A DNA stretch of 64,000 nt, taken from contig NZ_PNQZ01000061.1 of the NCBI RefSeq assembly GCF_003994335.1, positions 216,063 to 280,062 on the forward strand, written 5' to 3'. This DNA is from Asaia sp. W19. Lineage in GTDB: Bacteria; Pseudomonadota; Alphaproteobacteria; Acetobacterales; Acetobacteraceae. The notes beneath the pieces are model-generated. The model did no database searches, had not been told where the DNA came from, and saw only the letters and a list, made by a program, of their open reading frames with translations. Below, in pieces: positions 1 through 64,000 of this stretch (positions are counted from its first letter, which is position 1; the number at the start of each line of letters is the position of its first letter). The position numbers and the translations under genes are program-made.

Positions 1-9
1 GGTGAGCCT

Positions 10-228
10 ATGAAAACTCAGCGCGACATTCACATGACTGCCGATGTGACCCTTCAGGAGCTTGTCACGGCCCTCAAGCTGCGCTTTCCGGGGAACATTC
101 ACATTGAGACCCTACCGGCCAGCGGAAAGGGCGTGACAGTGGCCTCTCAGCGGGGCTTGGGAATCAAGGTCTCATACACTAAGACCGGCGACGTTGTCGG
201 ATCGGAGGCACATGACCTCCAAAGCTGA
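10..228 (+). CDS. Hypothetical phage early protein, 72 aa
   Basis: Short open frame starting ATG just after a GGTGAG-like ribosome binding site. It sits at the head of the visible part of the replication operon and its 3' end overlaps the next small gene. The sequence is mixed polar with no signal peptide, membrane segment or motif I recognise. Its place directly upstream of the primase-helicase suggests an early gene. Function unknown. Confidence 0.5.
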   Translation: MKTQRDIHMTADVTLQELVTALKLRFPGNIHIETLPASGKGVTVASQRGLGIKVSYTKTGDVVGSEAHDLQS

Positions 229-430
229 GAGCCATGAAGATATGGCTGAGGCTGAGCGGCGCAAGTCTGATCTTGCTAAGTGGGCTGAGGGCCTAATCCC
301 TGTCCCGGCTGCAATGGTCGGACGGGGGAGCCTCTATGAGACCGCGTGGCTGACGCACCCCGAAGCCGCTTTGATTTCAGCCTGTATTCGCAGGCTTTTA
401 TGCCTTCCTGCGGTGCATGGAAGCATCTGA
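212..430 (+). CDS. Hypothetical phage protein, 72 aa
   Basis: I chose the ATG at 212 (protein MTSKAESHED...) because GGAGG lies at 204-208, although the 3-nt spacing is short; an upstream start at 194 is possible. It overlaps the previous gene by 17 nt and its stop overlaps the primase-helicase start by 14 nt, which fits a packed phage operon. The N-terminal half is charged and probably helical. No family recognised. Confidence 0.45.
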   Translation: MTSKAESHEDMAEAERRKSDLAKWAEGLIPVPAAMVGRGSLYETAWLTHPEAALISACIRRLLCLPAVHGSI

Positions 431-2045
431 CTACCTGAGCAAAGGTCCCTGCTCAGCCTGCGGTTCCCGCGATGCAGCCGCTCTCTACACAGACGGGCAC
501 ATTCACTGCTTCAGTTGCGGGCACCACACGGGGCCATCAGACCAGACACCAACAAAAAAGCAGGAGGCGCGCACGTCATCGACCGCAGCCTTCATTGAAG
601 GCGATTACCAACCGCTCACAAAGCGCGGCATCACCGCTGAGACCTGCCGCAAGATGGGCTATAGGGTCGGCACAGACAAGCACGGAAGCACCGTGCAGAT
701 CGCAGACTACCGAGACGCTGATGGCCATCTGGTCGGGCAGAAGATACGCGGCAAGGATAAAGCGTTCTCAGCTATCGGGATGAAGGATGCTCCCCTGTTT
801 GCCCAGCACGTCTGGCCGAGTAAGGGAAAGCGGGTGGTGGTCACTGAGGGCGAGATTGATGCCCTTTCAGTGGCCCAGGTAACGGGCCTTTCATGGCCTG
901 TAGTGTCCCTTCCAAACGGCGCTCAGGGTGCCTCAAAGGCCCTTTCAGCGCAGATAGCGTGGCTTGAAGGGTACGAAGAAGTCGTCCTCATGTTCGACAT
1001 GGACGAGCCGGGGCGGAAGGCGGCTGCGGAGTGTGCTCAGTTGTTCACTCCTGGGCGATGCAAGATTGCTGAGCTGCCCCGCAAAGACGCCAATGAGATG
1101 CTCACCCACGGCGACGTGAAGGCGCTTACCACGGCAATCTACAATGCCCGGACCTACCGACCAGACGGTATTGTAACGCTTGCGGATGTGAGGGACAAAA
1201 TCCTTGCTCCAGTGGAGGTGGGTATCCCCTACCTATTCCCAAGTGTCACAGCAGCCACCTATGGGCGGCGGAAGGGCCAGCTTATTGGTATCGGAGCTGG
1301 ATCAGGCGTTGGTAAGACCGACTTAATAACGCAGATGGTCGAGACTGACATAACGCAGCTTGGTCTGAAGGTCGGTATCCTATTCCTTGAGCAGCCTATC
1401 GAGCAGACTGGAAAGCGGCTGGCGGGTAAGTTTGCGGGGAAGCGGTTTCATATTCCAGACGGAAGCTGGACGCAGGATGAGCTTGCAGCTTCTCTTGATG
1501 AGGTTGCTCAGGAAGACCGCCTCTATCTCTATGACAGCTTCGGCGCGACTACGTGGGACGTTATCCGGGGCCGTATCAAGTATATGGTGCAGCACCTTGG
1601 CTGTGAGAGCATCTACCTTGATCACCTCACGGCCCTCACGGCCCATATGGATGACGAGCGCCGGGAACTTGAGGCGGTGCTTGAGGAAATGGCCACAATG
1701 GCCAAGACCCTCAATTTCGTTTTCCACTTTATCTCCCATCTCGCTACGCCAAAGGACGGCCCGCCGCATGAGGAAGGCGGGCGCGTTAAAGGTCAGCACT
1801 TCAAGGGCGCGCGCGCCATTATGTTCTGGGCGCACATGCTCTGGGGCCTTGAGCGAAACACGCAGGCGGATGATCCAGAGGAGCGCCGCCAGAGCACCCT
1901 AAGGTGCCTTAAGGACCGTGAAACCGGGCGCGCCAACGGAATGACATTCCCTCTCACGTTCGATGATGCAACAGGCAGGCTGATCGAAGGGGAGCGCACA
2001 GAGCCCGTGCAGGCGTTCCAAGAGGACGATGACGCGCCGTTCTAA
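417..2045 (+). CDS. T7-type bifunctional DNA primase-helicase
   Basis: This protein primes and unwinds DNA at the phage fork, like T7 gp4. Seen: an N-terminal zinc finger (Cys12, Cys15, Cys31, Cys34), a TOPRIM-like primase core with VVVTEGEIDALS and VLMFDMDEPG, then a RecA/DnaB-type helicase with Walker A GAGSGVGKT (about residues 292-300), a Walker B-like segment IYLDHLTAL, and FISHLATP. The length of 542 aa is close to T7 gp4 (566 aa). The ATG at 417 overlaps the preceding stop. The 3' end overlaps the endonuclease VII gene by 17 nt, and the helicase would work with the family A polymerase encoded downstream. High confidence in family; template and primer specificity cannot be read. Confidence 0.95.
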   Translation: MEASDYLSKGPCSACGSRDAAALYTDGHIHCFSCGHHTGPSDQTPTKKQEARTSSTAAFIEGDYQPLTKRGITAETCRKMGYRVGTDKHGSTVQIADYRDADGHLVGQKIRGKDKAFSAIGMKDAPLFAQHVWPSKGKRVVVTEGEIDALSVAQVTGLSWPVVSLPNGAQGASKALSAQIAWLEGYEEVVLMFDMDEPGRKAAAECAQLFTPGRCKIAELPRKDANEMLTHGDVKALTTAIYNARTYRPDGIVTLADVRDKILAPVEVGIPYLFPSVTAATYGRRKGQLIGIGAGSGVGKTDLITQMVETDITQLGLKVGILFLEQPIEQTGKRLAGKFAGKRFHIPDGSWTQDELAASLDEVAQEDRLYLYDSFGATTWDVIRGRIKYMVQHLGCESIYLDHLTALTAHMDDERRELEAVLEEMATMAKTLNFVFHFISHLATPKDGPPHEEGGRVKGQHFKGARAIMFWAHMLWGLERNTQADDPEERRQSTLRCLKDRETGRANGMTFPLTFDDATGRLIEGERTEPVQAFQEDDDAPF

Positions 2046-2319
2046 GAGGGACCCCCTAAAGTCCCTTAAAGACACCCTTCGCCGCTACGGCCTGACCATC
2101 CCCGACTATCACCAGAAGCTCAAAGCCCAACACTATGGCTGCGCCATTTGCGGCCAGTCTGACTTTGGAGGGCTGCGGCTCAGTATAGATCATGACCACC
2201 AAACAGGGGCCGTAAGAGGGCTCCTCTGCTCCCGGTGCAACGTTGGTCTTGGGCACTTCTCGGACAATCCCGAGGTGCTGATCAAGGCCGCCGACTATCT
2301 CATTCAACACGAAATTTAG
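2029..2319 (+). CDS. Endonuclease VII-family recombination endonuclease
   Basis: A small nuclease (96 aa) of the T4 endonuclease VII type, which resolves branched DNA (Holliday junctions, Y-structures) before packaging. Seen: two zinc-binding Cys pairs (CAIC and CSRC), the catalytic IDHDHQTG segment between them followed by VRGLLC, and the family-typical YGLT near residue 21. The gene starts inside the end of the primase-helicase gene. T7 also places its junction resolvase among the replication genes, so the context agrees. Confidence 0.92.
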   Translation: MTRRSKRDPLKSLKDTLRRYGLTIPDYHQKLKAQHYGCAICGQSDFGGLRLSIDHDHQTGAVRGLLCSRCNVGLGHFSDNPEVLIKAADYLIQHEI

Positions 2320-2328
2320 GAGACTCCT

Positions 2329-2868
2329 TTGGAGCCCCATCATCATGTCCACATCAGCACGGGCTTTCTGTTCGTCCTGATGCTGGCGCTTGTCGCGCTG
2401 ATCGTGGCAGTCGGCTTTGCTATCTACTTGGCTCGCAAGCCCAAGGTTATCGAACGTGTCGAGCGCGTTTCGCAGACGCGGTTCATCGAGCCCGAGGCAG
2501 ATGACCGTCCCTATGTCCGCTCAGTGTCGAGCGTGGGAGCGTATCGTGCGCCGCCCCGACAGGTTGACTCGACTGTGGCCCCTCCGGTGCGCGCCTATAG
2601 CCGAACTGCGGTTCCTGAGCCTCGGCAGCACTACACGGCGCCTTACACGCCTCCCTACACCCCGCCAGTCCAGAGTGACCGCCTTTTCGAGGGTATCCTG
2701 CTGGGGGAACTCATGGGCAGCTCTCATGGGTCAACCACGGTGATCGAAAGCGCGCCCTCCTATCCATTATCTTCAGACAGCTTCTCCTCAGGCTCAGACA
2801 GCAGCGGCTTCAGCTACGACAGCGGATCTTCGTCGTCTGATAGCGGCGGGTTTAGCTGCGACTGGTGA
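2329..2868 (+). CDS. Membrane-anchored phage protein with Ser/Gly-rich tail
   Basis: Starts at TTG, 6 nt after AGGAG. The N-terminus is followed by one strong membrane helix (about residues 12-34, FLFVLMLALVALIVAVGFAI) and a basic segment, then a long Pro/Tyr-rich linker (APYTPPYTPPV) and a low-complexity Ser/Asp/Gly C-terminus ending SGGFSCDW. This predicts a single-pass inner-membrane protein. I do not recognise a family. Its position between endonuclease VII and DNA polymerase suggests early expression; takeover of a host membrane process or superinfection exclusion is only a guess. Confidence 0.6.
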   Translation: MEPHHHVHISTGFLFVLMLALVALIVAVGFAIYLARKPKVIERVERVSQTRFIEPEADDRPYVRSVSSVGAYRAPPRQVDSTVAPPVRAYSRTAVPEPRQHYTAPYTPPYTPPVQSDRLFEGILLGELMGSSHGSTTVIESAPSYPLSSDSFSSGSDSSGFSYDSGSSSSDSGGFSCDW

Positions 2869-2924
2869 GGTGATTTTCAACGACAGATGAACGGGACGCT
2901 AAGGGCGTCCTTAGGAGACGCTCT

Positions 2925-3215
2925 TTGACAATTGAATACGAGTTCAGCATCTCCACCTCTTCCGAGGGGCTGGACACAGCTTCCTATTTAGCGTCGTCCA
3001 CCACAAGCCGCGCCGGTGCGAGCTGTCGGCTTGCCCGTCAACTGGTTTCAGAGGGTGCGGCAGACGGGACGCTACACCTGCTTCGGGACGGTAAGCGGGT
3101 GTTGAGCTACAAGTCCCTTCACTCACACGCTCAGAGAACTTTCAGGGAGAACGACAAGGGCATTCGCTTCATCAAGTGGCGCCCGTCCCCCTTCGCGGGA
3201 GACGCTAATGCCTGA
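2925..3215 (+). CDS. Hypothetical phage protein, 96 aa
   Basis: TTG start preceded by TTAGGAGACG, nearly the same leader as the gene before it. The stop overlaps the DNA polymerase start by 8 nt, so the two are probably translationally coupled. The sequence is basic with a DGKRVL turn and a C-terminal FIKWRP patch. No motif recognised. Confidence 0.55.
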   Translation: MTIEYEFSISTSSEGLDTASYLASSTTSRAGASCRLARQLVSEGAADGTLHLLRDGKRVLSYKSLHSHAQRTFRENDKGIRFIKWRPSPFAGDANA

Positions 3216-5082
3216 AGAGGTTCTCATATGGGACTGCGAGGCTAACGGCCTCCTCGACACCGCCACCAAACTTCACTCACTCCAGATCGGCACAGTCAAA
3301 GGCGCCGATAGCACCATCTACTGCGATGCCTTGCCGGGATATCCTTCAATCGCTGAAGGCCTTCAACGACTTTCAGAAGCCCCTAAACTTATCGGGCACA
3401 ACGTCCTGAAATACGACTTTCCGCTGATCGAGAAGCTCTACCCCGGAACGCTCCGACTGGAGCAGATGGTGGACACGCTTGTTATGGCGCGGCTTTTCGC
3501 GCCGGAAGAAAGGGCACACAGCCTGGACGAATGGGGTCAGCGTTTAGGGGTTTTGAAGGGGATCTTCAACGGCCCTTGGGACACCTGCACTCCGGCCATG
3601 ATGGAGTATGCGGCGCAGGACGTTGTCGTGACCCGCGCTCTCTACAATCACGTCAAGGAAGTCGAGGATTGGGGATGTCTCGACACTGAGCTGAAGTTCG
3701 CCTGGATCATGTTCCTACAGGAGCAGAATGGCTTCACGCTGGATATCAAGGCGGCTCAGGAACTCGAGGCAGAACTTCGCGGCGAGCTGGCAGACCTCCT
3801 TACCGAGGCGCAGTCAGCATTTCCCCCGCGATGGGTCCCTAACGGGAAGAATGCACAGGCCGCGATGTTCACCCCTAAGGGGGACAACAAGCGCCACGGC
3901 TATACTGCTGGGTGCCCCATGACCAAGGTGATCCTTCAGGACTTCAACCCCGGCTCCCGTAAGCAGGTTGGGGAGCGGCTTATCCAACTTGGCTGGAAGC
4001 CCAAGGCCTACGGCAATGATGGAAACCCGACCATTGACGATGAAATCCTGTCCCGCCTGCCGTTCCCGCAGGCAAAGAAGCTAGTCCGATACTTCGCTGT
4101 CTCCAAGCAGCTTGGGCAGTTGTCCGATGGAAAATACGGATGGCTCCAGGTGGTCGGAAGCGACGGACGTATTCATGGCCGAGTCAACTCGGTCGGGTGT
4201 GCTCCAGGTCGATGCAGCCACAGCGGTCCTAATCTAGCGCAAGTCTCAAAAAAGGACTTGCGTATGCGCTCCGTGTGGACCGCTAGACGAGATTGGAAAC
4301 TTATCGGCTGTGATGGCGCGTCGATACAGGCCCGCGCCCTGGCTCACTACCTTGCTCACTATGACGACGGACTTGCGATCAATCGCGAAATCAACGGGGA
4401 CAAGGCGCTGGGTACTGATACGCACAGCGCCAACCGCAAGGCTCTTGAGCTATGCGGAATGCGTGTCCCTCCTGGGTACAGCGGCGATCCTGGTAAGCTA
4501 CTCGGGAGGCTCCGTGAAGGTGCAAAGCGTGCCCTATACTGCGTTTTATTCGGCGGGGGAGACCCCAAGCTGGGGAAAACGATCAAGGAAGAGTGCCGCG
4601 AAGCTGGTGTTCCCGTCCCGCGAGTTCCCGATAGCGAACTAGGCAAGTTGGCTCGCAGGCAGTTGTTCAAGTCCATTGTTGGCTTTGATCGGTTGCAGGC
4701 TGCTATTCAGGCCGCTGCACGCAGCCCCAAAAAGGGCGGTAGAGGGTATTTGAAGGCCCTCGGCGGGATGCACGTCAAGTGCCGCTCAGAGCATAGCGCG
4801 CTGGTGTTTCTTATGCAGTCCTTCGAGGCATCTGTAATGAAGCTCGCAGCAGTGATCTTCTATTTCGAGAAGTGCGCTGAGAACGGTTGGGAACACGGCA
4901 AGGACTTCGCTTTCTGCGCTAACGTCCATGACGAGGCCCAGATGGAGGCCCGCCCGGAGATTGCTAAGGCAGTCGGGCAGGCGTTTGCAGATTCAATCAA
5001 AGAGGCCGGTGAGCGGCTTGGTTCAAGGTGCCCAATGGCTGGTGAGTATTCCATTGGGGTGAATTGGCGCGAAACGCATTAG
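3208..5082 (+). CDS. T7-type family A DNA polymerase with 3'-5' exonuclease
   Basis: The replicative polymerase of the phage (624 aa; T7 gp5 is about 704). Seen: exonuclease motifs near the N-terminus (WDCEANGL with Asp9 and Glu11, then HNVLKYDFPLI and YAAQDVVVTRAL), polymerase motif A GCDGASIQARALAHY (Asp369), motif B REGAKRALYCVLFGGG, and motif C NVHDEAQME. No 5'-3' exonuclease domain is fused; that activity is encoded separately at 6991-7773. In motif A the position of Klenow Glu710/T7 Glu480 is Gln374 here, while the partner Tyr of motif B is kept. The order primase, resolvase, polymerase, exonuclease matches T7-like phages. Confidence 0.95.
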   Translation: MPEEVLIWDCEANGLLDTATKLHSLQIGTVKGADSTIYCDALPGYPSIAEGLQRLSEAPKLIGHNVLKYDFPLIEKLYPGTLRLEQMVDTLVMARLFAPEERAHSLDEWGQRLGVLKGIFNGPWDTCTPAMMEYAAQDVVVTRALYNHVKEVEDWGCLDTELKFAWIMFLQEQNGFTLDIKAAQELEAELRGELADLLTEAQSAFPPRWVPNGKNAQAAMFTPKGDNKRHGYTAGCPMTKVILQDFNPGSRKQVGERLIQLGWKPKAYGNDGNPTIDDEILSRLPFPQAKKLVRYFAVSKQLGQLSDGKYGWLQVVGSDGRIHGRVNSVGCAPGRCSHSGPNLAQVSKKDLRMRSVWTARRDWKLIGCDGASIQARALAHYLAHYDDGLAINREINGDKALGTDTHSANRKALELCGMRVPPGYSGDPGKLLGRLREGAKRALYCVLFGGGDPKLGKTIKEECREAGVPVPRVPDSELGKLARRQLFKSIVGFDRLQAAIQAAARSPKKGGRGYLKALGGMHVKCRSEHSALVFLMQSFEASVMKLAAVIFYFEKCAENGWEHGKDFAFCANVHDEAQMEARPEIAKAVGQAFADSIKEAGERLGSRCPMAGEYSIGVNWRETH

Positions 5083-5108
5083 TGCAATCGAGAGAAGGAA
5101 TGAAAGAA

Positions 5109-5513
5109 ATGGATCAAATCAAAGCGGGAACAGTAGTGGCGTTCGCGCGCCGCAGCTGGGATATATCGGCTGATAAACCCTACACAGTCCAGGAAGACCC
5201 CGCCTGCGGGCTATTCATCGAAGATGATGGAGGAGACGCCCGCTACGCCTGCGTTCAGGATCCCGACAATTATCAGTCCAAGGGGGGATACATTGTGCAG
5301 CACCCGGCTGATCCTGCCTCCGACACCCGCACGGCCCTTATAGAGGCCCTGAAGGCGCGGTTGGAGGCCGTCAAGGACGCCCCGCTGCACACACTTGAAA
5401 ACAGCGAGCAGTTCTGGATCGGCCAGGCGCTGGATAAGGCTTATGGCATTCGGGCTACGTTTAGCCCCGGCCCTTCAACAGTCACCTTCACGGAGCTTGC
5501 CAATAACCCCTGA
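5109..5513 (+). CDS. Hypothetical phage protein, 134 aa
   Basis: Start chosen at ATG 5109 because AAGGA lies 9 nt upstream; an ATG at 5100 in the same frame abuts that AAGGA too closely. The protein begins MDQIKAGTVVAFARRSW and has a compact, beta-rich N-terminal half, then a helical part (LIEALKARLEAVKD). No family recognised. The 3' end overlaps the following nucleotidyltransferase-like gene by about 17 nt. Confidence 0.6.
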   Translation: MDQIKAGTVVAFARRSWDISADKPYTVQEDPACGLFIEDDGGDARYACVQDPDNYQSKGGYIVQHPADPASDTRTALIEALKARLEAVKDAPLHTLENSEQFWIGQALDKAYGIRATFSPGPSTVTFTELANNP

Positions 5514-6090
5514 AACGGCCTTTAAGGTCCCGTTCCTGCCGGAACACTACAAGGCTGCCCTCAAGGTAGTCCGCACCGTTTACCCCACAGCGGTCCTTGC
5601 AGGGGGCGCTTTGCGTGACCTTTGCTGGGACTTTCAGGTCAAGGACCTGGATATCTTCGTAGACGCCGCTGATGGTCCTCTGGAAGCGCGCCTGCCGGAC
5701 CTTCACAAAGTCCTCGGCCACCACTTCTCAATCTGCGGTCTCGACTACATTCCCGGCACAGCCTCTGAAGCAGGCGCTTCTGCCGTGTTCGTAGACCACG
5801 CGCTTGGCGCGCTTCCGATCAACGTCATCGAAATCCAGCGCCCTCATGGGGTGAACGACTTCGAGGCATTCGTTCGCCGCCGCATGGACTTCGCCGCCTG
5901 CCAGATCAGCTTTGATGATAACCTCGTCAGGATGACTGGAGAGGCTCACGCCGACCTGAGAGACGGGGTTATGCGGCTGATGCGAAAGGAGACTCCAGAG
6001 GGCGTTGAGAGGTCCCTGCGGAGGGCTGAGAGGTTCAAGCAGCGGATGCCAGGTATCAGGTTTGATCTGGGTGCGGAGGCGTCCCTCTGA
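5497..6090 (+). CDS. Nucleotidyltransferase-like protein (polymerase-beta/poly(A) polymerase head fold)
   Basis: The diagnostic segment VLAGGALRDLCWDFQVKDLD (Gly-Gly, Arg-Asp, then Asp-x-Asp) is the active-site pattern of tRNA nucleotidyltransferase/poly(A) polymerase head domains. It is followed by a basic C-terminal region with VERSLRRAERFKQRMPG. At about 197 aa it lacks the RNA-binding body of a CCA-adding enzyme, so it may modify a small nucleic acid or protein. The start is uncertain: the TTG at 5497 fits the overlap, but its ribosome binding site is poor. Phage proteins of this fold are known; the substrate here is unknown. Confidence 0.7.
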   Translation: MPITPETAFKVPFLPEHYKAALKVVRTVYPTAVLAGGALRDLCWDFQVKDLDIFVDAADGPLEARLPDLHKVLGHHFSICGLDYIPGTASEAGASAVFVDHALGALPINVIEIQRPHGVNDFEAFVRRRMDFAACQISFDDNLVRMTGEAHADLRDGVMRLMRKETPEGVERSLRRAERFKQRMPGIRFDLGAEASL

Positions 6091-7010
6091 TGCGTACACT
6101 CTGCAATGAATGGGATAAGAATGCCGCCGCATGGCTTCGCGAACTCAGTGCTCAAGGGCACATACAAAATACGGAGGTAGATGAACGCTCAATTACCGGG
6201 CTCACAGCCCACGATCTGCGAGACTTCGACCAGTGCCATTTCTTCGCCGGCATCGGCGGCTGGCCGCTCGCCCTGCGCTGGGCAGGACTTGAAGGAACGC
6301 CCGGTGTCTGGACCGGATCACCGCCCTGCCAGCCATTCTCCGTCGCTGGAAAAGGGCTTGGACAAGCTGATGAGCGGCACCTTGCCCCAGTCTGGCTGGA
6401 CCTCATCCGCGAGTGCAAGCCTGGCCTCATTTTTGGGGAGCAGGTTGAAGCGGCAATTCGGGTCGGATGGATCGATGATCTATTCGATGCGCTGGAAGAA
6501 TGCGGCTACACCTGCGGGGCGGCAGTATTGCCAGCTTGTAGCGTCGGCGCGCCGCACATCCGCAAGCGACTGTTCTTCGGAGCGGTCAGGGTGGCCGACG
6601 CCAACGCAAACCTATTCAGCGCGCGGCGAGAAATACGATCCGCTCGCCCCGAACATGACGTTGAACATGGCGGCGCAACGTGCTGGGTGGCCAACACCGA
6701 CAACGCGCGATCACAAGGACGGACAGGAATGTCTGAACGTTCCGACGAACAGCCTACTGGGCCGGGAAGTGTGGAAGGCAGACCAGCCGATCCGCATCAC
6801 GCCTTCTGGTCAGGTGCTGACTGGCTCGGATGCAGGGACGGCAAGTTCCGGTCAGTTGAACCCGGCTCACAGCCGTTGGCTGCAAGGCTACCCGCCCGTG
6901 TGGTGCGACTGCGCGGTTACGGCAATGCAATCGTGCCCCAAGTCGCGGCGCAATTCATCACGGAATTTCTCGGCGCAATCGGAGACCTGAATAAGCCTAG
7001 CCTTAATTGA
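6090..7010 (+). CDS. DNA (cytosine-5) methyltransferase
   Basis: Methylates cytosine C5, probably protecting phage DNA from host restriction. Seen: motif I HFFAGIGGWPLALRWAG, motif IV with the catalytic Cys in TGSPPCQPFSVAGKG, motif VI-like IFGEQV, motif VIII-like GAPHIRKRLFF, and C-terminal motifs IX/X including LRGYGNAIVPQVAAQF. The start ATG overlaps the preceding stop (TGATG). The middle (about residues 170-240) has low similarity to typical target-recognition domains. A second long ORF (6181-6990) lies wholly inside it in another frame. Target sequence unknown. Confidence 0.9.
   Translation: MRTLCNEWDKNAAAWLRELSAQGHIQNTEVDERSITGLTAHDLRDFDQCHFFAGIGGWPLALRWAGLEGTPGVWTGSPPCQPFSVAGKGLGQADERHLAPVWLDLIRECKPGLIFGEQVEAAIRVGWIDDLFDALEECGYTCGAAVLPACSVGAPHIRKRLFFGAVRVADANANLFSARREIRSARPEHDVEHGGATCWVANTDNARSQGRTGMSERSDEQPTGPGSVEGRPADPHHAFWSGADWLGCRDGKFRSVEPGSQPLAARLPARVVRLRGYGNAIVPQVAAQFITEFLGAIGDLNKPSLN
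6181..6990 (+). CDS. Putative overprinted gene inside the methyltransferase
   Basis: A 269-aa frame lies entirely within the methyltransferase gene. It starts ATG after GGAGG at 6173-6177 (3-nt spacing) and its TGA is immediately followed by the exonuclease start codon. The sequence contains SMIYSMRWKNAATPAGR, ASARRTSASD, two GWPTPT repeats, RDHKDGQECLNVP, and SGQLNPAHSRWLQGYPP. From memory these resemble a widespread phage protein annotated in this same alternative frame. They could merely be the frame-shifted image of conserved methyltransferase DNA. I cannot prove translation; see the finding. Confidence 0.35.
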   Translation: MNAQLPGSQPTICETSTSAISSPASAAGRSPCAGQDLKERPVSGPDHRPASHSPSLEKGLDKLMSGTLPQSGWTSSASASLASFLGSRLKRQFGSDGSMIYSMRWKNAATPAGRQYCQLVASARRTSASDCSSERSGWPTPTQTYSARGEKYDPLAPNMTLNMAAQRAGWPTPTTRDHKDGQECLNVPTNSLLGREVWKADQPIRITPSGQVLTGSDAGTASSGQLNPAHSRWLQGYPPVWCDCAVTAMQSCPKSRRNSSRNFSAQSET

Positions 7011-7773
7011 CGGCGACATTTGCGCCTTCAGGGCCGCAGCAGCGGTTCAAAAGACTTTCGACTTCGGCGCTCCTGAGCCGACCATTCACGCAGACGAAGA
7101 AGAAGCCCAAAGGGCCTGTATCGAGACCATTGAAGCATGGGCCAGCCTAGCCCGTTGCAGGGACGTTAGGGTGCTGTTCACAGGCCCGCACAACTTCCGC
7201 AAGAAGATCCTTCCGACCTACAAAGGGAACCGCAAAGGCGGCAAGCCTCTGGCCTATTGGGCCACTGTGCGGGCCGTGAAAGAGCGGTTCCGTTGTGACG
7301 AGGTAGACGGCCTTGAGGCTGACGACCTCATGGGCATTCTAGCGACCTCTAAGGGCCATGAAGAAAGCATTGTCGTGACCCTCGATAAGGACCTGAGAAC
7401 GGTCCCAGGACGGCACTTCAATCCCGTCAAGGACTCCAAGCCCTGCATCGTCACTCCTGCTCAGGCGAACCTGAAATGGTTCACGCAGACTCTGACCGGC
7501 GACACCACAGACAATTACGCAGGCTGCCCAGGCATCGGGCCAAAGCGCGCTGAGACGATCCTGAGCGGGTGGGACGGGTGCTCTCTGACTGCGGGCTGGA
7601 AGCTGGTGGTCGAGGCTTACAAGGGCAAGAAGCTGACCGAGGCGGATGCTTTGGTGCAGGCAAGAGTGGCTAAGATCCTGACACGGGATGATTATGACCG
7701 GGACAGTAAAGAGGTGATTTTATGGGACCTTAAGGGTCCTCAGCGGCTGAAACTCGAAGATGTTGTGAAATAG
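6991..7773 (+). CDS. T7 gp6-like 5'-3' exonuclease (FEN fold), apparent AUA start
   Basis: A flap/5'-3' exonuclease that removes RNA primers and degrades host DNA. Seen: N-terminal SLALIDGDICAFRAA with the first metal-binding Asp, KKILPTYKGNRK in the arch region, VDGLEADDLMG, VTLDKDLRTVPG and the helix-hairpin-helix TDNYAGCPGIGPKRAETIL. The frame is closed by TGA at 6988-6990. The first codons after it are ATA AGC CTA, with GGAG 6 nt upstream of ATA. The first conventional start, GTG at 7171, would delete the DGD motif, so ATA (or TTA/ATT just after) must initiate. Length from ATA is 260 aa. Confidence 0.88.
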   Translation: MSLALIDGDICAFRAAAAVQKTFDFGAPEPTIHADEEEAQRACIETIEAWASLARCRDVRVLFTGPHNFRKKILPTYKGNRKGGKPLAYWATVRAVKERFRCDEVDGLEADDLMGILATSKGHEESIVVTLDKDLRTVPGRHFNPVKDSKPCIVTPAQANLKWFTQTLTGDTTDNYAGCPGIGPKRAETILSGWDGCSLTAGWKLVVEAYKGKKLTEADALVQARVAKILTRDDYDRDSKEVILWDLKGPQRLKLEDVVK

Positions 7774-7785
7774 GAAGGAAAGAGA

Positions 7786-8139
7786 ATGAGCAAATTTAAG
7801 GTAGGGGACCGCGTAAAGGCAGTGAAAAGTGACCTTCTATACGAGATCCACGTTGGGAAAGAGGGCGTCGTCTATCAGATAGACGCTGACGGAGACACGC
7901 ATGTCAGGTTCTCCTGCGGGGATTCCGACTCCGGATATGCGTCTGACTTTGAGCTTCTCCATCCGGCTGAGAACGCAGGGGCACTCAAGGAATCCCTTCA
8001 GAACCTCCACAAGCAATTCCTGACAGCCGGAGATAGCATCCCTGCGTTTGCTCTAAAGGAGGTCATCTCAGAGCACTTCGGCGTGGCCTGGCAGGAGCCC
8101 CAAGAGGGCCGCTGGGTGGAGAAGGAGAACGCGGCTTGA
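7786..8139 (+). CDS. Hypothetical phage protein with KOW/SH3-like N-terminus
   Basis: ATG preceded by AGGAAAGAG. The first 60 residues (FKVGDRVKAVKSD, then KEGVVYQIDADGDTHVRF) look like a small beta-barrel of the KOW/SH3 type often seen in phage accessory proteins. The second half is helical. The stop overlaps the next gene's TTG start (TTGA). Function unknown; its position suggests a role in nucleotide or DNA metabolism. Confidence 0.65.
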   Translation: MSKFKVGDRVKAVKSDLLYEIHVGKEGVVYQIDADGDTHVRFSCGDSDSGYASDFELLHPAENAGALKESLQNLHKQFLTAGDSIPAFALKEVISEHFGVAWQEPQEGRWVEKENAA

Positions 8140-8546
8140 GTAAGCTGGCATCAGTGGACGACTGGTGGGATTTGTCAGATGAAGAAAAGGAGGCTTTTGT
8201 GAGTGCTCATGAGCGGCGTCCTCAGGTTGTTTCAGGGGCCACTGTGCGATCTCTTGAAGTGCGCCCAGAGGACCTTCAGGGGGAAACTGTGTGTGTGCCG
8301 GACGAGCCCGCTTCAGACGCCGTGTTCCGACCCTCGCACTACGCCCGCTGGAACATCGAACCCATCACCTTCATCTCCGCCAATAACCTCGACTTCCTGA
8401 CCGGCAACGTGATCAAATATGTCATGCGTCACGATGCGAAGAACGGTCTGGAGGACCTGCGGAAGGCTGCCCGGTATCTTGAGATACTGATCGGGCACGT
8501 TGAGCGGGAGAAGGCAGGGGCGCCGATCAAGGTGCAGGCCGTCTAA
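8136..8546 (+). CDS. DUF3310-like protein
   Basis: The C-terminal half (FRPSHYARWNIEPITFI, then NLDFLTGNVIKYVMRHD and GLEDLRKAARYLEILI) matches the DUF3310 pattern found near phage replication genes, sometimes annotated as nucleotide kinase-like. The N-terminal 60 residues are a divergent acidic extension. It starts at TTG overlapping the previous stop. It is the last gene of the rightward replication operon and meets a leftward gene tail to tail at 8543. The true biochemical role of the family is not established to my knowledge. Confidence 0.75.
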   Translation: MSKLASVDDWWDLSDEEKEAFVSAHERRPQVVSGATVRSLEVRPEDLQGETVCVPDEPASDAVFRPSHYARWNIEPITFISANNLDFLTGNVIKYVMRHDAKNGLEDLRKAARYLEILIGHVEREKAGAPIKVQAV

Positions 8547-8806
8547 CGTCCAGCTTCCATGCAAACAGCTTCGAAAGAGACGATGGAGCCGAGCGGGATA
8601 AACTCGTAAGTGACTAAGGCTGTAATACCCTTGCCTCTAGGTCTATCATCCCGCGTGATCATCACACCAATATCAGATATCAGTACACGTTCATTTCTCT
8701 TCGATGCTGTAATCTTACGCCCATCTGAAAGCTGAAGAGCAAGTTTGTCGCTGTCATTAGTCGCGAGACTGTTCCAGAAATCCTCAATTCGATCATGTAA
8801 TGCCAC
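8543..8806 (-). CDS. Hypothetical protein, possible moron
   Basis: GTG start chosen because AGGA lies 7 nt upstream; a TTG at 8821 is the alternative. The 87-aa product has a helical N-terminus and beta-rich remainder (LALQLSDGRKITASK, VLISDIGVMITRD). The gene lies beyond the hairpin terminator that closes the lysis operon and is visibly more AT-rich than its neighbours, as are its upstream bases. This suggests an independently transcribed, more recently acquired gene. No family recognised. Confidence 0.5.
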   Translation of the reverse strand: MALHDRIEDFWNSLATNDSDKLALQLSDGRKITASKRNERVLISDIGVMITRDDRPRGKGITALVTYEFIPLGSIVSFEAVCMEAGR

Positions 8807-8840
8807 GGCTATTTCCTGCAAAATTAAAAGTTAAAGTAAA

Positions 8841-8888
8841 AACAGTTACCCAAAGGGACCCTTTAAAGGGCCTCTGAGGGTAACTGTT
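8841..8888. terminator. Bidirectional hairpin terminator after endolysin
   Basis: AACAGTTACCC at 8841-8851 pairs with GGGTAACTGTT at 8878-8888; the loop itself contains an AGGGACCCTT palindrome. On the minus strand the stem is followed by a T-run, right after the endolysin stop at 8892. On the plus strand TTTTTT also follows. It should end the late operon and may stop rightward transcription as well. Confidence 0.8.
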
Positions 8889-8891
8889 TTT

Positions 8892-9341
8892 TCAACTTGC
8901 GGACAAGAACAGATTTCGCTCCTTGGCGCGCCTCAGGGACAAGCCCCGGCTCACCTTGCCCTTGATCAGGTTCCACTTCGGGAACTCGTCAGCGGCCCCG
9001 TTAAGGTCCCCTGCATTGAGCTTCTTCAGCATTGTTGAGCGGCTGAATGCCGTCTCCCCGATGTTGTAGACCAGGCTCAGCACAGCAGCCCCTTGGCGGT
9101 CCGTCAGAGGCACTTTCACAAGGCGCTCGGTAGTGTCCCAAAAGGATACCAGAACGTTCCTCAGCAAGGCTGCTGCCGTAGCCTCTGACATGGTTGGCGT
9201 TGAGGCTGTGACGGGCTTGCCGTTGAGCAGGTAGGTAGACCCATAGCCGATTGTCCAGACGCCCCCCTGGTCCTGATAGGGGCGCGCTCTGAAGCCCTCG
9301 AAAGAGGCCACCAGAGAGACGGCCTCCTCAGGGAAGCCCAT
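8892..9341 (-). CDS. Endolysin, T4-type lysozyme (GH24 muramidase)
   Basis: Cuts the beta-1,4 bond between N-acetylmuramic acid and N-acetylglucosamine to release virions. Seen: the catalytic triad of the family in SFEGFRARPYQDQGGVWTIG (Glu15, Asp24, Thr30), then YGST and LSLVYNIGETAFSRST. The length of 149 aa is normal for this group. There is no N-terminal signal-anchor, so export should depend on a holin. The ATG overlaps the stop of the upstream small membrane gene (TAATG), and it is the last gene of the late operon. Confidence 0.94.
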   Translation of the reverse strand: MGFPEEAVSLVASFEGFRARPYQDQGGVWTIGYGSTYLLNGKPVTASTPTMSEATAAALLRNVLVSFWDTTERLVKVPLTDRQGAAVLSLVYNIGETAFSRSTMLKKLNAGDLNGAADEFPKWNLIKGKVSRGLSLRRAKERNLFLSAS

Positions 9342-9520
9342 TAAGGGGCCTTAGGGGTCTGGAAGGTACTGGCGGCCTTGAGAACGGCGGTCAGAACGGC
9401 CATTGCAAAGGTCGTGATGGTGGCCGTGCTCCAGTCCGTGGAAAGGGCCGCACCGGCTGCGGTAGCGATGGTTGCAACGGCAGCCGCGAGGGCAGCGCCC
9501 TCAGTCTTGGTGATCTTCAT
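9341..9520 (-). CDS. Small holin-like membrane protein, 59 aa
   Basis: The protein MKITKTEGAALAAAVAT... has two weakly hydrophobic Ala/Thr-rich segments (about residues 8-27 and 35-52) around a short polar turn (STDWST), ending in basic residues. It sits directly before the endolysin with TAATG overlaps on both sides, the normal position of a class II holin. Identification rests on size, hydrophobicity and context, not on a recognised family. Confidence 0.6.
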   Translation of the reverse strand: MKITKTEGAALAAAVATIATAAGAALSTDWSTATITTFAMAVLTAVLKAASTFQTPKAP

Positions 9521-9765
9521 TATTTCGTCCAGAAGGATGTGAGGAGGTGGTCGCCTAGCCAGCCGAGACCGACTGAGACGGCGGCCCAGATGCCGAGGAC
9601 CTTGGCCCGGTCGTTCTCCAGTGCGGAGATGCGGTCCTCATGGTCCTCGATCTTCTTGTCCTGCTCCTTGTCACGGGTGAGCAGCATGTCCAGCTTGCCG
9701 TCCATGCGCCCGACCAAAAGGATCAGGGTGTCAGTGTTGTCCGCTGACTTCTCAGCCGGATTCAC
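9520..9765 (-). CDS. XhlA-like coiled-coil membrane protein of the lysis cassette
   Basis: GTG start overlapping the previous stop as GTGA. The 81-aa product has an extended coiled coil (about residues 20-58, including KEQDKKIEDHEDRISALEND) and a C-terminal membrane helix (LGIWAAVSVGLGWLGDHLL). That architecture is shared by hemolysin XhlA-type proteins that work with holins. It lies between a small hydrophobic protein and the holin-like gene. Whether it aids lysis or anchors a partner is inference. Confidence 0.6.
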   Translation of the reverse strand: MNPAEKSADNTDTLILLVGRMDGKLDMLLTRDKEQDKKIEDHEDRISALENDRAKVLGIWAAVSVGLGWLGDHLLTSFWTK

Positions 9766-9959
9766 GTCTTGATCTGAGCCCCCTGAAGGTCCGCATGAGC
9801 GCGTTCTGCAAGGGCCACTAGCTGAGCCCATTCATCCTCAGTCGGCTCCCGCTTAGCCTCGAAGATGCCCTCAAGAAGCTGGATAAGCTCCTGGATAATG
9901 GGAATGTCAGAGGCGACCGCAGAGAGGATCGAGGCGATAAGGGGAAGTGCCGCCAGCAT
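9762..9959 (-). CDS. Small phage protein with hydrophobic N-terminus, 65 aa
   Basis: Begins MLAALPLIASILSAVASDIP, a membrane or amphipathic helix, followed by a charged helical segment (FEAKREPTEDEWAQLVALAE). The ATG overlaps the upstream lipoprotein stop (TAATG) and its stop overlaps the next start (GTGA), so it is translationally coupled within the lysis cassette. It might be an additional holin or antiholin; no family assigned. Confidence 0.6.
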   Translation of the reverse strand: MLAALPLIASILSAVASDIPIIQELIQLLEGIFEAKREPTEDEWAQLVALAERAHADLQGAQIKT

Positions 9960-10318
9960 TACTTGACGCCTCCGATGTTGTGGGTGGCGAGGTAGCTGTA
10001 GAAGGCAGACACTGCCGCCTGAGCTTCCGTAGCCTCAAGAGAGGTCACAGAGGCCCCAGCCTGAGCATCGAGCACAAGCGGATGCAAGGCGTTGTATGCC
10101 TTCTGATCGGCCACCTTGATTTCACTGACAGTTGCAGCATTGGGAGGGCCGAAGGAGCCCTCAACGTACTGCTTGGCGACCGTTTCAGAGGCCGTGAGGG
10201 TGGCCTGAGAGGCGTAAAGGGTCTGGTAGACGGACCCCTGAAGGGAACCCGCACAGGCTGTTAGAAGGCTTGTGAGGGCAAGTGCAAAGGCCCACTTAGG
10301 GCATTTTAGTGTGTATAT
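9959..10318 (-). CDS. Phage lipoprotein in the lysis region, apparent AUA start
   Basis: From an ATA codon at 10316-10318 the frame reads a complete lipoprotein signal: IYTLKCPKWAFALALTSLL then lipobox LTAC (Cys22). A mature helical Ala/Gln/Thr-rich domain follows, ending in HNIGGVK. An in-frame TAG lies three codons upstream of ATA and no ATG, GTG or TTG exists before the lipobox. AGGA sits 7 nt before ATA. Without this start the signal peptide is lost. Context (holin, XhlA-like, endolysin) suggests an outer-membrane lysis lipoprotein or o-spanin, but 119 aa is large for an Rz1. Confidence 0.7.
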   Translation of the reverse strand: MYTLKCPKWAFALALTSLLTACAGSLQGSVYQTLYASQATLTASETVAKQYVEGSFGPPNAATVSEIKVADQKAYNALHPLVLDAQAGASVTSLEATEAQAAVSAFYSYLATHNIGGVK

Positions 10319-10355
10319 TTCTGGTTCCTATCATGAGGTGATCCTGCTGTGCTGG

Positions 10356-10544
10356 TCAGGCGGACGGCGCAGTGTAGCTGCTACCGATCGGGTGCTGGCC
10401 TTCGTGGTCGGGGATAGCTGCCGTCCCGTCTGGGGGGGACCAGTCGGATCTGCCGTCCCAGAGCACCCGGTCGATAACGTATCCGATCGGGTGTTCAACC
10501 GTAGCTGCGGTAAGATATACCGAGTAGGCGTCAGGCTGCGTCAT
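10356..10544 (-). CDS. Small protein downstream of tail fibre, 62 aa
   Basis: ATG with a strong ribosome binding site (GAGGAG, 8-nt spacing) only 11 nt after the glycine-rich tail fibre gene. The product (MTQPDAYSVYLTAATVEHP...) is acidic to neutral with no membrane segment. Its position suggests a tail-fibre accessory or chaperone, but I see no family signature. Confidence 0.6.
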   Translation of the reverse strand: MTQPDAYSVYLTAATVEHPIGYVIDRVLWDGRSDWSPPDGTAAIPDHEGQHPIGSSYTAPSA

Positions 10545-10555
10545 GTTTGTACTCC

Positions 10556-11860
10556 TCAGGCGCTAAATTCATCGATGATGCCGACGCCGTTGGCTCCTGC
10601 GCCTCCCGCATTTTGGGCTGCTTGCTGGTTCGCATGAGCGCCGCCGCCGCCGCCCCAGCCGCCTGCGTTCCCGCCGGGCTGCGATGTGCCGCCATTATAG
10701 ACAGTGATACCGGCCCCACCCGCACCCATAGGGCTATTGCTGCCAGGGGGAGCTGCGGCTGTTCCCAGCACAGCGATACCGGGCAAACCGCCCGCCGCTG
10801 CAACCGCGTAAACAATGTTCGGGCCGCTCGGCAGTCCATTGCCAGGGCATCCCGGAATTGACGACGCAGCGCTGGAGGATGTTTGTGTTCCGGCATAGCC
10901 GCCAAGCCCACCGGGGCATGAGAGCGCAGCAAACGAGCCAAACGGGCCGAATGTGCTGGCGCCTCCGGTTCCGCCCGCCTTGCCAGTCACGCCAACGCCA
11001 CCGACGCCGATGCTGATCGGGATCTGCTGACCAGGAGTGGCGGGGAAGATCGCCTCTACATAGGCACCCGCGCCACCGCTTGAAGCGCAGGACGAGCCGC
11101 CCCCACTGGTGTTATCGGCGCTTCCCCCCGCCGCACCGCCCGCCGCCTGGAGGCGAACACGAATTTTATAGACGCCAGCCGGGACAGTGTAAGTCTGGGA
11201 CGATGTAATGACGGTCGTATTGAGGTTGCGACCGGAATTCAGCCGGGCGGCAAATTCGGTCGTAGCGAAAGACTTGTCGCTCGTTCCGAGAGGCGCGGTC
11301 GTTCCAGTCGGATTCTGCATAAAGGAGACCGGCCCTGCCACGCTCTGCTGGCCCGTGTCGGCAGTTTCAAGGTAGTTACCGGCTGCCTGATAGTTACCGG
11401 CTGGCTGATAGTTACCGGCTGCCTGATAGTTCCCGGCTGGTTGCACTACGTGCCAATTTCCCGTGCCGTCCTGAAAGGCCGGATTGCCAGTCGGGGTGTC
11501 TATGCTTGCCTTGACGATACCCCCCAGATCACCGCCAGCATTAGCCACAAGCCCAGCGAACAGATCGCCCCACGAAGCGCCGGACGCACCGGGGACAGAC
11601 ACATTCCCCGCTACCGTCGAGACCCAGAATTTTCCTGGGGTGCTGCCATCGGGGACAACTGCATTCAGCCCGTACCCGCCCACCGAGGACGCCAAAGAGC
11701 TGTTGAAAGGGAGCAGCGCCCGGAGAGAGAGTGCGTCAAGAGAAACTCCCCCCACTGTCCCTGCATCAAGGGCACCAGTCAAAGCCCCTAGGACGGTCAC
11801 ATTGTTTAGGGTTGGGGAAGGGAACGCTTCATTACTGGACAAGGGCAATTTCCCCACCAT
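10556..11860 (-). CDS. Tail fibre/adhesin with glycine-rich C-terminal domain
   Basis: A 434-aa late protein. The N-terminal part is beta-repeat-like (NNVTVLGALTGALDAGTVGG). Then come four copies of an (A/P)AGNYQ hexapeptide, a conserved linker GTSDKSFATTEFAARLN typical of phage tail fibres, a small beta domain (YTVPAGVYKIRVRLQAAGG), and about 180 residues dominated by glycine-rich loops ending NGVGIIDEFSA. Such polyglycine domains form receptor-binding tips in some phages. It overlaps the preceding small gene by 29 nt. The receptor is unknown. Confidence 0.8.
   Translation of the reverse strand: MVGKLPLSSNEAFPSPTLNNVTVLGALTGALDAGTVGGVSLDALSLRALLPFNSSLASSVGGYGLNAVVPDGSTPGKFWVSTVAGNVSVPGASGASWGDLFAGLVANAGGDLGGIVKASIDTPTGNPAFQDGTGNWHVVQPAGNYQAAGNYQPAGNYQAAGNYLETADTGQQSVAGPVSFMQNPTGTTAPLGTSDKSFATTEFAARLNSGRNLNTTVITSSQTYTVPAGVYKIRVRLQAAGGAAGGSADNTSGGGSSCASSGGAGAYVEAIFPATPGQQIPISIGVGGVGVTGKAGGTGGASTFGPFGSFAALSCPGGLGGYAGTQTSSSAASSIPGCPGNGLPSGPNIVYAVAAAGGLPGIAVLGTAAAPPGSNSPMGAGGAGITVYNGGTSQPGGNAGGWGGGGGAHANQQAAQNAGGAGANGVGIIDEFSA
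11372..11444 (-). repeat. 18-bp tandem repeats encoding (A/P)AGNYQ
   Basis: Four near-identical 18-nt units (TAGTTACCGGCTGCCTGA and variants on the plus strand) encode repeated AGNYQ hexapeptides in the tail fibre. Such in-frame repeats can expand or contract by recombination without breaking the gene. Confidence 0.85.
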
Positions 11861-12128
11861 TGTTCCAGAGCGTTCCGACTGAGCCCGGCACGGTCGGAAG
11901 TCCCCGCAGGTCCCCCGTCAGGAAGTAGTTCGCGCTTTGGAGTGCCTCAGCAAGTGTTGGGGCAATTGCCTCCGCCGTTTGGGCGGCTGCTGTAACCTGT
12001 GGCACAGCGACCTGGAGGGCGGTCTGCAAATCCAAGGCCGCTGCAACAGTCGCCGTATTGTCGTAGAAGAAAGAGCCGCAAATCTGCGTCGGCCCGGGTG
12101 TGGACAGGGTGCCGCTCATGGGCGCCAT
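11832..12128 (-). CDS. Small tail-associated protein, 98 aa
   Basis: Begins MAPMSGTLSTPGPTQICGSF; the start may be Met4. It is rich in Ala/Thr/Gln helix and ends LWNNGGEIALVQ, a pattern that in phage structural proteins often closes a small tail or fibre-anchoring protein. ATG directly follows the adaptor stop (TAAATG) and its 3' end overlaps the tail fibre by 29 nt. It is probably a virion component linking tail and fibre; this is inference from position. Confidence 0.6.
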   Translation of the reverse strand: MAPMSGTLSTPGPTQICGSFFYDNTATVAAALDLQTALQVAVPQVTAAAQTAEAIAPTLAEALQSANYFLTGDLRGLPTVPGSVGTLWNNGGEIALVQ

Positions 12129-12749
12129 TTACTCCGTGATATAGAGGGGCTGTATAGATGCTGGGCCGCCGCTGCTCTCCATCGCAATTGCTTGCCCCTG
12201 AACGTCCCCTAAAAGACCTGTGAAGGTGTCCTCCCAGGTCTGAGTTGACGGGTGATCGCACCATAGCCCCGCATATTTGAGGGCGGCGTAGGTGACGAGA
12301 TCAGGGCAGGCCAGCGTGAACTCGTTCGTATCCGTGAGGTTGGATAGACTGCTAACCGCGCCATAATAGTGAAAGAGAACCGACCCACCCTGCGGAATGG
12401 CCCCCCGGAAATGGATCGTGCTCCCAATCCGGGCGTAAGCCTCAGGGTTTATCTGGTTGGGCAGTCCGACAATCTGACGGAAAGCGCGCCGCTCCAGCGC
12501 GCGGCTTCGGTCTTGACAAGAGAGGCTGGCGAATACGTCAATCATCTCAAGAAAATCGTCAGGCATGGTAGCGTACGTCATCTGCCCTTGCGCGAGGATA
12601 AGCCTGTGGCGTTCCATCGAAGGGACCCTGAGGGACCGCTGGATACGCGCCAAGCCTCGATTGACGAAATTGATTGCCTGTACCTGGGAGCAGTCGTCCC
12701 GGTTCAGCTCGCCGTTGAAGTCGCTGAGGATATCCTGAAGGGCGGCCAT
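12129..12749 (-). CDS. Head-tail adaptor protein (SU10/gp6-like)
   Basis: A 206-aa protein with the features of podoviral adaptors that ring the portal: an N-terminal helical segment (FNGELNRDDCSQVQAINFVNRGLARIQ, given in part) followed by a beta-rich core (MTYATMPDDFLEMIDVF, VLFHYYGAVSSLS). It lies shortly after the capsid gene, where SU10-like phages place theirs. Role inferred: sits between portal and nozzle and helps retain DNA. Confidence 0.7.
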   Translation of the reverse strand: MAALQDILSDFNGELNRDDCSQVQAINFVNRGLARIQRSLRVPSMERHRLILAQGQMTYATMPDDFLEMIDVFASLSCQDRSRALERRAFRQIVGLPNQINPEAYARIGSTIHFRGAIPQGGSVLFHYYGAVSSLSNLTDTNEFTLACPDLVTYAALKYAGLWCDHPSTQTWEDTFTGLLGDVQGQAIAMESSGGPASIQPLYITE

Positions 12750-13045
12750 CAGACCTCCTTCGAGGTCGCAAGGAACGCCTCAAGATTATCCCTGCGGAGC
12801 CGCGCTACGATATCCTTGGCCTCCATGTTCCAAGGGTCGAGACCTTGGGCACACCAGAGGTCGAATACGGCGGCTGGAATGGAGGCGACTTTCATGTATT
12901 CGCGCTCCCTCACATTTTTCGAGGCTAGGCGCTCGTCCCGCAGGTTTGCGAGGAAGTCATCAGAGAGTTCTTGCTGACGGAGGATCACAAGCGATCCGTC
13001 ATCCTGCCCGATCAAGTCGGTGTGGACAGTGTTGAAAACGTTCAA
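12749..13045 (-). CDS. Conserved-looking phage structural-region protein, 98 aa
   Basis: A small alpha-helical protein (MNVFNTVHTDLIGQDDG..., LSDDFLANLRDERLA) between the major capsid and adaptor genes, overlapping the adaptor start by one base. The location suggests a head-completion or capsid-decoration role, but no motif supports a specific function. Confidence 0.6.
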   Translation of the reverse strand: MNVFNTVHTDLIGQDDGSLVILRQQELSDDFLANLRDERLASKNVREREYMKVASIPAAVFDLWCAQGLDPWNMEAKDIVARLRRDNLEAFLATSKEV

Positions 13046-13077
13046 GGGCCTGCTTTGAAGAATGTGAAGGGGAAGTT

Positions 13078-13101
13078 GAGGAGCCCCGTTAGAGGCTCCT
13101 C
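13078..13101 (-). terminator. Hairpin after the major capsid gene
   Basis: GAGGAGCC (13078-13085) pairs perfectly with GGCTCCTC (13094-13101) around an 8-nt loop, just downstream of the capsid stop on the minus strand. The trailing T-tract is weak, so it may be an attenuator or an mRNA 3'-end stabiliser that keeps capsid message high rather than a full stop. Confidence 0.55.
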
Positions 13102-13110
13102 AGAGTGGCT

Positions 13111-14055
13111 TCAGGCCAAGTTCGTGATCAGCGCCGAGCCCTTGAAGTTCATGTGCTTCAGGGAGAACTCGCCAAGGATCTGAACATTGGTGCTGTCACC
13201 AGTGACGGCCAGCGTCTGGCGGAACCAGTCACGGAAGGTGACGAGCTTCCACATCGCCGGATCGAACAGCAGGGCATCCGCCGTGGTATCAGGGGTGCCC
13301 GATGCGCCAGTGCCGCGAATGAAGCGGTTCATCACGACCTTAAGGGTCCCGTAAGGGGACTTGTAGATCGAAATGTTGTGGTTCAGCGTCGTGTCCTGGT
13401 TCTGGACGAACACAGTGCGGTTAGAGGCCGAGAAGCCAGCAATCGTGTTGGCATCGCTTGGGCGAACCATGATCGTGTTGGCATCAGCACCGGCATTGTA
13501 GCTGGCCTGCTGCGTCGTCAGGAGCATCTGCTCAGTGAGCGCCGTGGCTGCCGGAGCGGTGCCCGTGGCATTCAGGCCAGATCCTGCCGTGTAGACCATG
13601 CTGGGGTCGATCATGGCCTGGTAGCCAGCCATCTCACGGGCCGTGCCGTCCGCACCTGCGGCCTTGCCCTGGCCGGTGCCGATGAAGGCCCACTCTCGGT
13701 CGCGCTTCAGCTCCTTGGAGCGCAGGCCGAGCTGGTAAGCAAGCTCCTGACCACGGCCATAGGTTTTGGTCGCCTGCATTGAGCCCGTCACGCTGGCAGT
13801 CTTGGTGAAAATCTGCGTGGTGTTGGAGCGCATGACAGTCGGGTTGAACTGTGCAGCCGGGGCGCTGGCGCCTTCGACCTGGGCGTTCTGGCCCACGTTC
13901 ATCAGCGAATCTTCCTGCCACTCGAACAGCTTCTGAGTGGACTTATCGCCGCCGATCATCGACTGGAACGGCGTAGCGGTCGGAGCGATATTGGAGATAA
14001 CGTCCGAGATATCTTCTTTGGTGCCTACAACATCGTAGGAGGAAACAGTGGTCAA
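13111..14055 (-). CDS. Major capsid protein, SU10-type (DUF5309-like)
   Basis: The shell protein (314 aa). Recognised by its N-terminal pattern VVGTKEDISDVISNIAPTAT followed by PFQSMIG, then FEWQEDSL, and in the middle GSMQATKTYGRGQELAYQLG and KELKRDREWAFIGTG, which recur in the DUF5309/SU10 capsid family (HK97 fold). The C-terminus ends EFSLKHMNFKGSALI. It initiates at TTG. It is preceded by the scaffold gene and followed by a hairpin, the standard arrangement. Confidence 0.9.
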   Translation of the reverse strand: MTTVSSYDVVGTKEDISDVISNIAPTATPFQSMIGGDKSTQKLFEWQEDSLMNVGQNAQVEGASAPAAQFNPTVMRSNTTQIFTKTASVTGSMQATKTYGRGQELAYQLGLRSKELKRDREWAFIGTGQGKAAGADGTAREMAGYQAMIDPSMVYTAGSGLNATGTAPAATALTEQMLLTTQQASYNAGADANTIMVRPSDANTIAGFSASNRTVFVQNQDTTLNHNISIYKSPYGTLKVVMNRFIRGTGASGTPDTTADALLFDPAMWKLVTFRDWFRQTLAVTGDSTNVQILGEFSLKHMNFKGSALITNLA

Positions 14056-14064
14056 ATATCTACC

Positions 14065-14991
14065 TTAGTGAAGTTTCGCCATGAACGCCGCAGTGATGGC
14101 GTCAGGGTCGGTGGGGTTTGCGCGAAGGGATTTCAGAGCCTTGTTCAGGCCATCCTTCTCGGACGCATCAGCATTTGAACCGGCTGAGCCCGGTTTGATC
14201 ACCCGGCTGGGCTTATTGACGACCTTCTGGACCTGAGCATCCACGGTCTTGCTGCCGGTATCGTAGAGGTATGCCTTGTGGAGGAGGCGGAGCATCGTCG
14301 GGTCTGTGACATTCTCGATGCCTTCAACGCCGCTCTTACGGGCAAATTCAACGAGCTTGGGGTAAACGGCGGGGAAGTCCTTGATGCCCTTCATAGGGTC
14401 GGTAAGTTCCGCAGCGCAGGCCTTTGCGGCCTCCTGACGGGCATCCTCAGCGGCCTTGCGGGCTTCCTCCAGACGCCCGTTCACCTCACTGTGGAGGAAC
14501 GCGAGGTCCTTGTAGGCTGCCTCAGCATCAGCGCGGACCTGCTTGAACGTCTCAGGGTCCACATTAGGGTCCCGGCTGATTGCAAGCCAGTCGAGGTCCT
14601 TGTAGGGCGCGTAGCGCTCCTCAGCGCGCTTCCACATTTCAGTGTAGGCGGCTTCGAGGCGATCCTTTTGAGCCGTAGCTGCTTCAGATGCCTTGGCAGC
14701 CTCAGCGAAGCGGCCAGAGAACTGCCCGTGCTCCTCAATGAGGCTACGCAGTTCCTTCAGCTTGTAGGTCTTGATCTCCTCGCCGAAGGGGAGTTCAACG
14801 TCTGGATCGTCATCTTCGGCAGGAGCCTCGGCGCGCTCAGGCTCCGCTGCGTCCGTCTGCTCTGGTTCAGGGGGCTTCCTGCGAGGCTCCTCAGAGACCT
14901 CAGAAGGTGCCTGAGAGGCTTCCAAGTGGGCCGCGAAGGCATCCGTAGCGTCGAGTTCAACAGGCGCTGTAGCGGCACCCTCAGGGGCCAT
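14065..14991 (-). CDS. Capsid scaffolding protein
   Basis: An acidic, highly helical protein (308 aa) with a Glu/Pro/Ala-rich N-terminal region (EDDDPDVELPFGEEIKTYKL), a long coiled central part (RLEEARKAAEDARQEAAKA) and a basic C-terminus. This is the usual composition of podoviral scaffolds, and the gene lies immediately before the capsid gene. Start at ATG 14991 with AGAGG 7 nt upstream. A TTG at 15018 that overlaps the previous stop (TTGA) and has GAGGA 6 nt upstream is an equally good alternative. Confidence 0.8.
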   Translation of the reverse strand: MAPEGAATAPVELDATDAFAAHLEASQAPSEVSEEPRRKPPEPEQTDAAEPERAEAPAEDDDPDVELPFGEEIKTYKLKELRSLIEEHGQFSGRFAEAAKASEAATAQKDRLEAAYTEMWKRAEERYAPYKDLDWLAISRDPNVDPETFKQVRADAEAAYKDLAFLHSEVNGRLEEARKAAEDARQEAAKACAAELTDPMKGIKDFPAVYPKLVEFARKSGVEGIENVTDPTMLRLLHKAYLYDTGSKTVDAQVQKVVNKPSRVIKPGSAGSNADASEKDGLNKALKSLRANPTDPDAITAAFMAKLH

Positions 14992-15014
14992 GAGAGGCCC
15001 TCTGTTAAGCAGGA

Positions 15015-15296
15015 TCAATATGTGTCCTCATGGTTGTGTAGGGCATCGGCCATCTGCTCTCCGGCTGAGTGGCGCATCTGCAATTCTCGGCAGATTTCAG
15101 TCAGCGCGTATTGGAGCAGGTGGTGATATTCCCTGGCCTCCCGGCCTGCCTCCCCCGGCTTTGCGGCGCAGAGGGCGGATAGGTTGTAGTTCGTCAGATC
15201 ATCGACCACAGCGCAGAAAGTCGTGTCATCGAGCAGGCGCTTTGCAGCCGCGCCGCGCTCAATCAAGAGCGCAGCCTGGTCCTCGTTAGGGTGCAT
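15015..15296 (-). CDS. Hypothetical protein between portal and scaffold, 93 aa
   Basis: ATG overlaps the portal stop (TGATG). The product MHPNEDQAALLIERG... is all-helical and acidic, ending DALHNHEDTY. Genes in this slot of related podoviruses are usually small virion or assembly factors. No recognised motif. Confidence 0.65.
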   Translation of the reverse strand: MHPNEDQAALLIERGAAAKRLLDDTTFCAVVDDLTNYNLSALCAAKPGEAGREAREYHHLLQYALTEICRELQMRHSAGEQMADALHNHEDTY

Positions 15297-17344
15297 CAAC
15301 CGGGGTCAATCCTTGCTTGTGCATCGCCCATTGCGAGGGCCTGTTTCGACATGAGCAGCTCAGTCGTATCGACCGCCACCTTGTGATTGAACTGATCCTG
15401 CTTGAGACCCTGATCGGCATGAGCCTTCTCAGTCTGAAGCTGAATCTTCGCCATGCCCTGCTCATACTTCTGCTGGGCTTCCTCACGAGATAGCTGAGCA
15501 TTGAGCTTAGCGGCCTCGGCATTGGCCAGCTTGACCTGAGCATCTGCCTGCTTAACAGCGAGGTCAGCCTGCTGCATCGGATCGGGCTGCGGGGGCGGAA
15601 TCTGGTCAGGAGGCAGCAGAACGCTGGTTGCATCCTTGATCCCCATGTTTTCCAGAATTCGGCTAGCGACGTAGAACTTCTTCTCAGGCGCGTAAGCCGG
15701 ACCATACCCATTGGCTGGGTTGGATAGGTACTGGTCGATTGCCTGCCACTTCTGGGCCTCTTTCGCCTGCTCGCCGTACCCAAGAGCCAACGAGATATCC
15801 ATCTCGGTGTCTTCGGGCCACTGAGTGAAGTCAGTCTGCGTCCAAACCCCGTTGGACTCCTGAATGAGCTTCTGCGGCTCCTCATTCTCCAGGATCAGCC
15901 GGTAGACCATTGAGTAGAGCTTGCGAAGGAATACCTCAGCAAAGTTCCTGGCGATGATCTTCTGACGGATTTGCGAGACCGCGATCAGGTCCTGCACCAT
16001 GCCCTGAGAATTCTGGGTAGAGATGGCGTCCTTGTTCAGCCCCTGTGACAGACTGGATATGCCGCTGATTTCCTCGCCGCCCTGCTGAAGCTGGGACATG
16101 GTTTGGAACACGAATGGGTTAAGGGACGCCTGCGGCAGCGGAGCCACAGAGGAAATTACGTCGCGGACGTTGACGATGCCGCCGAGGCGGTTTTCCATCA
16201 GTTCGCGTGGGTTCGTCACGCCCCCCTGAGCGACCATCATCCGGGGATTGGTGGTGATCAGCGAGTGGTTGATGATCGAGCGCGTCAGGAACGTCTGCGC
16301 GTTCTGCGTCGGAACCAGAAGAAGGCCGTAGTTGGCGCCGTAGAATGCATGGGACCGAGGCAGAGCGCAGAAGTCGATGAAGGGCTTATGGCTGACAGGT
16401 TCTTTGTCCAGAACCTGATTGCAGCACAGATCGACCTTGTAGAGCTGGCTTGTGCCATCCCCCTCAATGTCGAGGTGCATATAGCACTCATAGACGGTGT
16501 AGAGCTTGCGGGCATCCTGCGTGTCCCCGTCAAGGTCTGACAGGCCGATGATATCGCCCGTCTGCCCGAACCGCTGCACGACCTCAGGATTGAGCCGCTC
16601 GTCCATGCCGTCATCATCAGGTAGGTCCTCAATGATGCTTTTGGGGTACCCGTGCTTGATCAGCTCGGATTTGGTCATGGACTGGCGGTGGAACACCAGG
16701 TTTGCCTCCTCAATGGACGTTGCCATTTGGGAGATGCCGAACTCCTCAGGAGGAATTGGGCGCAGGCGGACTTGGGAGCGGTTGCGCTTGCACTTCACGA
16801 GAACGCGCTTCAGAGTACCGTCCTCGTCCCCTTTCTCGACCTCCTCAACGGAACTCGTAGGGTCCTTCATAAGGAAGGCCATGAGCTGCTCGTAAGACGG
16901 CTCACTCAGGTCATAGAACTGGTCCTCATAGGAGGCCTCCCAATAGACCTTGCAGACCCCGTTACGGGCCTTCAGCGCGTCCTCGATAACCGTCTGGAAC
17001 ACCTGAAAGCCTGAGTTCTGCGAGAAGATAACGCGGGTAACGTAATCCGTGCGGAACTTGGCCTGCATATCCGTCTCGCCGGGGGCCGTGTTAAAAACGA
17101 CCGGACGAGTGTTCCCTGAAAAGACCTCAAGGAGCTGGGCCTTCATGCTCTCAATACCGACATAGACATTCATCGAGCGGTAGTCAGAGTCTCCCTTGTG
17201 GAGCATTCCAGGCTTTTCGGCATCATAGTAGCGGGAGACGCGCTCCCGTTCCTTGGACAGCTTCGAGCTGCCGCCGTAGCCGTAAGACTGGCCAATGCCG
17301 GTCTGGGCAATAGCGGCAATCGCCGCGTCTGTCAGTTTTGCCAA
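15296..17344 (-). CDS. Portal (head-tail connector) protein
   Basis: The dodecameric vertex through which DNA is packaged and ejected. At 682 aa it is in the range of P22-type podoviral portals. Seen: an N-terminal region with SRYYDAEKPGMLHKGDSDYR and MKAQLLEVFSG, a central wing/stem with RSHAFYGANYGLLLVPTQN and GGIVNVRDVISSVAPLPQ, and a long C-terminal Gln/Ala-rich helical barrel (KQADAQVKLANAEAAKLNAQ). It sits directly after the large terminase, its packaging partner. Confidence 0.9.
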   Translation of the reverse strand: MAKLTDAAIAAIAQTGIGQSYGYGGSSKLSKERERVSRYYDAEKPGMLHKGDSDYRSMNVYVGIESMKAQLLEVFSGNTRPVVFNTAPGETDMQAKFRTDYVTRVIFSQNSGFQVFQTVIEDALKARNGVCKVYWEASYEDQFYDLSEPSYEQLMAFLMKDPTSSVEEVEKGDEDGTLKRVLVKCKRNRSQVRLRPIPPEEFGISQMATSIEEANLVFHRQSMTKSELIKHGYPKSIIEDLPDDDGMDERLNPEVVQRFGQTGDIIGLSDLDGDTQDARKLYTVYECYMHLDIEGDGTSQLYKVDLCCNQVLDKEPVSHKPFIDFCALPRSHAFYGANYGLLLVPTQNAQTFLTRSIINHSLITTNPRMMVAQGGVTNPRELMENRLGGIVNVRDVISSVAPLPQASLNPFVFQTMSQLQQGGEEISGISSLSQGLNKDAISTQNSQGMVQDLIAVSQIRQKIIARNFAEVFLRKLYSMVYRLILENEEPQKLIQESNGVWTQTDFTQWPEDTEMDISLALGYGEQAKEAQKWQAIDQYLSNPANGYGPAYAPEKKFYVASRILENMGIKDATSVLLPPDQIPPPQPDPMQQADLAVKQADAQVKLANAEAAKLNAQLSREEAQQKYEQGMAKIQLQTEKAHADQGLKQDQFNHKVAVDTTELLMSKQALAMGDAQARIDPG

Positions 17345-17345
17345 A

Positions 17346-18941
17346 TTACTCCTGAGGGGAAAGATACCAATCGTCCAGGACCTCTATGGGAACCCAGCGT
17401 TTTTCAGTGATGTGCAGAGCCATTGCGAGGGCCATAACGGTGTCGTCGTGCTTGCCCTTATCGGCCTCCATGCGGCCCGATTGGGTGACGATGAAGGTCC
17501 GCATCTCGTCCAGCGTAGCCGGGTCGTAGATAGCTACCTGGTTCTTCCGAACCTCGGCGCGCAGCTTGTCGATGATCAGTGGCTTAGTAGAAACATTCGT
17601 CTGGAACCCCAGCCGCCGTGTGACCTGATCGGTCTCCTGATTGTGCACCTCGTCTGAGTAGACGTTAGGGTACAACAGGTCCTTGTATAGCCGCGTCACG
17701 GTGAGGATGCCGTGATTGTTTGCTTCCACAATGACCCGCGCATCGTTGTAAAGACGGCCCAGTGCCGCAAGGATATGGGCGAAATAGTCAGGGTCTACTT
17801 GAGCGCGGAAGATGCCCACCTGGCGCATGTCAGGGTCGAGGATCTGTGCCACGGACCAGTCACCGTTGACCCCAGCGGCTACGTCTGCCCCGATGAAGTA
17901 GTTCTCGCCCGGTGTGATTGGGTAGAACTGCTGAAGTTCCCCCATAGAGTGATCAACGAACTTCCCGCCTTCATACGCCATGCGAGACCGAGGCGGCTGA
18001 ATAAGGCGGCGCATATCGTCCAATTTGAGCGGATCGAACACGGGACGCCCGGAGGTCAGAAAGGCTTCCTCAGGGGTAGCCGGGTACTCCTGCTTCCACA
18101 GGTCCAGACCCTTCTCCGCGATCTTCTGACGGCGGAACATGAGCTGCCAGTCGTCAAGATCGTATTTGGCCGCTTCATCTTCCTCCATAGGGGTCCGTTG
18201 AAAGCCCTTTACAGGCTCAACGCGGCAGCTTGGATCAATGAACCAAGGGAGGAACACGGGAACGAACTCTGATCGGCCCGCAACGGCCTCTTGCCACTGT
18301 TCATAGAACACCCCGGTCATACCGTTGGCGGTGCTCTCGATGTAAACCTCAGTGTCATCCGTCTTGGGCACCGCGTCCATCAGACCTGAGAAGATCTCTC
18401 GGCTGGACGACTTGGGCCAGAAGGCGACCTCAGAGGCGTGGACGTGTGTGAGCGTCTCGCCGCGCCCTACGGTGTCGCCGCCTGCTGTGGCAACGATATA
18501 GCCGCTATCCAGATGGCCGAAGCGCAATTCACGTCTGGAGGCAGTTTTGGTGGACGGCTTCAGGACTTCGGGGCACAACTCATGAAACCGCTGCGTCATG
18601 TCGAACAGGGTTGAGGTAGCTGTGGCATGGTGCGTGACCACCATTGCCTTCTTGGCCTTGCGCTGGGAGACCCGGAAGTAGAGCCGCCCTTCAACGTAGG
18701 TGGATAGGCCCTGCTGGCGGGACTTCAGAATGATGACGCGAACGCGCCCTGTGGCTGCCTTCTGCTTCTCTACAATTTCGCTGAGACGCCGCTGAGCCTC
18801 GTTGAAGATGAACGGAACAATCTCGGACTTCTTCGTTCTGATCTTCAGGGCGTGACGGGCGTAGAACTCAAAGTCGTCATAAAGTCGGCGCCTCAGCGCC
18901 TGGCGATCCTGAGTGATTACTCGGAAATCCTGTCCAGCCAC
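17346..18941 (-). CDS. Terminase large subunit (packaging ATPase-nuclease)
   Basis: The motor that pumps and cuts phage DNA (531 aa). Seen: Walker A variant KSRQQGLST (residues 73-81), a Walker B region ending HASEVAFW, coupling-like TANGMTG, and the RNase H-type nuclease domain with GADVAAG, VEANNHG and the metal-binding HDDTVMALAMA near the C-terminus. It overlaps the small-terminase gene by 25 nt and abuts the portal gene. Headful versus site-specific cutting cannot be read directly. Confidence 0.93.
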   Translation of the reverse strand: MAGQDFRVITQDRQALRRRLYDDFEFYARHALKIRTKKSEIVPFIFNEAQRRLSEIVEKQKAATGRVRVIILKSRQQGLSTYVEGRLYFRVSQRKAKKAMVVTHHATATSTLFDMTQRFHELCPEVLKPSTKTASRRELRFGHLDSGYIVATAGGDTVGRGETLTHVHASEVAFWPKSSSREIFSGLMDAVPKTDDTEVYIESTANGMTGVFYEQWQEAVAGRSEFVPVFLPWFIDPSCRVEPVKGFQRTPMEEDEAAKYDLDDWQLMFRRQKIAEKGLDLWKQEYPATPEEAFLTSGRPVFDPLKLDDMRRLIQPPRSRMAYEGGKFVDHSMGELQQFYPITPGENYFIGADVAAGVNGDWSVAQILDPDMRQVGIFRAQVDPDYFAHILAALGRLYNDARVIVEANNHGILTVTRLYKDLLYPNVYSDEVHNQETDQVTRRLGFQTNVSTKPLIIDKLRAEVRKNQVAIYDPATLDEMRTFIVTQSGRMEADKGKHDDTVMALAMALHITEKRWVPIEVLDDWYLSPQE

Positions 18942-19507
18942 GCCTCAGCGACTGAGAGCTGTGCCTCGGTCTTCACAACCGGCTTGGTCTTGGTGAACTC
19001 AAGGACGGTTTTGATGGCGCTCAGCCGGTCGCGCGGCGAGTAGAGGTATCTACTTGTTGGACGGGCCTCGTGTTCAGTCGGAGGTGCCGTATCTTTGGTG
19101 ATGACGATTTCAACGGCAGCGGCCAGCGCAACGTCTGCCATTGCACCTTCGTCAGTGGTGATGCCTTCTTCGATCATCTTCTTCACAATTCTGTCTGCAC
19201 GTTCCGCCCCTTCGCGCCTGATCTTGGCGAGGAGCTTCTTCTTGCCTGCCCAGCCAGGAGGGACGCCTTGGCAGCCCCACTTCTTCAGCTCGACAAGGCG
19301 CTTTATACGCTTGGAGCTTGCAACCTGGACTTCCTCATACTCTTCACGAGTTGCGGGGTAATGAGGCACCTTTCCGACGAGGCACGGGTACCAGATCCCC
19401 CTTACCTTGTCCTGCAACAGGGGATGCCGGTTGAGCGGCTTTGCGGTCGGTGGTCGGACGATCCTCGGCAGACCGTCCTCGGCAATATAACGTTCGTAGG
19501 CTGCCAA
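18917..19507 (-). CDS. Probable terminase small subunit
   Basis: A 196-aa helical, basic protein immediately upstream of the large terminase, starting TTG with AGGAG 9 nt away. The C-terminal segment SAIKTVLEFTKTKPVVKTEA and SVAEAWLDRISE resembles the end of small terminases that bind the large subunit. The middle is Lys/Arg-rich and suits DNA recognition. Its first 54 codons overlap, in another frame, a separate ORF (19344-19673). Family assignment is by position and C-terminal pattern. Confidence 0.65.
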   Translation of the reverse strand: MAAYERYIAEDGLPRIVRPPTAKPLNRHPLLQDKVRGIWYPCLVGKVPHYPATREEYEEVQVASSKRIKRLVELKKWGCQGVPPGWAGKKKLLAKIRREGAERADRIVKKMIEEGITTDEGAMADVALAAAVEIVITKDTAPPTEHEARPTSRYLYSPRDRLSAIKTVLEFTKTKPVVKTEAQLSVAEAWLDRISE

Positions 19508-19673
19508 CTGGCGTATCTCCTATTTTCTGCGCTATCTGCGCTTCGATTTCGGGGCGATGGGCGGCCAGAAAGCGGCCAGTAAGGTGGGAGACGGCGGCCT
19601 GAGCTTCAGCGTCGTCCAGCAGAGGGCATGAGAGGACAGCTTGGGTGTCCCTTAGAAGGTCCCCTAAGGTCAC
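19344..19673 (-). CDS. Small ORF overlapping the terminase small subunit
   Basis: Starts GTG overlapping the previous gene's stop as GTGA, so translational coupling is likely. The first 56 residues (MTLGDLLRDTQAVLSCPLLD...) look like an ordinary helical protein. The remaining 53 lie out of frame inside the terminase small-subunit gene and turn Arg/Pro/Ser-rich, as expected for an overprinted or vestigial tail. Either a true overlapping gene or a product whose functional part is only the N-terminus. Confidence 0.5.
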   Translation of the reverse strand: MTLGDLLRDTQAVLSCPLLDDAEAQAAVSHLTGRFLAAHRPEIEAQIAQKIGDTPVGSLRTLYCRGRSAEDRPTTDRKAAQPASPVAGQGKGDLVPVPRRKGASLPRNS

Positions 19674-20077
19674 TGTTCGGGCTGCTTCATGAGCTGCTTG
19701 GTGAACATGTGGGCGTGTTGCTGAGCCTCCTCAGGAGGAAGCGTTGCAAGGTAGTTCTGAGCCACCTGCATCTTGTCCTGAGGGTGCGGAGCATGGGCTA
19801 CGGCAGTGATTGCAGAGGCCAGTGCCGGTTTGCCGTTGTCATGGGCAGCCTGCGCCAAGGAGGCTGCGTGGGCACCGTAGTGAGTCTTCTTCGCCTTACC
19901 CTTGGACTTGCGGACCCGGTTGATGTTGTCGAGTCCTGCCACCACGCCAGGCTGATTGGCAGAGTTCTGCTGAAGGCTATCCTGAGACTGAGAGGAGCCC
20001 GAAGCACCCTTGTTCATGGTTGCCGCGAACGTGCGGCGTCTGGCCGCTGCTGCGGTCAACGTTGTCTGATCTGTCAA
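19670..20077 (-). CDS. Hypothetical virion-region protein, 135 aa
   Basis: Gln/Ala-rich, basic protein with an unstructured middle (GSSQSQDSLQQNSANQPG) and helical C-terminus (QHAHMFTKQLMKQPEQ). It overlaps the end of the large ejection protein gene by 4 nt and is coupled to the next small ORF. Likely a minor virion or ejection-associated protein by position only. Confidence 0.6.
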   Translation of the reverse strand: MTDQTTLTAAAARRRTFAATMNKGASGSSQSQDSLQQNSANQPGVVAGLDNINRVRKSKGKAKKTHYGAHAASLAQAAHDNGKPALASAITAVAHAPHPQDKMQVAQNYLATLPPEEAQQHAHMFTKQLMKQPEQ

Positions 20078-22020
20078 TCAATCCCTTTGAGGAGTTGAGG
20101 GGAGATGAAAGAGGCGGATTCGGGGTGCTTGGCGAGAAGCTCCTGGTAGAGTCCCTGCTTTGCTTCCGTCTTGGGGAGAACCTTGAGGTCCTGCATACGC
20201 GCCGCGACCTCATGGTGTCCGGCTGCGGAGGCCGCCTGCGCGGCTCCATCGACCGCCGACTGATACGAGCGCGCTGCTCCCGCCCAACGGTGGTAGTTGT
20301 CAATGGGGCGTCCCATATTGGAGGGCCCGTTAGGTAGATCAGGAACAGAGGCAAATGCTCTGCTGACTGCATCGGCGGCTGCGGCGTCGTAGTCCTCAGG
20401 ACGCTCTGCGCCAGTCCTCTGGTGATGGACCATGCGGGCAAGGTAGCGCGCCGTGTAGCCATCCGTGTTCTGCCCAGCAAGGATTGCGTCTGCTGCGCTT
20501 TGGGGCAACCCTGAGCCAATACCCTGCTGAACTGCTGCGGCGATTTCGCTGTGAAGCGCGGGCGGGAGCCGTTGATCAGTCAGTTTATGGTTGATCAGAA
20601 CCTGCCCACCCCGCAATTCAGGTTGGAACGGGGCCGCCACACCTGCTGCGGTTTCTGGCGCTAATGTCGCGCCTGAGGGTGCCTGCGGCTGTGGAGAGGC
20701 ACGGGGTGGAGGAGTAGCGGGACCCTGCGGAACCCCAAAGTCTATATTCTCAGGGTTCCTGATCGGACTTCCCATGTCACCTGCGGAGGCCTCGAAAAGC
20801 ATCTCAGGGTCTGCTTCATTCAGTCCTGCGGATACGGCTCTGGCTCTGGACAGGGGACTCTCTGGAACCTGCTGTCCTGTGATATCGAGAACCCGCTGTG
20901 CGGCGCTGTTGAGCCGCTGTGCGGGAGCCTTTGCTAGCCCCAGCTTGTTATCCAATCCCCGTCCGATTGCCCCGCCGATAACGACACCGGGCGGCGCATC
21001 GAGCATTCCTAGGGCCGTGTGGTGGCCGAAGAACGGAATCAGGCCGCCAGCCGTTGCCCCGACTTTCTCAAGGGGACCCTTAGAGTTCCTCAGAAGTTTG
21101 TTGCTAGAGGCCGTATCGAGGTGGTCCAGGCCACTCAGCAAAGTGCCCCTGACACTTGGCGGCAGATTCTGCATCTGCGATATCGTGTCATAGGCCGAAC
21201 CCGGAGCCGTCGATATTCTATTCTGGTGCGCCGCTGCCTGCTGGACTGCGTTTTTGATCGTGACGCGCTGCGCGGCTGTGATCAGAGCGTTCTTGTGGAG
21301 AGCGTCTGAAAGTCCGTTGAGGGACTCCGCGCCGTCTTTTACATAGCTGGCTGCTGAATTTGCCCAAGGGCCGCTGTTAAGCGTCGAGCCGTGGTGGGCG
21401 TCAATTCCTGAGATTACGGAGGCCGTGACTGGAGCGCGGTCCGGGGCGACCTTTGACAAGGCTCGTATGTCCGCAGCCTTTGATCCAGCAGCCAGCCCGC
21501 CTGGGACAGCAAGACCTGTCAAGAGTTCTGCCGCAGCCTGTTGCGACGGGGACGCCCCCGCTGCGTGGGCAAGCATACCCGCACCCGTGGACGCTGCACC
21601 TGAGGCAGCACCCGTGCCGAGGCGCGCTAAGGCTCCAGCGGCACCGCCTAACGCGGCTCCCGGAAGCGCACTGACCGCCCCTGAATAGAGCTGCTCACCC
21701 GCACCATTCGGCTTCGCTACGCCAGCCCGATCAAGGGCAGCCTCTGCCTGTTCGCTGACGGGAGTGGGCTTGACCTCAGCAAGTTCAGGACGGATTGCGG
21801 ACGCCTGAGCCAAGTCCGTGTCCCCAGCATGAGAGAACATGTCTGCCAGTCCCGTCACGCCATTTGTCAGGGCTCGGCCCGTAAGCCCAGCCCAGTGATG
21901 GAGGGTGGACTCATGAGGCGCTGCTTGTGCCCCACCTTTCGGAGCATCGAACTGGTCGAATGGGTTTCCCCCGCTCGACGCAGGCTTTGCATCGAACTGG
22001 TCGAACGGGTTCTGTGCCAT
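20074..22020 (-). CDS. Internal virion/DNA-ejection protein with NPFDQFD repeats
   Basis: 648 aa. Begins with two copies of a NPFDQFDA peptide separated by a Ser/Gly linker, a signature I associate with podoviral internal virion proteins. Ala/Gly-rich amphipathic and glycine-zipper-like stretches follow (SGAVSALPGAALGGAAGALA, GVVIGGAIGRGLDNK) that could insert into membranes during genome delivery. The C-terminus is helical. Its stop overlaps the next gene. It probably acts with the two following large proteins to form an ejection channel. Confidence 0.7.
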   Translation of the reverse strand: MAQNPFDQFDAKPASSGGNPFDQFDAPKGGAQAAPHESTLHHWAGLTGRALTNGVTGLADMFSHAGDTDLAQASAIRPELAEVKPTPVSEQAEAALDRAGVAKPNGAGEQLYSGAVSALPGAALGGAAGALARLGTGAASGAASTGAGMLAHAAGASPSQQAAAELLTGLAVPGGLAAGSKAADIRALSKVAPDRAPVTASVISGIDAHHGSTLNSGPWANSAASYVKDGAESLNGLSDALHKNALITAAQRVTIKNAVQQAAAHQNRISTAPGSAYDTISQMQNLPPSVRGTLLSGLDHLDTASSNKLLRNSKGPLEKVGATAGGLIPFFGHHTALGMLDAPPGVVIGGAIGRGLDNKLGLAKAPAQRLNSAAQRVLDITGQQVPESPLSRARAVSAGLNEADPEMLFEASAGDMGSPIRNPENIDFGVPQGPATPPPRASPQPQAPSGATLAPETAAGVAAPFQPELRGGQVLINHKLTDQRLPPALHSEIAAAVQQGIGSGLPQSAADAILAGQNTDGYTARYLARMVHHQRTGAERPEDYDAAAADAVSRAFASVPDLPNGPSNMGRPIDNYHRWAGAARSYQSAVDGAAQAASAAGHHEVAARMQDLKVLPKTEAKQGLYQELLAKHPESASFISPQLLKGID

Positions 22021-23891
22021 TACTTTCCTGGTGTAGCTGCTGCGGCTCCCTTGCCGTACTTCTGGTCGAAGGCGTCGGAGAACTGCGGGTTATTGCGGAG
22101 GTAGTCGATAGCGGCCTGAGGCGCAGTGATTGCCGGAGCCTTTGGAAAGGCCTTTGAAACCGCCTCAGCGGCCTCAGGATCAGCATGACCACCCGCCTTC
22201 CACTGCTCAAAGCTGGGGATATCACGGGGGGTGACTGAGCCATCAGAGCCCGTGGTGAACGGACTGCCAACGCCCTGAACGTACTCCCCAAGTGCTGATT
22301 CAATCTGCGCTGGGGTGGCGTTAGGGTTCCGCTGAAGCAGCGTGGCCCGTGCCTGATCGACCGCCTGTTGCAGGCGTGTATTGGCCGCCGTGGATTGAAG
22401 GATAGCGTTACCTGCCTGGTAAGGTACAGACTGGTCAGGGAGCGAAGCCCCAGCAATCTTGAGCCCCGCGACCAGAACTCGGCCCTTGGCCCCAGCTAGC
22501 TGAGCTGTCAGCGTATTGTGCTGCTTGTTGAGTTCAGCCGCGTCAGCGTTGCCCAGCCCATTGCCGGATAGAACAGAGGCCAGTGGAATACGCCACGATG
22601 CGCCCATACCGGGCTTTGACAGCGCAGTACTCTGAAGCCGGTCATAGGCCCCTTGGTACTGGTCGAGGTTGTTCAGCAGCGCCTGGTCATCCGTCAGGGC
22701 CGAAGCGTGATCTCTGGCGTACCGATCGCGCTCCCCTTGGTTCTTCTGCGCGAACTGCTGAGCGCCTCTGATGCCACCCTGAGTGGGCAGCGGAGGGAGC
22801 GCCCAAGGGTCCGTGGTAGGCGCGGGAGGGAGCGTCGGGGGCGCCAGAGGGGCGGGCTGAGGGGGCGTTGCAGGGGGTGTTGACGGGACGCCCGGGGGAG
22901 GTGGGGCTGGGGGAGACTGCGGAACACCTGCGGGAGCCTGCCCAATATTTTGAGGGATCGTTACAGGCGTATAAGGCGCCCCGGTCAGGGCCGCCGCCTG
23001 TGCCCCTCGGGAGTTGGCAATCTGCCCCCGAAGCGCCAGGGCCGCATTCTGATAGTTCTGCCGAGAATTGATGGCGTCCTGTCGATCGCCGTGCCCTATG
23101 TCTTGTCCGCGCTCCGCTACCCCTGCGCGCACATCTGTATTCCGCGCACTCGTTGCGTTACGCGCACCTGCAACGCCTACCTTGGTCTCGTTGTTCGCGT
23201 TCGTCGTGTCAGCTTTAAGCCCGTAAAGACTTTGAAGCTGCTGTTGCCTGTATAGTTCATAGGCGGCCTGCTGCTGCTGATCGAGGGTGTCGGCGGCACC
23301 AGCAAGGGCACCAGAAAGCCCCTCACCAAACGTGCGGCCCCCCGCGAATCCGGCGCCAGCGCGGAGCAGCATCTGAGACAGAGTGCGTGAGCTGTGGGGA
23401 TCGGCAGCATCCAACATATCCTGGGTCGGCTGAGGACCTTGGAAAGCCACTTGGCCAGGCGGAGGCTGCGTCATTGAGCCGGACATTTGCGTTCCTTCTG
23501 CGGGACCGCTCAGGGCCGTTTCAGGGGGTGTTGAAGGGATTCGTGCGGCGACGTGCTGAACGTAGTTCGGGTCTCCCCCGCCGTTATGCAGGCGCAGGAT
23601 CGAAGCATAGTCGTCGGGATTGTCGAAGCTTAAACCTGCATGGTCCGCCTTGGCCTTGAGCAGGTTGAGGGCGAAGGCGGAGGATTTCTGAGGATCGTTC
23701 CGGTCCTCATCGGAGAGCGGCGCTAGGCCATAGCCGGGGTTCGCAGCGGTGCTAGAAGTGACCTGGAGAAGGTTGGGCGAAGCGGCTCCGTTGGAGGATT
23801 CTTGACCGAGCATTCCATACGCTGCGGGGAGGAACTTCGGGCTGATCCCCGAGGAATCAAACGCAGCGAGGAACTGTCTTCCGTAGCTCAT
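22020..23891 (-). CDS. Ejection protein with N-terminal lytic transglycosylase-like domain
   Basis: 623 aa. The first 120 residues look like a degenerate SLT/lysozyme-like fold: AAYGMLGQESSNGA (candidate catalytic Glu), NLLQVTSSTAANPGYG, FALNLLKAKADHAG and YASILRLHNGGGDPNYVQHV, similar to the AYNGG/YV motif of transglycosylases. A Pro/Gln-rich linker and a long helical C-terminal region follow. Inferred role: opens the peptidoglycan layer during DNA entry, like T7 gp16. It overlaps the next ejection gene by one base. Confidence 0.75.
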   Translation of the reverse strand: MSYGRQFLAAFDSSGISPKFLPAAYGMLGQESSNGAASPNLLQVTSSTAANPGYGLAPLSDEDRNDPQKSSAFALNLLKAKADHAGLSFDNPDDYASILRLHNGGGDPNYVQHVAARIPSTPPETALSGPAEGTQMSGSMTQPPPGQVAFQGPQPTQDMLDAADPHSSRTLSQMLLRAGAGFAGGRTFGEGLSGALAGAADTLDQQQQAAYELYRQQQLQSLYGLKADTTNANNETKVGVAGARNATSARNTDVRAGVAERGQDIGHGDRQDAINSRQNYQNAALALRGQIANSRGAQAAALTGAPYTPVTIPQNIGQAPAGVPQSPPAPPPPGVPSTPPATPPQPAPLAPPTLPPAPTTDPWALPPLPTQGGIRGAQQFAQKNQGERDRYARDHASALTDDQALLNNLDQYQGAYDRLQSTALSKPGMGASWRIPLASVLSGNGLGNADAAELNKQHNTLTAQLAGAKGRVLVAGLKIAGASLPDQSVPYQAGNAILQSTAANTRLQQAVDQARATLLQRNPNATPAQIESALGEYVQGVGSPFTTGSDGSVTPRDIPSFEQWKAGGHADPEAAEAVSKAFPKAPAITAPQAAIDYLRNNPQFSDAFDQKYGKGAAAATPGK

Positions 23892-23896
23892 CCCGT

Positions 23897-25270
23897 TTAG
23901 TAAATCCCGCCTTGAGAAATTCCCGTGCCCAGCTCACCGGCTGACTGATAGGGGGCCTGACTGCTCGGGGACAGCCATCTGGACAGCAGGCCTCCATTCC
24001 CTCCACCCGTGAGAATCCCCCCTAATCCGAGCGCGCTCCCTACAATCGCATTTCCGAGGCTGCCGCTTTGCGTAGAGGTGCTGGTGCCACTTTGCTGGCT
24101 GCCGTAATTCCCGCTGACCAATCCCAGATAATCATTCAAGATTCCTGTCTGATATCCGTTCTGGTTCTGCCACTGCTGGTAAGCATTGGTCAGGGCGTTC
24201 TGGTCATTGCTCTGCTGCTGCTGACCGGCCCCAGCCTGGAGCTGGTAATTGTTCAGGGCATTTTGGACGGCGCTGTTCGTAGCAGAGTTACCCAACGAAG
24301 CGGCGTTCCCAAGCTGGCTGTTGGCCGCAAGCTGGGAGTTTGTGTTCTGCTGCTGAAGCCCAAGGAGTCCTGACGCGGCGCTAAGCTGGTTCGAGGTGTT
24401 GTACTGCGAGTTGTTCTGCTGGAGACCCGCAGTGCCAAGCGCAGAGGCATTGCCGAGGCTACCCTGAGTCCCCGCTGCACTGGCTGCTGTGCTGAGCCCG
24501 TTATTGTACGCGCTCAGAGCCGTTGAGAGGCCCTGATTGTAGGCGTTGTTCTGGAGCGCGGCGGCCTGTGTGGCTTTGGCCGTTGCAGCCTGACCCTGAG
24601 CCATAGCCGCCGCAGCACCTGCGCGGGACGAGTTCAGAGACCCGCCCTGAGCCGCCTGACGGTTGATGCCGGGGAGCGTCGTCTGGTTCAGCGTCTGGTC
24701 GATGGTCGCATCATTGGCTGCGATAGCCTGATTGACCGCCGACGAGTTCATGTAGGTGCCAGCGTTGGCCGCAAGCTGTGCCGTGGGGTCCGAGAGCGCC
24801 TGACTGGAGACGTTTGAAAGGGTGTTCTGGGCGTTGGTCAGGCCGTTCGTGCCGCTGATTGCGGCATTGTTCAGCGCGGACGATAGCGCACTCGTGGGAC
24901 CGCTGGACGATGTGGTGCCGTTGGCAATGCCGCTGAGAATGCCTGAAAGGCCACTATCAAGCCCCTGCGAGGCCAGCGAGGAGGCATTGTTGATGTACGG
25001 CGTCAGTGCTCCAAGGCCCGTTGATCCGGCAGAGGCCTGACCGCTGGAAAGGCTTGCGCCCGTCCCGTTGGCCCAATTATTGGCTCCTGCAATGGCACTA
25101 TCGAGAGTGCCATTTGTGCCAGCCGTCATCTGGCCCGTGTAGGGTCCGTTTGCAGACTGCTGATTGTAGTTCTGCTGGGCCTGGCCGAAGATGTTCTGAA
25201 CCTGGGACGCCTGGGGTGCCCAGGGTGACGTGGTAGAAGACGATTGCGTCTTGGTCTTGCTGCTTCCCAA
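23897..25270 (-). CDS. Gln/Asn/Ser-rich virion protein
   Basis: 457 aa with extreme composition bias: Ala, Asn, Gln, Ser and Gly make up most of the protein, with many LGNASALG- and NNYQL-like units. It opens MGSSKTKTQSSSTTSPWAPQ, a start I recognise from podoviral proteins encoded beside ejection proteins. Predicted to be a long, largely helical or disordered structural protein packed in the head or tail. No enzymatic motif. It precedes the transglycosylase-like gene by 5 nt. Confidence 0.65.
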   Translation of the reverse strand: MGSSKTKTQSSSTTSPWAPQASQVQNIFGQAQQNYNQQSANGPYTGQMTAGTNGTLDSAIAGANNWANGTGASLSSGQASAGSTGLGALTPYINNASSLASQGLDSGLSGILSGIANGTTSSSGPTSALSSALNNAAISGTNGLTNAQNTLSNVSSQALSDPTAQLAANAGTYMNSSAVNQAIAANDATIDQTLNQTTLPGINRQAAQGGSLNSSRAGAAAAMAQGQAATAKATQAAALQNNAYNQGLSTALSAYNNGLSTAASAAGTQGSLGNASALGTAGLQQNNSQYNTSNQLSAASGLLGLQQQNTNSQLAANSQLGNAASLGNSATNSAVQNALNNYQLQAGAGQQQQSNDQNALTNAYQQWQNQNGYQTGILNDYLGLVSGNYGSQQSGTSTSTQSGSLGNAIVGSALGLGGILTGGGNGGLLSRWLSPSSQAPYQSAGELGTGISQGGIY

Positions 25271-25295
25271 AGGGACTCCAAAGAGCCCCGCAGGG

Positions 25296-25652
25296 CTACG
25301 GGTTGAAAAGTAGAACGCGCTTTCCGGGGAACGGGCGACAGTGAATGGTCAGAGGCTCACCGCTTGACGACTCGATTACGGTTCCGCACGGAATGAACCC
25401 GGCAAGCGCCAAAAATTTCGGCTGAAGAGGGGCTGAGGGCTCTCTGAGGGCATATACAGGTTCCCCTAAGAGTCCCTGCGCGGCCTCTGTGTCGGCCCTG
25501 AACTGGCGCGCAGTCCCCGTGGTCCAGCGCCTTACATCAACATGGACGAAGATACATTCTGGACCGCGCTCGTAGCTGATCGTGTAGTCAGGGCGGACGA
25601 CCACCGGCACCTTATCCAGGGAAAGGCTTCCAAGAACTGCTGGCTGCGTCAT
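25296..25652 (-). CDS. Small virion-region protein, about 118 aa
   Basis: Beta-rich protein (VLGSLSLDKVPVVVRPDYTI, FIPCGTVIESSSGEPLTIHC). I chose ATG 25652 (MTQPAVLGSL...). A TTG at 25685 with GGAGG 4 nt upstream would add 11 residues and is a serious alternative. It overlaps the next upstream gene. No family recognised; probably a tail component. Confidence 0.55.
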   Translation of the reverse strand: MTQPAVLGSLSLDKVPVVVRPDYTISYERGPECIFVHVDVRRWTTGTARQFRADTEAAQGLLGEPVYALREPSAPLQPKFLALAGFIPCGTVIESSSGEPLTIHCRPFPGKRVLLFNP

Positions 25653-25893
25653 AGTAGACCCATTGGTCCTCTGTTTGCCCTTCAAGGGGCCTCCAAGGCG
25701 CCCTGGAGAGTCGTGGGGTCCCGTCTAGGGGTGCGACGGGGGCCTTAGACGCGGCTTGCGGGCAAAGCATGTTGAGCGCTCGAATTGATGCCGCGATGTT
25801 CCCCAGTTCCCGGTTCATGTAGTCCCGGTCGCTGCTCGCAAGGCTGGGTAAGGGGGAGACCGTGTACGCCTTAACGCCTGCTGACTGTGCCAT
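25612..25893 (-). CDS. Small virion-region protein, 93 aa
   Basis: Begins MAQSAGVKAYTVSPLPSLAS, then a helical segment (YMNRELGNIAASIRALNML) and an aromatic C-terminus (WVYYDAASSSWKPFPG). It overlaps its neighbours on both sides in the tail cluster. A short trimeric fibre-like or tail-tip protein is plausible but unproven. Confidence 0.55.
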   Translation of the reverse strand: MAQSAGVKAYTVSPLPSLASSDRDYMNRELGNIAASIRALNMLCPQAASKAPVAPLDGTPRLSRAPWRPLEGQTEDQWVYYDAASSSWKPFPG

Positions 25894-27500
25894 TAGCGCC
25901 TCCCCGCTGAAACAACGTCAGCATCGAACCCGACAACCTCGAAGTCTACCGGAGCATCGACCTCGAACCTGTAGCTCAGGTAGCGCCCACCAATGAGGGT
26001 ATCTACCTTGTACTGCGTAGTCGGGTCGAAGGTTACAGGCGCAGCCCATTTGAGGGGGCCTGCGGGCGTGTTGGAGCCTCCCAGCGTGATCGTGACGGGG
26101 GTTTCGGCATACATCACAGATTGAGGGTAGACGCGCCTTACATTCTTGTAGGTCGCCAGGTCTGATCCTTGAGTGTCGAGGTCTAGGCCGATACGCTGTA
26201 GGTAAGCGGAGGAATTGCAGTCAGCCTCAATCGCTAGATTGGGCAGACTACCCTTGTTCGCGAAGTCGTAGGCAAGCACACGGCTCTCTGAGATTGTCCC
26301 GGTAGATGCTGAGCCGAAGATCACGTTATCACTATGCGAGCCGTCGAGGCCCAAATAGGTATCCGAGGTAGTCGCGTAGGTCGGCCCATCGGAGTCATAC
26401 CGCGCATATGTCGGAGACTGATCTACGGACACCAACGATCCAGAGCACACGTTTGGTAGGTCTAGATACGACCAGGTTTGGCTGGTCAGGCTGTAGACCG
26501 CCGCGCGGTTACATCCCAGGCCGCTCCAGGGGGCGGCGGGGTCAGTCGTCGCGTAGCAGAACAGTATCTCTTTGTGGACCGGAGAGTAGATCGTGAAACA
26601 GGCCTCGGCGAGCTTCCGGTTCAGTGTCCCAAAGATGAAGTCTCTGGAAACGCCATCACAAATGGATCGCTGCGTTGTTCCATCATGGAAGTAGATGTCA
26701 GACGTTCCGAAACAGTAGTGCCCCCCTGCCACCTCGACCACACAGTTCGGTGCGATCAGCCCTCCGTCAATGCCGAGGCGGGTGAATGCGAATACAAGTT
26801 GGTCGCCTGTTTGTGTAACCAGGATAGCCTGATCCGAGGCATAGACGACAAACGCATCTTTCAGGGCGCACCCATCAACGATAGGCGAGGTTAGATCCTC
26901 AATGACGTTTTCGCCTGCATTGGTGGTTGCATCGTTCGCGTCCCAGGAGCCGGGGGGCTGCCCCGCAAGCGTCAGGTCTGACCACTTGAACATCTGAGGT
27001 ACGCTCTGCGCGCCTTTAGTGACCCCAAGGGCAATCATGTAGTCCCCGTAGTTTCTCAGGGAGCGGCAGGACCAGCTTGGGTCCCAACCTGGCAGCGTCT
27101 CGAACCTTCCGGATTGCGGCCCGAAGTATAAGGGGACAGCGCTGGGCTGGTTGAGGTACGTGACATCGCCTAAGGCCGTGGACGTAAAAGCCGCCCCCGG
27201 CGAATAGCTGGCCCCCGCCTCGGGGGTAAGATCAACGGCATCACCCGATGAAACATGCGTGATCGCAGAGGTGGACACGCTGATGATCATGTCATTGAGC
27301 GATGCAGGGCGGTATGAAAAGACGTAAGAGGGCGCGGCGGTTAGCGGCACGGCGGTCTTCAGTACCGGAGCGCGCTCCGCCTTATTGGCGTGAAACCGGA
27401 CGTTCGCCCCGCTCGACCAGGCATTCAGGCCCAGCTCAGCGGGGTTTGGGTCCGAGACGATTCCAGCGCCGGATAGCCCCCGGAATTGAACGAGAGCCAT
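25893..27500 (-). CDS. Tail/virion structural protein, 535 aa
   Basis: Opens MALVQFRGLSGAGIVSDPNP with NAWSSGANVRFHANKAERAP, a start I associate with podoviral tail (nozzle-like) proteins. The rest is nearly all beta-structure, with repeating short strands (VSTSAITHVSSGDAVDL, LIGGRYLSYRFEVDAPVDF) consistent with a propeller or stacked-sheet tail tube. AAGGA lies 6 nt upstream of the ATG. Likely forms the tail nozzle below the adaptor; assignment by pattern and position. Confidence 0.7.
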   Translation of the reverse strand: MALVQFRGLSGAGIVSDPNPAELGLNAWSSGANVRFHANKAERAPVLKTAVPLTAAPSYVFSYRPASLNDMIISVSTSAITHVSSGDAVDLTPEAGASYSPGAAFTSTALGDVTYLNQPSAVPLYFGPQSGRFETLPGWDPSWSCRSLRNYGDYMIALGVTKGAQSVPQMFKWSDLTLAGQPPGSWDANDATTNAGENVIEDLTSPIVDGCALKDAFVVYASDQAILVTQTGDQLVFAFTRLGIDGGLIAPNCVVEVAGGHYCFGTSDIYFHDGTTQRSICDGVSRDFIFGTLNRKLAEACFTIYSPVHKEILFCYATTDPAAPWSGLGCNRAAVYSLTSQTWSYLDLPNVCSGSLVSVDQSPTYARYDSDGPTYATTSDTYLGLDGSHSDNVIFGSASTGTISESRVLAYDFANKGSLPNLAIEADCNSSAYLQRIGLDLDTQGSDLATYKNVRRVYPQSVMYAETPVTITLGGSNTPAGPLKWAAPVTFDPTTQYKVDTLIGGRYLSYRFEVDAPVDFEVVGFDADVVSAGRR

Positions 27501-27509
27501 CAGGTGTCC

Positions 27510-28457
27510 TTAAGTTTTCATGATGAAGCAGAGGGCGAAGTATGGCGGCATCGTGGGGACTGTGTGCTGATGTGCGCCGTCTTGAGCGATAGAGTGGCTG
27601 TGCGCTGCCTGTGAGATCGCCACGTTGTGGGTGTGCTGGCCGTCTGTGCTGATGCCGTGCGTATGAGCAGCTCCAGCCCCAGCGCCGCCCGTGTACGGCC
27701 CCTGTATCGCAGAGTTGCCGTTGATCGAGGTAAGAAGCGAGGTCGTGCCGCTCGTAGACGTTACGATCTGGGCGGATGCAGAACCCGCTTGTTGGTGGGA
27801 GTGGGAAGGTATTTCGTCGTTGGTCAGGGCGTGTTGAAGGGTGTTGCCTCCATGGCCATGACCACCCTGAGCGTCGGTCGAGACGCTCGCTGAGAACGCC
27901 CCCGCCGCGCCCGTGTAGCCCCCATGGGTGTGCGCGCCCTGGACATCCGATAGAGATGCCGCCGCGCCGCCAGTGTTGTAGGGGGCGTAGCTGCCACCCG
28001 CGCCGATGATGAATCGGCCCCGGAGGTCAGGTGTGCCGTTGTTACCATCGCAGATTACCCATCCTGCGGGGATCGCAGCGATAGCTCCTGACCACGCAAT
28101 GATACCCCCTGAGGGAACGAGAAAGGCCCCGACGCTGACCCCCGCGAGTGTGATCGACCCGGTGGTATCGAGACCGGTTGCGGCCACTCTACCGGAGACT
28201 CCCAGGTTGCCTGAAGAGTTGCTGAGGGTGAGCGCAGTCGTTCCTGAAAGCACCAAGCTTCCGGCGGTCGCAAAGGCATCTGCAACGGTGTTCAGCACCG
28301 TGTGGCTGGCCGTCACGGCTCCGGCGATGTTCGGGAAAGTGGCTTTCAGCGTAGCCTTAATCAGCCGCATATGGCTGTCGGCCTGATTGACCCCATCAGT
28401 GTGCGCCGGATTTGAGGGCACGAGGTCGGAGATATAGGTGCCACTTTCGAGCGCCAT
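27510..28457 (-). CDS. Tail fibre protein with tail-collar domain
   Basis: 315 aa, first gene of the leftward late operon (AAGGA 8 nt before ATG). N-terminus MALESGTYISDLVPSNPAHT and DGVNQADSHMRLIKATLKAT is the standard phage-tail attachment segment. A collar domain follows (IPAGWVICDGNNGTPDLRGR, FIIGAGG) with several His-containing repeats (EIPSHSHQQAG, AAHTHGISTDGQHTHNV) that probably bind metal in a trimeric fibre. It binds the cell surface or links fibres to the tail. Confidence 0.85.
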   Translation of the reverse strand: MALESGTYISDLVPSNPAHTDGVNQADSHMRLIKATLKATFPNIAGAVTASHTVLNTVADAFATAGSLVLSGTTALTLSNSSGNLGVSGRVAATGLDTTGSITLAGVSVGAFLVPSGGIIAWSGAIAAIPAGWVICDGNNGTPDLRGRFIIGAGGSYAPYNTGGAAASLSDVQGAHTHGGYTGAAGAFSASVSTDAQGGHGHGGNTLQHALTNDEIPSHSHQQAGSASAQIVTSTSGTTSLLTSINGNSAIQGPYTGGAGAGAAHTHGISTDGQHTHNVAISQAAHSHSIAQDGAHQHTVPTMPPYFALCFIMKT

Positions 28458-28879
28458 ACGGGGATTCCTTATGAGGCCTTGAGAGGCACGGGTTGTTTCT
28501 GGATTGTTTCTGAGGGACCCCTATGGGGGTCTGAAAAGGATGTTAGAGGGTCCCGAAGCGCGTAGGCCTCCGACCATCTTCTATTGCCTACATAGCTTGG
28601 TCGCCTGTCCTGAGAGGGCGCTTGAGGGGCGTTTAAGGGGAGCCTTAGGGTGGTTTAGGGTGGATTCCAACGCGCCAGCCCCACAGGAAAAGCCCGACTA
28701 TGACTACAACTAACAACAGCTTTAGCGGGATTTTTGAAAAGGGAATGTTTTGACCCCCACGGGGCCTGGAAAACGCCCAAGCACGCCACTGCGCGGCGCG
28801 TTGCGTCCTAAATTCTGTCCTAAACTTACGAGCACACTGATTAAGTGTAGCGTTCACAGTGTGTTGGTAAGGTTAGACG

Positions 28880-28896
28880 ACAGCTTAAGTAGCTGT
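28880..28896. repeat. Hyphenated palindrome, candidate operator
   Basis: ACAGCT-TAAGT-AGCTGT: perfect 6-bp arms around a 5-bp centre. The size and symmetry suit a dimeric repressor site upstream of the divergent operons. No binding evidence. Confidence 0.45.
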
Positions 28897-28981
28897 TGTG
28901 GTGCGGTTATCGGTGCTGATGGCCGCTGTGCCTACGCCTGGAACACCTGAAGTGCGCCGCGGTCTAACCGTCTGGTAGCGC

Positions 28982-29010
28982 CACGATATCGCCCGCCCGG
29001 TTATATCGTG
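28982..29010. repeat. Inverted repeat CACGATAT/ATATCGTG
   Basis: Perfect 8-bp arms (28982-28989 and 29003-29010) with a 13-nt GC-rich loop, followed 28 nt later by a run of nine A on the plus strand. On the minus strand this gives a T-run well before the stem, so it is not a classical terminator. It may be an operator or an RNA hairpin. Confidence 0.45.
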
Positions 29011-29069
29011 GGGGCGATGCGCGCAGGCGTTGAAGAAAAAAAAATCCGGTTAACCTGCAACGTTATCGA

Positions 29070-29098
29070 TTGACAGGCGTGTTTGGTGGTCATAGGGT
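29070..29098 (+). promoter_or_regulatory. Putative sigma70-type promoter for the small-gene operon
   Basis: TTGACA (29070-29075), a 17-nt spacer and TAGGGT (29093-29098), 60 bp upstream of the first small gene. The -35 box is perfect and the -10 is weak (3 of 6), as expected for a regulated promoter. Confidence 0.5.
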
Positions 29099-29157
29099 AG
29101 CCACATCGCAAACCTGGCGGCTTCATAATAAACCGCTAACGTTACTGGATACTGATC

Positions 29158-29436
29158 ATGGCAATCGTAATCACCACAAAATACATCGGACCAACAAACT
29201 CTCGCGGAAGCCGAGTTAAGGCAGTAACGGGTGACAACAACCCTTCAACGGGCAAACCAGCCACCCTGACAATTTCATGGGACTGCTCATTAAATTCGGC
29301 TGACAACCACAAAGCCGCTGCGAAGGCTCTTGCAGAGCGCCTGACATGGGATGGGGAGTGGCACAGCGGAGAGACCGACACGGGCTATGTGTTCGTCCGA
29401 TTTGGTGCGGCTAACTCTTTCAGCGTGGAGGGCTGA
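29158..29436 (+). CDS. Hypothetical phage early protein, 92 aa
   Basis: First gene of a rightward operon of five small proteins. Begins MAIVITTKYIGPTNSRGSR, then KAVTGDNNPSTGKPATLTIS and a Trp/Gly-rich second half, probably a small beta-rich domain. There is no clear Shine-Dalgarno; instead the leader CTAACGTTACTGGATACTGATC resembles that of the gene at 30282. I recall similar small proteins in other proteobacterial phages, without known function. Confidence 0.65.
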   Translation: MAIVITTKYIGPTNSRGSRVKAVTGDNNPSTGKPATLTISWDCSLNSADNHKAAAKALAERLTWDGEWHSGETDTGYVFVRFGAANSFSVEG

Positions 29437-29439
29437 GCC

Positions 29440-29604
29440 ATGCTCTGCAATAGCTGGATCATATCCGACCGCGCCACAGGCAGGGCCGTCTTTGAGACCT
29501 TCTCAGAGGTCACGGCCTCACAGGTCAACCTAGCGCGCTACGCCGTCCACACAGCGCATGAGTGGCTTGCAGCCTTGAACAAGCGTACCAAAGCGGAGGG
29601 CTGA
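29440..29604 (+). CDS. Hypothetical phage early protein, 54 aa
   Basis: Small gene with ATG 29440, two bases after the preceding stop codon; the preceding GTGGAGGGC supplies GGAG. Product MLCNSWIISDRATGRAVFET, then a helical half (RYAVHTAHEWLAALNK). I recall similar short proteins beside phage early genes; no function known. Confidence 0.65.
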   Translation: MLCNSWIISDRATGRAVFETFSEVTASQVNLARYAVHTAHEWLAALNKRTKAEG

Positions 29605-29607
29605 GCC

Positions 29608-29976
29608 ATGAGCAAGAGACCCGCGCTTGCCTCTCTAGACGCCGCTACACGGGCTTATTTCAAAGGTACTCAACACGAACGGGAATGGGCGCGCAAAGCC
29701 ACCTGCACAAAAGACACGCGAGAGGACCTTCAGCGCGCCTATTCATCCCCTCAGGTCCGCTGCATACGCCTCTACATGGACGATCTGGCAGGCCGTGCGC
29801 GGTACTCCAAGCCGACTGAAGCCGCCATGCGCGCAATCGCCGTAGCGGCGCTCTGGATGGCTTGGAAGGAATCCCAGATCGGCCGCCCTCTAGCGCCCTC
29901 TGAGGTCCCTCTATGGGCTCTCCCCTGCAAGTCTCCTTCAGACGCCCTTCAAAACCTCTCAGGAGTCCCTTCATGA
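29608..29976 (+). CDS. Hypothetical phage early protein, 122 aa
   Basis: Three nt after the previous stop, with GGAGG in the upstream coding end. Basic, mostly helical (YFKGTQHEREWARKATCTKD, EAAMRAIAVAALWMAWKESQ). The stop overlaps the following start (ATGA). No motif recognised. Confidence 0.65.
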   Translation: MSKRPALASLDAATRAYFKGTQHEREWARKATCTKDTREDLQRAYSSPQVRCIRLYMDDLAGRARYSKPTEAAMRAIAVAALWMAWKESQIGRPLAPSEVPLWALPCKSPSDALQNLSGVPS

Positions 29977-30230
29977 CCATCAAAAGCCTAACTGAAGCTG
30001 CCCTGAGAGGGCAGGCCGGAGCGCCCACGTTATTAGGCCCTGAAGATCGAGAACACATAGGCGCGTTTCAGGTGGGAGCTGCGATATCTGACACCTGCAA
30101 GATATCCACACCAATCGAAAGCGTCGTGTTTGGTCGGGGTCAGTACGGTGTCACGCTATCTGACGGGCGCATGATAGCCGCCGAGTTCAGGCAGGGAGGG
30201 TCAGCTTTGGACCTGTACCTGCTGAAGTGA
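29973..30230 (+). CDS. Hypothetical phage early protein, 85 aa
   Basis: The ATG at 29973 overlaps the preceding stop (ATGA) and has AGGAG 7 nt upstream, so it is preferred over an in-frame ATG at 29913. N-terminal helical part (MTIKSLTEAALRGQAG) then a beta-rich part (SVVFGRGQYGVTLSDGRMIA). Function unknown. Confidence 0.65.
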   Translation: MTIKSLTEAALRGQAGAPTLLGPEDREHIGAFQVGAAISDTCKISTPIESVVFGRGQYGVTLSDGRMIAAEFRQGGSALDLYLLK

Positions 30231-30281
30231 TCGCACTCCGCGCAGTTCCAAGATAACCTCTAACATCATCGGATAACTCTC

Positions 30282-30470
30282 ATGCTTACACGGTGCAACG
30301 GGTTCGCTATCATCAAACGCCGCAGCGGTGTGTTCTTATTAATCGAGCCTCACGCTGACGGCTCGCATACAGCCCATTGTGAGGCCACCCTAACAGCCGT
30401 TGTCGCCAGGGCGCTGATGATGGAGCCGGGGGAAAGTCGTGTGTGGGCTCCCCAGCCTTCTATTGCGTAA
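30282..30470 (+). CDS. Hypothetical phage early protein, 62 aa
   Basis: Follows a 51-bp gap. The leader CTAACATCATCGGATAACTCTC mirrors the leader of the operon's first gene and has no strong Shine-Dalgarno. Product MLTRCNGFAIIKRRSGVFLL..., a small mixed protein. Its stop codon lies inside the left arm of the 24-bp inverted repeat. Confidence 0.55.
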   Translation: MLTRCNGFAIIKRRSGVFLLIEPHADGSHTAHCEATLTAVVARALMMEPGESRVWAPQPSIA

Positions 30471-30611
30471 TTCAAATCGTCAATGCCCTGAGGTCTCTCT
30501 AACGGACCTCTGCCGCTTCCTCTGACAGCTCCCTGATGGTCACTTTCAGGGAGCTTTTGCGCGTCTGGGGCAGCGGGCGGCGGAAGCGACGATTTGAATT
30601 ACGCAATAGAA
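30458..30611. repeat. Perfect 24-bp inverted repeat framing a terminator
   Basis: TTCTATTGCGTAATTCAAATCGTC at 30458-30481 (quoted in two parts: TTCTATTGCGTA, ATTCAAATCGTC) is exactly reverse-complementary to 30588-30611. A diverged third copy (GACGATTAGACTTACGCAATAG) is at 32680-32701. The 106-bp interior carries two hairpins. Could be a mobile-element trace, a recombination site or a long-range RNA stem. Confidence 0.8.
30527..30558 (+). terminator. Rho-independent terminator of the small-gene operon
   Basis: AGCTCCCTGA (30527-30536) and TCAGGGAGCT (30546-30555) form a perfect 10-bp stem with a 9-nt loop, followed by TTT. It ends the rightward operon before the regulator gene at 30914. Confidence 0.85.
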
Positions 30612-30913
30612 CAAGGGCGAGGAAAAAAGTTATCTATAAAGGATACATATAGAGTTCTCTAAAAGTCCTTTAAGGTGCCTCTAAAGGTGCGTTGAGGGTT
30701 GCCTCAGGTTTCTTTGGGTGTCCCGTAGGTATCAGCCCCCACAATCCCCCTCTGATCAGAGTGCCTTGTAAAGGTGCTTCAGGACTCTGATAGGGTGTTT
30801 CAATAAACTGATAACTCAGCTAGTGAACTCTTGACGCCTCCCGGTGTTAGGGTGGCGACAGTTGATAATCTGACTGGGCCTGGCCTGGTGCACCGTACAG
30901 GAGGATAGATGTT
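30612..30913. other. Regulator upstream region
   Basis: No convincing gene. The stretch is AT-rich at its left end and holds GATAAT (30865 area) as a possible -10 box, a third TTAGGGTGG word at 30847-30855, and several short AGGTGCCT-like direct repeats around 30660-30690. The XRE regulator's own operator probably lies here. Confidence 0.4.
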
Positions 30914-31267
30914 GTGGCTGACTACAGCATAAACGTCTCGTTTGAAGATCGTAGGCGAGGGGGTGAGTATCTTATACAGGCCCGTGAAGCTGCTGGCCTG
31001 ATGGCCAAGGATGTCGCAAAGCATCTTGGAGTTACAGCCGCGTTCATGTCGAACTTGGAGCGGGGCAAGACCCCCGTTAAGCCAGCCTACGTTCTTAAAC
31101 TGGCTGATCTGTACGGGGTACCTCAGGCTGAGTTTGCCAAGCGGATGCTGCGGTATAGAGACCCGGTGATGTACGCCATGCTGTTTGGTGTTGAGGGTGA
31201 CAGGGAACTTGAGGTGACGGTCAAGGCGCTGCTGGAGGCAGCAGAGATGAAGCCGGAGGGCAAGTGA
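30914..31267 (+). CDS. XRE-family helix-turn-helix regulator
   Basis: 117 aa, GTG start with CAGGAGG upstream. An HTH domain occupies about residues 17-70 (EYLIQAREAAGLMAKDVAKH, LGVTAAFMSNLERGKTPVKP), the classic Cro/CI type DNA-binding fold. The C-terminus is short and helical, without a protease-type CI domain, so it is not an SOS-cleavable repressor. Placed between the early operon terminator and accessory genes, it may be the lysogeny repressor or a Cro-like factor. The stop overlaps a tiny ORF (TGATG). Confidence 0.8.
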   Translation: MADYSINVSFEDRRRGGEYLIQAREAAGLMAKDVAKHLGVTAAFMSNLERGKTPVKPAYVLKLADLYGVPQAEFAKRMLRYRDPVMYAMLFGVEGDRELEVTVKALLEAAEMKPEGK

Positions 31268-31350
31268 TGACCTCCGGAAGTGGTTATGTGGGGCTGCTGT
31301 GGGTGTCGCTGTCTGAGGGCGCTGTAAGTGATCTCACGGAGGACTTATAG
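31267..31350 (+). CDS. Possible 27-aa coupled peptide
   Basis: ATG overlaps the regulator's stop (TGATG). Product MTSGSGYVGLLWVSLSEGAV plus seven residues, partly hydrophobic. It overlaps the 3' end of the opposing lipoprotein gene. Too short to be sure; kept because of the coupling signal. Confidence 0.25.
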   Translation: MTSGSGYVGLLWVSLSEGAVSDLTEDL

Positions 31351-31756
31351 CTGGGTGCTGGGCAGCTACCACCGCTGAGCGCCTACGGTTCTCTTGCCGG
31401 GTCTGAAGGGCGGTGCCGAACGCCTGCTTCTGGCTGTCCCAGGCAGCCATCCCCTGCGCTGGTGAAATCTGCCCGTGATCCACCTGCGCCCCGGTGACTG
31501 CGTGTTCTGCGTCCATTTTCGAGAGTAGGTCGGTGTCTGGTCCGACAAGGGCAGTGCCGTACTCAATGTCGTTGGTTCCCAGGCATGTCGCCAGGTTTGC
31601 CACGTAGCCCGGTCTGAACGGGTACATTTTCGTGCAGGCGTCATTTGCCGCATTGTACGCACTGTTGGTCTTTTTGAGTTGTTCAGCAGGAGAGGATGCA
31701 CAGGCGCTGAGAGCGCAGGCGGTCACGATGGTGGTGATGGTGTGTCTTAGGTGCAT
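31334..31756 (-). CDS. Predicted lipoprotein, accessory phage gene
   Basis: 140 aa with a lipoprotein signal (MHLRHTITTIVTACALSACA; lipobox LSAC). The mature part is helical with conserved-looking Cys residues (DACTKMYPF, ATCLGT) and a Gln/Arg-rich C-terminus. It is transcribed against the regulator, as lysogenic-conversion genes often are. A role in altering the host outer membrane is possible but not shown. Confidence 0.65.
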   Translation of the reverse strand: MHLRHTITTIVTACALSACASSPAEQLKKTNSAYNAANDACTKMYPFRPGYVANLATCLGTNDIEYGTALVGPDTDLLSKMDAEHAVTGAQVDHGQISPAQGMAAWDSQKQAFGTALQTRQENRRRSAVVAAQHPAISPP

Positions 31757-31948
31757 TTCTAATCTTCTGTTTGTGGTGGCGCAGTCACGCTGGCCGAAAA
31801 CCCCTTAATATCCAGTTAAAACCCGCCACGCATTTCGTGGAGAAGTTCGACAAGTTCAAAGGCAGCAGGAAGATTTTCGCGCTCGATGAAGGGTGGAAGG
31901 TGTTGCCGGAGCTTTATCGGTCTGGGGAGTTGACCATGAGGGGGAGTT

Positions 31949-32335
31949 TTAAAGGGGACTTGAGGGTTCACTGACAGAGGACGGTGTATACCCGTTGTAG
32001 CTTGGATCAATTTCCCAAGGGAAGCTGCGTGACTCAGTGTCCCCGAGCCTGAACCTACGCAGCTCCTCAATCATGATGATCATTGTTTCGGTATTGATCT
32101 TTGTTAGCTCTGCACTCTGCATGAGCCAGCCAACGGTCATCCTTAACTCACGAAGCATCTCATCTTCGCGGGAGCCCTGCTTAGTGCCTTCGATGGCACC
32201 CCGGATTTCATCAAGAAACACGAAGTGCTCTTCTTTCCACGCCTTGAAAAAGTCAGCGGCACCCATAGCGGCGCCGATAAGCATGAACGCCACGAAGTAG
32301 TACGACCAGCCTAGACTCCACAAAGACGCTGGCAC
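31949..32335 (-). CDS. Membrane-anchored protein, possible lysogenic conversion gene
   Basis: 128 aa. One N-terminal membrane helix (WSYYFVAFMLIGAAMGAADF), then a long charged helical domain (WKEEHFVFLDEIRGAIEGTK, LRMTVGWLMQSAELTKI, TMIIMIEELRRFRL) and a disordered Ser/Pro tail. It ends one base before the Arc-like gene's stop, so the two may be cotranscribed. Topology suggests a cytoplasmic or periplasmic helical bundle; superinfection exclusion is a guess. Confidence 0.6.
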   Translation of the reverse strand: MPASLWSLGWSYYFVAFMLIGAAMGAADFFKAWKEEHFVFLDEIRGAIEGTKQGSREDEMLRELRMTVGWLMQSAELTKINTETMIIMIEELRRFRLGDTESRSFPWEIDPSYNGYTPSSVSEPSSPL

Positions 32336-32497
32336 TCAAGTATTCCCCTCTGGCTTAGCGTCTATACGGCGCAGCTCACGGTTGATCAGAGATCGTACCC
32401 ATTGGGCCACAGTACGCTCCTCCTTTTCGGCGGCGCGATCAAGCGACTCTTTGAGATCTTCATCCACGCGGACAGAAATTTGGATAGTTTTCGCCAT
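32336..32497 (-). CDS. Arc/CopG-type ribbon-helix-helix repressor
   Basis: 53 aa starting MAKTIQISVRVDEDLKESLD, which is the beta-strand plus helix A of the RHH fold, followed by ERTVAQWVRSLINRELRRID. Such dimers bind palindromic or repeated operators. I prefer ATG 32497 (GGGG upstream) over ATG 32530. Two GACACTCA direct repeats just upstream (32522 and 32551) are candidate autoregulatory operators. With the antirepressor at 33310 this resembles the P22 Arc/Ant immunity module. Confidence 0.8.
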   Translation of the reverse strand: MAKTIQISVRVDEDLKESLDRAAEKEERTVAQWVRSLINRELRRIDAKPEGNT

Positions 32498-32521
32498 TTT
32501 CCCCAAAAACCACTTGTAAGC

Positions 32522-32558
32522 GACACTCATTGGAGTTATTGAATGTCAATGACACTCA
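32522..32558 (-). promoter_or_regulatory. Candidate Arc-like operator repeats
   Basis: GACACTCA occurs at 32522-32529 and again at 32551-32558, 29 bp apart, directly upstream of the ribbon-helix-helix gene; GGTCAT/ATGAC-like half-sites flank them. Direct repeats near the start are typical of RHH autoregulation. No footprint evidence. Confidence 0.4.
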
Positions 32559-32679
32559 ACGAGGGTCATTTGCTTACTTCTTCTAACACTTTCACACCCT
32601 GAAAGTCACTCTAATGTCCCCTATCAAACACCGAAAATCCTTCTACATGCGCTTATAAAGCCGCACGCAAAGGGCCGCC

Positions 32680-32705
32680 GACGATTAGACTTACGCAATA
32701 GAACA
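32680..32705 (+). repeat. Diverged third copy of the 24-bp repeat
   Basis: GACGATTAGACTTACGCAAT continues AGAACA; it differs from the right arm at 30588-30611 at only two or three positions. It lies 80 bp before a small membrane-protein gene and just upstream of a TAACGTTA palindrome (32738-32745). Confidence 0.7.
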
Positions 32706-32784
32706 GTACGCGCCGAGCGTCTGCCTGAAAAAATCTCTAACGTTACCGACTTCCCTGCTTAGCATAGTTCGAGGTGCAGCATCT

Positions 32785-33024
32785 ATGAATAAAGTGATCC
32801 CGCCAAGCTGGCCACAGATCATCGCCTTATCGTTTCCTGCGGCGATATTCATCACCCTGGGCGTTCTCCGCCTCGTCTACGATCCACTCACTCGCATTCA
32901 AATTGTAGGCGAGTGCATCAGTATTGCCTTCACAGCGGTCATACCTGTCCTTCTATGGTTCGTATGTTTCGCAGTTCGCACTGGCAACGCGGTTGATCAG
33001 GAAGTCCCCGGCGAGAACTCGTAA
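32785..33024 (+). CDS. Small two-helix membrane protein, 79 aa
   Basis: ATG with GAGGTG about 10 nt upstream. Two predicted membrane helices (about residues 11-29, IIALSFPAAIFITLGVLRLV, and 45-64, ISIAFTAVIPVLLWFVCFAV) with short polar ends. It resembles phage-encoded small inner-membrane proteins in general but no family is assigned. Location in the immunity region suggests a superinfection or host-interaction role. Confidence 0.55.
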   Translation: MNKVIPPSWPQIIALSFPAAIFITLGVLRLVYDPLTRIQIVGECISIAFTAVIPVLLWFVCFAVRTGNAVDQEVPGENS

Positions 33025-33309
33025 GCCCTGCCGGGGTCCCTCTGTTAGACGAGCAATGTACCCGAAAGAAGTTGTAGGAATTCAGTGAGGTGTTTGCACA
33101 TGCTCACCAAGTTATCCGCAACTTCAATTAGACGCACTACACCATCGAGGTTCTCACAGAACCACACCAGTATCTTCAGAAAATAGCTCCGCTTCTTATC
33201 ACCTGAAAATCCAGGCCGCGCCCACAGAGTCAGCTTCGCTCAGATTCGTCTGAACCGTGAGGCTGACACTGGCCCCTCATGTCCACAAGATGAACACAGG
33301 AAGAACCAG

Positions 33310-34104
33310 ATGATTAATTTACAGGCATATGAAGGCCACGAAGATGGCGGCAGCCGCGCCATGACGTTTCCATTTGAGGGTCATTCGGTTCGCGTCATGG
33401 ACCGCGACGGGGAACCTTGGTGGTTTCTCGCGGATGTTTGCGCGGCACTCGACATAGCTAAGCCGGAGAATGTCGCCGCGAGGCTAGATGATGATGAGAA
33501 GGCCACCACCCGTATTGAGGGTGGTGGGAATCTCAACCCCAATCGCACCATCATCAACCAGTCTGGCCTGTTCTCTCTGGTGCTCACCAGCCGCAAACCT
33601 GATGCCAAGCGGTTCAAGAAATGGGTAACTGCTGAGGTCCTACCAGCCATCCGCAAAACCGGCGGCTACATGGTTGCCGCTCCCGATGAAACCCCTGAAG
33701 CCCTTGCACTGCGCGCTCTGACCGTTCTTCAGGATACCGTCGAGCGGCAGAAGGCCCAGCTCGCCATCTCCGAACCCAAGGCTGCCGGGTTTGATCAGAT
33801 CACAGCCGGGAACTACCTGCCGAGCATCCGCAAGTTCTTCAGCGTGTTCGACGGTGTGAACCTTATCGCGGTCCCAGCTCGCCTGGTGGAACTTGGGTAC
33901 CTCTACCGCGACCCTCAGGACAACTATCGGGTCCGTCGCGAACGCCCTCGGGCTCTCGAACTGTTCCGCGAACACATTCAGCAGAACTCAGCCTGGACCT
34001 CCGTGACAATCTCTCTTCGTGCCGCTGGGCAGGAGGAGATGGCGGAGCTGTATCGTCAGGGCCAGATACCGCTGCTCAAGGCATTTCAGCAGCGTTTACA
34101 ATAA
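33310..34104 (+). CDS. Phage antirepressor (BRO-N plus KilAC-like)
   Basis: 264 aa. N-terminal BRO/AntA-type domain (FEGHSVRVMDRDGEPWWFLA, ADVCAALDIAKPENVAARLD, INQSGLFSLVLTSRKPDAKR, WVTAEVLPAIRKTGGYMV), then an antirepressor C-terminal domain (KFFSVFDGVNLIAVPARLVE, GYLYRDPQDNYRVRRERP). Such proteins bind and inactivate repressors, promoting lytic growth. AGGAA lies just upstream. Its probable target is the Arc-like or XRE regulator encoded to the left. Confidence 0.88.
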   Translation: MINLQAYEGHEDGGSRAMTFPFEGHSVRVMDRDGEPWWFLADVCAALDIAKPENVAARLDDDEKATTRIEGGGNLNPNRTIINQSGLFSLVLTSRKPDAKRFKKWVTAEVLPAIRKTGGYMVAAPDETPEALALRALTVLQDTVERQKAQLAISEPKAAGFDQITAGNYLPSIRKFFSVFDGVNLIAVPARLVELGYLYRDPQDNYRVRRERPRALELFREHIQQNSAWTSVTISLRAAGQEEMAELYRQGQIPLLKAFQQRLQ

Positions 34105-34246
34105 CCTATCGGCGCGGGAGAGGGGCAGATTGGTGCCCCTCACTCGTTGCGTTTACATGTTTTGTTCTCTCTATGTTCTCATTTTTAACTTGAACCTGTT
34201 CCTGCCTGCTCTGTAAGTTGTGCAGGTAGTTAATTCGGATGAAGCC

Positions 34247-34540
34247 ATGATGACGATGATGTGCCCTGAGCGGTCCCTATGTAGGTCCCTGCTGGCCGCT
34301 GTTTTTTTCGGCCCTGTTGAAGATCGGGACGACACACTTGACGGCGATAGCCTTGTCATTTTCAGCCCGGTTCGTGAGGACGGGAGCTTTGTTGCGAGTG
34401 TGAGTCCTGTGGGTGATCTCTGGGCCGCCGATCTCATGGTGGACACAGGCATCGTCTGGGCGTCAGTAGAGCCGTCTATGCAGGAGGCGTTCATAGCTCT
34501 TGCGGGTGCCACGACAGCACTCCTGCGCACGGGACACTGA
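34247..34540 (+). CDS. Hypothetical protein upstream of integrase
   Basis: Start uncertain (ATG 34247 with GGATGAAG upstream; a GTG at 34220 is possible). About 97 aa, acidic, beta-rich (DSLVIFSPVREDGSFVASVS) with a helical C-terminus. Its stop is one base before the integrase start, so the pair is probably cotranscribed. An excisionase would normally be basic with an HTH; this is not. Unknown. Confidence 0.5.
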   Translation: MMTMMCPERSLCRSLLAAVFFGPVEDRDDTLDGDSLVIFSPVREDGSFVASVSPVGDLWAADLMVDTGIVWASVEPSMQEAFIALAGATTALLRTGH

Positions 34541-34541
34541 A

Positions 34542-35741
34542 ATGCATTTCTTCCGCCAGCCTGCGAGCCCTTTCTGGTTCGTGTCATTCACTGACTCGGT
34601 ATCGGGAAAGCGTGTCAAGCGTTCCACCAAAGAGACCGCCATGCGAGCGGCCCGCAAGGCTGCGACCGAGATCATCCAGAAATTCGCTGAGGACGCCAGG
34701 CCCGCATCCGAAAAGGTGCAGGGTGTGACCATCGAGGCTGCGTTGCGGAGGTATCTGTCGTGGCTTGAGACTGAGCGCAAGGCATCGAGTCGCCACGCGG
34801 GCATCCATGTGCGTAAAACACTCGGGGAGGGGTTCGAGGGGCGCTTTAGCCTTGATGGAAGACGCCTGCTGGTGTCGCTCACCCCGGCAGACATGGATGA
34901 AATGGTCCGCGCGCGGATTGCCGAGGGAAACTCTCCCCAAACCGCAGCGCATGAGGTCAAGACCCTACGTGCCGCCGCGAACTACGTTGCTGATCTGGGA
35001 GGTGAGTTCCCGCCTGCGATGGTAAGCCGCTCTGGCCGAGCAAATCCCTGGCGACTTCCCCAGGTCAAAGCCAAGACACGGTATCTCACGCGGGAGGAGT
35101 GGCAGAGCGTTTATGACCATCTGGACCCTTTCCGAAGCACCAGTGCGGTCTACAAAAATGGAGCGCAGCACGATCTGCACCCCAGTCCTGCCACGGTTCA
35201 GTCCCGGCTGGATATCAGGGATTTGTTCGTCATCCTCACAGTGACCGGAGGGCGCTGGTCGGAAGTGGCGCGCTTGACCTGGGATCGAGTGGACACCGTC
35301 GAGTTTCGCCATGTGCGGTTCTGGGGGAGTAAATCGAACCGGGAGCGGGTGGCGCCACTTCCAGCCTCTGCATCGGACATTCTGCGCCGCCGATATGAAG
35401 CGCGTGAGACTGTGATGGTGTTCCCCGGCGGAGGCGGAAAGCGGTTCCGAACGGATGCCTCCGGTCGGCCTATAATCGCCGCTATGGATGCCTGCGGGCT
35501 CAATCGAGAGGATATAGTGGCCTGCCACGGTCGCGCTACCGTTCACAGCCTCCGCCACACCTACGCATCGTGGCTGCTCCAGAACGGCGCGGATCTAGCC
35601 GAGGTGCAGGAGGGGTTGGGCCACACGACATTGGACATGACGAGGCGATACGCCCACCTGTCACAGAGCCGAACTGCGCAGCGGATAACCGCTGTGTTCG
35701 ATGCCTTGGCAGACGTGAAGCCTCTAGGACACGACGCCTGA
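34542..35741 (+). CDS. int: Tyrosine integrase
   Basis: 399-aa site-specific recombinase that integrates and excises the prophage. Seen: an N-terminal arm and SAM-like core-binding domain (ALRRYLSWLETERK, AAHEVKTLRAAANYV), then the catalytic domain with Arg in TGGRWSEVARLTW, HSLRHTYASWLL (His-x-x-Arg), GLGHTTLDMTRRYAHL with the second His and the nucleophilic Tyr. ATG 34542 follows the previous stop by one base; an upstream start at 34500 would run into that gene. It lies 118 bp from the tRNA-derived attachment core. Confidence 0.95.
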   Translation: MHFFRQPASPFWFVSFTDSVSGKRVKRSTKETAMRAARKAATEIIQKFAEDARPASEKVQGVTIEAALRRYLSWLETERKASSRHAGIHVRKTLGEGFEGRFSLDGRRLLVSLTPADMDEMVRARIAEGNSPQTAAHEVKTLRAAANYVADLGGEFPPAMVSRSGRANPWRLPQVKAKTRYLTREEWQSVYDHLDPFRSTSAVYKNGAQHDLHPSPATVQSRLDIRDLFVILTVTGGRWSEVARLTWDRVDTVEFRHVRFWGSKSNRERVAPLPASASDILRRRYEARETVMVFPGGGGKRFRTDASGRPIIAAMDACGLNREDIVACHGRATVHSLRHTYASWLLQNGADLAEVQEGLGHTTLDMTRRYAHLSQSRTAQRITAVFDALADVKPLGHDA

Positions 35742-35858
35742 CCTCTCAGGTGGGGCGTCTAGGACATGTCCTAGCGGTTAACTCGTAACGTTACAGGAGA
35801 ACGATTTTCCTGGGTTTTACAGGGACTTACGGTCTGCTGCGCCGTAAATCTCCTGGGG

Positions 35859-35902
35859 TTCCCAAGCTGCATACGAGGGTTCGATTCCCTTCACCCGCTC
35901 CA
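35859..35902 (+). other. Attachment site: 3' fragment of tRNA-Gly(CCC)
   Basis: 44 bp that read as the anticodon loop (TTCCCAA, anticodon CCC), the 3' half of the anticodon stem, T-arm GAGGG-TTCGATT-CCCTT, acceptor strand CACCCGC, T and CCA of a glycine tRNA. The 5' half is absent and the upstream sequence cannot pair with the stem, so this is the displaced end (attR-like) left by integration. The intact tRNA should lie at the prophage's other end, left of the window. Confidence 0.85.
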
Positions 35903-35926
35903 GCCTCAAAAATTGCATCAGCTTTT

Positions 35927-36505
35927 TCAGCCGCGCAGAAGTTTTTTCTTCGGCGCGTCGTCAGTCTTTTTGGGCGCCGCCTTCTGTGGCGCGGGGGCAG
36001 GAGCCCCATCCTGATAAGTCGTGCCGTTCCATGTCCAGCGGTCGTTCTTGTCGATCAGCAAGTCGTGCATCCCATTGTGACGGCTCGGGAGAACCGAGAT
36101 GGCACCACTAACCGAATCGAGAACCAGCTTCCAGCCACCCTTGTGTCTCAGATAGACCGAGGTCGAGCATCCTGCGGAGCCGCAAAGCCGCGCGGATTGC
36201 AGTTGCACGAACAGAGCCATATCGGATTTGTCCGTCGAGAGCGGGGCAGATGCGACGAGTACCACGGGCTGGTCATCGTGTTTGGCAGCATCGGCGAGAT
36301 CGGCAGCATTCAGTTCGCGCGCTTCGTGATCCAGATTTGTTCCGGGCAGGCTCGAGAGAATCACGGGGTGCGGGCCAGCGCTGTTCTGGGATGTGGCGCG
36401 ATGGGCTCCCGCCCAGGCGGACGGGCCCATGAGGCTGCAGAAAACCGTGCTTACAAGCGCAGCATGCACCAGAGCCTGGGGTAAACGCATCGACTTGTCT
36501 TTCAT
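35927..36505 (-). CDS. Exported hypothetical protein
   Basis: First chromosomal gene beyond the prophage. 192 aa with a signal peptide (LPQALVHAALVSTVFCSLMG, cleavage near SAWA-GA) and a mature beta-rich domain containing two close Cys (RLCGSAGCSTSVYLR) that could form a disulphide, then WKLVLDSVSGAISVL and WTWNGTTYQDG. The C-terminal tail is Lys/Pro/Ala-rich. Met6 is an alternative start. Probably periplasmic; no family recognised. Confidence 0.7.
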   Translation of the reverse strand: MKDKSMRLPQALVHAALVSTVFCSLMGPSAWAGAHRATSQNSAGPHPVILSSLPGTNLDHEARELNAADLADAAKHDDQPVVLVASAPLSTDKSDMALFVQLQSARLCGSAGCSTSVYLRHKGGWKLVLDSVSGAISVLPSRHNGMHDLLIDKNDRWTWNGTTYQDGAPAPAPQKAAPKKTDDAPKKKLLRG

Positions 36506-36550
36506 TCTTGTTCAGCGCCGACTCGCCGGACTTTGTGGATGCCCTGCTTC

Positions 36551-37309
36551 TTACGCGTGACGCAGCGTTACGACCAGTACGTCACGATACGCAGGACGTG
36601 CCGGGTCGATAGGCTCAACAGGCGTCACTCCGTGAAAGACACGATGATCGTCCACGAGGGCTGTATCGAGTGGAGAGGCCAGTGTGAAGGACCCTATCTC
36701 GCGCCTGTGGTCGTCATGGATGGTGGTGACACCGGACGCCACATTCTCTCGGCTCACCATGAGGACGAACACCCAGTCCACACCGTCGCGATGCATCCCT
36801 TCAGGGGTGGGGCGCCCCTGATTGCCGGCTTGCGCCTCGATACGGAACTGGTGCACCTCCGCGTGCCAGCTATCGGGCTGGGTTGAGGCGGGCGTCATGC
36901 GCAACGCCAGTAAATGGGCGGCATTGAGAATGGACAGCATCACCGGATGGCTGGCGATGGCATCCTCGATCGGTCCGAACCAGCGTTCTATCCCGCCATT
37001 GAGCAGGTTGTAATCACGGCTCTGATAGTGGGGCTGATGGCGCTTGCGATCGATGCGGCCACCAGCAAGCGCGTAGGTCGCATAACGCCGCTTACGGTAG
37101 CGACCGCCATCGGCCATGTAGCGATCAAGACCGAGCCGGTGCCAGCTTTCAGCGAAGCGCTCCCAGTCCTCGAAGCCAAAGGCCTGGAGAAACGAGCGCA
37201 TTTCGGGTCCACGCTCGAAGGCATAGCCTTGTGCCTGCAGGGCGCCTACCAGCGCGTCGAGGCGCTCTGCTTCGGGGGCGGGGAGAGATTGTGATCGCTG
37301 AAGAGGCAT
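36551..37309 (-). CDS. 2OG-Fe dioxygenase family protein
   Basis: 252 aa. Matches the 2OG-Fe dioxygenase group that includes amino-acid hydroxylases such as isoleucine 4-hydroxylase. Seen: RYRKRRYATYAL, HQFRIEA, PTPEGMHRDGVDWVFVLMV with the His-x-Asp iron ligands, and DDHRVFHGVTPV with the distal His. It would use 2-oxoglutarate and O2 to hydroxylate a small substrate in the cytoplasm. The true substrate is unknown. It is followed by NDH-2 on the same strand. Confidence 0.8.
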   Translation of the reverse strand: MPLQRSQSLPAPEAERLDALVGALQAQGYAFERGPEMRSFLQAFGFEDWERFAESWHRLGLDRYMADGGRYRKRRYATYALAGGRIDRKRHQPHYQSRDYNLLNGGIERWFGPIEDAIASHPVMLSILNAAHLLALRMTPASTQPDSWHAEVHQFRIEAQAGNQGRPTPEGMHRDGVDWVFVLMVSRENVASGVTTIHDDHRREIGSFTLASPLDTALVDDHRVFHGVTPVEPIDPARPAYRDVLVVTLRHA

Positions 37310-37335
37310 GACGCGAGACTACCGTTGATCGGGTG

Positions 37336-38571
37336 TTATTTGTCCAGACGGGGCCGGGTCGGGTTCAAATGGGCCTTAAGGAACGCTGCTGTTCCCCGCG
37401 CCAGCCCCATGACGCCGATCTGATGCTGACGGAAGATCAGATCATGCAGCCATCTTGGTGCCAACCCGCGCAGGAGACCGCCTCCAAAGCTCGTCGAGGA
37501 ACCGACCATGCCCCATCCATTATAGTCACCCAGCGATACAACGGCACCACGGTCGCGGTAAACAAAAGTCGAGGGCTCGCGACCCTGCGCGATGATCGGA
37601 ATCGCCCGACCGAGATAGATCCCCTGCTGGCGTGCAACCTGAGCGGTGGCGGGAAGCGGGGAATCATTGATTCGTGCGCAGTCGCCTAACGCAAAGATCG
37701 ACGTATCGCGGGTCGATTGCATGTGATGGTTGACCACGATCTGCCCGCCGCGAGCGATGTCGAGCCCTTCGAAGAGCTCCGTGGCGGCGCTGGCCCGCAC
37801 GCCAGCGGCCCAGACTCGCAGCGATGCCGGAACAATGCGGCCATCCTTGAGGTGAAAGCCCGCCTCGTCCACGGAAGTCACCATCGCCTCGGTCAGGACG
37901 CTGACACCAAGGGCCTCAAGCTGCTTGCGCGCATCATTCGAAACGCGCTCGGGGAATGCTGGCAGGATGCGCTTGCCGGTCTCGATCAGAGAGAGACGCA
38001 GCAGGTTGCGACGGGCCTCCTTGCCGTAACCGGGTGCCAGATCGATCGCACTGCAAAGTTCGGCCGCGAGCTGGGTACCCGTTGCGCCGCCGCCCACGAT
38101 ACCGACCTCCAGTGTGGTGTTGCGCGCAGCAGCATCTCGGAAGGCGGCACGGAATTTCTCGTGGAAGCTACTCGCATCCGGGAGGGAATCGATGAAGGTG
38201 CAATTGGCCATCACCCCCTCAATCCCGAAATCATTCGAACGCGAACCGAGCGAGACGATCAACATGTCATAGGGAATGATTTCGTCATTCGCGAGACGGA
38301 TCTCGTGCTTCTCGCGATCGACACTGCTGAGCGAGCTCTGGATGAAGCGGAAGCCAAAGCGGCGGCTTGCTTCGATGAACGTCGTGCAGTCGCGTGACTC
38401 CTCGCCGGTGCCGGCTGCAAATTCGTGCAGCATCGGTTTCCAGTAATGCACGGCGCCCTTGTCGATCAGCGTGGTTTCGATGTCGCGGTGACGCCCGCGA
38501 CCCAGCGTCATCGCCGTTTCCATCCCGGCAACACCGCCGCCGATGATGACCACGCGAAATCCATTTGCCAT
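37336..38571 (-). CDS. ndh: Type II NADH dehydrogenase
   Basis: Non-proton-pumping FAD enzyme that passes electrons from NADH to ubiquinone at the inner face of the membrane. Seen: FAD-binding RVVIIGGGVAGMETAMTLG at the N-terminus, the second Rossmann site VGIVGGGATGTQLAAEL, SLRVWAAGVRAS and FALGDCARI. 411 aa from the ATG at 38571, chosen because GGAGGAACAG precedes it. Acetic acid bacteria rely heavily on such simple dehydrogenases, which fits the host. Confidence 0.9.
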   Translation of the reverse strand: MANGFRVVIIGGGVAGMETAMTLGRGRHRDIETTLIDKGAVHYWKPMLHEFAAGTGEESRDCTTFIEASRRFGFRFIQSSLSSVDREKHEIRLANDEIIPYDMLIVSLGSRSNDFGIEGVMANCTFIDSLPDASSFHEKFRAAFRDAAARNTTLEVGIVGGGATGTQLAAELCSAIDLAPGYGKEARRNLLRLSLIETGKRILPAFPERVSNDARKQLEALGVSVLTEAMVTSVDEAGFHLKDGRIVPASLRVWAAGVRASAATELFEGLDIARGGQIVVNHHMQSTRDTSIFALGDCARINDSPLPATAQVARQQGIYLGRAIPIIAQGREPSTFVYRDRGAVVSLGDYNGWGMVGSSTSFGGGLLRGLAPRWLHDLIFRQHQIGVMGLARGTAAFLKAHLNPTRPRLDK

Positions 38572-38827
38572 GCCTGTTCCTCCTCGGCGTCGCCCGGGCA
38601 TGGAGTACGACGCTGATATGATTGCGTTTACCGTGAGCTGTCCTGGCTCATGACCCACAATGTGGGTGCAATCAACGCGTCCGTCCAGACACGGGATGCC
38701 CTCTCCTGAACAAAAAGGGACGGCAGGAGTACTAAATCAAATGAAAATGCGGTGCAATCGCAACTTCTGGCGATGTCAGACCTTGAAATCACTAGACGCA
38801 GGGGCGGGTAGAGAGGAAATGAAAGCA

Positions 38828-38855
38828 GGTGACCGACCCCAGGGGGCCGGTCACC
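38828..38855 (-). terminator. Hairpin downstream of argJ
   Basis: GGTGACCG (38828-38835) and CGGTCACC (38848-38855) form a perfect stem just past the argJ stop on the minus strand. The following T content is modest, so termination strength is uncertain. Confidence 0.55.
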
Positions 38856-38861
38856 GCAGGC

Positions 38862-40097
38862 TCAGCTCCGATAGGAGCCGTTGATGTCGATGTAACCGTG
38901 GGTCAGGTCACAGCTCCAGATCTGCGCATGACCATTGGCGAGGCCGAGATCAATCTGGATCTCGATATCCTGCCCTTTCATGTGGGTGACTACGGGTGCC
39001 TCATCATAGCCGTCAACTACGGTCCCCTGGCGCGCAATCCATACGCCGCCTATGGCAACAGAGAGCGTATCACGGTTAGCGGGTTCGCCGCTTTTGCCCA
39101 CGGCCATGACGATTCGGCCCCAATTGGCATCCTCACCTGCGATCGCGGTTTTCACCAGCGGAGAATTGCCGATGGCCAAGGCGATCTTTTTGGCCGACTC
39201 ATCCGAGACAGCGCCATTGACGCGCACCGTGAACATCTTCGTCGCGCCCTCGCCATCGCGCACGACCATCAGGGCGAGTTCGAGCAACAGGGAATCGAGT
39301 GCCTCGCGGAATGCGACCAGCGCCGGGTCGGTCAGGGTCGTGATTTCGGGATTGCCTGCCTGTGCGGTGGCAAAGACCAGCACCATATCCGAGGTGGATG
39401 TGTCGGAATCGACCGTTATGGCGTTGAAGCTGCGCTCAGTTCCCTCGGAGAGAAGGGCCTGCAGCACGTCATGGGAGATCGCCGCATCGGTGACTACGAA
39501 GCCGAGCATCGTGGCCATGTCGGGCGCGATCATGCCGCTGCCCTTGGCAATCCCCTGGATCGTGACCGACTTGCCGCCGATCTCGACCTTGCGTGTCGCT
39601 GCCTTGGGGAACGTATCGGTGGTCATGATCGCCCGGGCAGCGGCTTCCCAACCTTCCGACGACAATCCTTCATACAGGCTCGGCATGGCGTCGCTGATAC
39701 GCTCGGCATCGAGCGGTTCGCCGATCACGCCTGTCGATGCGAGAAAGACTTCTGTTGCGGGACAATGGACGACGCGCGCTGCGGCGGCGGCTGAGATCTG
39801 CGTGGCAATGATGCCCGCGCGCCCCGTGAACACGTTGGCATTGCCGGAGTTGACGACGAGCGCGCGTGCCTTGCCCTGAGCAAGGGCGGCGCGGCTCCAG
39901 TCAATAGGCGCGCCGGGGCATTTGCTGCGCGTGAACACGCCAGCCGCCGTCGTGCCGGGCACGAATTCCATCATCATGAGATCGGGGCGATCCTTGTAGC
40001 GGATCTGGGCGGCGACAGCGCCAAGCCGCACACCTGCTACCGGCTCGAGGCGCGGCAAAGGCTGGGCGAGGGGGGAGCGGGGGAGGGCTTTGGCCAT
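38862..40097 (-). CDS. argJ: Glutamate N-acetyltransferase/amino-acid acetyltransferase
   Basis: Recycles the acetyl group from N-acetylornithine to glutamate (and in some species acetylates glutamate from acetyl-CoA) in arginine biosynthesis. 411 aa, normal length. Seen: GVRLGAVAAQIRYKDRPDL, SGNANVFTG, the self-cleavage region GIAKGSGMIAPDMATMLGF where Thr usually becomes the nucleophile (ATML), VDSDTSTSDMVLVF, and GEDANWGRIVMAVG. The autoproteolytic site Ala-Thr is present. Flanked by hairpins, so probably monocistronic. Confidence 0.94.
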   Translation of the reverse strand: MAKALPRSPLAQPLPRLEPVAGVRLGAVAAQIRYKDRPDLMMMEFVPGTTAAGVFTRSKCPGAPIDWSRAALAQGKARALVVNSGNANVFTGRAGIIATQISAAAAARVVHCPATEVFLASTGVIGEPLDAERISDAMPSLYEGLSSEGWEAAARAIMTTDTFPKAATRKVEIGGKSVTIQGIAKGSGMIAPDMATMLGFVVTDAAISHDVLQALLSEGTERSFNAITVDSDTSTSDMVLVFATAQAGNPEITTLTDPALVAFREALDSLLLELALMVVRDGEGATKMFTVRVNGAVSDESAKKIALAIGNSPLVKTAIAGEDANWGRIVMAVGKSGEPANRDTLSVAIGGVWIARQGTVVDGYDEAPVVTHMKGQDIEIQIDLGLANGHAQIWSCDLTHGYIDINGSYRS

Positions 40098-40199
40098 GAT
40101 CTGTCTCCGAACGGTAAACGTCGGAAGGAGGATGCACGGCTTGCGCCTCAGGTCCAGCCCTTCACCCGGAAATCAGGTGAAAAGACTGGCCGCGTGAGT

Positions 40200-40228
40200 G
40201 AAAAGTGAGAGAGAATACCTCACTTTTC
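40200..40228. terminator. Hairpin between the isomerase gene and argJ
   Basis: GAAAAGTGAG (40200-40209) pairs with CTCACTTTTC (40219-40228) around a 9-nt loop, just downstream of the isomerase gene stop on the minus strand. A-rich and T-rich flanks allow bidirectional action. Confidence 0.65.
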
Positions 40229-40236
40229 GACAGGCT

Positions 40237-41157
40237 TTACTTCTTGGCGGGAGCAGCTGCCGGGACATCGCTGATCGGCTTGCCCTGGGCGTCGTAGCGT
40301 ACGATCTTGACCTTGGCCTGAGCGGCCTCGACGATCTTGCGCACATTGTCACGGATCAGCTGCTGGCGGATCTCGTCATGCACCTGATCGAGCGGCGGAA
40401 CGGGGGCTTCACGCGAGGCGAGGACCTGGATCACATGCCAGCCATACTGGGTCTTCACCGGGGTCTGGCTGATCGTGTTCGGCTTCATGGCGAAAGCGGC
40501 CTTCGAGAATTCCGGCAGCATGTCGTCCTTCTTGAACCAGCCCAGATCGCCACCGCTGGCGCCCGATCCCTTGTCGGTCGAGAGCTTCTTGGCCAGATCT
40601 TCGAACTTCGCACCCTTGTCGAGCTGCTTGATCACGTCCTTCGCAGTCGCTTCATCGGCAACCAGAATGTGACGGGCATGGATTTCCTGCTCGCCCTTCT
40701 TGGAAGCGTAGTTCGCCTGATAAGCCTGCTTGATGGCGTCCTCGGTCACTATCGGTGCGACCTTTTCCTGCAGATAGGCATTCTGCAGCGCGTTATCCGC
40801 GGCATCCTGCATCTGCGCCTTGACGTCAGGCTTCTTGTCGAGACCTTCCTTCAGTGCGTCGATCTGGATCGCCTTCTGGCTGACGATCTGGTTCAGCAGG
40901 ATGTTGACCAGCGTGTTGGGCGGCAGCTGGCGTGCCTGCGGCGGCAGACCGGCGGCGGCCTTCTTGACGTCATCCAGATAGATCTTCTGGCCGTTGACCG
41001 AGGCGATCAGCGGGTTGGCGTCGGCAGGCGCAGCCGCAGCAGCGGCCGGAGCCGCACTTGCCGGGGCAGCGGGGGCGGGAGCCGCGAAGGCCGGAGCCAC
41101 CAGAGTCGTGCCGGAAATGAGGGCGGCGCAGAAAAGAGCCGGGCGGGTAAGCCGCAT
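40237..41157 (-). CDS. Periplasmic parvulin-type peptidyl-prolyl isomerase
   Basis: Foldase that isomerises Xaa-Pro bonds in exported proteins. The ATG at 41157 gives a clean signal peptide (MRLTRPALFCAALISGTTLV, cleavage near AFA-AP) and an Ala/Pro linker, then an N-terminal chaperone-like helical part (SVNGQKIYLDDVKKAAAGLP) and the parvulin domain (HARHILVADEATAKDVIKQL, GASGGDLGWFKKDDMLPEF, TQYGWHVIQVL). About 306 aa. Related to PrsA/SurA/PpiD-type proteins; which one it replaces is not clear. Confidence 0.88.
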   Translation of the reverse strand: MRLTRPALFCAALISGTTLVAPAFAAPAPAAPASAAPAAAAAAPADANPLIASVNGQKIYLDDVKKAAAGLPPQARQLPPNTLVNILLNQIVSQKAIQIDALKEGLDKKPDVKAQMQDAADNALQNAYLQEKVAPIVTEDAIKQAYQANYASKKGEQEIHARHILVADEATAKDVIKQLDKGAKFEDLAKKLSTDKGSGASGGDLGWFKKDDMLPEFSKAAFAMKPNTISQTPVKTQYGWHVIQVLASREAPVPPLDQVHDEIRQQLIRDNVRKIVEAAQAKVKIVRYDAQGKPISDVPAAAPAKK

Positions 41158-41519
41158 GGAGAAATAACCTCGAAAAACTCGTGGAACTAGTCTCAGCATG
41201 GCGCAGGCGTGACGCCTCGGCAAGGCCGGTTGGCGCCGTATTCCCGGTTTTGATGCCACTCTTCATGAAGAAATCGTGCTTCAGCCCGTCTCTGGGCCGT
41301 CCGATCGTTGCGCTGCTCGGTTGACCAAGGCAAGGGCGCGCCTTATCTCCTTTCCCGCGTGGACGATCCCGAACCTGCCCCGGCGGGCGCGCTGCGCTCC
41401 CGCCCAGTCTGACGGTCCGTGCCTGGTGCACAGGCCTCTTCCGGTCCCGGCGGGAGGGATCATCCGCCTCTCAAGTTCGCGGTTCGTCTCAGACGGACCA
41501 GATCGCCAGAAGGACAGTC

Positions 41520-44243
41520 ATGTTCGCTCGTATCGCCCGCGCCGTATTCGGCACCGCCAATGATCGCTCGCTGAAGGGCTATCAGAAGCGCCTGCCGGAA
41601 ATCAACGCGCTCGAGCCAGCCGTAAAGGCGCTCGACGACGAGGCGCTGCGTGCCAAGACCGCAGAATTCCAGGGCCGTATCGCAGCAGGGGAAAGCCTCG
41701 ACAAGATCATGCCCGAGGCCTTTGCCGTGTGTCGCGAAGCCTCGCGCCGCGTTCTGGGCATGCGCCACTTCGACGTTCAGCTCGTGGGCGGCATGGTGCT
41801 TCATTCCGGTCGTATTGCTGAAATGCGTACGGGTGAGGGCAAGACCCTGGTCGCCACACTGGCGGTCTATCTAAGCGCGCTGGCCGGCAAGGGCGTGCAT
41901 GTGGTGACGGTCAATGATTATCTCGCCCGGCGCGATGCCGAGGAAATGAGCAAGCTCTACAGCTTCCTCGGCCTCACCACCGGCGTGATCGTGCCCAACC
42001 TGTCCGATGACGAGCGGCGTGCTGCCTATGGCTCTGACATCACCTATGGCACCAATAACGAATTCGGCTTCGATTACCTGCGTGACAACATGAAGTACAC
42101 GCTGGAGGAAATGGTCCAGCGTCCATTCTATCATGCCATCGTTGACGAGGTGGATTCGATCCTGATCGACGAGGCACGTACGCCCCTGATCATCTCCGGG
42201 CCCGCAGATGACAGCTCGGAACTCTATCGCGGCGTCGATGATGTCGTGGTCCAGCTCGTCAAGCACCCCGAGGCTTTCGAAAAGGACGAGAAGCTGCGTT
42301 CGGTCATCCTGACCGAGCAGGGTTCCGATCTTGTGGAGGAGATGCTGCGTGAGGCAGGTGTCCTGAATGAAGGCGGACTTTATGACGTGCATAATATCGC
42401 CGTCATGCATCATGTGCAGCAATCCCTGCGCGCCCATACGCTTTTCGCTCGCGATGTCGAATATATCGTGCGTGGCGGCAAGGTGATCATCATCGACGAG
42501 TTCACCGGGCGCATGATGGATGGGCGTCGCTACTCCGACGGCCTGCATCAGGCCCTTGAAGCGAAAGAACACGTCGAGATCCAGCCGGAAAACCAGACTC
42601 TCGCCTCGATCACCTTCCAGAACTATTTCCGTCTCTATCCCAAGCTCTCGGGTATGACTGGCACCGCCATGACCGAGGCGGACGAGTTTGCCGAGATCTA
42701 CAAGCTCGAAGTGGTCGAGATTCCAACGAATCTCCCTGTCGCGCGCAAGGATACGGATGACGAGGTGTACATCACGGCGCGCGAGAAATTCGAAGCCGTC
42801 GCCAATCTGATTCAGGAAGTCTCCAAGTCGGGCCAGCCGGTTCTGGTCGGGACGACCTCGATCGAGAAGAGCGAGCATCTGTCCAATCTGCTCAGCTCGA
42901 AGAGCATTCCGCATTCCGTGCTGAATGCGCGGTTTCATGAAATGGAATCCCAGATCGTGGCGCAGGCCGGTGCCCCTGGCGCTATCACCATTGCCACCAA
43001 CATGGCGGGTCGTGGAACGGACATCAAGCTGGGCGGCAATCTGGACATGCTGATCCGCCAGAGCCTGGAGAAGATCGAGGACGAGGCCGCGCATGAGGCC
43101 GAGATCCTGCGCCTGCGCGAGGAGATCGCGGTCAACCATGGCACGGTCAAGGAGCTCGGTGGCCTGTATGTGATCGGTACGGAGCGCCATGAGAGCCGCC
43201 GTATCGATAATCAGCTTCGTGGCCGTTCGGGTCGGCAGGGCGACCCGGGTGCCTCGCGCTTCTTCCTGTCGCTTGAAGACGATCTGATGCGCATCTATGG
43301 CGGCGAGCGCATGGGCGCGTTCTGGACCAAGCTCGGAATGAAGGAAGGCGAGGCCATCGTTCATCCCTGGCTGAACAAGGCGCTCGAACGTGCGCAGAAG
43401 AAGGTCGAGGCGCGCAATTTCGACATGCGCAAGAACGTTCTCAAATATGACGACGTCATGAATGACCAGCGCAAGGAAGTTTACGCCCAGCGCCGGGAAT
43501 ACATGGCGATGGAAGATGTGTCGGGCATCATTCAGGAACTGCGCGAGCAGGGGATCGAGGAAGCCGTTCATGCGCGTATCCCCGAGAAGGCCTTTGCCGA
43601 GCAGTGGGAGAGCGAGGCGCTTCAGGCTGATCTGCTCTCTCTCCTGAATCTCGACCTGCCGATCAGCGACTGGGCGAAGGAAGACGGCATGGACGCCGCC
43701 CTCGTGATCCAGCGCGTGGAGGAGGCCGCGGCCCAGGCCCAGGCTGCGCGTTCCGCCAATATCGGTCCGACCATCATGCGCCATATCGAGAAGCAGGTTC
43801 TTCTCACCTCGTTCGACGCCGTCTGGAAGGAGCACCTTCATGCGCTCGACCAACTGCGTCAGGGAATCGGTCTGCGCGCCTATGGCCAGCGTGATCCGCT
43901 GAACGAATACAAGCACGAGGCTTTCCAGCTTTTCACCGCGATGCTCGATGACATGCGTCTGCGCGTGACGACCACCATGTCCCGTATCGAGGTGGTGCAG
44001 CAGGCCGATCCTTTCCCGGGGACCGAGGGGCAGCAGGTTTTTGCGCCAAATGACGAGGGTTCCGCGGCAGGACTCGAGCCCCGTCAGGTGGGCATGCAGC
44101 CGTCAGCACTCTTCCAGTCACCGGGCGCTGGCATGAATGCGCCAGAAATCGAGGGCGGTTACGCGCAGGAGACACCGCGCAACGCCCCTTGCCCCTGTGG
44201 ATCGGGCAAGAAATTCAAACATTGTCACGGCCGTCTGGCCTGA
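41520..44243 (+). CDS. secA: Preprotein translocase ATPase SecA
   Basis: The motor that drives preproteins through SecYEG. 907 aa, the family's usual size. Seen: Walker [14 protein letters not shown] near residue 100, DEAD-type [15 protein letters not shown], preprotein cross-linking domain, the second nucleotide-binding half with GTTSIEKSE and [13 protein letters not shown], and the C-terminal zinc-binding [14 protein letters not shown] that binds SecB or ribosomes. It is the first gene of a rightward cluster with yebC 25 bp downstream. Confidence 0.97.
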
Positions 44244-44268
44244 GACACCCAAGGTTGAGGAGGCTCTG

Positions 44269-45018
44269 ATGGCCGGTCATTCGCAATTCAAGAACATCAT
44301 GCACCGCAAAGGTGCGCAGGACGCCAAGCGCGCCAAGCAGTTTGCGAAGATCCTGCGTGAAATCACGGTTGCGGCGCGTTCCGGCCTGCCTGACCCGTCC
44401 TCCAATCCTCGCCTGCGTGCCGCCATGATCGCAGCGCGTGAGGCGAACATGCCCAAGGATAATGTTGAGCGCGCCATCAAGAAGGCCAGCGGCGCTGGTG
44501 GTGGCGAGGATTATGTCGAGGTCCGCTACGAGGGCTACGGTCCTGCTGGCGTCGCTGTCATCGTCGAGGGACTGACCGACAACCGCAATCGTACGGCCAG
44601 CGAGGTCCGCGCGGCCTTCTCGAAGCATGGCGGCTCGATGGGTGAGAGCAACTCGGTCTCGTTCATGTTCCAGCGTCTGGGCGTAGTCACCTACCCGGTG
44701 GCTGCAGCATCGGAAGAAGATATGCTCGATGCGGCGATCGAGGCCGGCGCCGACAATGCCGAACTCACCCAGGACGGGCATGAGATCACCTGCGCAATGG
44801 AGAACCTCTTCGCGGTGCGTGACGCCCTCGAGGCGCGTTTCGGTGAGCCAAGCTCGGCGAAGCTCGACTGGCGCCCCGAGAACACGGTGACGCTGGATGA
44901 GGAAAAAGCACGCTCGGTGCTGAAGCTGATCGACGTTCTGGAAGACAACGACGACATCCAGGCCGTCTATGCCAATTTCGATATCCCCGACGACGTCGCC
45001 CAGGCACTGGCTGCTTGA
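44269..45018 (+). CDS. yebC: YebC/PmpR family protein
   Basis: 249 aa. ATG 44269 has GAGGAGG upstream. Family signature at the N-terminus: [20 protein letters not shown], then [20 protein letters not shown] and [16 protein letters not shown]. Members were called transcription regulators; recent work on the family points to a ribosome-associated role in translation through proline stretches. Its stop overlaps the ruvC start. Linkage to ruvC is conserved in many bacteria. Confidence 0.93.
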
Positions 45019-45521
45019 TCCGACTTCTCGGGATTGACCCCGGTCTGCGCTTCATGGGCTGGGGTCTGATCGATGTGGAGGGCAACAGGCTTCAGCATGT
45101 TGCCTCCGGCGTGATCGCGACCGATGGGGCGGAATCCGTTCCCCTGCGTCTGTGCGAGCTGCACGGGGCGCTGCAAAAGCTGATACGCGATTACCAGCCC
45201 GCCGAGGCCGCCGTGGAAGAGACCTATGTCAACCGCAACGGCGCCTCTACGCTGAAGCTGGGCTATGCGCGCGGCGTGGCCCTGCTGACGCCCGCCTATG
45301 AAGGCCTGCCCGTGGCTGAATACGGGGCCATGATGGTCAAGAAATCGGTGGTTGGTACCGGGTCCGCCACGAAGGAGCAGGTCACCATGATGGTCAAGCG
45401 CCTTCTGCCCGGAGCGATCATTCACAAGGCCGATGCGTCAGATGCCCTGGCGGTGGCGATCTGCCATGCCCATCATCGGGAAACGGCACGGCAGGTGTCT
45501 TCCGGCAGGCGTATGGCCTGA
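45015..45521 (+). CDS. ruvC: Holliday junction resolvase RuvC
   Basis: Cuts Holliday junctions symmetrically after RuvAB branch migration. 168 aa, normal. Catalytic acids visible: Asp in [12 protein letters not shown], the Glu pair in [14 protein letters not shown], and the Asp pair in [16 protein letters not shown]. It begins at TTG overlapping the yebC stop (TTGA), implying coupling. A 94-bp gap separates it from ruvA. Confidence 0.95.
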
Positions 45522-45615
45522 CAGGAACGCCGGTGTCATCCCCCTGAGTGACGGGAGGCGGTATGTCTGGCAGAGTGACCTTCGGGGCAGGTGAGACGAG
45601 TATGGGGAACAAATC

Positions 45616-46221
45616 ATGATCGGATTGTTGACGGGCATCGTGGTGAGCACGGAAGCGGATCGCTGCATTCTGGATGTGAATGGTGTCGGTTATCTCGTTT
45701 CTGCCTCGACACGCACCCTCGCCAATCTTCCGGCCGCCCCAGAGAAGACCCGGTTGCTGATCGAGACCGTGGTGCGCGAAGATGCGATCCAGCTCTACGG
45801 TTTTCTGACCGCCGACGAGCAGGAGTGGTTTCGCCTCCTGACCACGGTTCAGGGCGTAGGCGCCAAGGTGGCGCTCGCCATACTCTCCGTTGCAACACCG
45901 GGTGATCTCGTTCTGTCGATCAGCGCAGGAGACAAGGCGGCGTTGACGCGCGCTGCGGGTGTGGGCGCACGCCTGGCCGAGCGCATTGTGACCGAGCTCA
46001 AGAGTAAGGTGGGCAAGATGCCGGCCAGCGGCGCCACGCCGATCGGGCGCAGTGCCAGTAACGCGGCGGGCTCTGTTGAGGCGGATGCCCTGCAGGCGCT
46101 GGCCGGGCTCGGCTTTCGTCGTGTTGAGGCCTTTCCTGTGCTCAGCCGAATTCTGGCCGAGCATGAAGGCGCGACGCTCGACAAGATCATCCGCCTTGCC
46201 CTGCGGGATCTGGCGCGATGA
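45616..46221 (+). CDS. ruvA: Holliday junction DNA helicase subunit RuvA
   Basis: Tetramer that clamps four-way junctions and recruits RuvB. 201 aa. Seen: N-terminal OB fold (MIGLLTGIVVSTEADRCILD, GVGYLVSASTRTL), helix-hairpin-helix motifs (LLTTVQGVGAKVALAILS, AAGVGARLAERIVTELKSKV) and the C-terminal RuvB-contact domain (EADALQALAGLGFRRVEAF). Confidence 0.96.
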   Translation: MIGLLTGIVVSTEADRCILDVNGVGYLVSASTRTLANLPAAPEKTRLLIETVVREDAIQLYGFLTADEQEWFRLLTTVQGVGAKVALAILSVATPGDLVLSISAGDKAALTRAAGVGARLAERIVTELKSKVGKMPASGATPIGRSASNAAGSVEADALQALAGLGFRRVEAFPVLSRILAEHEGATLDKIIRLALRDLAR

Positions 46222-46342
46222 TCCCGGCGGAACGTGGGTGTCACGTCGGGTGGCGGGCCAGAGAGCGGGCGAGGGAGCGGGCCACAGGGCGAGGCAGAGG
46301 TCAGGATAGAGGGTTGGATAGCAGCGAAGGCGGAATGCGATC

Positions 46343-47401
46343 ATGAGCGAGACTGACAGAGGCCCGCTGACGCCGGAGCGTCGCATCGAGGATAACGACC
46401 ACGGGTTACGTCCCCAGACACTGGATGATTTCACGGGACAGCGCGCAAGTTGCGAGAACCTCTCCGTGTTCATCCAGGCGGCGCGTAGCCGCGGCGAGGC
46501 GCTGGATCATGTCCTGCTCCACGGTCCGCCGGGGCTGGGAAAGACGACGCTTGCCCAGATCGTGGCGCGTGAGCTCGGTGTCGGGTTTCGCGCGACATCG
46601 GGGCCTGTTATCCAGCGTGCGGGTGACCTCGCAGCCATCCTCACCAATCTGCAGCCCAATGATGTCCTGTTCATCGATGAGATCCACCGTCTGCAGCCTG
46701 CCATTGAGGAAGTGCTCTATCCCGCGATGGAGGATTTCCAGCTCGATCTGATCATCGGTGAGGGCCCCGCAGCGCGCTCGGTGCGTATCGACCTCGCCCC
46801 GTTCACACTGGTCGCCGCCACGACGCGCGCCGGGTTGCTTGCCACGCCCCTCCGAGACCGCTTCGGGATACCGTTACGCCTAGTTTTCTATACCGCCGAG
46901 GAGTTGCGGCTGATCGTCTCGCGGGGCGCGGCCAAGCTTGGCATGAACCTGACCGAGGATGGCGCTGAGGAAATTGCGCGCCGGTCTCGCGGAACACCGC
47001 GTATCGCCGGTCGGCTCCTGCGTCGGGTGCGCGATTTCGCTGCCGTTGGCGCGCCGCGCGACCGGGCCATCACCCGTGTGATGGCTGATGCGGCCTTGAA
47101 TCGTCTGGAGGTCGATTCGGTCGGGCTTGATGCAATGGACAGGCGCTATCTGATGCGTATCGCCGAGCATCACCATGGTGGACCCGTGGGGGTCGAGACG
47201 CTTGCCGCAGCGCTGGCCGAAGCGCGGGATACGCTCGAAGATGTGATCGAGCCCTATCTGATCCAGGAAGGTCTGGTGCTCCGCACGTCGCGCGGGCGGA
47301 TGCTGGGAGAGCGCGGCTGGACGCATCTGGGTCTGAGTGCTCCTGATTCGGCCCGTTCCAACCAGTTCGACCTGTTGAGAGAGAATGATGAAAGCCCATA
47401 A
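46343..47401 (+). CDS. ruvB: Holliday junction branch-migration ATPase RuvB
   Basis: Hexameric AAA+ motor that pumps DNA through the RuvA-bound junction. 352 aa. Seen: [11 protein letters not shown], Walker [18 protein letters not shown], Walker [13 protein letters not shown], sensor [20 protein letters not shown], arginine-finger/box VII region, and the winged-helix end with [14 protein letters not shown]. Its 3' end overlaps ybgC by 17 nt. Confidence 0.97.
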
Positions 47402-47801
47402 GATCGGCTACCGTATCTATTACGAGGATACGGATGCAGGCGGTATTGTCTATCATGCGCGCTATCTCGCGCTTGCCGAGCGCGCACGTACCGAGGCCCT
47501 GCGCATGGCCGGAACCCCCGTCTCCGTGCTTCAGGAAGAGACCGGGCTCGTCTTCGTCGTAACGAAACTTGCCATCGAGTATCATCGTCCCCTGCGTCTC
47601 GATGACTGGGCCGAGATCACGACCACGATCGATTCGGTGGGTTCCGCACGTTGCCAGTTGCGCCAGATCGTGACGTGTGGCGACATGCATGCCGCCACGC
47701 TGACAGTCGAGCTGGCATGCATCATGCAGAATTCCGGGCGACCTGCCCGAATTCCGCCGCGATGGCGTGCATCCTTGGAGGCATTGTCGAGCCCGACCTG
47801 A
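47385..47801 (+). CDS. ybgC: Tol-Pal-associated acyl-CoA thioesterase YbgC
   Basis: Hot-dog fold thioesterase normally encoded at the head of tol-pal operons. 138 aa. Seen: [20 protein letters not shown] with the catalytic Asp, and [17 protein letters not shown]. It hydrolyses short or acyl-ACP thioesters in phospholipid metabolism. Start ATG 47385 or 47388. It overlaps ruvB and is followed, after about 100 bp, by tolQ. Confidence 0.93.
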
Positions 47802-47900
47802 GGACAGGCGGCATGTGATGATGCGTGACGATTCGGGATAGGCGCGTATGACGCATGCACTGTATAGGCGTGTCGCAGAACGAAGCCTCAGGAGGTTTTT

Positions 47901-48617
47901 TTGGATCGAGCGGTAAATGCGGCTGACCTAGGGGCCGCCGCTTCAGGGTTGTCACCGTTGGACTTGTTCCTGCATGCATCCATCGTGGTGCAGCTGGTCA
48001 TGGTGGGGCTGATCTTGTGCAGCGCCTTCGTCTGGGCCGTGATCATCGAGAAGATCATCCTGATCCGTCGCGTCAATCGCGAGGCGACAGAATTCGAGGA
48101 TCGTTTCTGGTCCGGTGGCAGTCTGGAGGATCTATACGACTCCGATGGTGCCAAACCGCTCCACCCCATGGCAGCCGTTTTTGGCGCAGCCATGGGCGAA
48201 TGGCGCCGCTCGGCGCGCATCACCGGCATCGATCTCGCCCGTGGGGGCGTGCGCGACCGTGTGGATCGTGCCATCAACATCACTGTTGCGCGTGAAATGG
48301 ACCGCCTGAGCCGCCGCGTCGTGGCGCTGGCGACCATCGGCCCGGTTGCACCCTTCGTTGGCCTGTTCGGGACGGTCTGGGGTATCATGCATGCCTTTGG
48401 CTCGATCGCGGCCATGCACAACACCAATCTCGCTGTCGTGGCGCCGGGTATCTCCGAGGCGCTGTTCGCGACGGCGATCGGTCTTGTCACCGCTATTCCC
48501 GCTTATGTGGCCTATAACGTGACCAGCTCTGCGCTCGATCATTTCGCCGAGCGCATGGATGCTTTCGGCACTGAATTTGCCGCGATCCTGTCGCGCCAGT
48601 CGGAAGAGCGGAGCTAA
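47901..48617 (+). CDS. tolQ: Tol-Pal inner-membrane proton channel subunit TolQ
   Basis: With TolR it converts the proton-motive force into movement of TolA for outer-membrane constriction. 238 aa; TTG start after AGGAGG. Three membrane helices: residues ~32-53 (SIVVQLVMVGLILCSAFVWA), and a pair in the C-terminal half (VVALATIGPVAPFVGLFGTV, GLVTAIPAYVAYNVTS) typical of the MotA/TolQ/ExbB fold. First gene of tolQRAB-pal. Confidence 0.95.
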   Translation: MDRAVNAADLGAAASGLSPLDLFLHASIVVQLVMVGLILCSAFVWAVIIEKIILIRRVNREATEFEDRFWSGGSLEDLYDSDGAKPLHPMAAVFGAAMGEWRRSARITGIDLARGGVRDRVDRAINITVAREMDRLSRRVVALATIGPVAPFVGLFGTVWGIMHAFGSIAAMHNTNLAVVAPGISEALFATAIGLVTAIPAYVAYNVTSSALDHFAERMDAFGTEFAAILSRQSEERS

Positions 48618-48622
48618 GCGCC

Positions 48623-49057
48623 ATGGGCATGTCTGCAGGGGGCGGCCCCGCACGCGGCCGCAGGCGACGCCCGGCGTCGGAGATCAACGTGACTCCTCTG
48701 GTGGACGTCATGCTTGTGCTGCTGATCATCTTCATGGTGACGGCGCCCATGATGACGAGCGGCGTCAATGTCGATCTTCCCAAAACCGATGCCAGCCCGC
48801 TCAATGCCGATACGAAGCCGATCACGGTGTCGATCAAGGCCGATGGCGGTATCTATCTGGGTGAGGACCCGGTCTCGGCCGATCAGCTTGTCGCCCAATT
48901 GCAGCAGGCCGCCCAGAATGACAAGGAGCATCGCATTTTCGTCCGCGCTGATGCTCATATCAATTACGGACAGGTGATGGACATCATGGGGAAGATTACC
49001 TCGGGTGGCTTCACGCACGTGGCGCTGCTGGCCCAGCAGCCCGCCGCGGGCCAGTAA
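48623..49057 (+). CDS. tolR: Tol-Pal protein TolR
   Basis: ExbD/TolR family partner of TolQ. 144 aa. Seen: the pre-membrane INVTPLVDVMLVLLIIFMV with the essential Asp in the helix, then a periplasmic domain (VNVDLPKTDASPL, ITVSIKADGGIYLGEDPV). Five bases separate it from tolQ. Confidence 0.95.
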   Translation: MGMSAGGGPARGRRRRPASEINVTPLVDVMLVLLIIFMVTAPMMTSGVNVDLPKTDASPLNADTKPITVSIKADGGIYLGEDPVSADQLVAQLQQAAQNDKEHRIFVRADAHINYGQVMDIMGKITSGGFTHVALLAQQPAAGQ

Positions 49058-49074
49058 CCAGAGGAGAAGCAGCC

Positions 49075-50070
49075 TTGCTGCGTCCCCGTCGGTCCGATGT
49101 CCGGCGCTTCCGCTATGCGTTGGGAGCGTCGGTTGCAGCGCATGCGCTGTTCATCGGCTTCCTGCTTGTGCGCCTGCCCATGAGCAAGCCGCCCGAGCCC
49201 CCCGAGCCCCCGCCCGTCGAAATGGCGTTTGAGGATTCCGGTCCGCCGGCAACCCCGCACAAGGCGGATACGCCTGCGCCAAAGCCTGCGCCTGCGCCCG
49301 CCCCGACCCCCACCGATGCGCCGCCAGCCCCGACGCCGCCCACGCCTCAACCCGTGGAAGAACCGCCGCCGCCTGCGCCGCCGCCGCCGCCTATTCCGCC
49401 GCCGGCGGAAAGCAAGACGCCGCCTTTGCCTGACGTGAAGACACCAGAGAAAATGGTCGACGACTCGGCAGAGCCCATCAAGGCCTCGCCGCCCAAGCCG
49501 TCACCGCCGTCCGCGTCCAAGCAGGTAGCGCCGCCGTCGCCCCAGACGCAGCCTGTCGACAAACTGCCGGAGACGCCGACCTTCTCGCACATCACGCAGC
49601 CCAATGCGGCGAAGAAGACCCAGGCCGACTCGCATTCGCTGCTGGCGACGCTCGATGCCATGCGCGCCGATCAGAAGCAGACCCATCCGCCGAAAGCCCG
49701 CGCGAATCCGCAGCAGGGTGGCGCGCCAAATGGGGGAGGGGCGCCCAATGGCGACATCACCAACGCTCTCAGCTCGGCCGAGCAGAAGGCGATCGGGGGC
49801 TCTGTGCGGCGCTGCTATTCCGAGGATACCGAAGCGCGTAATTATGCCTCATTTAGCGCGCATCTGATCGTCACGATCGATGCGACCGGAGAGGCAAGGA
49901 TGGCGCGTTTTGCACCCGATACCCAGGCGAAGGCAGCTGCCGACCCGTCTTATCGGGCGCTGGCCGAGCGCGCACGCGATGCCGTGTTGAGCCCGACCTG
50001 CTCGAAACTCCCGATACCGTCAAACCTTTTGGGCAAGACGCACGAACTCAAATTCGTGTTCCGACCCTGA
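49075..50070 (+). CDS. tolA: Tol-Pal protein TolA
   Basis: Spans the periplasm between TolQR and TolB/Pal. 331 aa, TTG start. N-terminal membrane helix (FRYALGASVAAHALFIGFLL), a long Pro/Ala/Lys-rich stalk (about residues 40-200, unusually proline-rich rather than the helical KAAAE type of E. coli), and a C-terminal domain (GSVRRCYSEDTEARNYASFS, LIVTIDATGEARMARFAP). Identification rests on position and architecture as well as the C-terminal TonB-like domain. Confidence 0.88.
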   Translation: MLRPRRSDVRRFRYALGASVAAHALFIGFLLVRLPMSKPPEPPEPPPVEMAFEDSGPPATPHKADTPAPKPAPAPAPTPTDAPPAPTPPTPQPVEEPPPPAPPPPPIPPPAESKTPPLPDVKTPEKMVDDSAEPIKASPPKPSPPSASKQVAPPSPQTQPVDKLPETPTFSHITQPNAAKKTQADSHSLLATLDAMRADQKQTHPPKARANPQQGGAPNGGGAPNGDITNALSSAEQKAIGGSVRRCYSEDTEARNYASFSAHLIVTIDATGEARMARFAPDTQAKAAADPSYRALAERARDAVLSPTCSKLPIPSNLLGKTHELKFVFRP

Positions 50071-50083
50071 GGTTTTCCCGATC

Positions 50084-51490
50084 ATGTTCCTTCCAGAGCG
50101 CAAGAGACTCGAATTCATGTCACGCGATACGTCCCGTACCGATATGCCCCTGCTGACCGATGAGCAGGCCCAGAGCCTCTCCACCCTGTTCTCGCGCCGC
50201 TCTGTGCTCGGGGCATCGATTGCCGCTGGCGGATTACTGGCAACCCCGATCGGGGCTTTCGCTCAGGCGGCAAGCGCGCCGGGTGAAGCGGAGATCACGG
50301 TCGATCAGGCCCGCACCGCGCCGATCCCCATTTCGATCCCTTCTTTTGGTCCCGGGCTGGGTGAGCAGATTACGAGTGTGATCTCTTCCGATCTGGACAG
50401 CACGGGTCTTTTCACCGTTCTGCCGGGTTCGGGCGGAACACCGGATTTCGCCGCGCTCAAGGCGCAAGGCGCGCGCGCGGCTGTGACTGGCAGCGCCGCA
50501 GGATCGAGCAGCACGCGCGTGGAAATGCGCCTGTGGAACGTACTGACGGGCGAGCAGATTCAGGGTACCGCCTACACGGCCTCCGCCGGGAACTGGCGCC
50601 GCATCGCCCACACCATCGCTGACGTGATTTACGAGCGCATGCTGGGCGAGAAGGGCTATTTCGACACCCGCATCGCCTATATTGCCCGCACCGGCCCGCG
50701 CCATCACCAGATCACCCGTCTTGCCGTGATGGATCAGGACGGCGCGAATAGCCATGTGCTGACTTCCGGCCAGTGGCTGACCCTGACGCCGCGCTTCAAC
50801 CCGGTGCGTGATCAGATTGCGTTCATGTCGTATGCCAATAATCGGCCGCGCGTTTACACATTCGATCTTGGCTCAGGCAGCCAGCGCATGCTGGGCGAAT
50901 TCGAGGGCATCTCTTTCGCACCGCGCTTCGCTCCCAATGGCAGCCAGGTGGTGCTTTCTGCCACGCGCGGGGGCGGGTCGGACATCTATGTCGTCGATCT
51001 CGGCTCCGGCTCGAAGCGCCAGATCACCAACTCGGGTGCGATCGATACCAGTCCGTGCTTCAGCCCTGACGGCAGTCAGATCGTGTTCAACTCCGATCGT
51101 GGCGGTTCGCCGCAGCTCTACATCATGAGCGCCTCTGGCGGTGGTGCGCGTCGTATCTCCTATGGCCATGGTACGTACGGGTCACCGGTCTGGTCTCCGC
51201 GTGGCGACCTGATCGCCTTCACGCGGATCGCCAATGGCCGTTTCTCTCTGGGCGTCATGGGGCCGGATGGAACGGGTGAGCGCATTCTCACTGAGGGCTT
51301 CACCGTCGAGAGTCCCACCTTCTGCCCCAATGGTCGTGTCATTGCCTTCTGCCGCCAGTCGGCGGCCGGAGCGGGCGGCGCCGGATTCTCGAGCGGAATC
51401 GGGACGATCGATATCACCGGATTCCATGAGCGTCCCATCCGCACCGATACGGGCGCTTCGGATCCGGCCTGGTCGCCGCTTCAGGGCTGA
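50084..51490 (+). CDS. tolB: Tol-Pal translocation protein TolB
   Basis: Periplasmic beta-propeller that links TolA and Pal. 468 aa. Seen: N-terminal domain (PIPISIPSFGPGLGEQITSV), then the six-bladed propeller (PRFNPVRDQIAFMSYANNRP, SGSKRQITNSGAIDTSPCFS, PDGSQIVFNSDRGGSPQLYI). The signal peptide is unusual: FSRRSVLGASIAAGGLLATP contains a twin-arginine consensus, suggesting Tat export rather than Sec. ATG 50084 used; ATG 50117 and 50144 are alternatives. Confidence 0.94.
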   Translation: MFLPERKRLEFMSRDTSRTDMPLLTDEQAQSLSTLFSRRSVLGASIAAGGLLATPIGAFAQAASAPGEAEITVDQARTAPIPISIPSFGPGLGEQITSVISSDLDSTGLFTVLPGSGGTPDFAALKAQGARAAVTGSAAGSSSTRVEMRLWNVLTGEQIQGTAYTASAGNWRRIAHTIADVIYERMLGEKGYFDTRIAYIARTGPRHHQITRLAVMDQDGANSHVLTSGQWLTLTPRFNPVRDQIAFMSYANNRPRVYTFDLGSGSQRMLGEFEGISFAPRFAPNGSQVVLSATRGGGSDIYVVDLGSGSKRQITNSGAIDTSPCFSPDGSQIVFNSDRGGSPQLYIMSASGGGARRISYGHGTYGSPVWSPRGDLIAFTRIANGRFSLGVMGPDGTGERILTEGFTVESPTFCPNGRVIAFCRQSAAGAGGAGFSSGIGTIDITGFHERPIRTDTGASDPAWSPLQG

Positions 51491-51495
51491 ATACC

Positions 51496-51532
51496 GTGTC
51501 TCTGGCGCCGCTTTCTGTGGCGTTGGAGACAC
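51496..51532 (+). terminator. Stem-loop after tolB
   Basis: GTGTCTC (51496-51502) pairs with GAGACAC (51526-51532), with an inner partial stem, just past the tolB stop. The T-tract is weak, so it may attenuate or stabilise mRNA between tolB and pal. The remaining 220 bp before pal show no gene. Confidence 0.5.
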
Positions 51533-51755
51533 TAATTCTGAATTTCTAATGAAATCCACGCGACTTGGCGCGCGATGGTAGTCATCTCGCTTGACCGCGC
51601 TTCTCGGGAGTGAGTATGGCCGATCTTGGTCGTCGGGATCGGTAAGGCCCAATGGTTATGGTAACCAGCAAGCAAAACGGAAACTCCGACCTTCGTAATT
51701 AGTTGTCGTCACGCTTCCTGGTCCCGGATGGGGACTATATTCAGGGTTGGCAAAA

Positions 51756-52232
51756 ATGAATTTCAAGCTTCTCGGTGCGCTTGGCCTCGCAGTCGTTCTG
51801 GCTGCATGCTCGGATGAATCAAACAAGGGTGCATCGACCGGTGCAGGCGCAACGGCTCAGGAAACCGGCGCTGCGCCCGGTAGCGAAGCCGATCTGGTCG
51901 CCAATGTCGGCGATCGCGTCTTCTTCGACCTGAACCGTAATACGCTTTCGAGCGATGCCCAGGCGACCCTGGACAAGCAGGCAGCATGGCTCGCCCGCTA
52001 CCCGCAGGTCAGCGTCGAAATCGCTGGCAACTGCGATGACCGCGGCACGGAAGAGTACAACATCGCTCTCGGCCAGCGTCGTGCAAACGCCGCTCGCGAC
52101 TATCTCGTAGCGAAGGGTGTTGCTCCTTCGCGCATCACGACGATCTCCTATGGTAAGGATCGTCCGACGGCCGATGGTGACGACGAGCAGGCATGGGCCC
52201 AGAACCGTAACGCGATCACCTCGGTCAAGTAA
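51756..52232 (+). CDS. pal: Peptidoglycan-associated lipoprotein Pal
   Basis: Outer-membrane lipoprotein that binds peptidoglycan via an OmpA-like domain. 158 aa from ATG 51756 (a TTG at 51747 is possible). Signal peptide MNFKLLGALGLAVVLAAC with lipobox LAAC; OmpA domain with DLNRNTLSSDAQATLDKQA, IAGNCDDRGTEEYNIALGQR and RANAARDYLVAKGV. Followed by a strong terminator. Confidence 0.95.
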   Translation: MNFKLLGALGLAVVLAACSDESNKGASTGAGATAQETGAAPGSEADLVANVGDRVFFDLNRNTLSSDAQATLDKQAAWLARYPQVSVEIAGNCDDRGTEEYNIALGQRRANAARDYLVAKGVAPSRITTISYGKDRPTADGDDEQAWAQNRNAITSVK

Positions 52233-52337
52233 TCGGTTCTCGACGCTGAGGGAGGCGTGATCCGGCTCCGGTCGCGTATACGTCTTCTCCTGCCGACCGC
52301 GACCCTGCGGTAATCAGGCAGCGATACAGGCTTTTGA

Positions 52338-52370
52338 AACCGGCTGGCGCTTATGCGTCAGCCGGTTTTG
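52338..52370 (+). terminator. Rho-independent terminator after pal
   Basis: AACCGGCTGGCGC (52338-52350) pairs with GCGTCAGCCGGTT (52355-52367) around a TTAT loop (one G-T pair), followed by TTG and a T-rich stretch. Ends the tol-pal operon core. Confidence 0.9.
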
Positions 52371-52436
52371 CTTTATGGTGGCTTTCAAACTGCGTGGCAT
52401 GGTGCCCGCACCCATGATCTGACTGAAGGATGCGCC

Positions 52437-53297
52437 ATGCGCGGTGCCCGAGTTTCCCGCTTCTTCATTCTCTCTTCTGCTGCGCTCGTGAGTGTGCTTG
52501 CTGCTGGCAGTGCCGAGGCTCAGGTGACGAGCCGCGAGGGTATCGCGCTTCAGAATCAGATCCAGCAGCTCAGCCAGCAATTGCAGCAGGTCCAGGCGAG
52601 TGCAGGGGCGGTGTCCTCATCCGGGGGGGCTGCGGCTCCGGCAGTGAGCGCGGGAAACAGCGATCTCGTCTCCCAGCTTCTGCAGCGTGTTTCCACACTG
52701 GAAAACGAGAACCGCGAGATGCGGGGTGAACTGGACCAGTTGACCAACCAGGTGCAGACCCAGAACGCCACCCTGACCAAGCAGATCGGGGATATGCAGT
52801 TCGCTGCTCAGAATGGCGGTGGCGGTGGGGCGGGCGCTTCAGCCGCTATGCCTTCTTCGAGCGATTCCGGTGCGCCGAGCGCCCCGGCAGTGGCACCCGT
52901 CGAAAAGCCGACCACTGCGCTTGAATTGCTCAAGAGCGGCCAGGCCGCCCTGAAAAGCCATGACTACGCGACCGCGCAGAGCAATGCCGCCCAGGCGCTC
53001 AAGCTCGCCAAGACGCCCAATGGCAAGCTCGAGTCCCAGTTCCTGCTCGCGCAATCCCTCGCAGGGCAGAAGCAATATCGCGACTCTGCGGTCGCCTATT
53101 ATGATGCCTATAACCGCGCGCCCAAATCGCCGCGCGCGCCGGAGGCTCTACTGGGCGTCTCTGCCTCCATGCTCGCCATGGGTGACAAGAACTCCGCCTG
53201 CCAGGCGTTGGAAAAGCTCGATAGTGAGTTCCCGTCTGCTTCCGCCAGGGTCAAGGCCGCAGTGACGAGCTTCAAGGGCCGTGCGAGCTGCCACTGA
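52437..53297 (+). CDS. cpoB: Cell division coordinator CpoB (YbgF)
   Basis: Periplasmic protein that couples Tol-Pal with peptidoglycan synthesis at division. 286 aa from ATG 52437 (AAGGA 7 nt upstream). Signal peptide (RFFILSSAALVSVLAAGSAE), an N-terminal coiled coil (QNQIQQLSQQLQQVQ, VSTLENENREMRGELDQLTN) and C-terminal TPR repeats (LLKSGQAALKSHDYATAQSN, AVAYYDAYNRAPKSPRAPEA). Its usual place directly after pal is kept. Confidence 0.92.
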   Translation: MRGARVSRFFILSSAALVSVLAAGSAEAQVTSREGIALQNQIQQLSQQLQQVQASAGAVSSSGGAAAPAVSAGNSDLVSQLLQRVSTLENENREMRGELDQLTNQVQTQNATLTKQIGDMQFAAQNGGGGGAGASAAMPSSSDSGAPSAPAVAPVEKPTTALELLKSGQAALKSHDYATAQSNAAQALKLAKTPNGKLESQFLLAQSLAGQKQYRDSAVAYYDAYNRAPKSPRAPEALLGVSASMLAMGDKNSACQALEKLDSEFPSASARVKAAVTSFKGRASCH

Positions 53298-53335
53298 GCG
53301 TACCCCCGATCGGCGAAGAGGAATTCGCCGGTCTG

Positions 53336-54523
53336 ATGGCGCGTTTCGGGCCTTTTCCGCCCGACGACCCCCGGTTTCCCATGGCCATCGCTGTCTCGGG
53401 CGGGGCTGACAGTCTCGGTCTTGCCTGGTTGATGCGCCGATGGCGTCGCGCCGTCATTGCCCTAGTCGTTGATCACGGATTGCGAGCGGCTTCCGGCGAT
53501 GAGGCCCGACTGACGCTCTCGCGTCTGCACGCCCTCGATATTCCGGCTGAGATGCTGGTTCTCACTTCTCTGGACCACCAACGCAGCATCCAGGAAAACG
53601 CGCGTCATGCCCGATACCGTATGCTTGCACAGGCCTGTCGGGAGCGGGGCATTCTCGATCTGGTGATCGGTCATCACATGCGTGATCAGGCAGAAACGCT
53701 CGTCATGCGTCGCGCCCATGGCAGCACTTCTCATGGCCTCGCAGGGATGGCGGTTTCACGTGAGACGCTGGCTCTGCGCTATCTGCGCCCTCTGCTCGGC
53801 ATCCCGCCTGAGCGACTAAGAGCGACTCTGCGTTCCCAGTCCATCCACTGGATCGAAGACCCGAGTAATGCCAACACAAAGTTCGAGCGCGTACGAATCA
53901 GGCTTGCTCTGACCCCAGATCAGATAGCTGACGCAGTGCTTGAAGCCCGGATCCATGGCGCGGCTCGCGACGCTCGATTGCATGACTGGGCGCGCCACCT
54001 GGGCGAGCTGACTGTCGACCCCCTGGGTTTTGCGCATTTCCCCGCCCTTCCGTCCTGTGCGCTGTTGCTCGGACGGATCTGGCAGATGATTTCGGGGGCA
54101 GAGTACCCGCCTCCTCACCGAGTCATGGAGCGGCTGATTGCGGCTCCCATCCCGTTTACGTTTGGGGGTGCACTATTCTGCGCCGCTGGAAAGATGGGCT
54201 CAGGCTGGCTGCTCATACGCGAGCCGCAAGCGATTGGTGGCGCTGTGCCAGCCGAAAGAGCCGCGCGTTGGGATGGCCGGTTTACCCTCGCGGGGGCACT
54301 CCCCCATACGGGAGCCTATGTAATGGCATTGGGTGATCAGGCGCGTTTTTTCCGGGCGTCAGGGCTGCCCTCCCGCATCCTGCGGGGCATTCCGGCAATC
54401 TGGCGGGAGGGCCAGGTGATCGCTGTTCCAGGACTCGGCGTGGCGAAGGACGCTGACTGGAGAGCAATCGAACTGCGCTTCGAGCCCGAGAGCAGTCTTC
54501 TGGAGCATTCTTTGTGGATCTGA
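53336..54523 (+). CDS. tilS: tRNA(Ile)-lysidine synthetase TilS
   Basis: Converts C34 of tRNA-Ile(CAU) to lysidine so that it reads AUA codons. 395 aa. Seen: N-terminal PP-loop MAIAVSGGADSLGLAWL, VVDHGLRAASGDEARL, HHMRDQAETLVMRRAHGS and IHWIEDPSNANTKFERVRIR; the C-terminal domain is divergent. It follows cpoB and precedes ftsH as in many alphaproteobacteria. Confidence 0.93.
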   Translation: MARFGPFPPDDPRFPMAIAVSGGADSLGLAWLMRRWRRAVIALVVDHGLRAASGDEARLTLSRLHALDIPAEMLVLTSLDHQRSIQENARHARYRMLAQACRERGILDLVIGHHMRDQAETLVMRRAHGSTSHGLAGMAVSRETLALRYLRPLLGIPPERLRATLRSQSIHWIEDPSNANTKFERVRIRLALTPDQIADAVLEARIHGAARDARLHDWARHLGELTVDPLGFAHFPALPSCALLLGRIWQMISGAEYPPPHRVMERLIAAPIPFTFGGALFCAAGKMGSGWLLIREPQAIGGAVPAERAARWDGRFTLAGALPHTGAYVMALGDQARFFRASGLPSRILRGIPAIWREGQVIAVPGLGVAKDADWRAIELRFEPESSLLEHSLWI

Positions 54524-54690
54524 ACGGCTGACACAGTGAAAACTTGATCGCGAGGGGGTGGGAACGTCTGGCCGAATGCTTATGTTAGGTCGGGATAAAG
54601 GGTTGCTATCACTTCGTGATGGCCAGCCTGGGCTGATGGGTCATCCTCAGTCAGTGTGCGACTTCGAGTTTGGAAATAGTAGAGATCGTG

Positions 54691-56613
54691 ATGAACAATT
54701 TTGGCCGCAACCTGGCGCTTTGGGTGATCATCATCGTTCTGGCGCTGCTCCTGTTCCTGGCGTTTCAGCCCAGTGGCAATCAGCATGCCTCACAGCAACT
54801 CGCCTATTCGGATTTCGTGACCGATATCGATGAGGGCAAGGTGCGGTCGGTTGTGGTGCAGAATCAGAATATCACCGGCACTCTCAAGGACGGTACGTCT
54901 TTCGAGACCTATGCGCCTGTCGATCCCGGACTTGTGCCGAGAATGACAAGCAAGGGGATCGAGGTCGTTGCCAAGCCGCTCGATGCGGATGGCAGCCCGA
55001 TTCTGCGTGCGGTGACAAGCTGGCTTCCCATGATCTTCCTGCTCGGGATCGGAATCCTCTTTTTCCGCCAGATGCAATCCGGTAGCGGCCGGGCGATGGG
55101 CTTTGGCAAGTCCCGGGCGCGCCTCCTGACCGAAAAGCAGGGGCGCGTAACCTTCGACGATGTTGCCGGCATTGATGAGGCCAAGTCAGAGCTTGAGGAA
55201 ATTGTCGAGTTCCTCAAGGACCCACAGAAATTCACGCGCCTGGGTGGCAAGATTCCCAAGGGTGCCCTACTCGTCGGCCCCCCGGGTACAGGCAAGACTC
55301 TTCTTGCGCGCGCCATCGCAGGCGAAGCCAATGTCCCGTTCTTCACCATCTCCGGCTCCGACTTCGTCGAGATGTTCGTGGGCGTCGGGGCATCGCGTGT
55401 GCGCGACATGTTCGAGCAGGGGAAGAAATCGGCTCCTTGCATCATCTTCATCGATGAGATCGATGCAGTTGGTCGTCATCGTGGTGCGGGCCTCGGTGGA
55501 GGTAATGACGAGCGTGAGCAGACCCTCAACCAGATGCTCGTGGAGATGGACGGGTTCGAGAGCAATGAGGGCGTGATCCTGATTGCCGCGACCAACCGAC
55601 CGGACGTGCTCGATCCCGCCCTCCTGCGTCCCGGTCGCTTCGACCGTCAGGTTGTCGTGCCGAACCCGGACGTGGCAGGACGCGAGAAGATCCTGCGCGT
55701 CCACATGCGCAAGGTGCCGCTGGCTTCTGACGTCGACCCCAAGGTCATCGCCCGTGGCACACCAGGTTTCTCGGGTGCCGATCTGTCCAATCTCGTCAAT
55801 GAGGCGGCCTTGCTTGCTGCGCGTCTGGGCAAGCGCACGGTGGCCATGCTGGAATTTGAGAACGCCAAGGACAAGGTTCTCATGGGGGCTGAACGCCGCT
55901 CCTTGGTGATGAGCGATGCCGAAAAGCGTAACACCGCCTATCATGAGGGCGGCCATGCCATCTGCGCGATCCTGACCCCGGGTTGCGACCCTGTTCACAA
56001 AGCGACCATCATCCCGCGTGGCCGCGCTCTCGGCATGGTGATGAGCCTCCCGGAAAGCGATCGCTATTCCAAGAGCAAGGCCCAGTGCAAGGCCGATCTG
56101 GTTCTCGCGATGGGCGGCCGCGTTGCCGAGGAGCTCATCTTCGGCGCAGAGAATGTCTGCACCGGTGCGTCTGGCGATATCAAGATGGCAACGAATCTCG
56201 CCCGTCGCATGGTGACCGAATGGGGGATGAGCGATCGCCTCGGTATGATTGCCTATGGCGATAATGGCCAGGAGGTGTTCCTGGGTCACTCGGTGACGCA
56301 GAACAAGAATGTCTCCGAGCAGACTGCCCGCGAGATCGACCGTGAGGTCAAGGAACTCGTCGACGAGGCCTACAAGCGCGCGCATAGCCTGCTGCTCGAA
56401 CATATCGACGATCTGCACCGTCTTGCGAATGCTCTTCTCGAGTTCGAGACGCTTTCAGGTGATGAAGTTGGCAAGGTGATCCGCGGTGAACCGGTGGAGC
56501 GCGTCGTGGTCGATGATTCGACCCCGGAGAATCGTCGCTCTTCGGTACCTACGGTGAAGCCGGAGGCCAGTGCCGGGACTGAGGCACTGAACCCGTCGCC
56601 GCAGGCCGGGTGA
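54691..56613 (+). CDS. ftsH: ATP-dependent zinc metalloprotease FtsH
   Basis: Membrane-anchored AAA+ protease for quality control of membrane and regulatory proteins. 640 aa from ATG 54691 (AGAGA upstream). Two membrane helices ([18 protein letters not shown] near residue 8 and [14 protein letters not shown] near 115), Walker [18 protein letters not shown], Walker [16 protein letters not shown] region, and the zinc site HEGGHA (HExxH). The C-terminus is an acidic Pro/Ser tail. The upstream 167 bp may hold its heat-shock promoter, but I could not define one with confidence. Confidence 0.97.
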
Positions 56614-56633
56614 TACTAGGCAGGTAAGGGGAG

Positions 56634-56657
56634 AAGGGGGCGCAAGCCCCCTTTTTT
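56634..56657 (+). terminator. Rho-independent terminator after ftsH
   Basis: AAGGGGGC (56634-56641) and GCCCCCTT (56646-56653) form an 8-bp stem with a GCAA tetraloop, followed by TTTT. Separates ftsH from glmM. Confidence 0.92.
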
Positions 56658-56721
56658 CGTTGAGCGGGCTGTGCTTGAAGAAAACTATCTCGCGCATAGC
56701 GACGCGTATAAGAGGGCGATC

Positions 56722-58089
56722 ATGAGTATAGCAGCCAAGTCAGACCGCAAATTGTTCGGTACTGACGGTATCCGCGGCAAGGCCAATAGTTTTCCCATGA
56801 CGGTCGACATCGCGTTACGGCTAGGGCAGGCAGCAGGGCTCCATTTTCGTCGCGGATCTCACCGTCATACGGTGGTACTCGGCAAGGATACGCGCCTCTC
56901 CGGCTATATGATCGAGAGCGCTCTGGTATCGGGTTTTCTCTCCGCAGGAATGGACGTCATTCTGGTGGGGCCTCTGCCCACTCCAGCCATCGCCATGCTG
57001 ACCCGCTCTTTGCGTGCGGATCTCGGCGTCATGATTTCGGCCTCTCACAACCCGTTCGGGGATAATGGCATCAAGCTGTTTGGACCTGATGGGTTCAAGC
57101 TGTCTGACGAAGTCGAAGCCGAGATCGAGCGCATGATGGACCAGGATCTGACGGCGCAGATGGCGCCGCCCGAAGAGGTTGGACGTGCCTCGCGCCTGAA
57201 TGATGCTGCGGGACGATATATAGAGGCGGCGAAGGCGTCTTTTCCGAGGGGGTCGCGTCTCGATGGTCTGCGCATCGTCCTCGACTGTGCCAATGGCGCA
57301 GCCTATCGCGTTGCGCCGACGGCATTGTGGGAACTGGGCGCCGATGTCATCAAGATCGGCTGCGAGCCCAACGGCGTCAACATCAATGCGAATTGTGGCT
57401 CGACCCATCCGGCGACGCTGCGTGAAGCCGTGGTGGCACACAAGGCGCATCTTGGCATTGCGCTGGATGGCGATGCGGATCGCGTCATCATCGTCGATGA
57501 GCAGGGGGAGATTGTCGATGGCGACCAGATTCTTGGCCTGATCACGCTTTTTCTGCACAAGAATAACCGACTTGGCAGCAGTGAAGCCGTGGCGACGATC
57601 ATGTCGAATCTGGGCCTCGAGAAGAAATTGCGTGAGCACGGCATTACCCTGCACCGAACGGCTGTCGGCGACCGCTATGTTGTCGAGCGCATGCGCGAGC
57701 AGGGTATCAAACTTGGTGGCGAGCAATCTGGGCACATGATCCTGTCCGATTTTGCCACGACAGGTGACGGGCTGATCGCTGCGCTTCAGGTTCTCGCTGT
57801 TCTGGTTGAGGAAGGCCGGCCCGCCAGTGAAATCCTGCGCGTTTTCTCGCCCTTCCCTCAATTGCTGCGAAATGTGCGCTACGCGGGCGGGAACCCGCTT
57901 GAGACAACTTCCCTCGCCGAGGCGCGTCAGCGGGCAGAGGAGAAGCTGGGCAATAAGGGCCGACTGGTACTGCGCAAGAGTGGAACAGAGCCCCTCATCC
58001 GGGTGATGGCTGAGGCCGAAGACCAGTCCCTCGTCGAGGAGGTCGTTTCGTCCATTTGTGAGGCCGTCCAGAAGGCAGTAGCAGGCTGA
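56722..58089 (+). CDS. glmM: Phosphoglucosamine mutase GlmM
   Basis: Interconverts glucosamine-6-P and glucosamine-1-P on the way to UDP-GlcNAc for peptidoglycan and LPS. 455 aa from ATG 56722. Seen: [17 protein letters not shown], the active-site phosphoserine loop [17 protein letters not shown], Mg-binding [14 protein letters not shown], sugar-binding [13 protein letters not shown] and the phosphate-binding [14 protein letters not shown]. The stop overlaps thiD (TGATG). Confidence 0.96.
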
Positions 58090-58880
58090 TGAAAGGGCGG
58101 GTGCTGATCGTTGCCGGGAGTGATTCCGGCGGAGGCGCTGGTATCCAGGCGGATATCAAGACGGTCAGCGCCTTCGGTGGCTTTGCGATGACAGCCATCA
58201 CGGCGGTCACCGCTCAGAATACGCAAGGCGTCTCCGCGATCGCCTGCCTGGAGCCGGACATCGTGGCTGAGCAGATGCGTATGGTGCTCGATGATCTTGG
58301 CGCCGATGTCATCAAGCTGGGGATGCTGGGCAATGCAGGGATCATGGAGGCCGTGCATGATACGCTTCTACGCTATCCGGGGATTCCCTGTGTCATTGAT
58401 CCGGTCATGATCGCCACCAGCGGTGCCCGGCTCATGACACAGGAAGGCGAGCGTATATTCCGCAAGCTCTATGGCCGATGCACCCTGCTTACCCCCAACC
58501 TCCCTGAACTGGAGGTTCTCAGTGGTGAGCGGATCAAAGGCTTGTCTGATATGCTACGCGCCGCCCGAGCGCTCGCCAAGAGCTGTGCCATCCCTCATCT
58601 CCTAGCGAAAGGGGGGCACCTGCCGGGCAACGTGCTCGTGGATGTTCTTGTTTCGGAAGGGCAGGAGATACGATTCGACGACCAGCGGATCGAGTCCCTT
58701 CATACGCATGGCACCGGGTGCACACTTTCGACCGCCATCGCAACCTGTCTGGCGCAGGGTGAGCCAATGGACACTGCCGTGGCCCGAAGCCGACGCTATG
58801 TGAGGCGGGCTATTCGGGAGGCCCCCCCGTACGGCGCGGGCAATGCCCGGCCGATGAACCATTTGGTTCCTTCAGACTGA
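58089..58880 (+). CDS. thiD: Hydroxymethylpyrimidine/phosphomethylpyrimidine kinase
   Basis: Phosphorylates HMP and HMP-P in thiamine synthesis. 263 aa, ribokinase fold: LIVAGSDSGGGAGIQADIKT, AITAVTAQNTQGVSAI, LLTPNLPELEVLSG and the anion-hole/catalytic HTHGTGCTLSTAIA. It starts at the glmM stop (TGATG) and overlaps the convergent regulator gene by 9 nt. Confidence 0.94.
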   Translation: MKGRVLIVAGSDSGGGAGIQADIKTVSAFGGFAMTAITAVTAQNTQGVSAIACLEPDIVAEQMRMVLDDLGADVIKLGMLGNAGIMEAVHDTLLRYPGIPCVIDPVMIATSGARLMTQEGERIFRKLYGRCTLLTPNLPELEVLSGERIKGLSDMLRAARALAKSCAIPHLLAKGGHLPGNVLVDVLVSEGQEIRFDDQRIESLHTHGTGCTLSTAIATCLAQGEPMDTAVARSRRYVRRAIREAPPYGAGNARPMNHLVPSD

Positions 58881-59621
58881 GGGCTGAAGCAGGGTGTGCA
58901 GGTGGTCTGTTGTGCCCGTAGGCGCGCCGCGTGCGGGTTCGGTAACGCGCGTCTCGTCGCGTAGCACGTAACCACGGCCCCATACGGTGCCGATGAGGCT
59001 GCCCGCGCCGAATTGCTGCAGTTTCCGGCGGAGCTTGCAAATGAAGACATCGATGATCTTCATCTCCGGTTCGTCGATGCCGCCATAGAGATGATTCAGG
59101 AATGCATCCTTGGTGAGGACATTCCCACGCCTCAACACAAGCAGTTCGAGAATGGCGTATTCCTTGCCCGTGAGTTGCAGAGGGTGGCCATCCACTGAGG
59201 CAGCCTTGGCGTTCAGATCGATGGAGAGCGGGCCGACCGTCATAATAGCGGTGCTGTAGCCGCGCGAACGACGCACAACCGCCTGAAGTCGAGCGACGAG
59301 CTCCTCGGTGTCGAAAGGCTTGGTGATGTAGTCATCTGCACCAGCATGAAAGGCCTTTATCTTGGCCTGTGCTCTGGTAAGGCCGCTTACGACAATAATC
59401 GGCGTCTGTATTTGTATTTTTCTGGCCCGACGGATGACCTCGTAGCCCTCAAGATCTTCGAGCTGCAGTTCCGTCATGGCGAGATCATAGTCGTAATGAC
59501 GCAGCATATCGATCGCTTCGTGCCCGGTTTGGGCATGATCGACAGTAATGCCGCTCTGTTTGAGCGTTTTGATCAGTGCGTTGGCGTTCGCCTTGTCACT
59601 TTCCACAAGAAGGAGCCGCAT
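58872..59621 (-). CDS. ctrA: CtrA-family response regulator with Glu at the phospho-site
   Basis: Master cell-cycle/motility regulator family of alphaproteobacteria: receiver plus OmpR-type winged helix. 249 aa from ATG 59621 (GGAGA upstream). It aligns without gaps to Caulobacter CtrA through the receiver. Residue 51 is Glu (DLAMTELQLEDLEG) where CtrA has the phosphorylated Asp51, and residue 8 is Ser (LLLVESDKAN) where Asp8 helps bind Mg. The output domain (LTGKEYAILELLVLRRGNVL, NHLYGGIDEPEMKIIDVFIC, GTVWGRGYVLRDE) is strongly conserved. The C-terminus carries about 20 extra residues. Confidence 0.92.
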   Translation of the reverse strand: MRLLLVESDKANANALIKTLKQSGITVDHAQTGHEAIDMLRHYDYDLAMTELQLEDLEGYEVIRRARKIQIQTPIIVVSGLTRAQAKIKAFHAGADDYITKPFDTEELVARLQAVVRRSRGYSTAIMTVGPLSIDLNAKAASVDGHPLQLTGKEYAILELLVLRRGNVLTKDAFLNHLYGGIDEPEMKIIDVFICKLRRKLQQFGAGSLIGTVWGRGYVLRDETRVTEPARGAPTGTTDHLHTLLQPSV

Positions 59622-60072
59622 TTCATCAATCTCCAGGGTTGATGTTGGTGTGGTACTACCTAAGGTTGCTGCTCGCAAGCAAAATACTTTTCTTGTGCCA
59701 AAACTTTTCAGCTGTTCCGTAACGAGTTTTTAACGCTTGAGGGTTACGATTTTTCTGTAAAGTCCCGGCTTGTCCTATGGTGATGAATGCTAGTAATCGC
59801 CAGGTAATCACGACGAAATGCCGGAATATTTGGATTTTAGAAACGCTTAATTTCACGTATATTAACGAGACGAACAAAGGCCGCTCCCACGGAGCCTGTT
59901 CACGGCCGGGTCTATACTCGTTCAGGTTGTATTTTCTTTCGCGAAGGCTTCAATACACAGGAAGGCGTCGTGTGAAGGATCATTCTTCGATTTCAGGAAT
60001 GCGCCCCTCAAACCAGGTACTGCCGAAATCCGGAAACGGGCGACAGCGGGCTGATAACCAAGAGTATGTGCC
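59622..60072. other. Intergenic region between ctrA and the FliJ-like gene
   Basis: 450 bp with no convincing gene; the left half is AT-rich. TTAACG at about 59731 and ATTAACGAG at about 59861 are half-sites of the CtrA type (TTAAC), but I see no full TTAA-N7-TTAA. It may hold divergent promoters and the remnant of a lost flagellar gene. Confidence 0.4.
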
Positions 60073-60447
60073 TTGCGACTCAGAAAGAATTCCCGGCAAC
60101 AGCGACGTCGCGAAATGCTCGATCGTGCCCAGGCGCTGACAGCCGTGTTGCGGCGCGAGACCGGCGTTCGTGCAGCCCGACGGAGCGCGGAGGCAAGCAT
60201 CGTCAGCGCCGAGCGCGCCATTCTCGAGTCGAATGATGGCGACAGCGCAGTCGAGGGATTCATGAACTGGCTGCCCGAGGCACGCCATGCCATCGACACG
60301 GCGCGGGCCGCTGAGCGCGAGGTGGCGATCGATGTCGCGGTCGCCTATCAGGCCTTCATCGTCGCGAAGAACGCCTCAACCCGGGCGGAGGAAGGTGATG
60401 AGCAGCCTTCGGAGACACGTGTGACGAGTTTGCCCGGGGAGGGGTGA
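60073..60447 (+). CDS. Possible FliJ-like flagellar export chaperone
   Basis: 124 aa, TTG start uncertain. It is helical and Arg/Ala/Glu-rich (MLDRAQALTAVLRRETGVRA, EARHAIDTARAAEREVAIDV), the coiled-coil style of FliJ proteins. In several alphaproteobacteria fliJ lies near ctrA, but the usual partner fliI is not seen here. The assignment is weak; it could equally be another small coiled-coil protein. Confidence 0.35.
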   Translation: MRLRKNSRQQRRREMLDRAQALTAVLRRETGVRAARRSAEASIVSAERAILESNDGDSAVEGFMNWLPEARHAIDTARAAEREVAIDVAVAYQAFIVAKNASTRAEEGDEQPSETRVTSLPGEG

Positions 60448-60501
60448 TTGCAAAGAATGACGGCCGCCATGAGGGGGCGCGTCCCTCTCTTAACAGGTCA
60501 G

Positions 60502-60930
60502 TCATCCAGCCTGGGGTGGAGTGTCGTTTAGTGGGACCGGTGGGAAGGGGCGCGTGCCGATTACAACGCAGGCAACCGGGTGACCCTTAGCCCGTACAAA
60601 ACTGAGAAATGTCTCGCCTCGCGTGTCGAACAGATCGGTTTTGACAGTCAGCGTTGCACTCACGAGGCCTGCGGGGCGTGCAGCGAGTGTCGTGGCAGCG
60701 TGGTCGAGCAGGCGGTGGATTGCGCGCTCGACGGCAGCGAGTAGCGCATTTTCATCGCTATCGGGCGTAGCGTGCCGGTGTACGATCCTGCGCCAATCGT
60801 CCCGTGTAAGGAAAGCCGGAATTCCTCCCGGCGGGGTCGTCTGCTCAGCCCGGAGAATCTGGCCCGATTGGGCCAGATCCACGATATCGATCTCAGGGAG
60901 CGTGGAGGGGTCCAGAACGAATTCTTTCAT
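60502..60930 (-). CDS. Hypothetical protein, 142 aa
   Basis: ATG-started, acidic/neutral mixed protein (MKEFVLDPSTLPEIDIVDLA, LTRDDWRRIVHRHATPDSDE, VERAIHRLLDHAATTLAARP). No signal or membrane segment. A flagellar-region accessory protein is possible because of its neighbours, but nothing in the sequence shows it. Confidence 0.6.
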   Translation of the reverse strand: MKEFVLDPSTLPEIDIVDLAQSGQILRAEQTTPPGGIPAFLTRDDWRRIVHRHATPDSDENALLAAVERAIHRLLDHAATTLAARPAGLVSATLTVKTDLFDTRGETFLSFVRAKGHPVACVVIGTRPFPPVPLNDTPPQAG

Positions 60931-60950
60931 GGGTTTCCTCGCTTCCTTAG

Positions 60951-61538
60951 CTATTCCTGACCATATCCAGTACCGTTGGCGGCAGGTGATGTGCCGCTCT
61001 GACCGGGAGGGGCGCCCATGGCCTGCATTAGGGCTGTCACCTGGTCAGGATGCGCATGAAAGAGCGCGACATTTGCCGGGTTTGGCGCCGGGAGGCCCGC
61101 CGGGAGCGACTGCCCGTTTGTCGCAGCTACTGTCATCCCGAAAGCGGTCATACCCATCGTGAAGCTTTCCGGCGTGAAGCCATGTGCACTCAGTATGGAT
61201 GCTACGCCTGGAAGGCCGCCGATCTGGCGGATTGTTTCCTGTAGAGAGAGGCGGGTGGAATCGGGCGGGCGAATATTGGCTGCCTGCAGAGCCTGGAGCG
61301 CCTGAGCAGCACGTGGCATGAAGTCTGTCGGCAGGGGATAGCGTAATCCCGCCTCGATGTCCTGGCGCATGGCCGGGGAGATGCTGCCCTGCTGCGCAGG
61401 GGCATTATGATGGGGCAGTTCATTCTGCGGAACAACGCTCTGCGCCCGTGCGGGGCCGCTGTAGGCGAGCGCCAATGTCAGTGCCGGTGCGATGAACGCC
61501 AATGCCGCCCGAGGTTTGAAGCGTGATGTCATACCCAT
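60951..61538 (-). CDS. Exported hypothetical protein, 195 aa
   Basis: Signal peptide (FKPRAALAFIAPALTLALAY, cleavage near ARA-QS), then a Pro/Gln-rich helical mature part with LQALQAANIRPPDSTRLSLQ and a C-terminal Gly/Ser/Pro tail. Its 5' end overlaps the aminopeptidase stop by 10 nt. Probably periplasmic or secreted; unknown function. Confidence 0.65.
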   Translation of the reverse strand: MGMTSRFKPRAALAFIAPALTLALAYSGPARAQSVVPQNELPHHNAPAQQGSISPAMRQDIEAGLRYPLPTDFMPRAAQALQALQAANIRPPDSTRLSLQETIRQIGGLPGVASILSAHGFTPESFTMGMTAFGMTVAATNGQSLPAGLPAPNPANVALFHAHPDQVTALMQAMGAPPGQSGTSPAANGTGYGQE

Positions 61539-62770
61539 TCTCCCTTGCGCATCAGAGGCGTAGCCGTCCCGTCTTCATGGAGGCCATCGAGATCGATTTT
61601 GTCCGAGCCGATCATCCAGTCGATATGGATCATGCTCATATTAGCCCCGCGTGATGCCAGGTCGTCCGGGCTCGCGCCTTCGGTATCGAACAGGCATTTC
61701 GTGTAAGCCTGCCCAAGCGCGATATGGCTGGATGCGTTTTCATCGAACAACGTGTTGCGGAAGAGGATGCCCGTATCAGAAATCGGCGACGCGTGCGGCA
61801 CGAGAGCGACCTCGCCCAGACGAGCGGCGCCATCATCGGTCTCCAGAATACGGCGCAGCGCGTCTTCGCCCTTGCCCGCATGGGACTCGATGATCCGACC
61901 ACCCTCGAAGGTCACGCGGATGTCGTCAATGAGCGTGCCCTGATGGAAGAGCGGTTTCGTGCTCGATACATGACCGCTGACGCGATGACTGTGAGGGGTG
62001 GTAAATACCTCCTCGGTAGGGATGTTCGGGTTGCAGTCAATCCCATTGGTCGTGCGCTCGGAGCCGCCTGCCCATGCATGGCCATCCGCCAACCCGACGC
62101 GCAGATCCGTGCCGGGGCCGGTGAAATGCAGGGTGTGGAAGCGACGGTCGTTCAGCATCGCCGCCTTGGCATGCAGGGCTGCGTTATGCTGCTGCCACGC
62201 GATCACCGGGTCGGGGGCTTCGAGTCGCGAGGAGGCAAAGATTGCGTCCCACAGCCGTGCCTGAGCCTGTTCAGCCGGCAATTCGGGGAATACCTGCTGC
62301 GACCAGGCCGTGGTGGCGAAAGCGACAATGGTCCAGTTTGTATCGAAGCGCGTGATGATTTCCATGGCTTCGCGGCTGGCGCGTGATGCAGCGCGGCTCG
62401 CTCGGGAGACGCGTGCGGGATCCTGCCCGTTCAGCAGGGTCGGGTTGCTGCCCGTAATTGCCAGTCGCGCCGCTCCCTCGCGATATGCCCGGGCGATACC
62501 GTCGGCCATCCACTGGGCGGAGTGGTCGAGCGCATCATCAGAGGCAAAGCGATAACGGGCCAATGTGGCCTCGTCATCGCTGTACTGCGTCGTGACAAGG
62601 CTGGCGCCAGCCCGATAGGCGTGTTCGGTAATGCGCCTGACGAGTGCAACGGCCTCCAGTGGCGCGGAGACGACCAGTTCCTGCCCGGGCTGAAGATTGA
62701 GCCCGATCCTGACGGCAACTTCGCCGAGCCTGTCCAGGCGATCTGCGAAGGGGATGGTGGCTTCAGACAT
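61529..62770 (-). CDS. M29-family aminopeptidase
   Basis: 413 aa metallo-aminopeptidase of the thermophilic-type M29 family (AmpS/PepS). Seen: PGQELVVSAPLEAVALVRRI, the metal-site segment NPNIPTEEVFTTPHSHRVSG, RITFEGG-like VTFEGGRIIESHAGKGEDAL, LGEVALVPHASPIS, FDENASSHIALGQAY and MIHIDWMIGS. It removes N-terminal residues from peptides in the cytoplasm. ATG 62770 preferred. Confidence 0.92.
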   Translation of the reverse strand: MSEATIPFADRLDRLGEVAVRIGLNLQPGQELVVSAPLEAVALVRRITEHAYRAGASLVTTQYSDDEATLARYRFASDDALDHSAQWMADGIARAYREGAARLAITGSNPTLLNGQDPARVSRASRAASRASREAMEIITRFDTNWTIVAFATTAWSQQVFPELPAEQAQARLWDAIFASSRLEAPDPVIAWQQHNAALHAKAAMLNDRRFHTLHFTGPGTDLRVGLADGHAWAGGSERTTNGIDCNPNIPTEEVFTTPHSHRVSGHVSSTKPLFHQGTLIDDIRVTFEGGRIIESHAGKGEDALRRILETDDGAARLGEVALVPHASPISDTGILFRNTLFDENASSHIALGQAYTKCLFDTEGASPDDLASRGANMSMIHIDWMIGSDKIDLDGLHEDGTATPLMRKGEWV

Positions 62771-62858
62771 CACGGTATCTCCTCAAGAACTGAGCGCGTT
62801 CCGGCCCGGTGGCCGCCTTTAGGGGGCGGCCCTGATTCCGGTCTGGAACCGATGCAAG

Positions 62859-63143
62859 TTACTCGCCGAATGTTTCGGCGTGGTGAGCGCGGCGCGGTGC
62901 GCGGCGCGGGCGTTCCTGTCGCTGGGGCTTTTCCGGCGTTGCGGGCTTGTCCGTGCGCGAAGCCGCACGGATCTCGACCTCGAGTTCGCGGATACGACGC
63001 TGCACGCTCTCCTTGAGGGAAGGGGAGGTGTGCGGCTTCATTGTAGCCAAGGTTTCCTTCAGATCGCGCAGCTGCTTCTGCTTCTCCGCCAGGTTGCGAC
63101 GGATCGGCTGGTTGTCGGAAAGCTGTCCCGTATAGGAGCGCAT
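62859..63143 (-). CDS. Small basic helical protein, 94 aa
   Basis: A helical N-terminal region with coiled-coil heptads (NLAEKQKQLRDLKETLATMK, SLKESVQRRIRELEVEIRA) and an Arg/Pro/Ala-rich C-terminal tail that could bind nucleic acid. No family recognised. It stands alone between the aminopeptidase and hisC. Confidence 0.55.
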   Translation of the reverse strand: MRSYTGQLSDNQPIRRNLAEKQKQLRDLKETLATMKPHTSPSLKESVQRRIRELEVEIRAASRTDKPATPEKPQRQERPRRAPRRAHHAETFGE

Positions 63144-63272
63144 GGTCGACTCTTTCTTTTCCTGTCCGGCTGTGGCCGGGATTCTTCATTGCACGGGCTC
63201 TGCCGGACGCGCGGAAGCATCCGGACAGGCCCTCGTCTGGTTTTTGTCAGAGGGGCGGGCGGGCGCCGTATA

Positions 63273-64000
63273 TCAGCGCGTCGTCAGACCCATGGAGGCA
63301 AGGGCCCCGATCAGACGGCTCATCTCCGCATCCGTGCCGATCGTGATGCGCAGCCAGTCGCGTATGCGGGGCGCACCGAGTTGTCGTACGATGATGTGGC
63401 GTTCACGCAAGCCTACCAGCAGATCGCCAGCCTGATGTGCGGGGTGATGCACGAGAACAAAATTGGCACAGGATGGAAGAATGTCAAAGCCCAACCCGGC
63501 AAGGTTCTGCACAAATCGTTCTCTGGTGGCCATGACCTGCCGGGTGGTCTGAGTTAGCCATTCCTCATCTGCAATGGCGGCGGCGGCTCCGGTCTGGGCC
63601 AGTCGGCTGAGCGGGTAGGAGTTGAAGCTGTCCTTGACACGCACCAGCCCCTCGATGAGGTCGGGATGACCGATCGCGTAACCGACACGTAGCCCTGCAA
63701 GGGCGCGGGATTTGGAGAGGGTCTGCACGACCAGAAGATTGTCGTGTTCCTCCGTCAGGCGAATGGCGGATTGGGCGCCGAAATCGACATAGGCTTCATC
63801 AATGATGATGGTTCTGTCTGGTTGCAACGAGGCGAGACGCGAGATCGCTTCAAGGGGAATCGCATGGCCTGTATTGGCATTGGGGTTCGCGATCGCAATC
63901 CCGCCGCACGGTATCGCATAATCCTCGACATCGATCTCGAACCGAGCGTTGAGCGGAATCTCCCGATAGGGCTGGTCGAACAGGTCGCAATAGACCGGGT
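63273..64000 (-). CDS. hisC: Histidinol-phosphate aminotransferase, 5' end cut off by the window
   Basis: PLP enzyme converting imidazole acetol-phosphate and glutamate to histidinol-phosphate. The visible C-terminal 242 residues include IAIANPNANTGHAIPLEA, IIIDEAYVDFG with the PLP-contacting Asp/Tyr, LSKSRALAGLRVGYAIG with the PLP Lys, and the C-terminal NFVLVH and RDWLRITIG. The frame is open to the window end; the N-terminus lies beyond 64000. Related AAT-I enzymes cannot be fully excluded. Confidence 0.92.
   Translation of the reverse strand, partial: PVYCDLFDQPYREIPLNARFEIDVEDYAIPCGGIAIANPNANTGHAIPLEAISRLASLQPDRTIIIDEAYVDFGAQSAIRLTEEHDNLLVVQTLSKSRALAGLRVGYAIGHPDLIEGLVRVKDSFNSYPLSRLAQTGAAAAIADEEWLTQTTRQVMATRERFVQNLAGLGFDILPSCANFVLVHHPAHQAGDLLVGLRERHIIVRQLGAPRIRDWLRITIGTDAEMSRLIGALASMGLTTR

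Follow-up and report, generated by a model that had tools for sequence, protein, structure and literature searches.

The 64,000-nucleotide stretch of Asaia sp. W19 DNA analysed here (referred to as the window) was found to carry on its minus strand an ORF for the response regulator CtrA, the translation of which (58872-59621, minus strand) begins MRLLLVESD...YDLAMTELQLEDLEG. The features identified at and around this gene are as follows.

58872-59621, minus strand: ctrA, 249 amino acids plus stop (minus-strand translation)
59268-59621, minus strand: receiver domain, residues 1-118 (gapless match to the CtrA receiver 4qpj_C)
59598-59600, minus strand: codon 8, AGT, Ser replacing the metal-binding Asp (translation and 4qpj_C alignment)
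59469-59471, minus strand: codon 51, GAA, Glu replacing the phospho-acceptor Asp (translation and 4qpj_C alignment)
59319-59321, minus strand: codon 101, AAG, the pocket Lys, retained in the window CtrA (translation and relatives)
58962-59189, minus strand: winged-helix DNA-binding domain, residues 145-220 (Pfam Trans_reg_C and conservation)
59719-59733, minus strand: CtrA-like site TTAA-N7-TTAC, predicted to be autoregulatory, 112 bases before the ctrA start codon
60073-60447, plus strand: FliJ-like ORF, likely a remnant of a ctrA-fliI-fliJ neighbourhood (homologues of the ORF)

Alignment with a solved CtrA receiver (PDB 4qpj, chain C) showed that residues 35-152 of that chain pair gaplessly with residues 1-118 of the window CtrA, with Asp facing both Glu51 and Ser8 (Asp at residue 8 of receivers being involved in metal binding). 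This bore out the preliminary description of the locus, made from the sequence alone, in which Glu (GAA) at residue 51, Ser in place of Asp at residue 8 and a gapless CtrA receiver alignment had been reported. Pfam domains Response_reg (PF00072) and Trans_reg_C (PF00486) were identified at residues 4-112 and 145-220, respectively, both above cut-off. The top NCBIfam model was that of CtrA (NF045991) with 316.1 bits (next family 166.8), a score that does not reach the cut-off of 350 bits of this model, which going by its name was presumably made for Rhodobacterales. Glu51 was found in all eight genomes of the Asaia/Swaminathania group examined, the window genome among them, thus ruling out a sequencing error or contaminant as its source.

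The assembly of the window genome (G000) is 99.99% complete with 8.08% contamination, and fourteen matches to the winged-helix domain were identified in it. No second CtrA was found among 20 matches within this genome, the next best being just 35% identical. Relatives of the window CtrA were found to be encoded by 457 stretches of public genomes, the best 80 of which are 57-88% identical to it, in contrast to the 35% or less of its own-genome paralogues; the nearest among these 80 are those of Asaia and Swaminathania. The earlier description had named a second CtrA with Asp51, or assignment to a different regulator paralogue, as grounds for giving up its interpretation. The former was searched for with the above result, which rules out a true CtrA elsewhere in the genome, and for the latter the window CtrA was found to nest with the CtrA of relatives in a tree. 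By these comparisons, the window gene is an orthologue of ctrA and the single copy found in the genome.

Comparison of gene neighbourhoods among twenty loci, each of up to 19 kb, showed that fliI adjoins ctrA both in loci with Asp51 (L196-L199, L210) and in loci with Glu51 (L202-L205, L212, L214), as called by motif search, with three loci checked against FliI models. In most loci with this arrangement, a FliJ-like frame then follows. Four homologues of the window FliJ-like ORF match TIGR02473 (FliJ), below its cut-off, with no Pfam match being found for the window ORF itself (60073-60447). In many relatives ctrA and the FliJ-like gene are separated by fliI; it was not seen at 59621-60073 of the window, and its motif was likewise not seen in Asaia loci L211 and L215, with the FliJ-like frame being retained at all three.

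Residue 51 was compared across Acetobacteraceae, a check that had been proposed with the original observation. Among the best 80 of the 457 loci, a set skewed to close relatives, 47 possess Glu51 and 33 possess Asp51. The Glu51 records are those of acetic acid bacteria (Asaia, Swaminathania, Gluconobacter, Acetobacter, Neokomagataea, Brytella, Acidomonas, Tanticharoenia, Saccharibacter and Acetobacteraceae ESL0709), with Asp51 occurring mostly elsewhere in the Acetobacteraceae, for example in Roseomonas-like genera, in Acidisphaera and in Belnapia; some Asp51 records are metagenome bins with vague or odd titles (such as Terriglobia and Acidobacteria). A set of 150 rows, consisting of the window and 149 further ctrA genes sampled from family genomes, gave Glu in 70, Asp in 56, Arg in 13, Ala in five, Asn in two, His in two, Thr in one and Ser in one. 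Glu51, Asp51 and Asn51 are all present in the genus coded g61, with residue 8 being Pro.

On a tree of 106 rows, from which exact repeats had been left out, residue 51 requires three changes, the simplest reading of which would be one origin of Glu51 in acetic acid bacteria, another in genus g82 and a return to Asp51 in genus g47. On a tree of all 150 rows it requires 17 changes, with several long branches and unsure deep placements. The two g82 records (L177, L226) lie on a branch separate from acetic acid bacteria and are likely an independent repeat. Those of g47 (L150, L152, with genomes of ~2 Mb) possess Asp51 inside the Glu51 relatives of Asaia on a long branch, together with Asn8 and Arg101, this being an apparent reversal to Asp51 without a working pocket. 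The deepest receiver decay observed was in 14 CtrA-like rows (within L291-L307; g69, g96 and g24), candidate orthologues that are ~37-42% identical to the window CtrA, with Arg51 in 13 of the 14 and the acidic pocket absent. Six broken ctrA stretches (L290, L292, L294, L309-L311; frame breaks or contig end) were left out before the 150-row tree, and the same six, plus L305 and exact repeats, before a 184-row residue table. In five of these family genomes (L290, L292, L309, L310, L311) the frames are broken or truncated, due to either loss or assembly error.

A canonical pocket was defined by an acidic residue 7, Asp at residues 8 and 51 and Lys at residue 101. Rates of change were compared between 32 canonical rows and 84 rows of acetic acid bacteria, with the 34 of 150 rows outside both groups dropped; as the absence of pocket changes in canonical rows is by definition, only the latter group is informative with regard to the pocket. 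In these 84 rows, residue 8 was found to have changed 16 times (78th percentile), residue 51 nine times (57th) and residue 101 eight times (54th). Residue 51 is acidic in 76 (Glu in 65) and Ala, His, Asn or Thr in eight, Asp8 is present in only ten, residue 101 is Arg in 27 and Ser79 is unchanged in 81. The ratio of receiver to DNA-binding domain changes per column increases from 1.34 in the canonical rows to 1.86 in acetic acid bacteria. Judged from these residue counts, the whole phosphorylation pocket is decayed across the acetic acid bacterial relatives. The DNA-binding domain is largely invariant among them, in agreement with the highly conserved output domain initially described.

CtrA is the textbook example of a cell cycle regulator controlled by a phosphorelay, with ChpT delivering its phosphate. 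Searching for ChpT with Pfam PF10090 gave no match in the window genome, with the Caulobacter control being positive. Across 397 family genomes a match was present in 236, being above cut-off in 220. However, weak matches were obtained in Glu51 genomes (G192, G009 and G389; E 3.6e-4 to 7.6e-4), and the match was merely weak (E 9.8e-4) in a genome where a real ChpT is present (G130). PF10090 on its own was thus rejected as an unsafe test for ChpT, and a profile of relatives (A1) was therefore built from 12 ChpTs of the family and applied to 80 of the 156 genomes with ctrA read. No ChpT was found with this profile in the window genome (39 of 41 candidates scored). Nine true ChpTs were identified among the 80 genomes, with scores of 98-239 bits and frame lengths of 206-389 amino acids, that of G021 being itself a member of the profile. 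No other match scored above 46 bits, and almost all of these lay in frames of at least 385 amino acids, typical of kinases.

By profile A1, ChpT was present in nine of 14 genomes with a canonical pocket and in none of 66 with a non-canonical one (Fisher p 8.6e-9, with kinship ignored). With the addition of 12 Pfam-hit genomes (E at most 1e-9, all canonical), this became 21 of 26 canonical genomes. ChpT status was scored for 92 of the 150 rows, with the other 58 unscored. When kinship was controlled for, there were three supported independent pairs, among which ChpT agrees with the pocket in 1.8 on average and is never opposite; given shared ancestry and just three such pairs, the association cannot reach significance. 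The canonical genomes without a detected ChpT are three drafts of 84-90% completeness (G087, G041, G039) and two genomes of 99% (G013, G030). The genus coded g54 contains both states, with G130 possessing ChpT and a canonical pocket and G053 neither. ChpT was not detected in g82, in which Glu51 is present in both genomes read, nor in any of 12 genomes that keep Asp51 with residue 8 lost. Glu51 is the commonest state in ChpT-less lineages, others being Asn, Ala, His, Thr and Arg at this position as well as Asp51 combined with a changed residue 8. The gene chpT was located ~6 kb from ctrA in five genomes with Asp51 (G345, G312, G021, G127, G160), and at L196, a single locus checked by models, it adjoins cheA.

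Three matches to the CckA core (E < 1e-38) were identified in the window genome, with one candidate kinase flanked by two receiver stretches. CckA-like kinases are present in 331 of the 397 family genomes, those among the matches listed being hybrid kinases of 42-53% identity, and the kinase core was thus rejected as uninformative for CckA presence. The uncoupling of CtrA from the CckA-ChpT phosphorelay that had been suggested from the window is well supported as regards ChpT, undetectable with both PF10090 and profile A1. However, as CckA-like kinases persist, only part of the relay was shown to be lost.

Regarding other means of control, the TTAA-N7-TTAC site was found at the identical distance of 112 bases in all seven Asaia/Swaminathania loci, with the flanks diverged. 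Counts of CtrA-like sites before ctrA, loci inside one genus not being independent, were 7/7 in Asaia/Swaminathania (0.37 expected by shuffling), 21/21 in Gluconobacter (1.11), 2/3 in Neokomagataea (0.21), 1/12 in Acetobacter (1.00), 1/5 in other Glu51 loci (0.22) and 1/33 in Asp51 loci (1.07). With no excess over chance in the 12 Acetobacter loci, an autoregulatory site was rejected as a general trait of Glu51 lineages. The 16-base CtrA box, allowing for one mismatch, was not enriched across the whole window (four found, 1.66 expected). Another segment of the ctrA leader, AGCAACCTTAGGTAGTA (59654-59670, minus strand), is nearly invariant in the seven Asaia/Swaminathania loci.

GcrA (PF07750) was identified in 77 of 80 genomes, including that of the window, with this model being positive in the Caulobacter control, as expected, and also in Sulfolobus acidocaldarius. 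PF07323 (DUF1465), which we take to be RcdA, had no match in any of the 80 family genomes, canonical ones included, with Caulobacter the only positive control; as it is absent from all of them, it is uninformative as a group marker. A C-terminal Ala-Ala is present in 13 of 36 rows with a canonical pocket, compared with 16 of 114 rows without one, and was rejected as a degron marker for lack of clean separation. The suggestion that CtrA might be controlled by proteolysis hence found no support, in either PF07323 or the C-terminal tails.

Because Glu occupies the phosphate site and no ChpT gene was detected, the sole CtrA found in the window genome, with Glu51 and Ser8, likely acts on DNA without phosphorylation (a probability of roughly 0.6). 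Permanent CtrA activity through Glu51 phosphomimicry, as initially suggested, would be plausible. An ancestor of acetic acid bacteria may have lost or bypassed the ChpT relay, with Glu51 probably keeping the receiver active and dimer-ready during this loss and the remaining pocket residues decaying afterwards. CtrA output would now probably be set by the amount made (autoregulation, GcrA) and not by phosphate. The fuller account, that a phosphomimetic D51E change let CtrA outlive the loss of ChpT, after which the pocket decayed freely to leave a dose-controlled transcription factor, with g82 having repeated this course, is offered tentatively, at somewhat less than even odds. Phosphomimicry would not be needed everywhere, as some relatives possess Ala, Asn, His or Thr at residue 51, and Glu51 need not have come before the other changes, as in g57, g72 and part of g61 it is residue 8 that was lost, with Asp51 retained and no ChpT found.

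These same observations make passive decay a serious rival. Here, the receiver would persist after ChpT loss as a dimerisation module, with Glu51 merely one tolerated, non-activating residue; the range of residues at position 51 (Glu, Asp, Ala, His, Asn and Thr in acetic acid bacteria, Arg in g69 and g96), its average rate of change for the protein and the loss of residue 8 from g57 and g72 with Asp51 in place are all consistent with this. However, the acidic character of residue 51 was largely kept whereas Asp8 mostly was not (76 and ten of 84 rows, respectively), and one Acetobacter group possesses Asp8 together with Glu51, fitting Glu51 having come first there; passive decay is considered unlikely, though deserving of weight. 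A receiver that became a pseudo-receiver, controlled by a ligand or protein and regulated by something besides phosphate, would be consistent with the invariance, among acetic acid bacteria, of receiver residues such as D56, R67, D96, D97, R111, A114 and R117; for other pseudo-receivers, control of this kind is treated in the available text of PMC12632262. This reading is regarded as improbable. Least probable is that CtrA is still phosphorylated, through a replacement phosphotransferase or at another residue. Substitute phosphotransferases were proposed in the accessible part of Brilli 2010 (PMC2877005), and CckA-like hybrid kinases remain, three of them in the window genome, but both the acceptor Asp and one metal-binding Asp are missing from the window CtrA.

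A CtrA that is likely independent of phosphorylation would mean that acetic acid bacteria, of industrial and ecological weight in vinegar, cellulose and the insect gut, seem to run this regulator without phosphate input. Such natural alleles permit testing of what CtrA phosphorylation serves, and of how a relay can go while its regulator stays.

The window CtrA shares with CtrA of the CckA-ChpT-CtrA relay of Caulobacter and other alphaproteobacteria its domain order, gapless receiver, single copy and strongly conserved DNA-binding domain, as well as fliI beside ctrA in both Asp51 and Glu51 relatives. It differs in possessing Glu51 and Ser8 in place of Asp, in ChpT being undetectable and in the lack of PF07323 matches among the 80 family genomes. 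Loss of chpT in Rhodospirillales is already published, going by the portions available of two papers: chpT is missing in cluster D in Brilli 2010 (PMC2877005), and Tomasch 2021 (PMC8116508) gives ctrA in 72-82% of genomes versus 27-36% for chpT, cckA and divL. These degenerate circuits differ from that of the window in that residue 51 and pocket decay are unmentioned in the same portions. Among the titles and abstract openings listed in searches of the open-licence literature (subscription papers lying outside this scope), none was on a natural Glu51 CtrA, and term counts gave no occurrence of the word CtrA in PMC4395418 and PMC12632262. Passages or term counts of PMC12733265, PMC13214618 and PMC9756655 likewise yielded nothing.

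The identical substitution at the identical residue has been engineered, with CtrA D51E being called phosphomimetic in Caulobacter and Rhodobacter (PMC12186491, PMC6363796) and a stabilised D51E allele being described as stable and active (PMC5189948), in the passages available of these papers. Unlike the engineered form, Glu51 of the window is natural and clade-wide, with residue 8 also altered and ChpT undetected. According to the available text of PMC4395418, Glu is the most frequent replacement (26%) in aspartate-less receivers, and the change from Asp to Glu alone fails to activate some response regulators (see also PMC12632262). Among such receivers, ChxR of Chlamydia, an OmpR/PhoB-type regulator, has Glu at the acceptor position and needs no phosphate (PMC4395418 and PMC3960148, as far as available), and the window CtrA shares with these the replacement of the acceptor Asp, in its case by Glu. 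From its sequence and those of its relatives, the natural, clade-wide and likely phosphorylation-independent CtrA described here is likely a further case of aspartate-less receivers, differing from ChxR-type regulators in being an orthologue of CtrA for which the lost relay gene can be traced across relatives.
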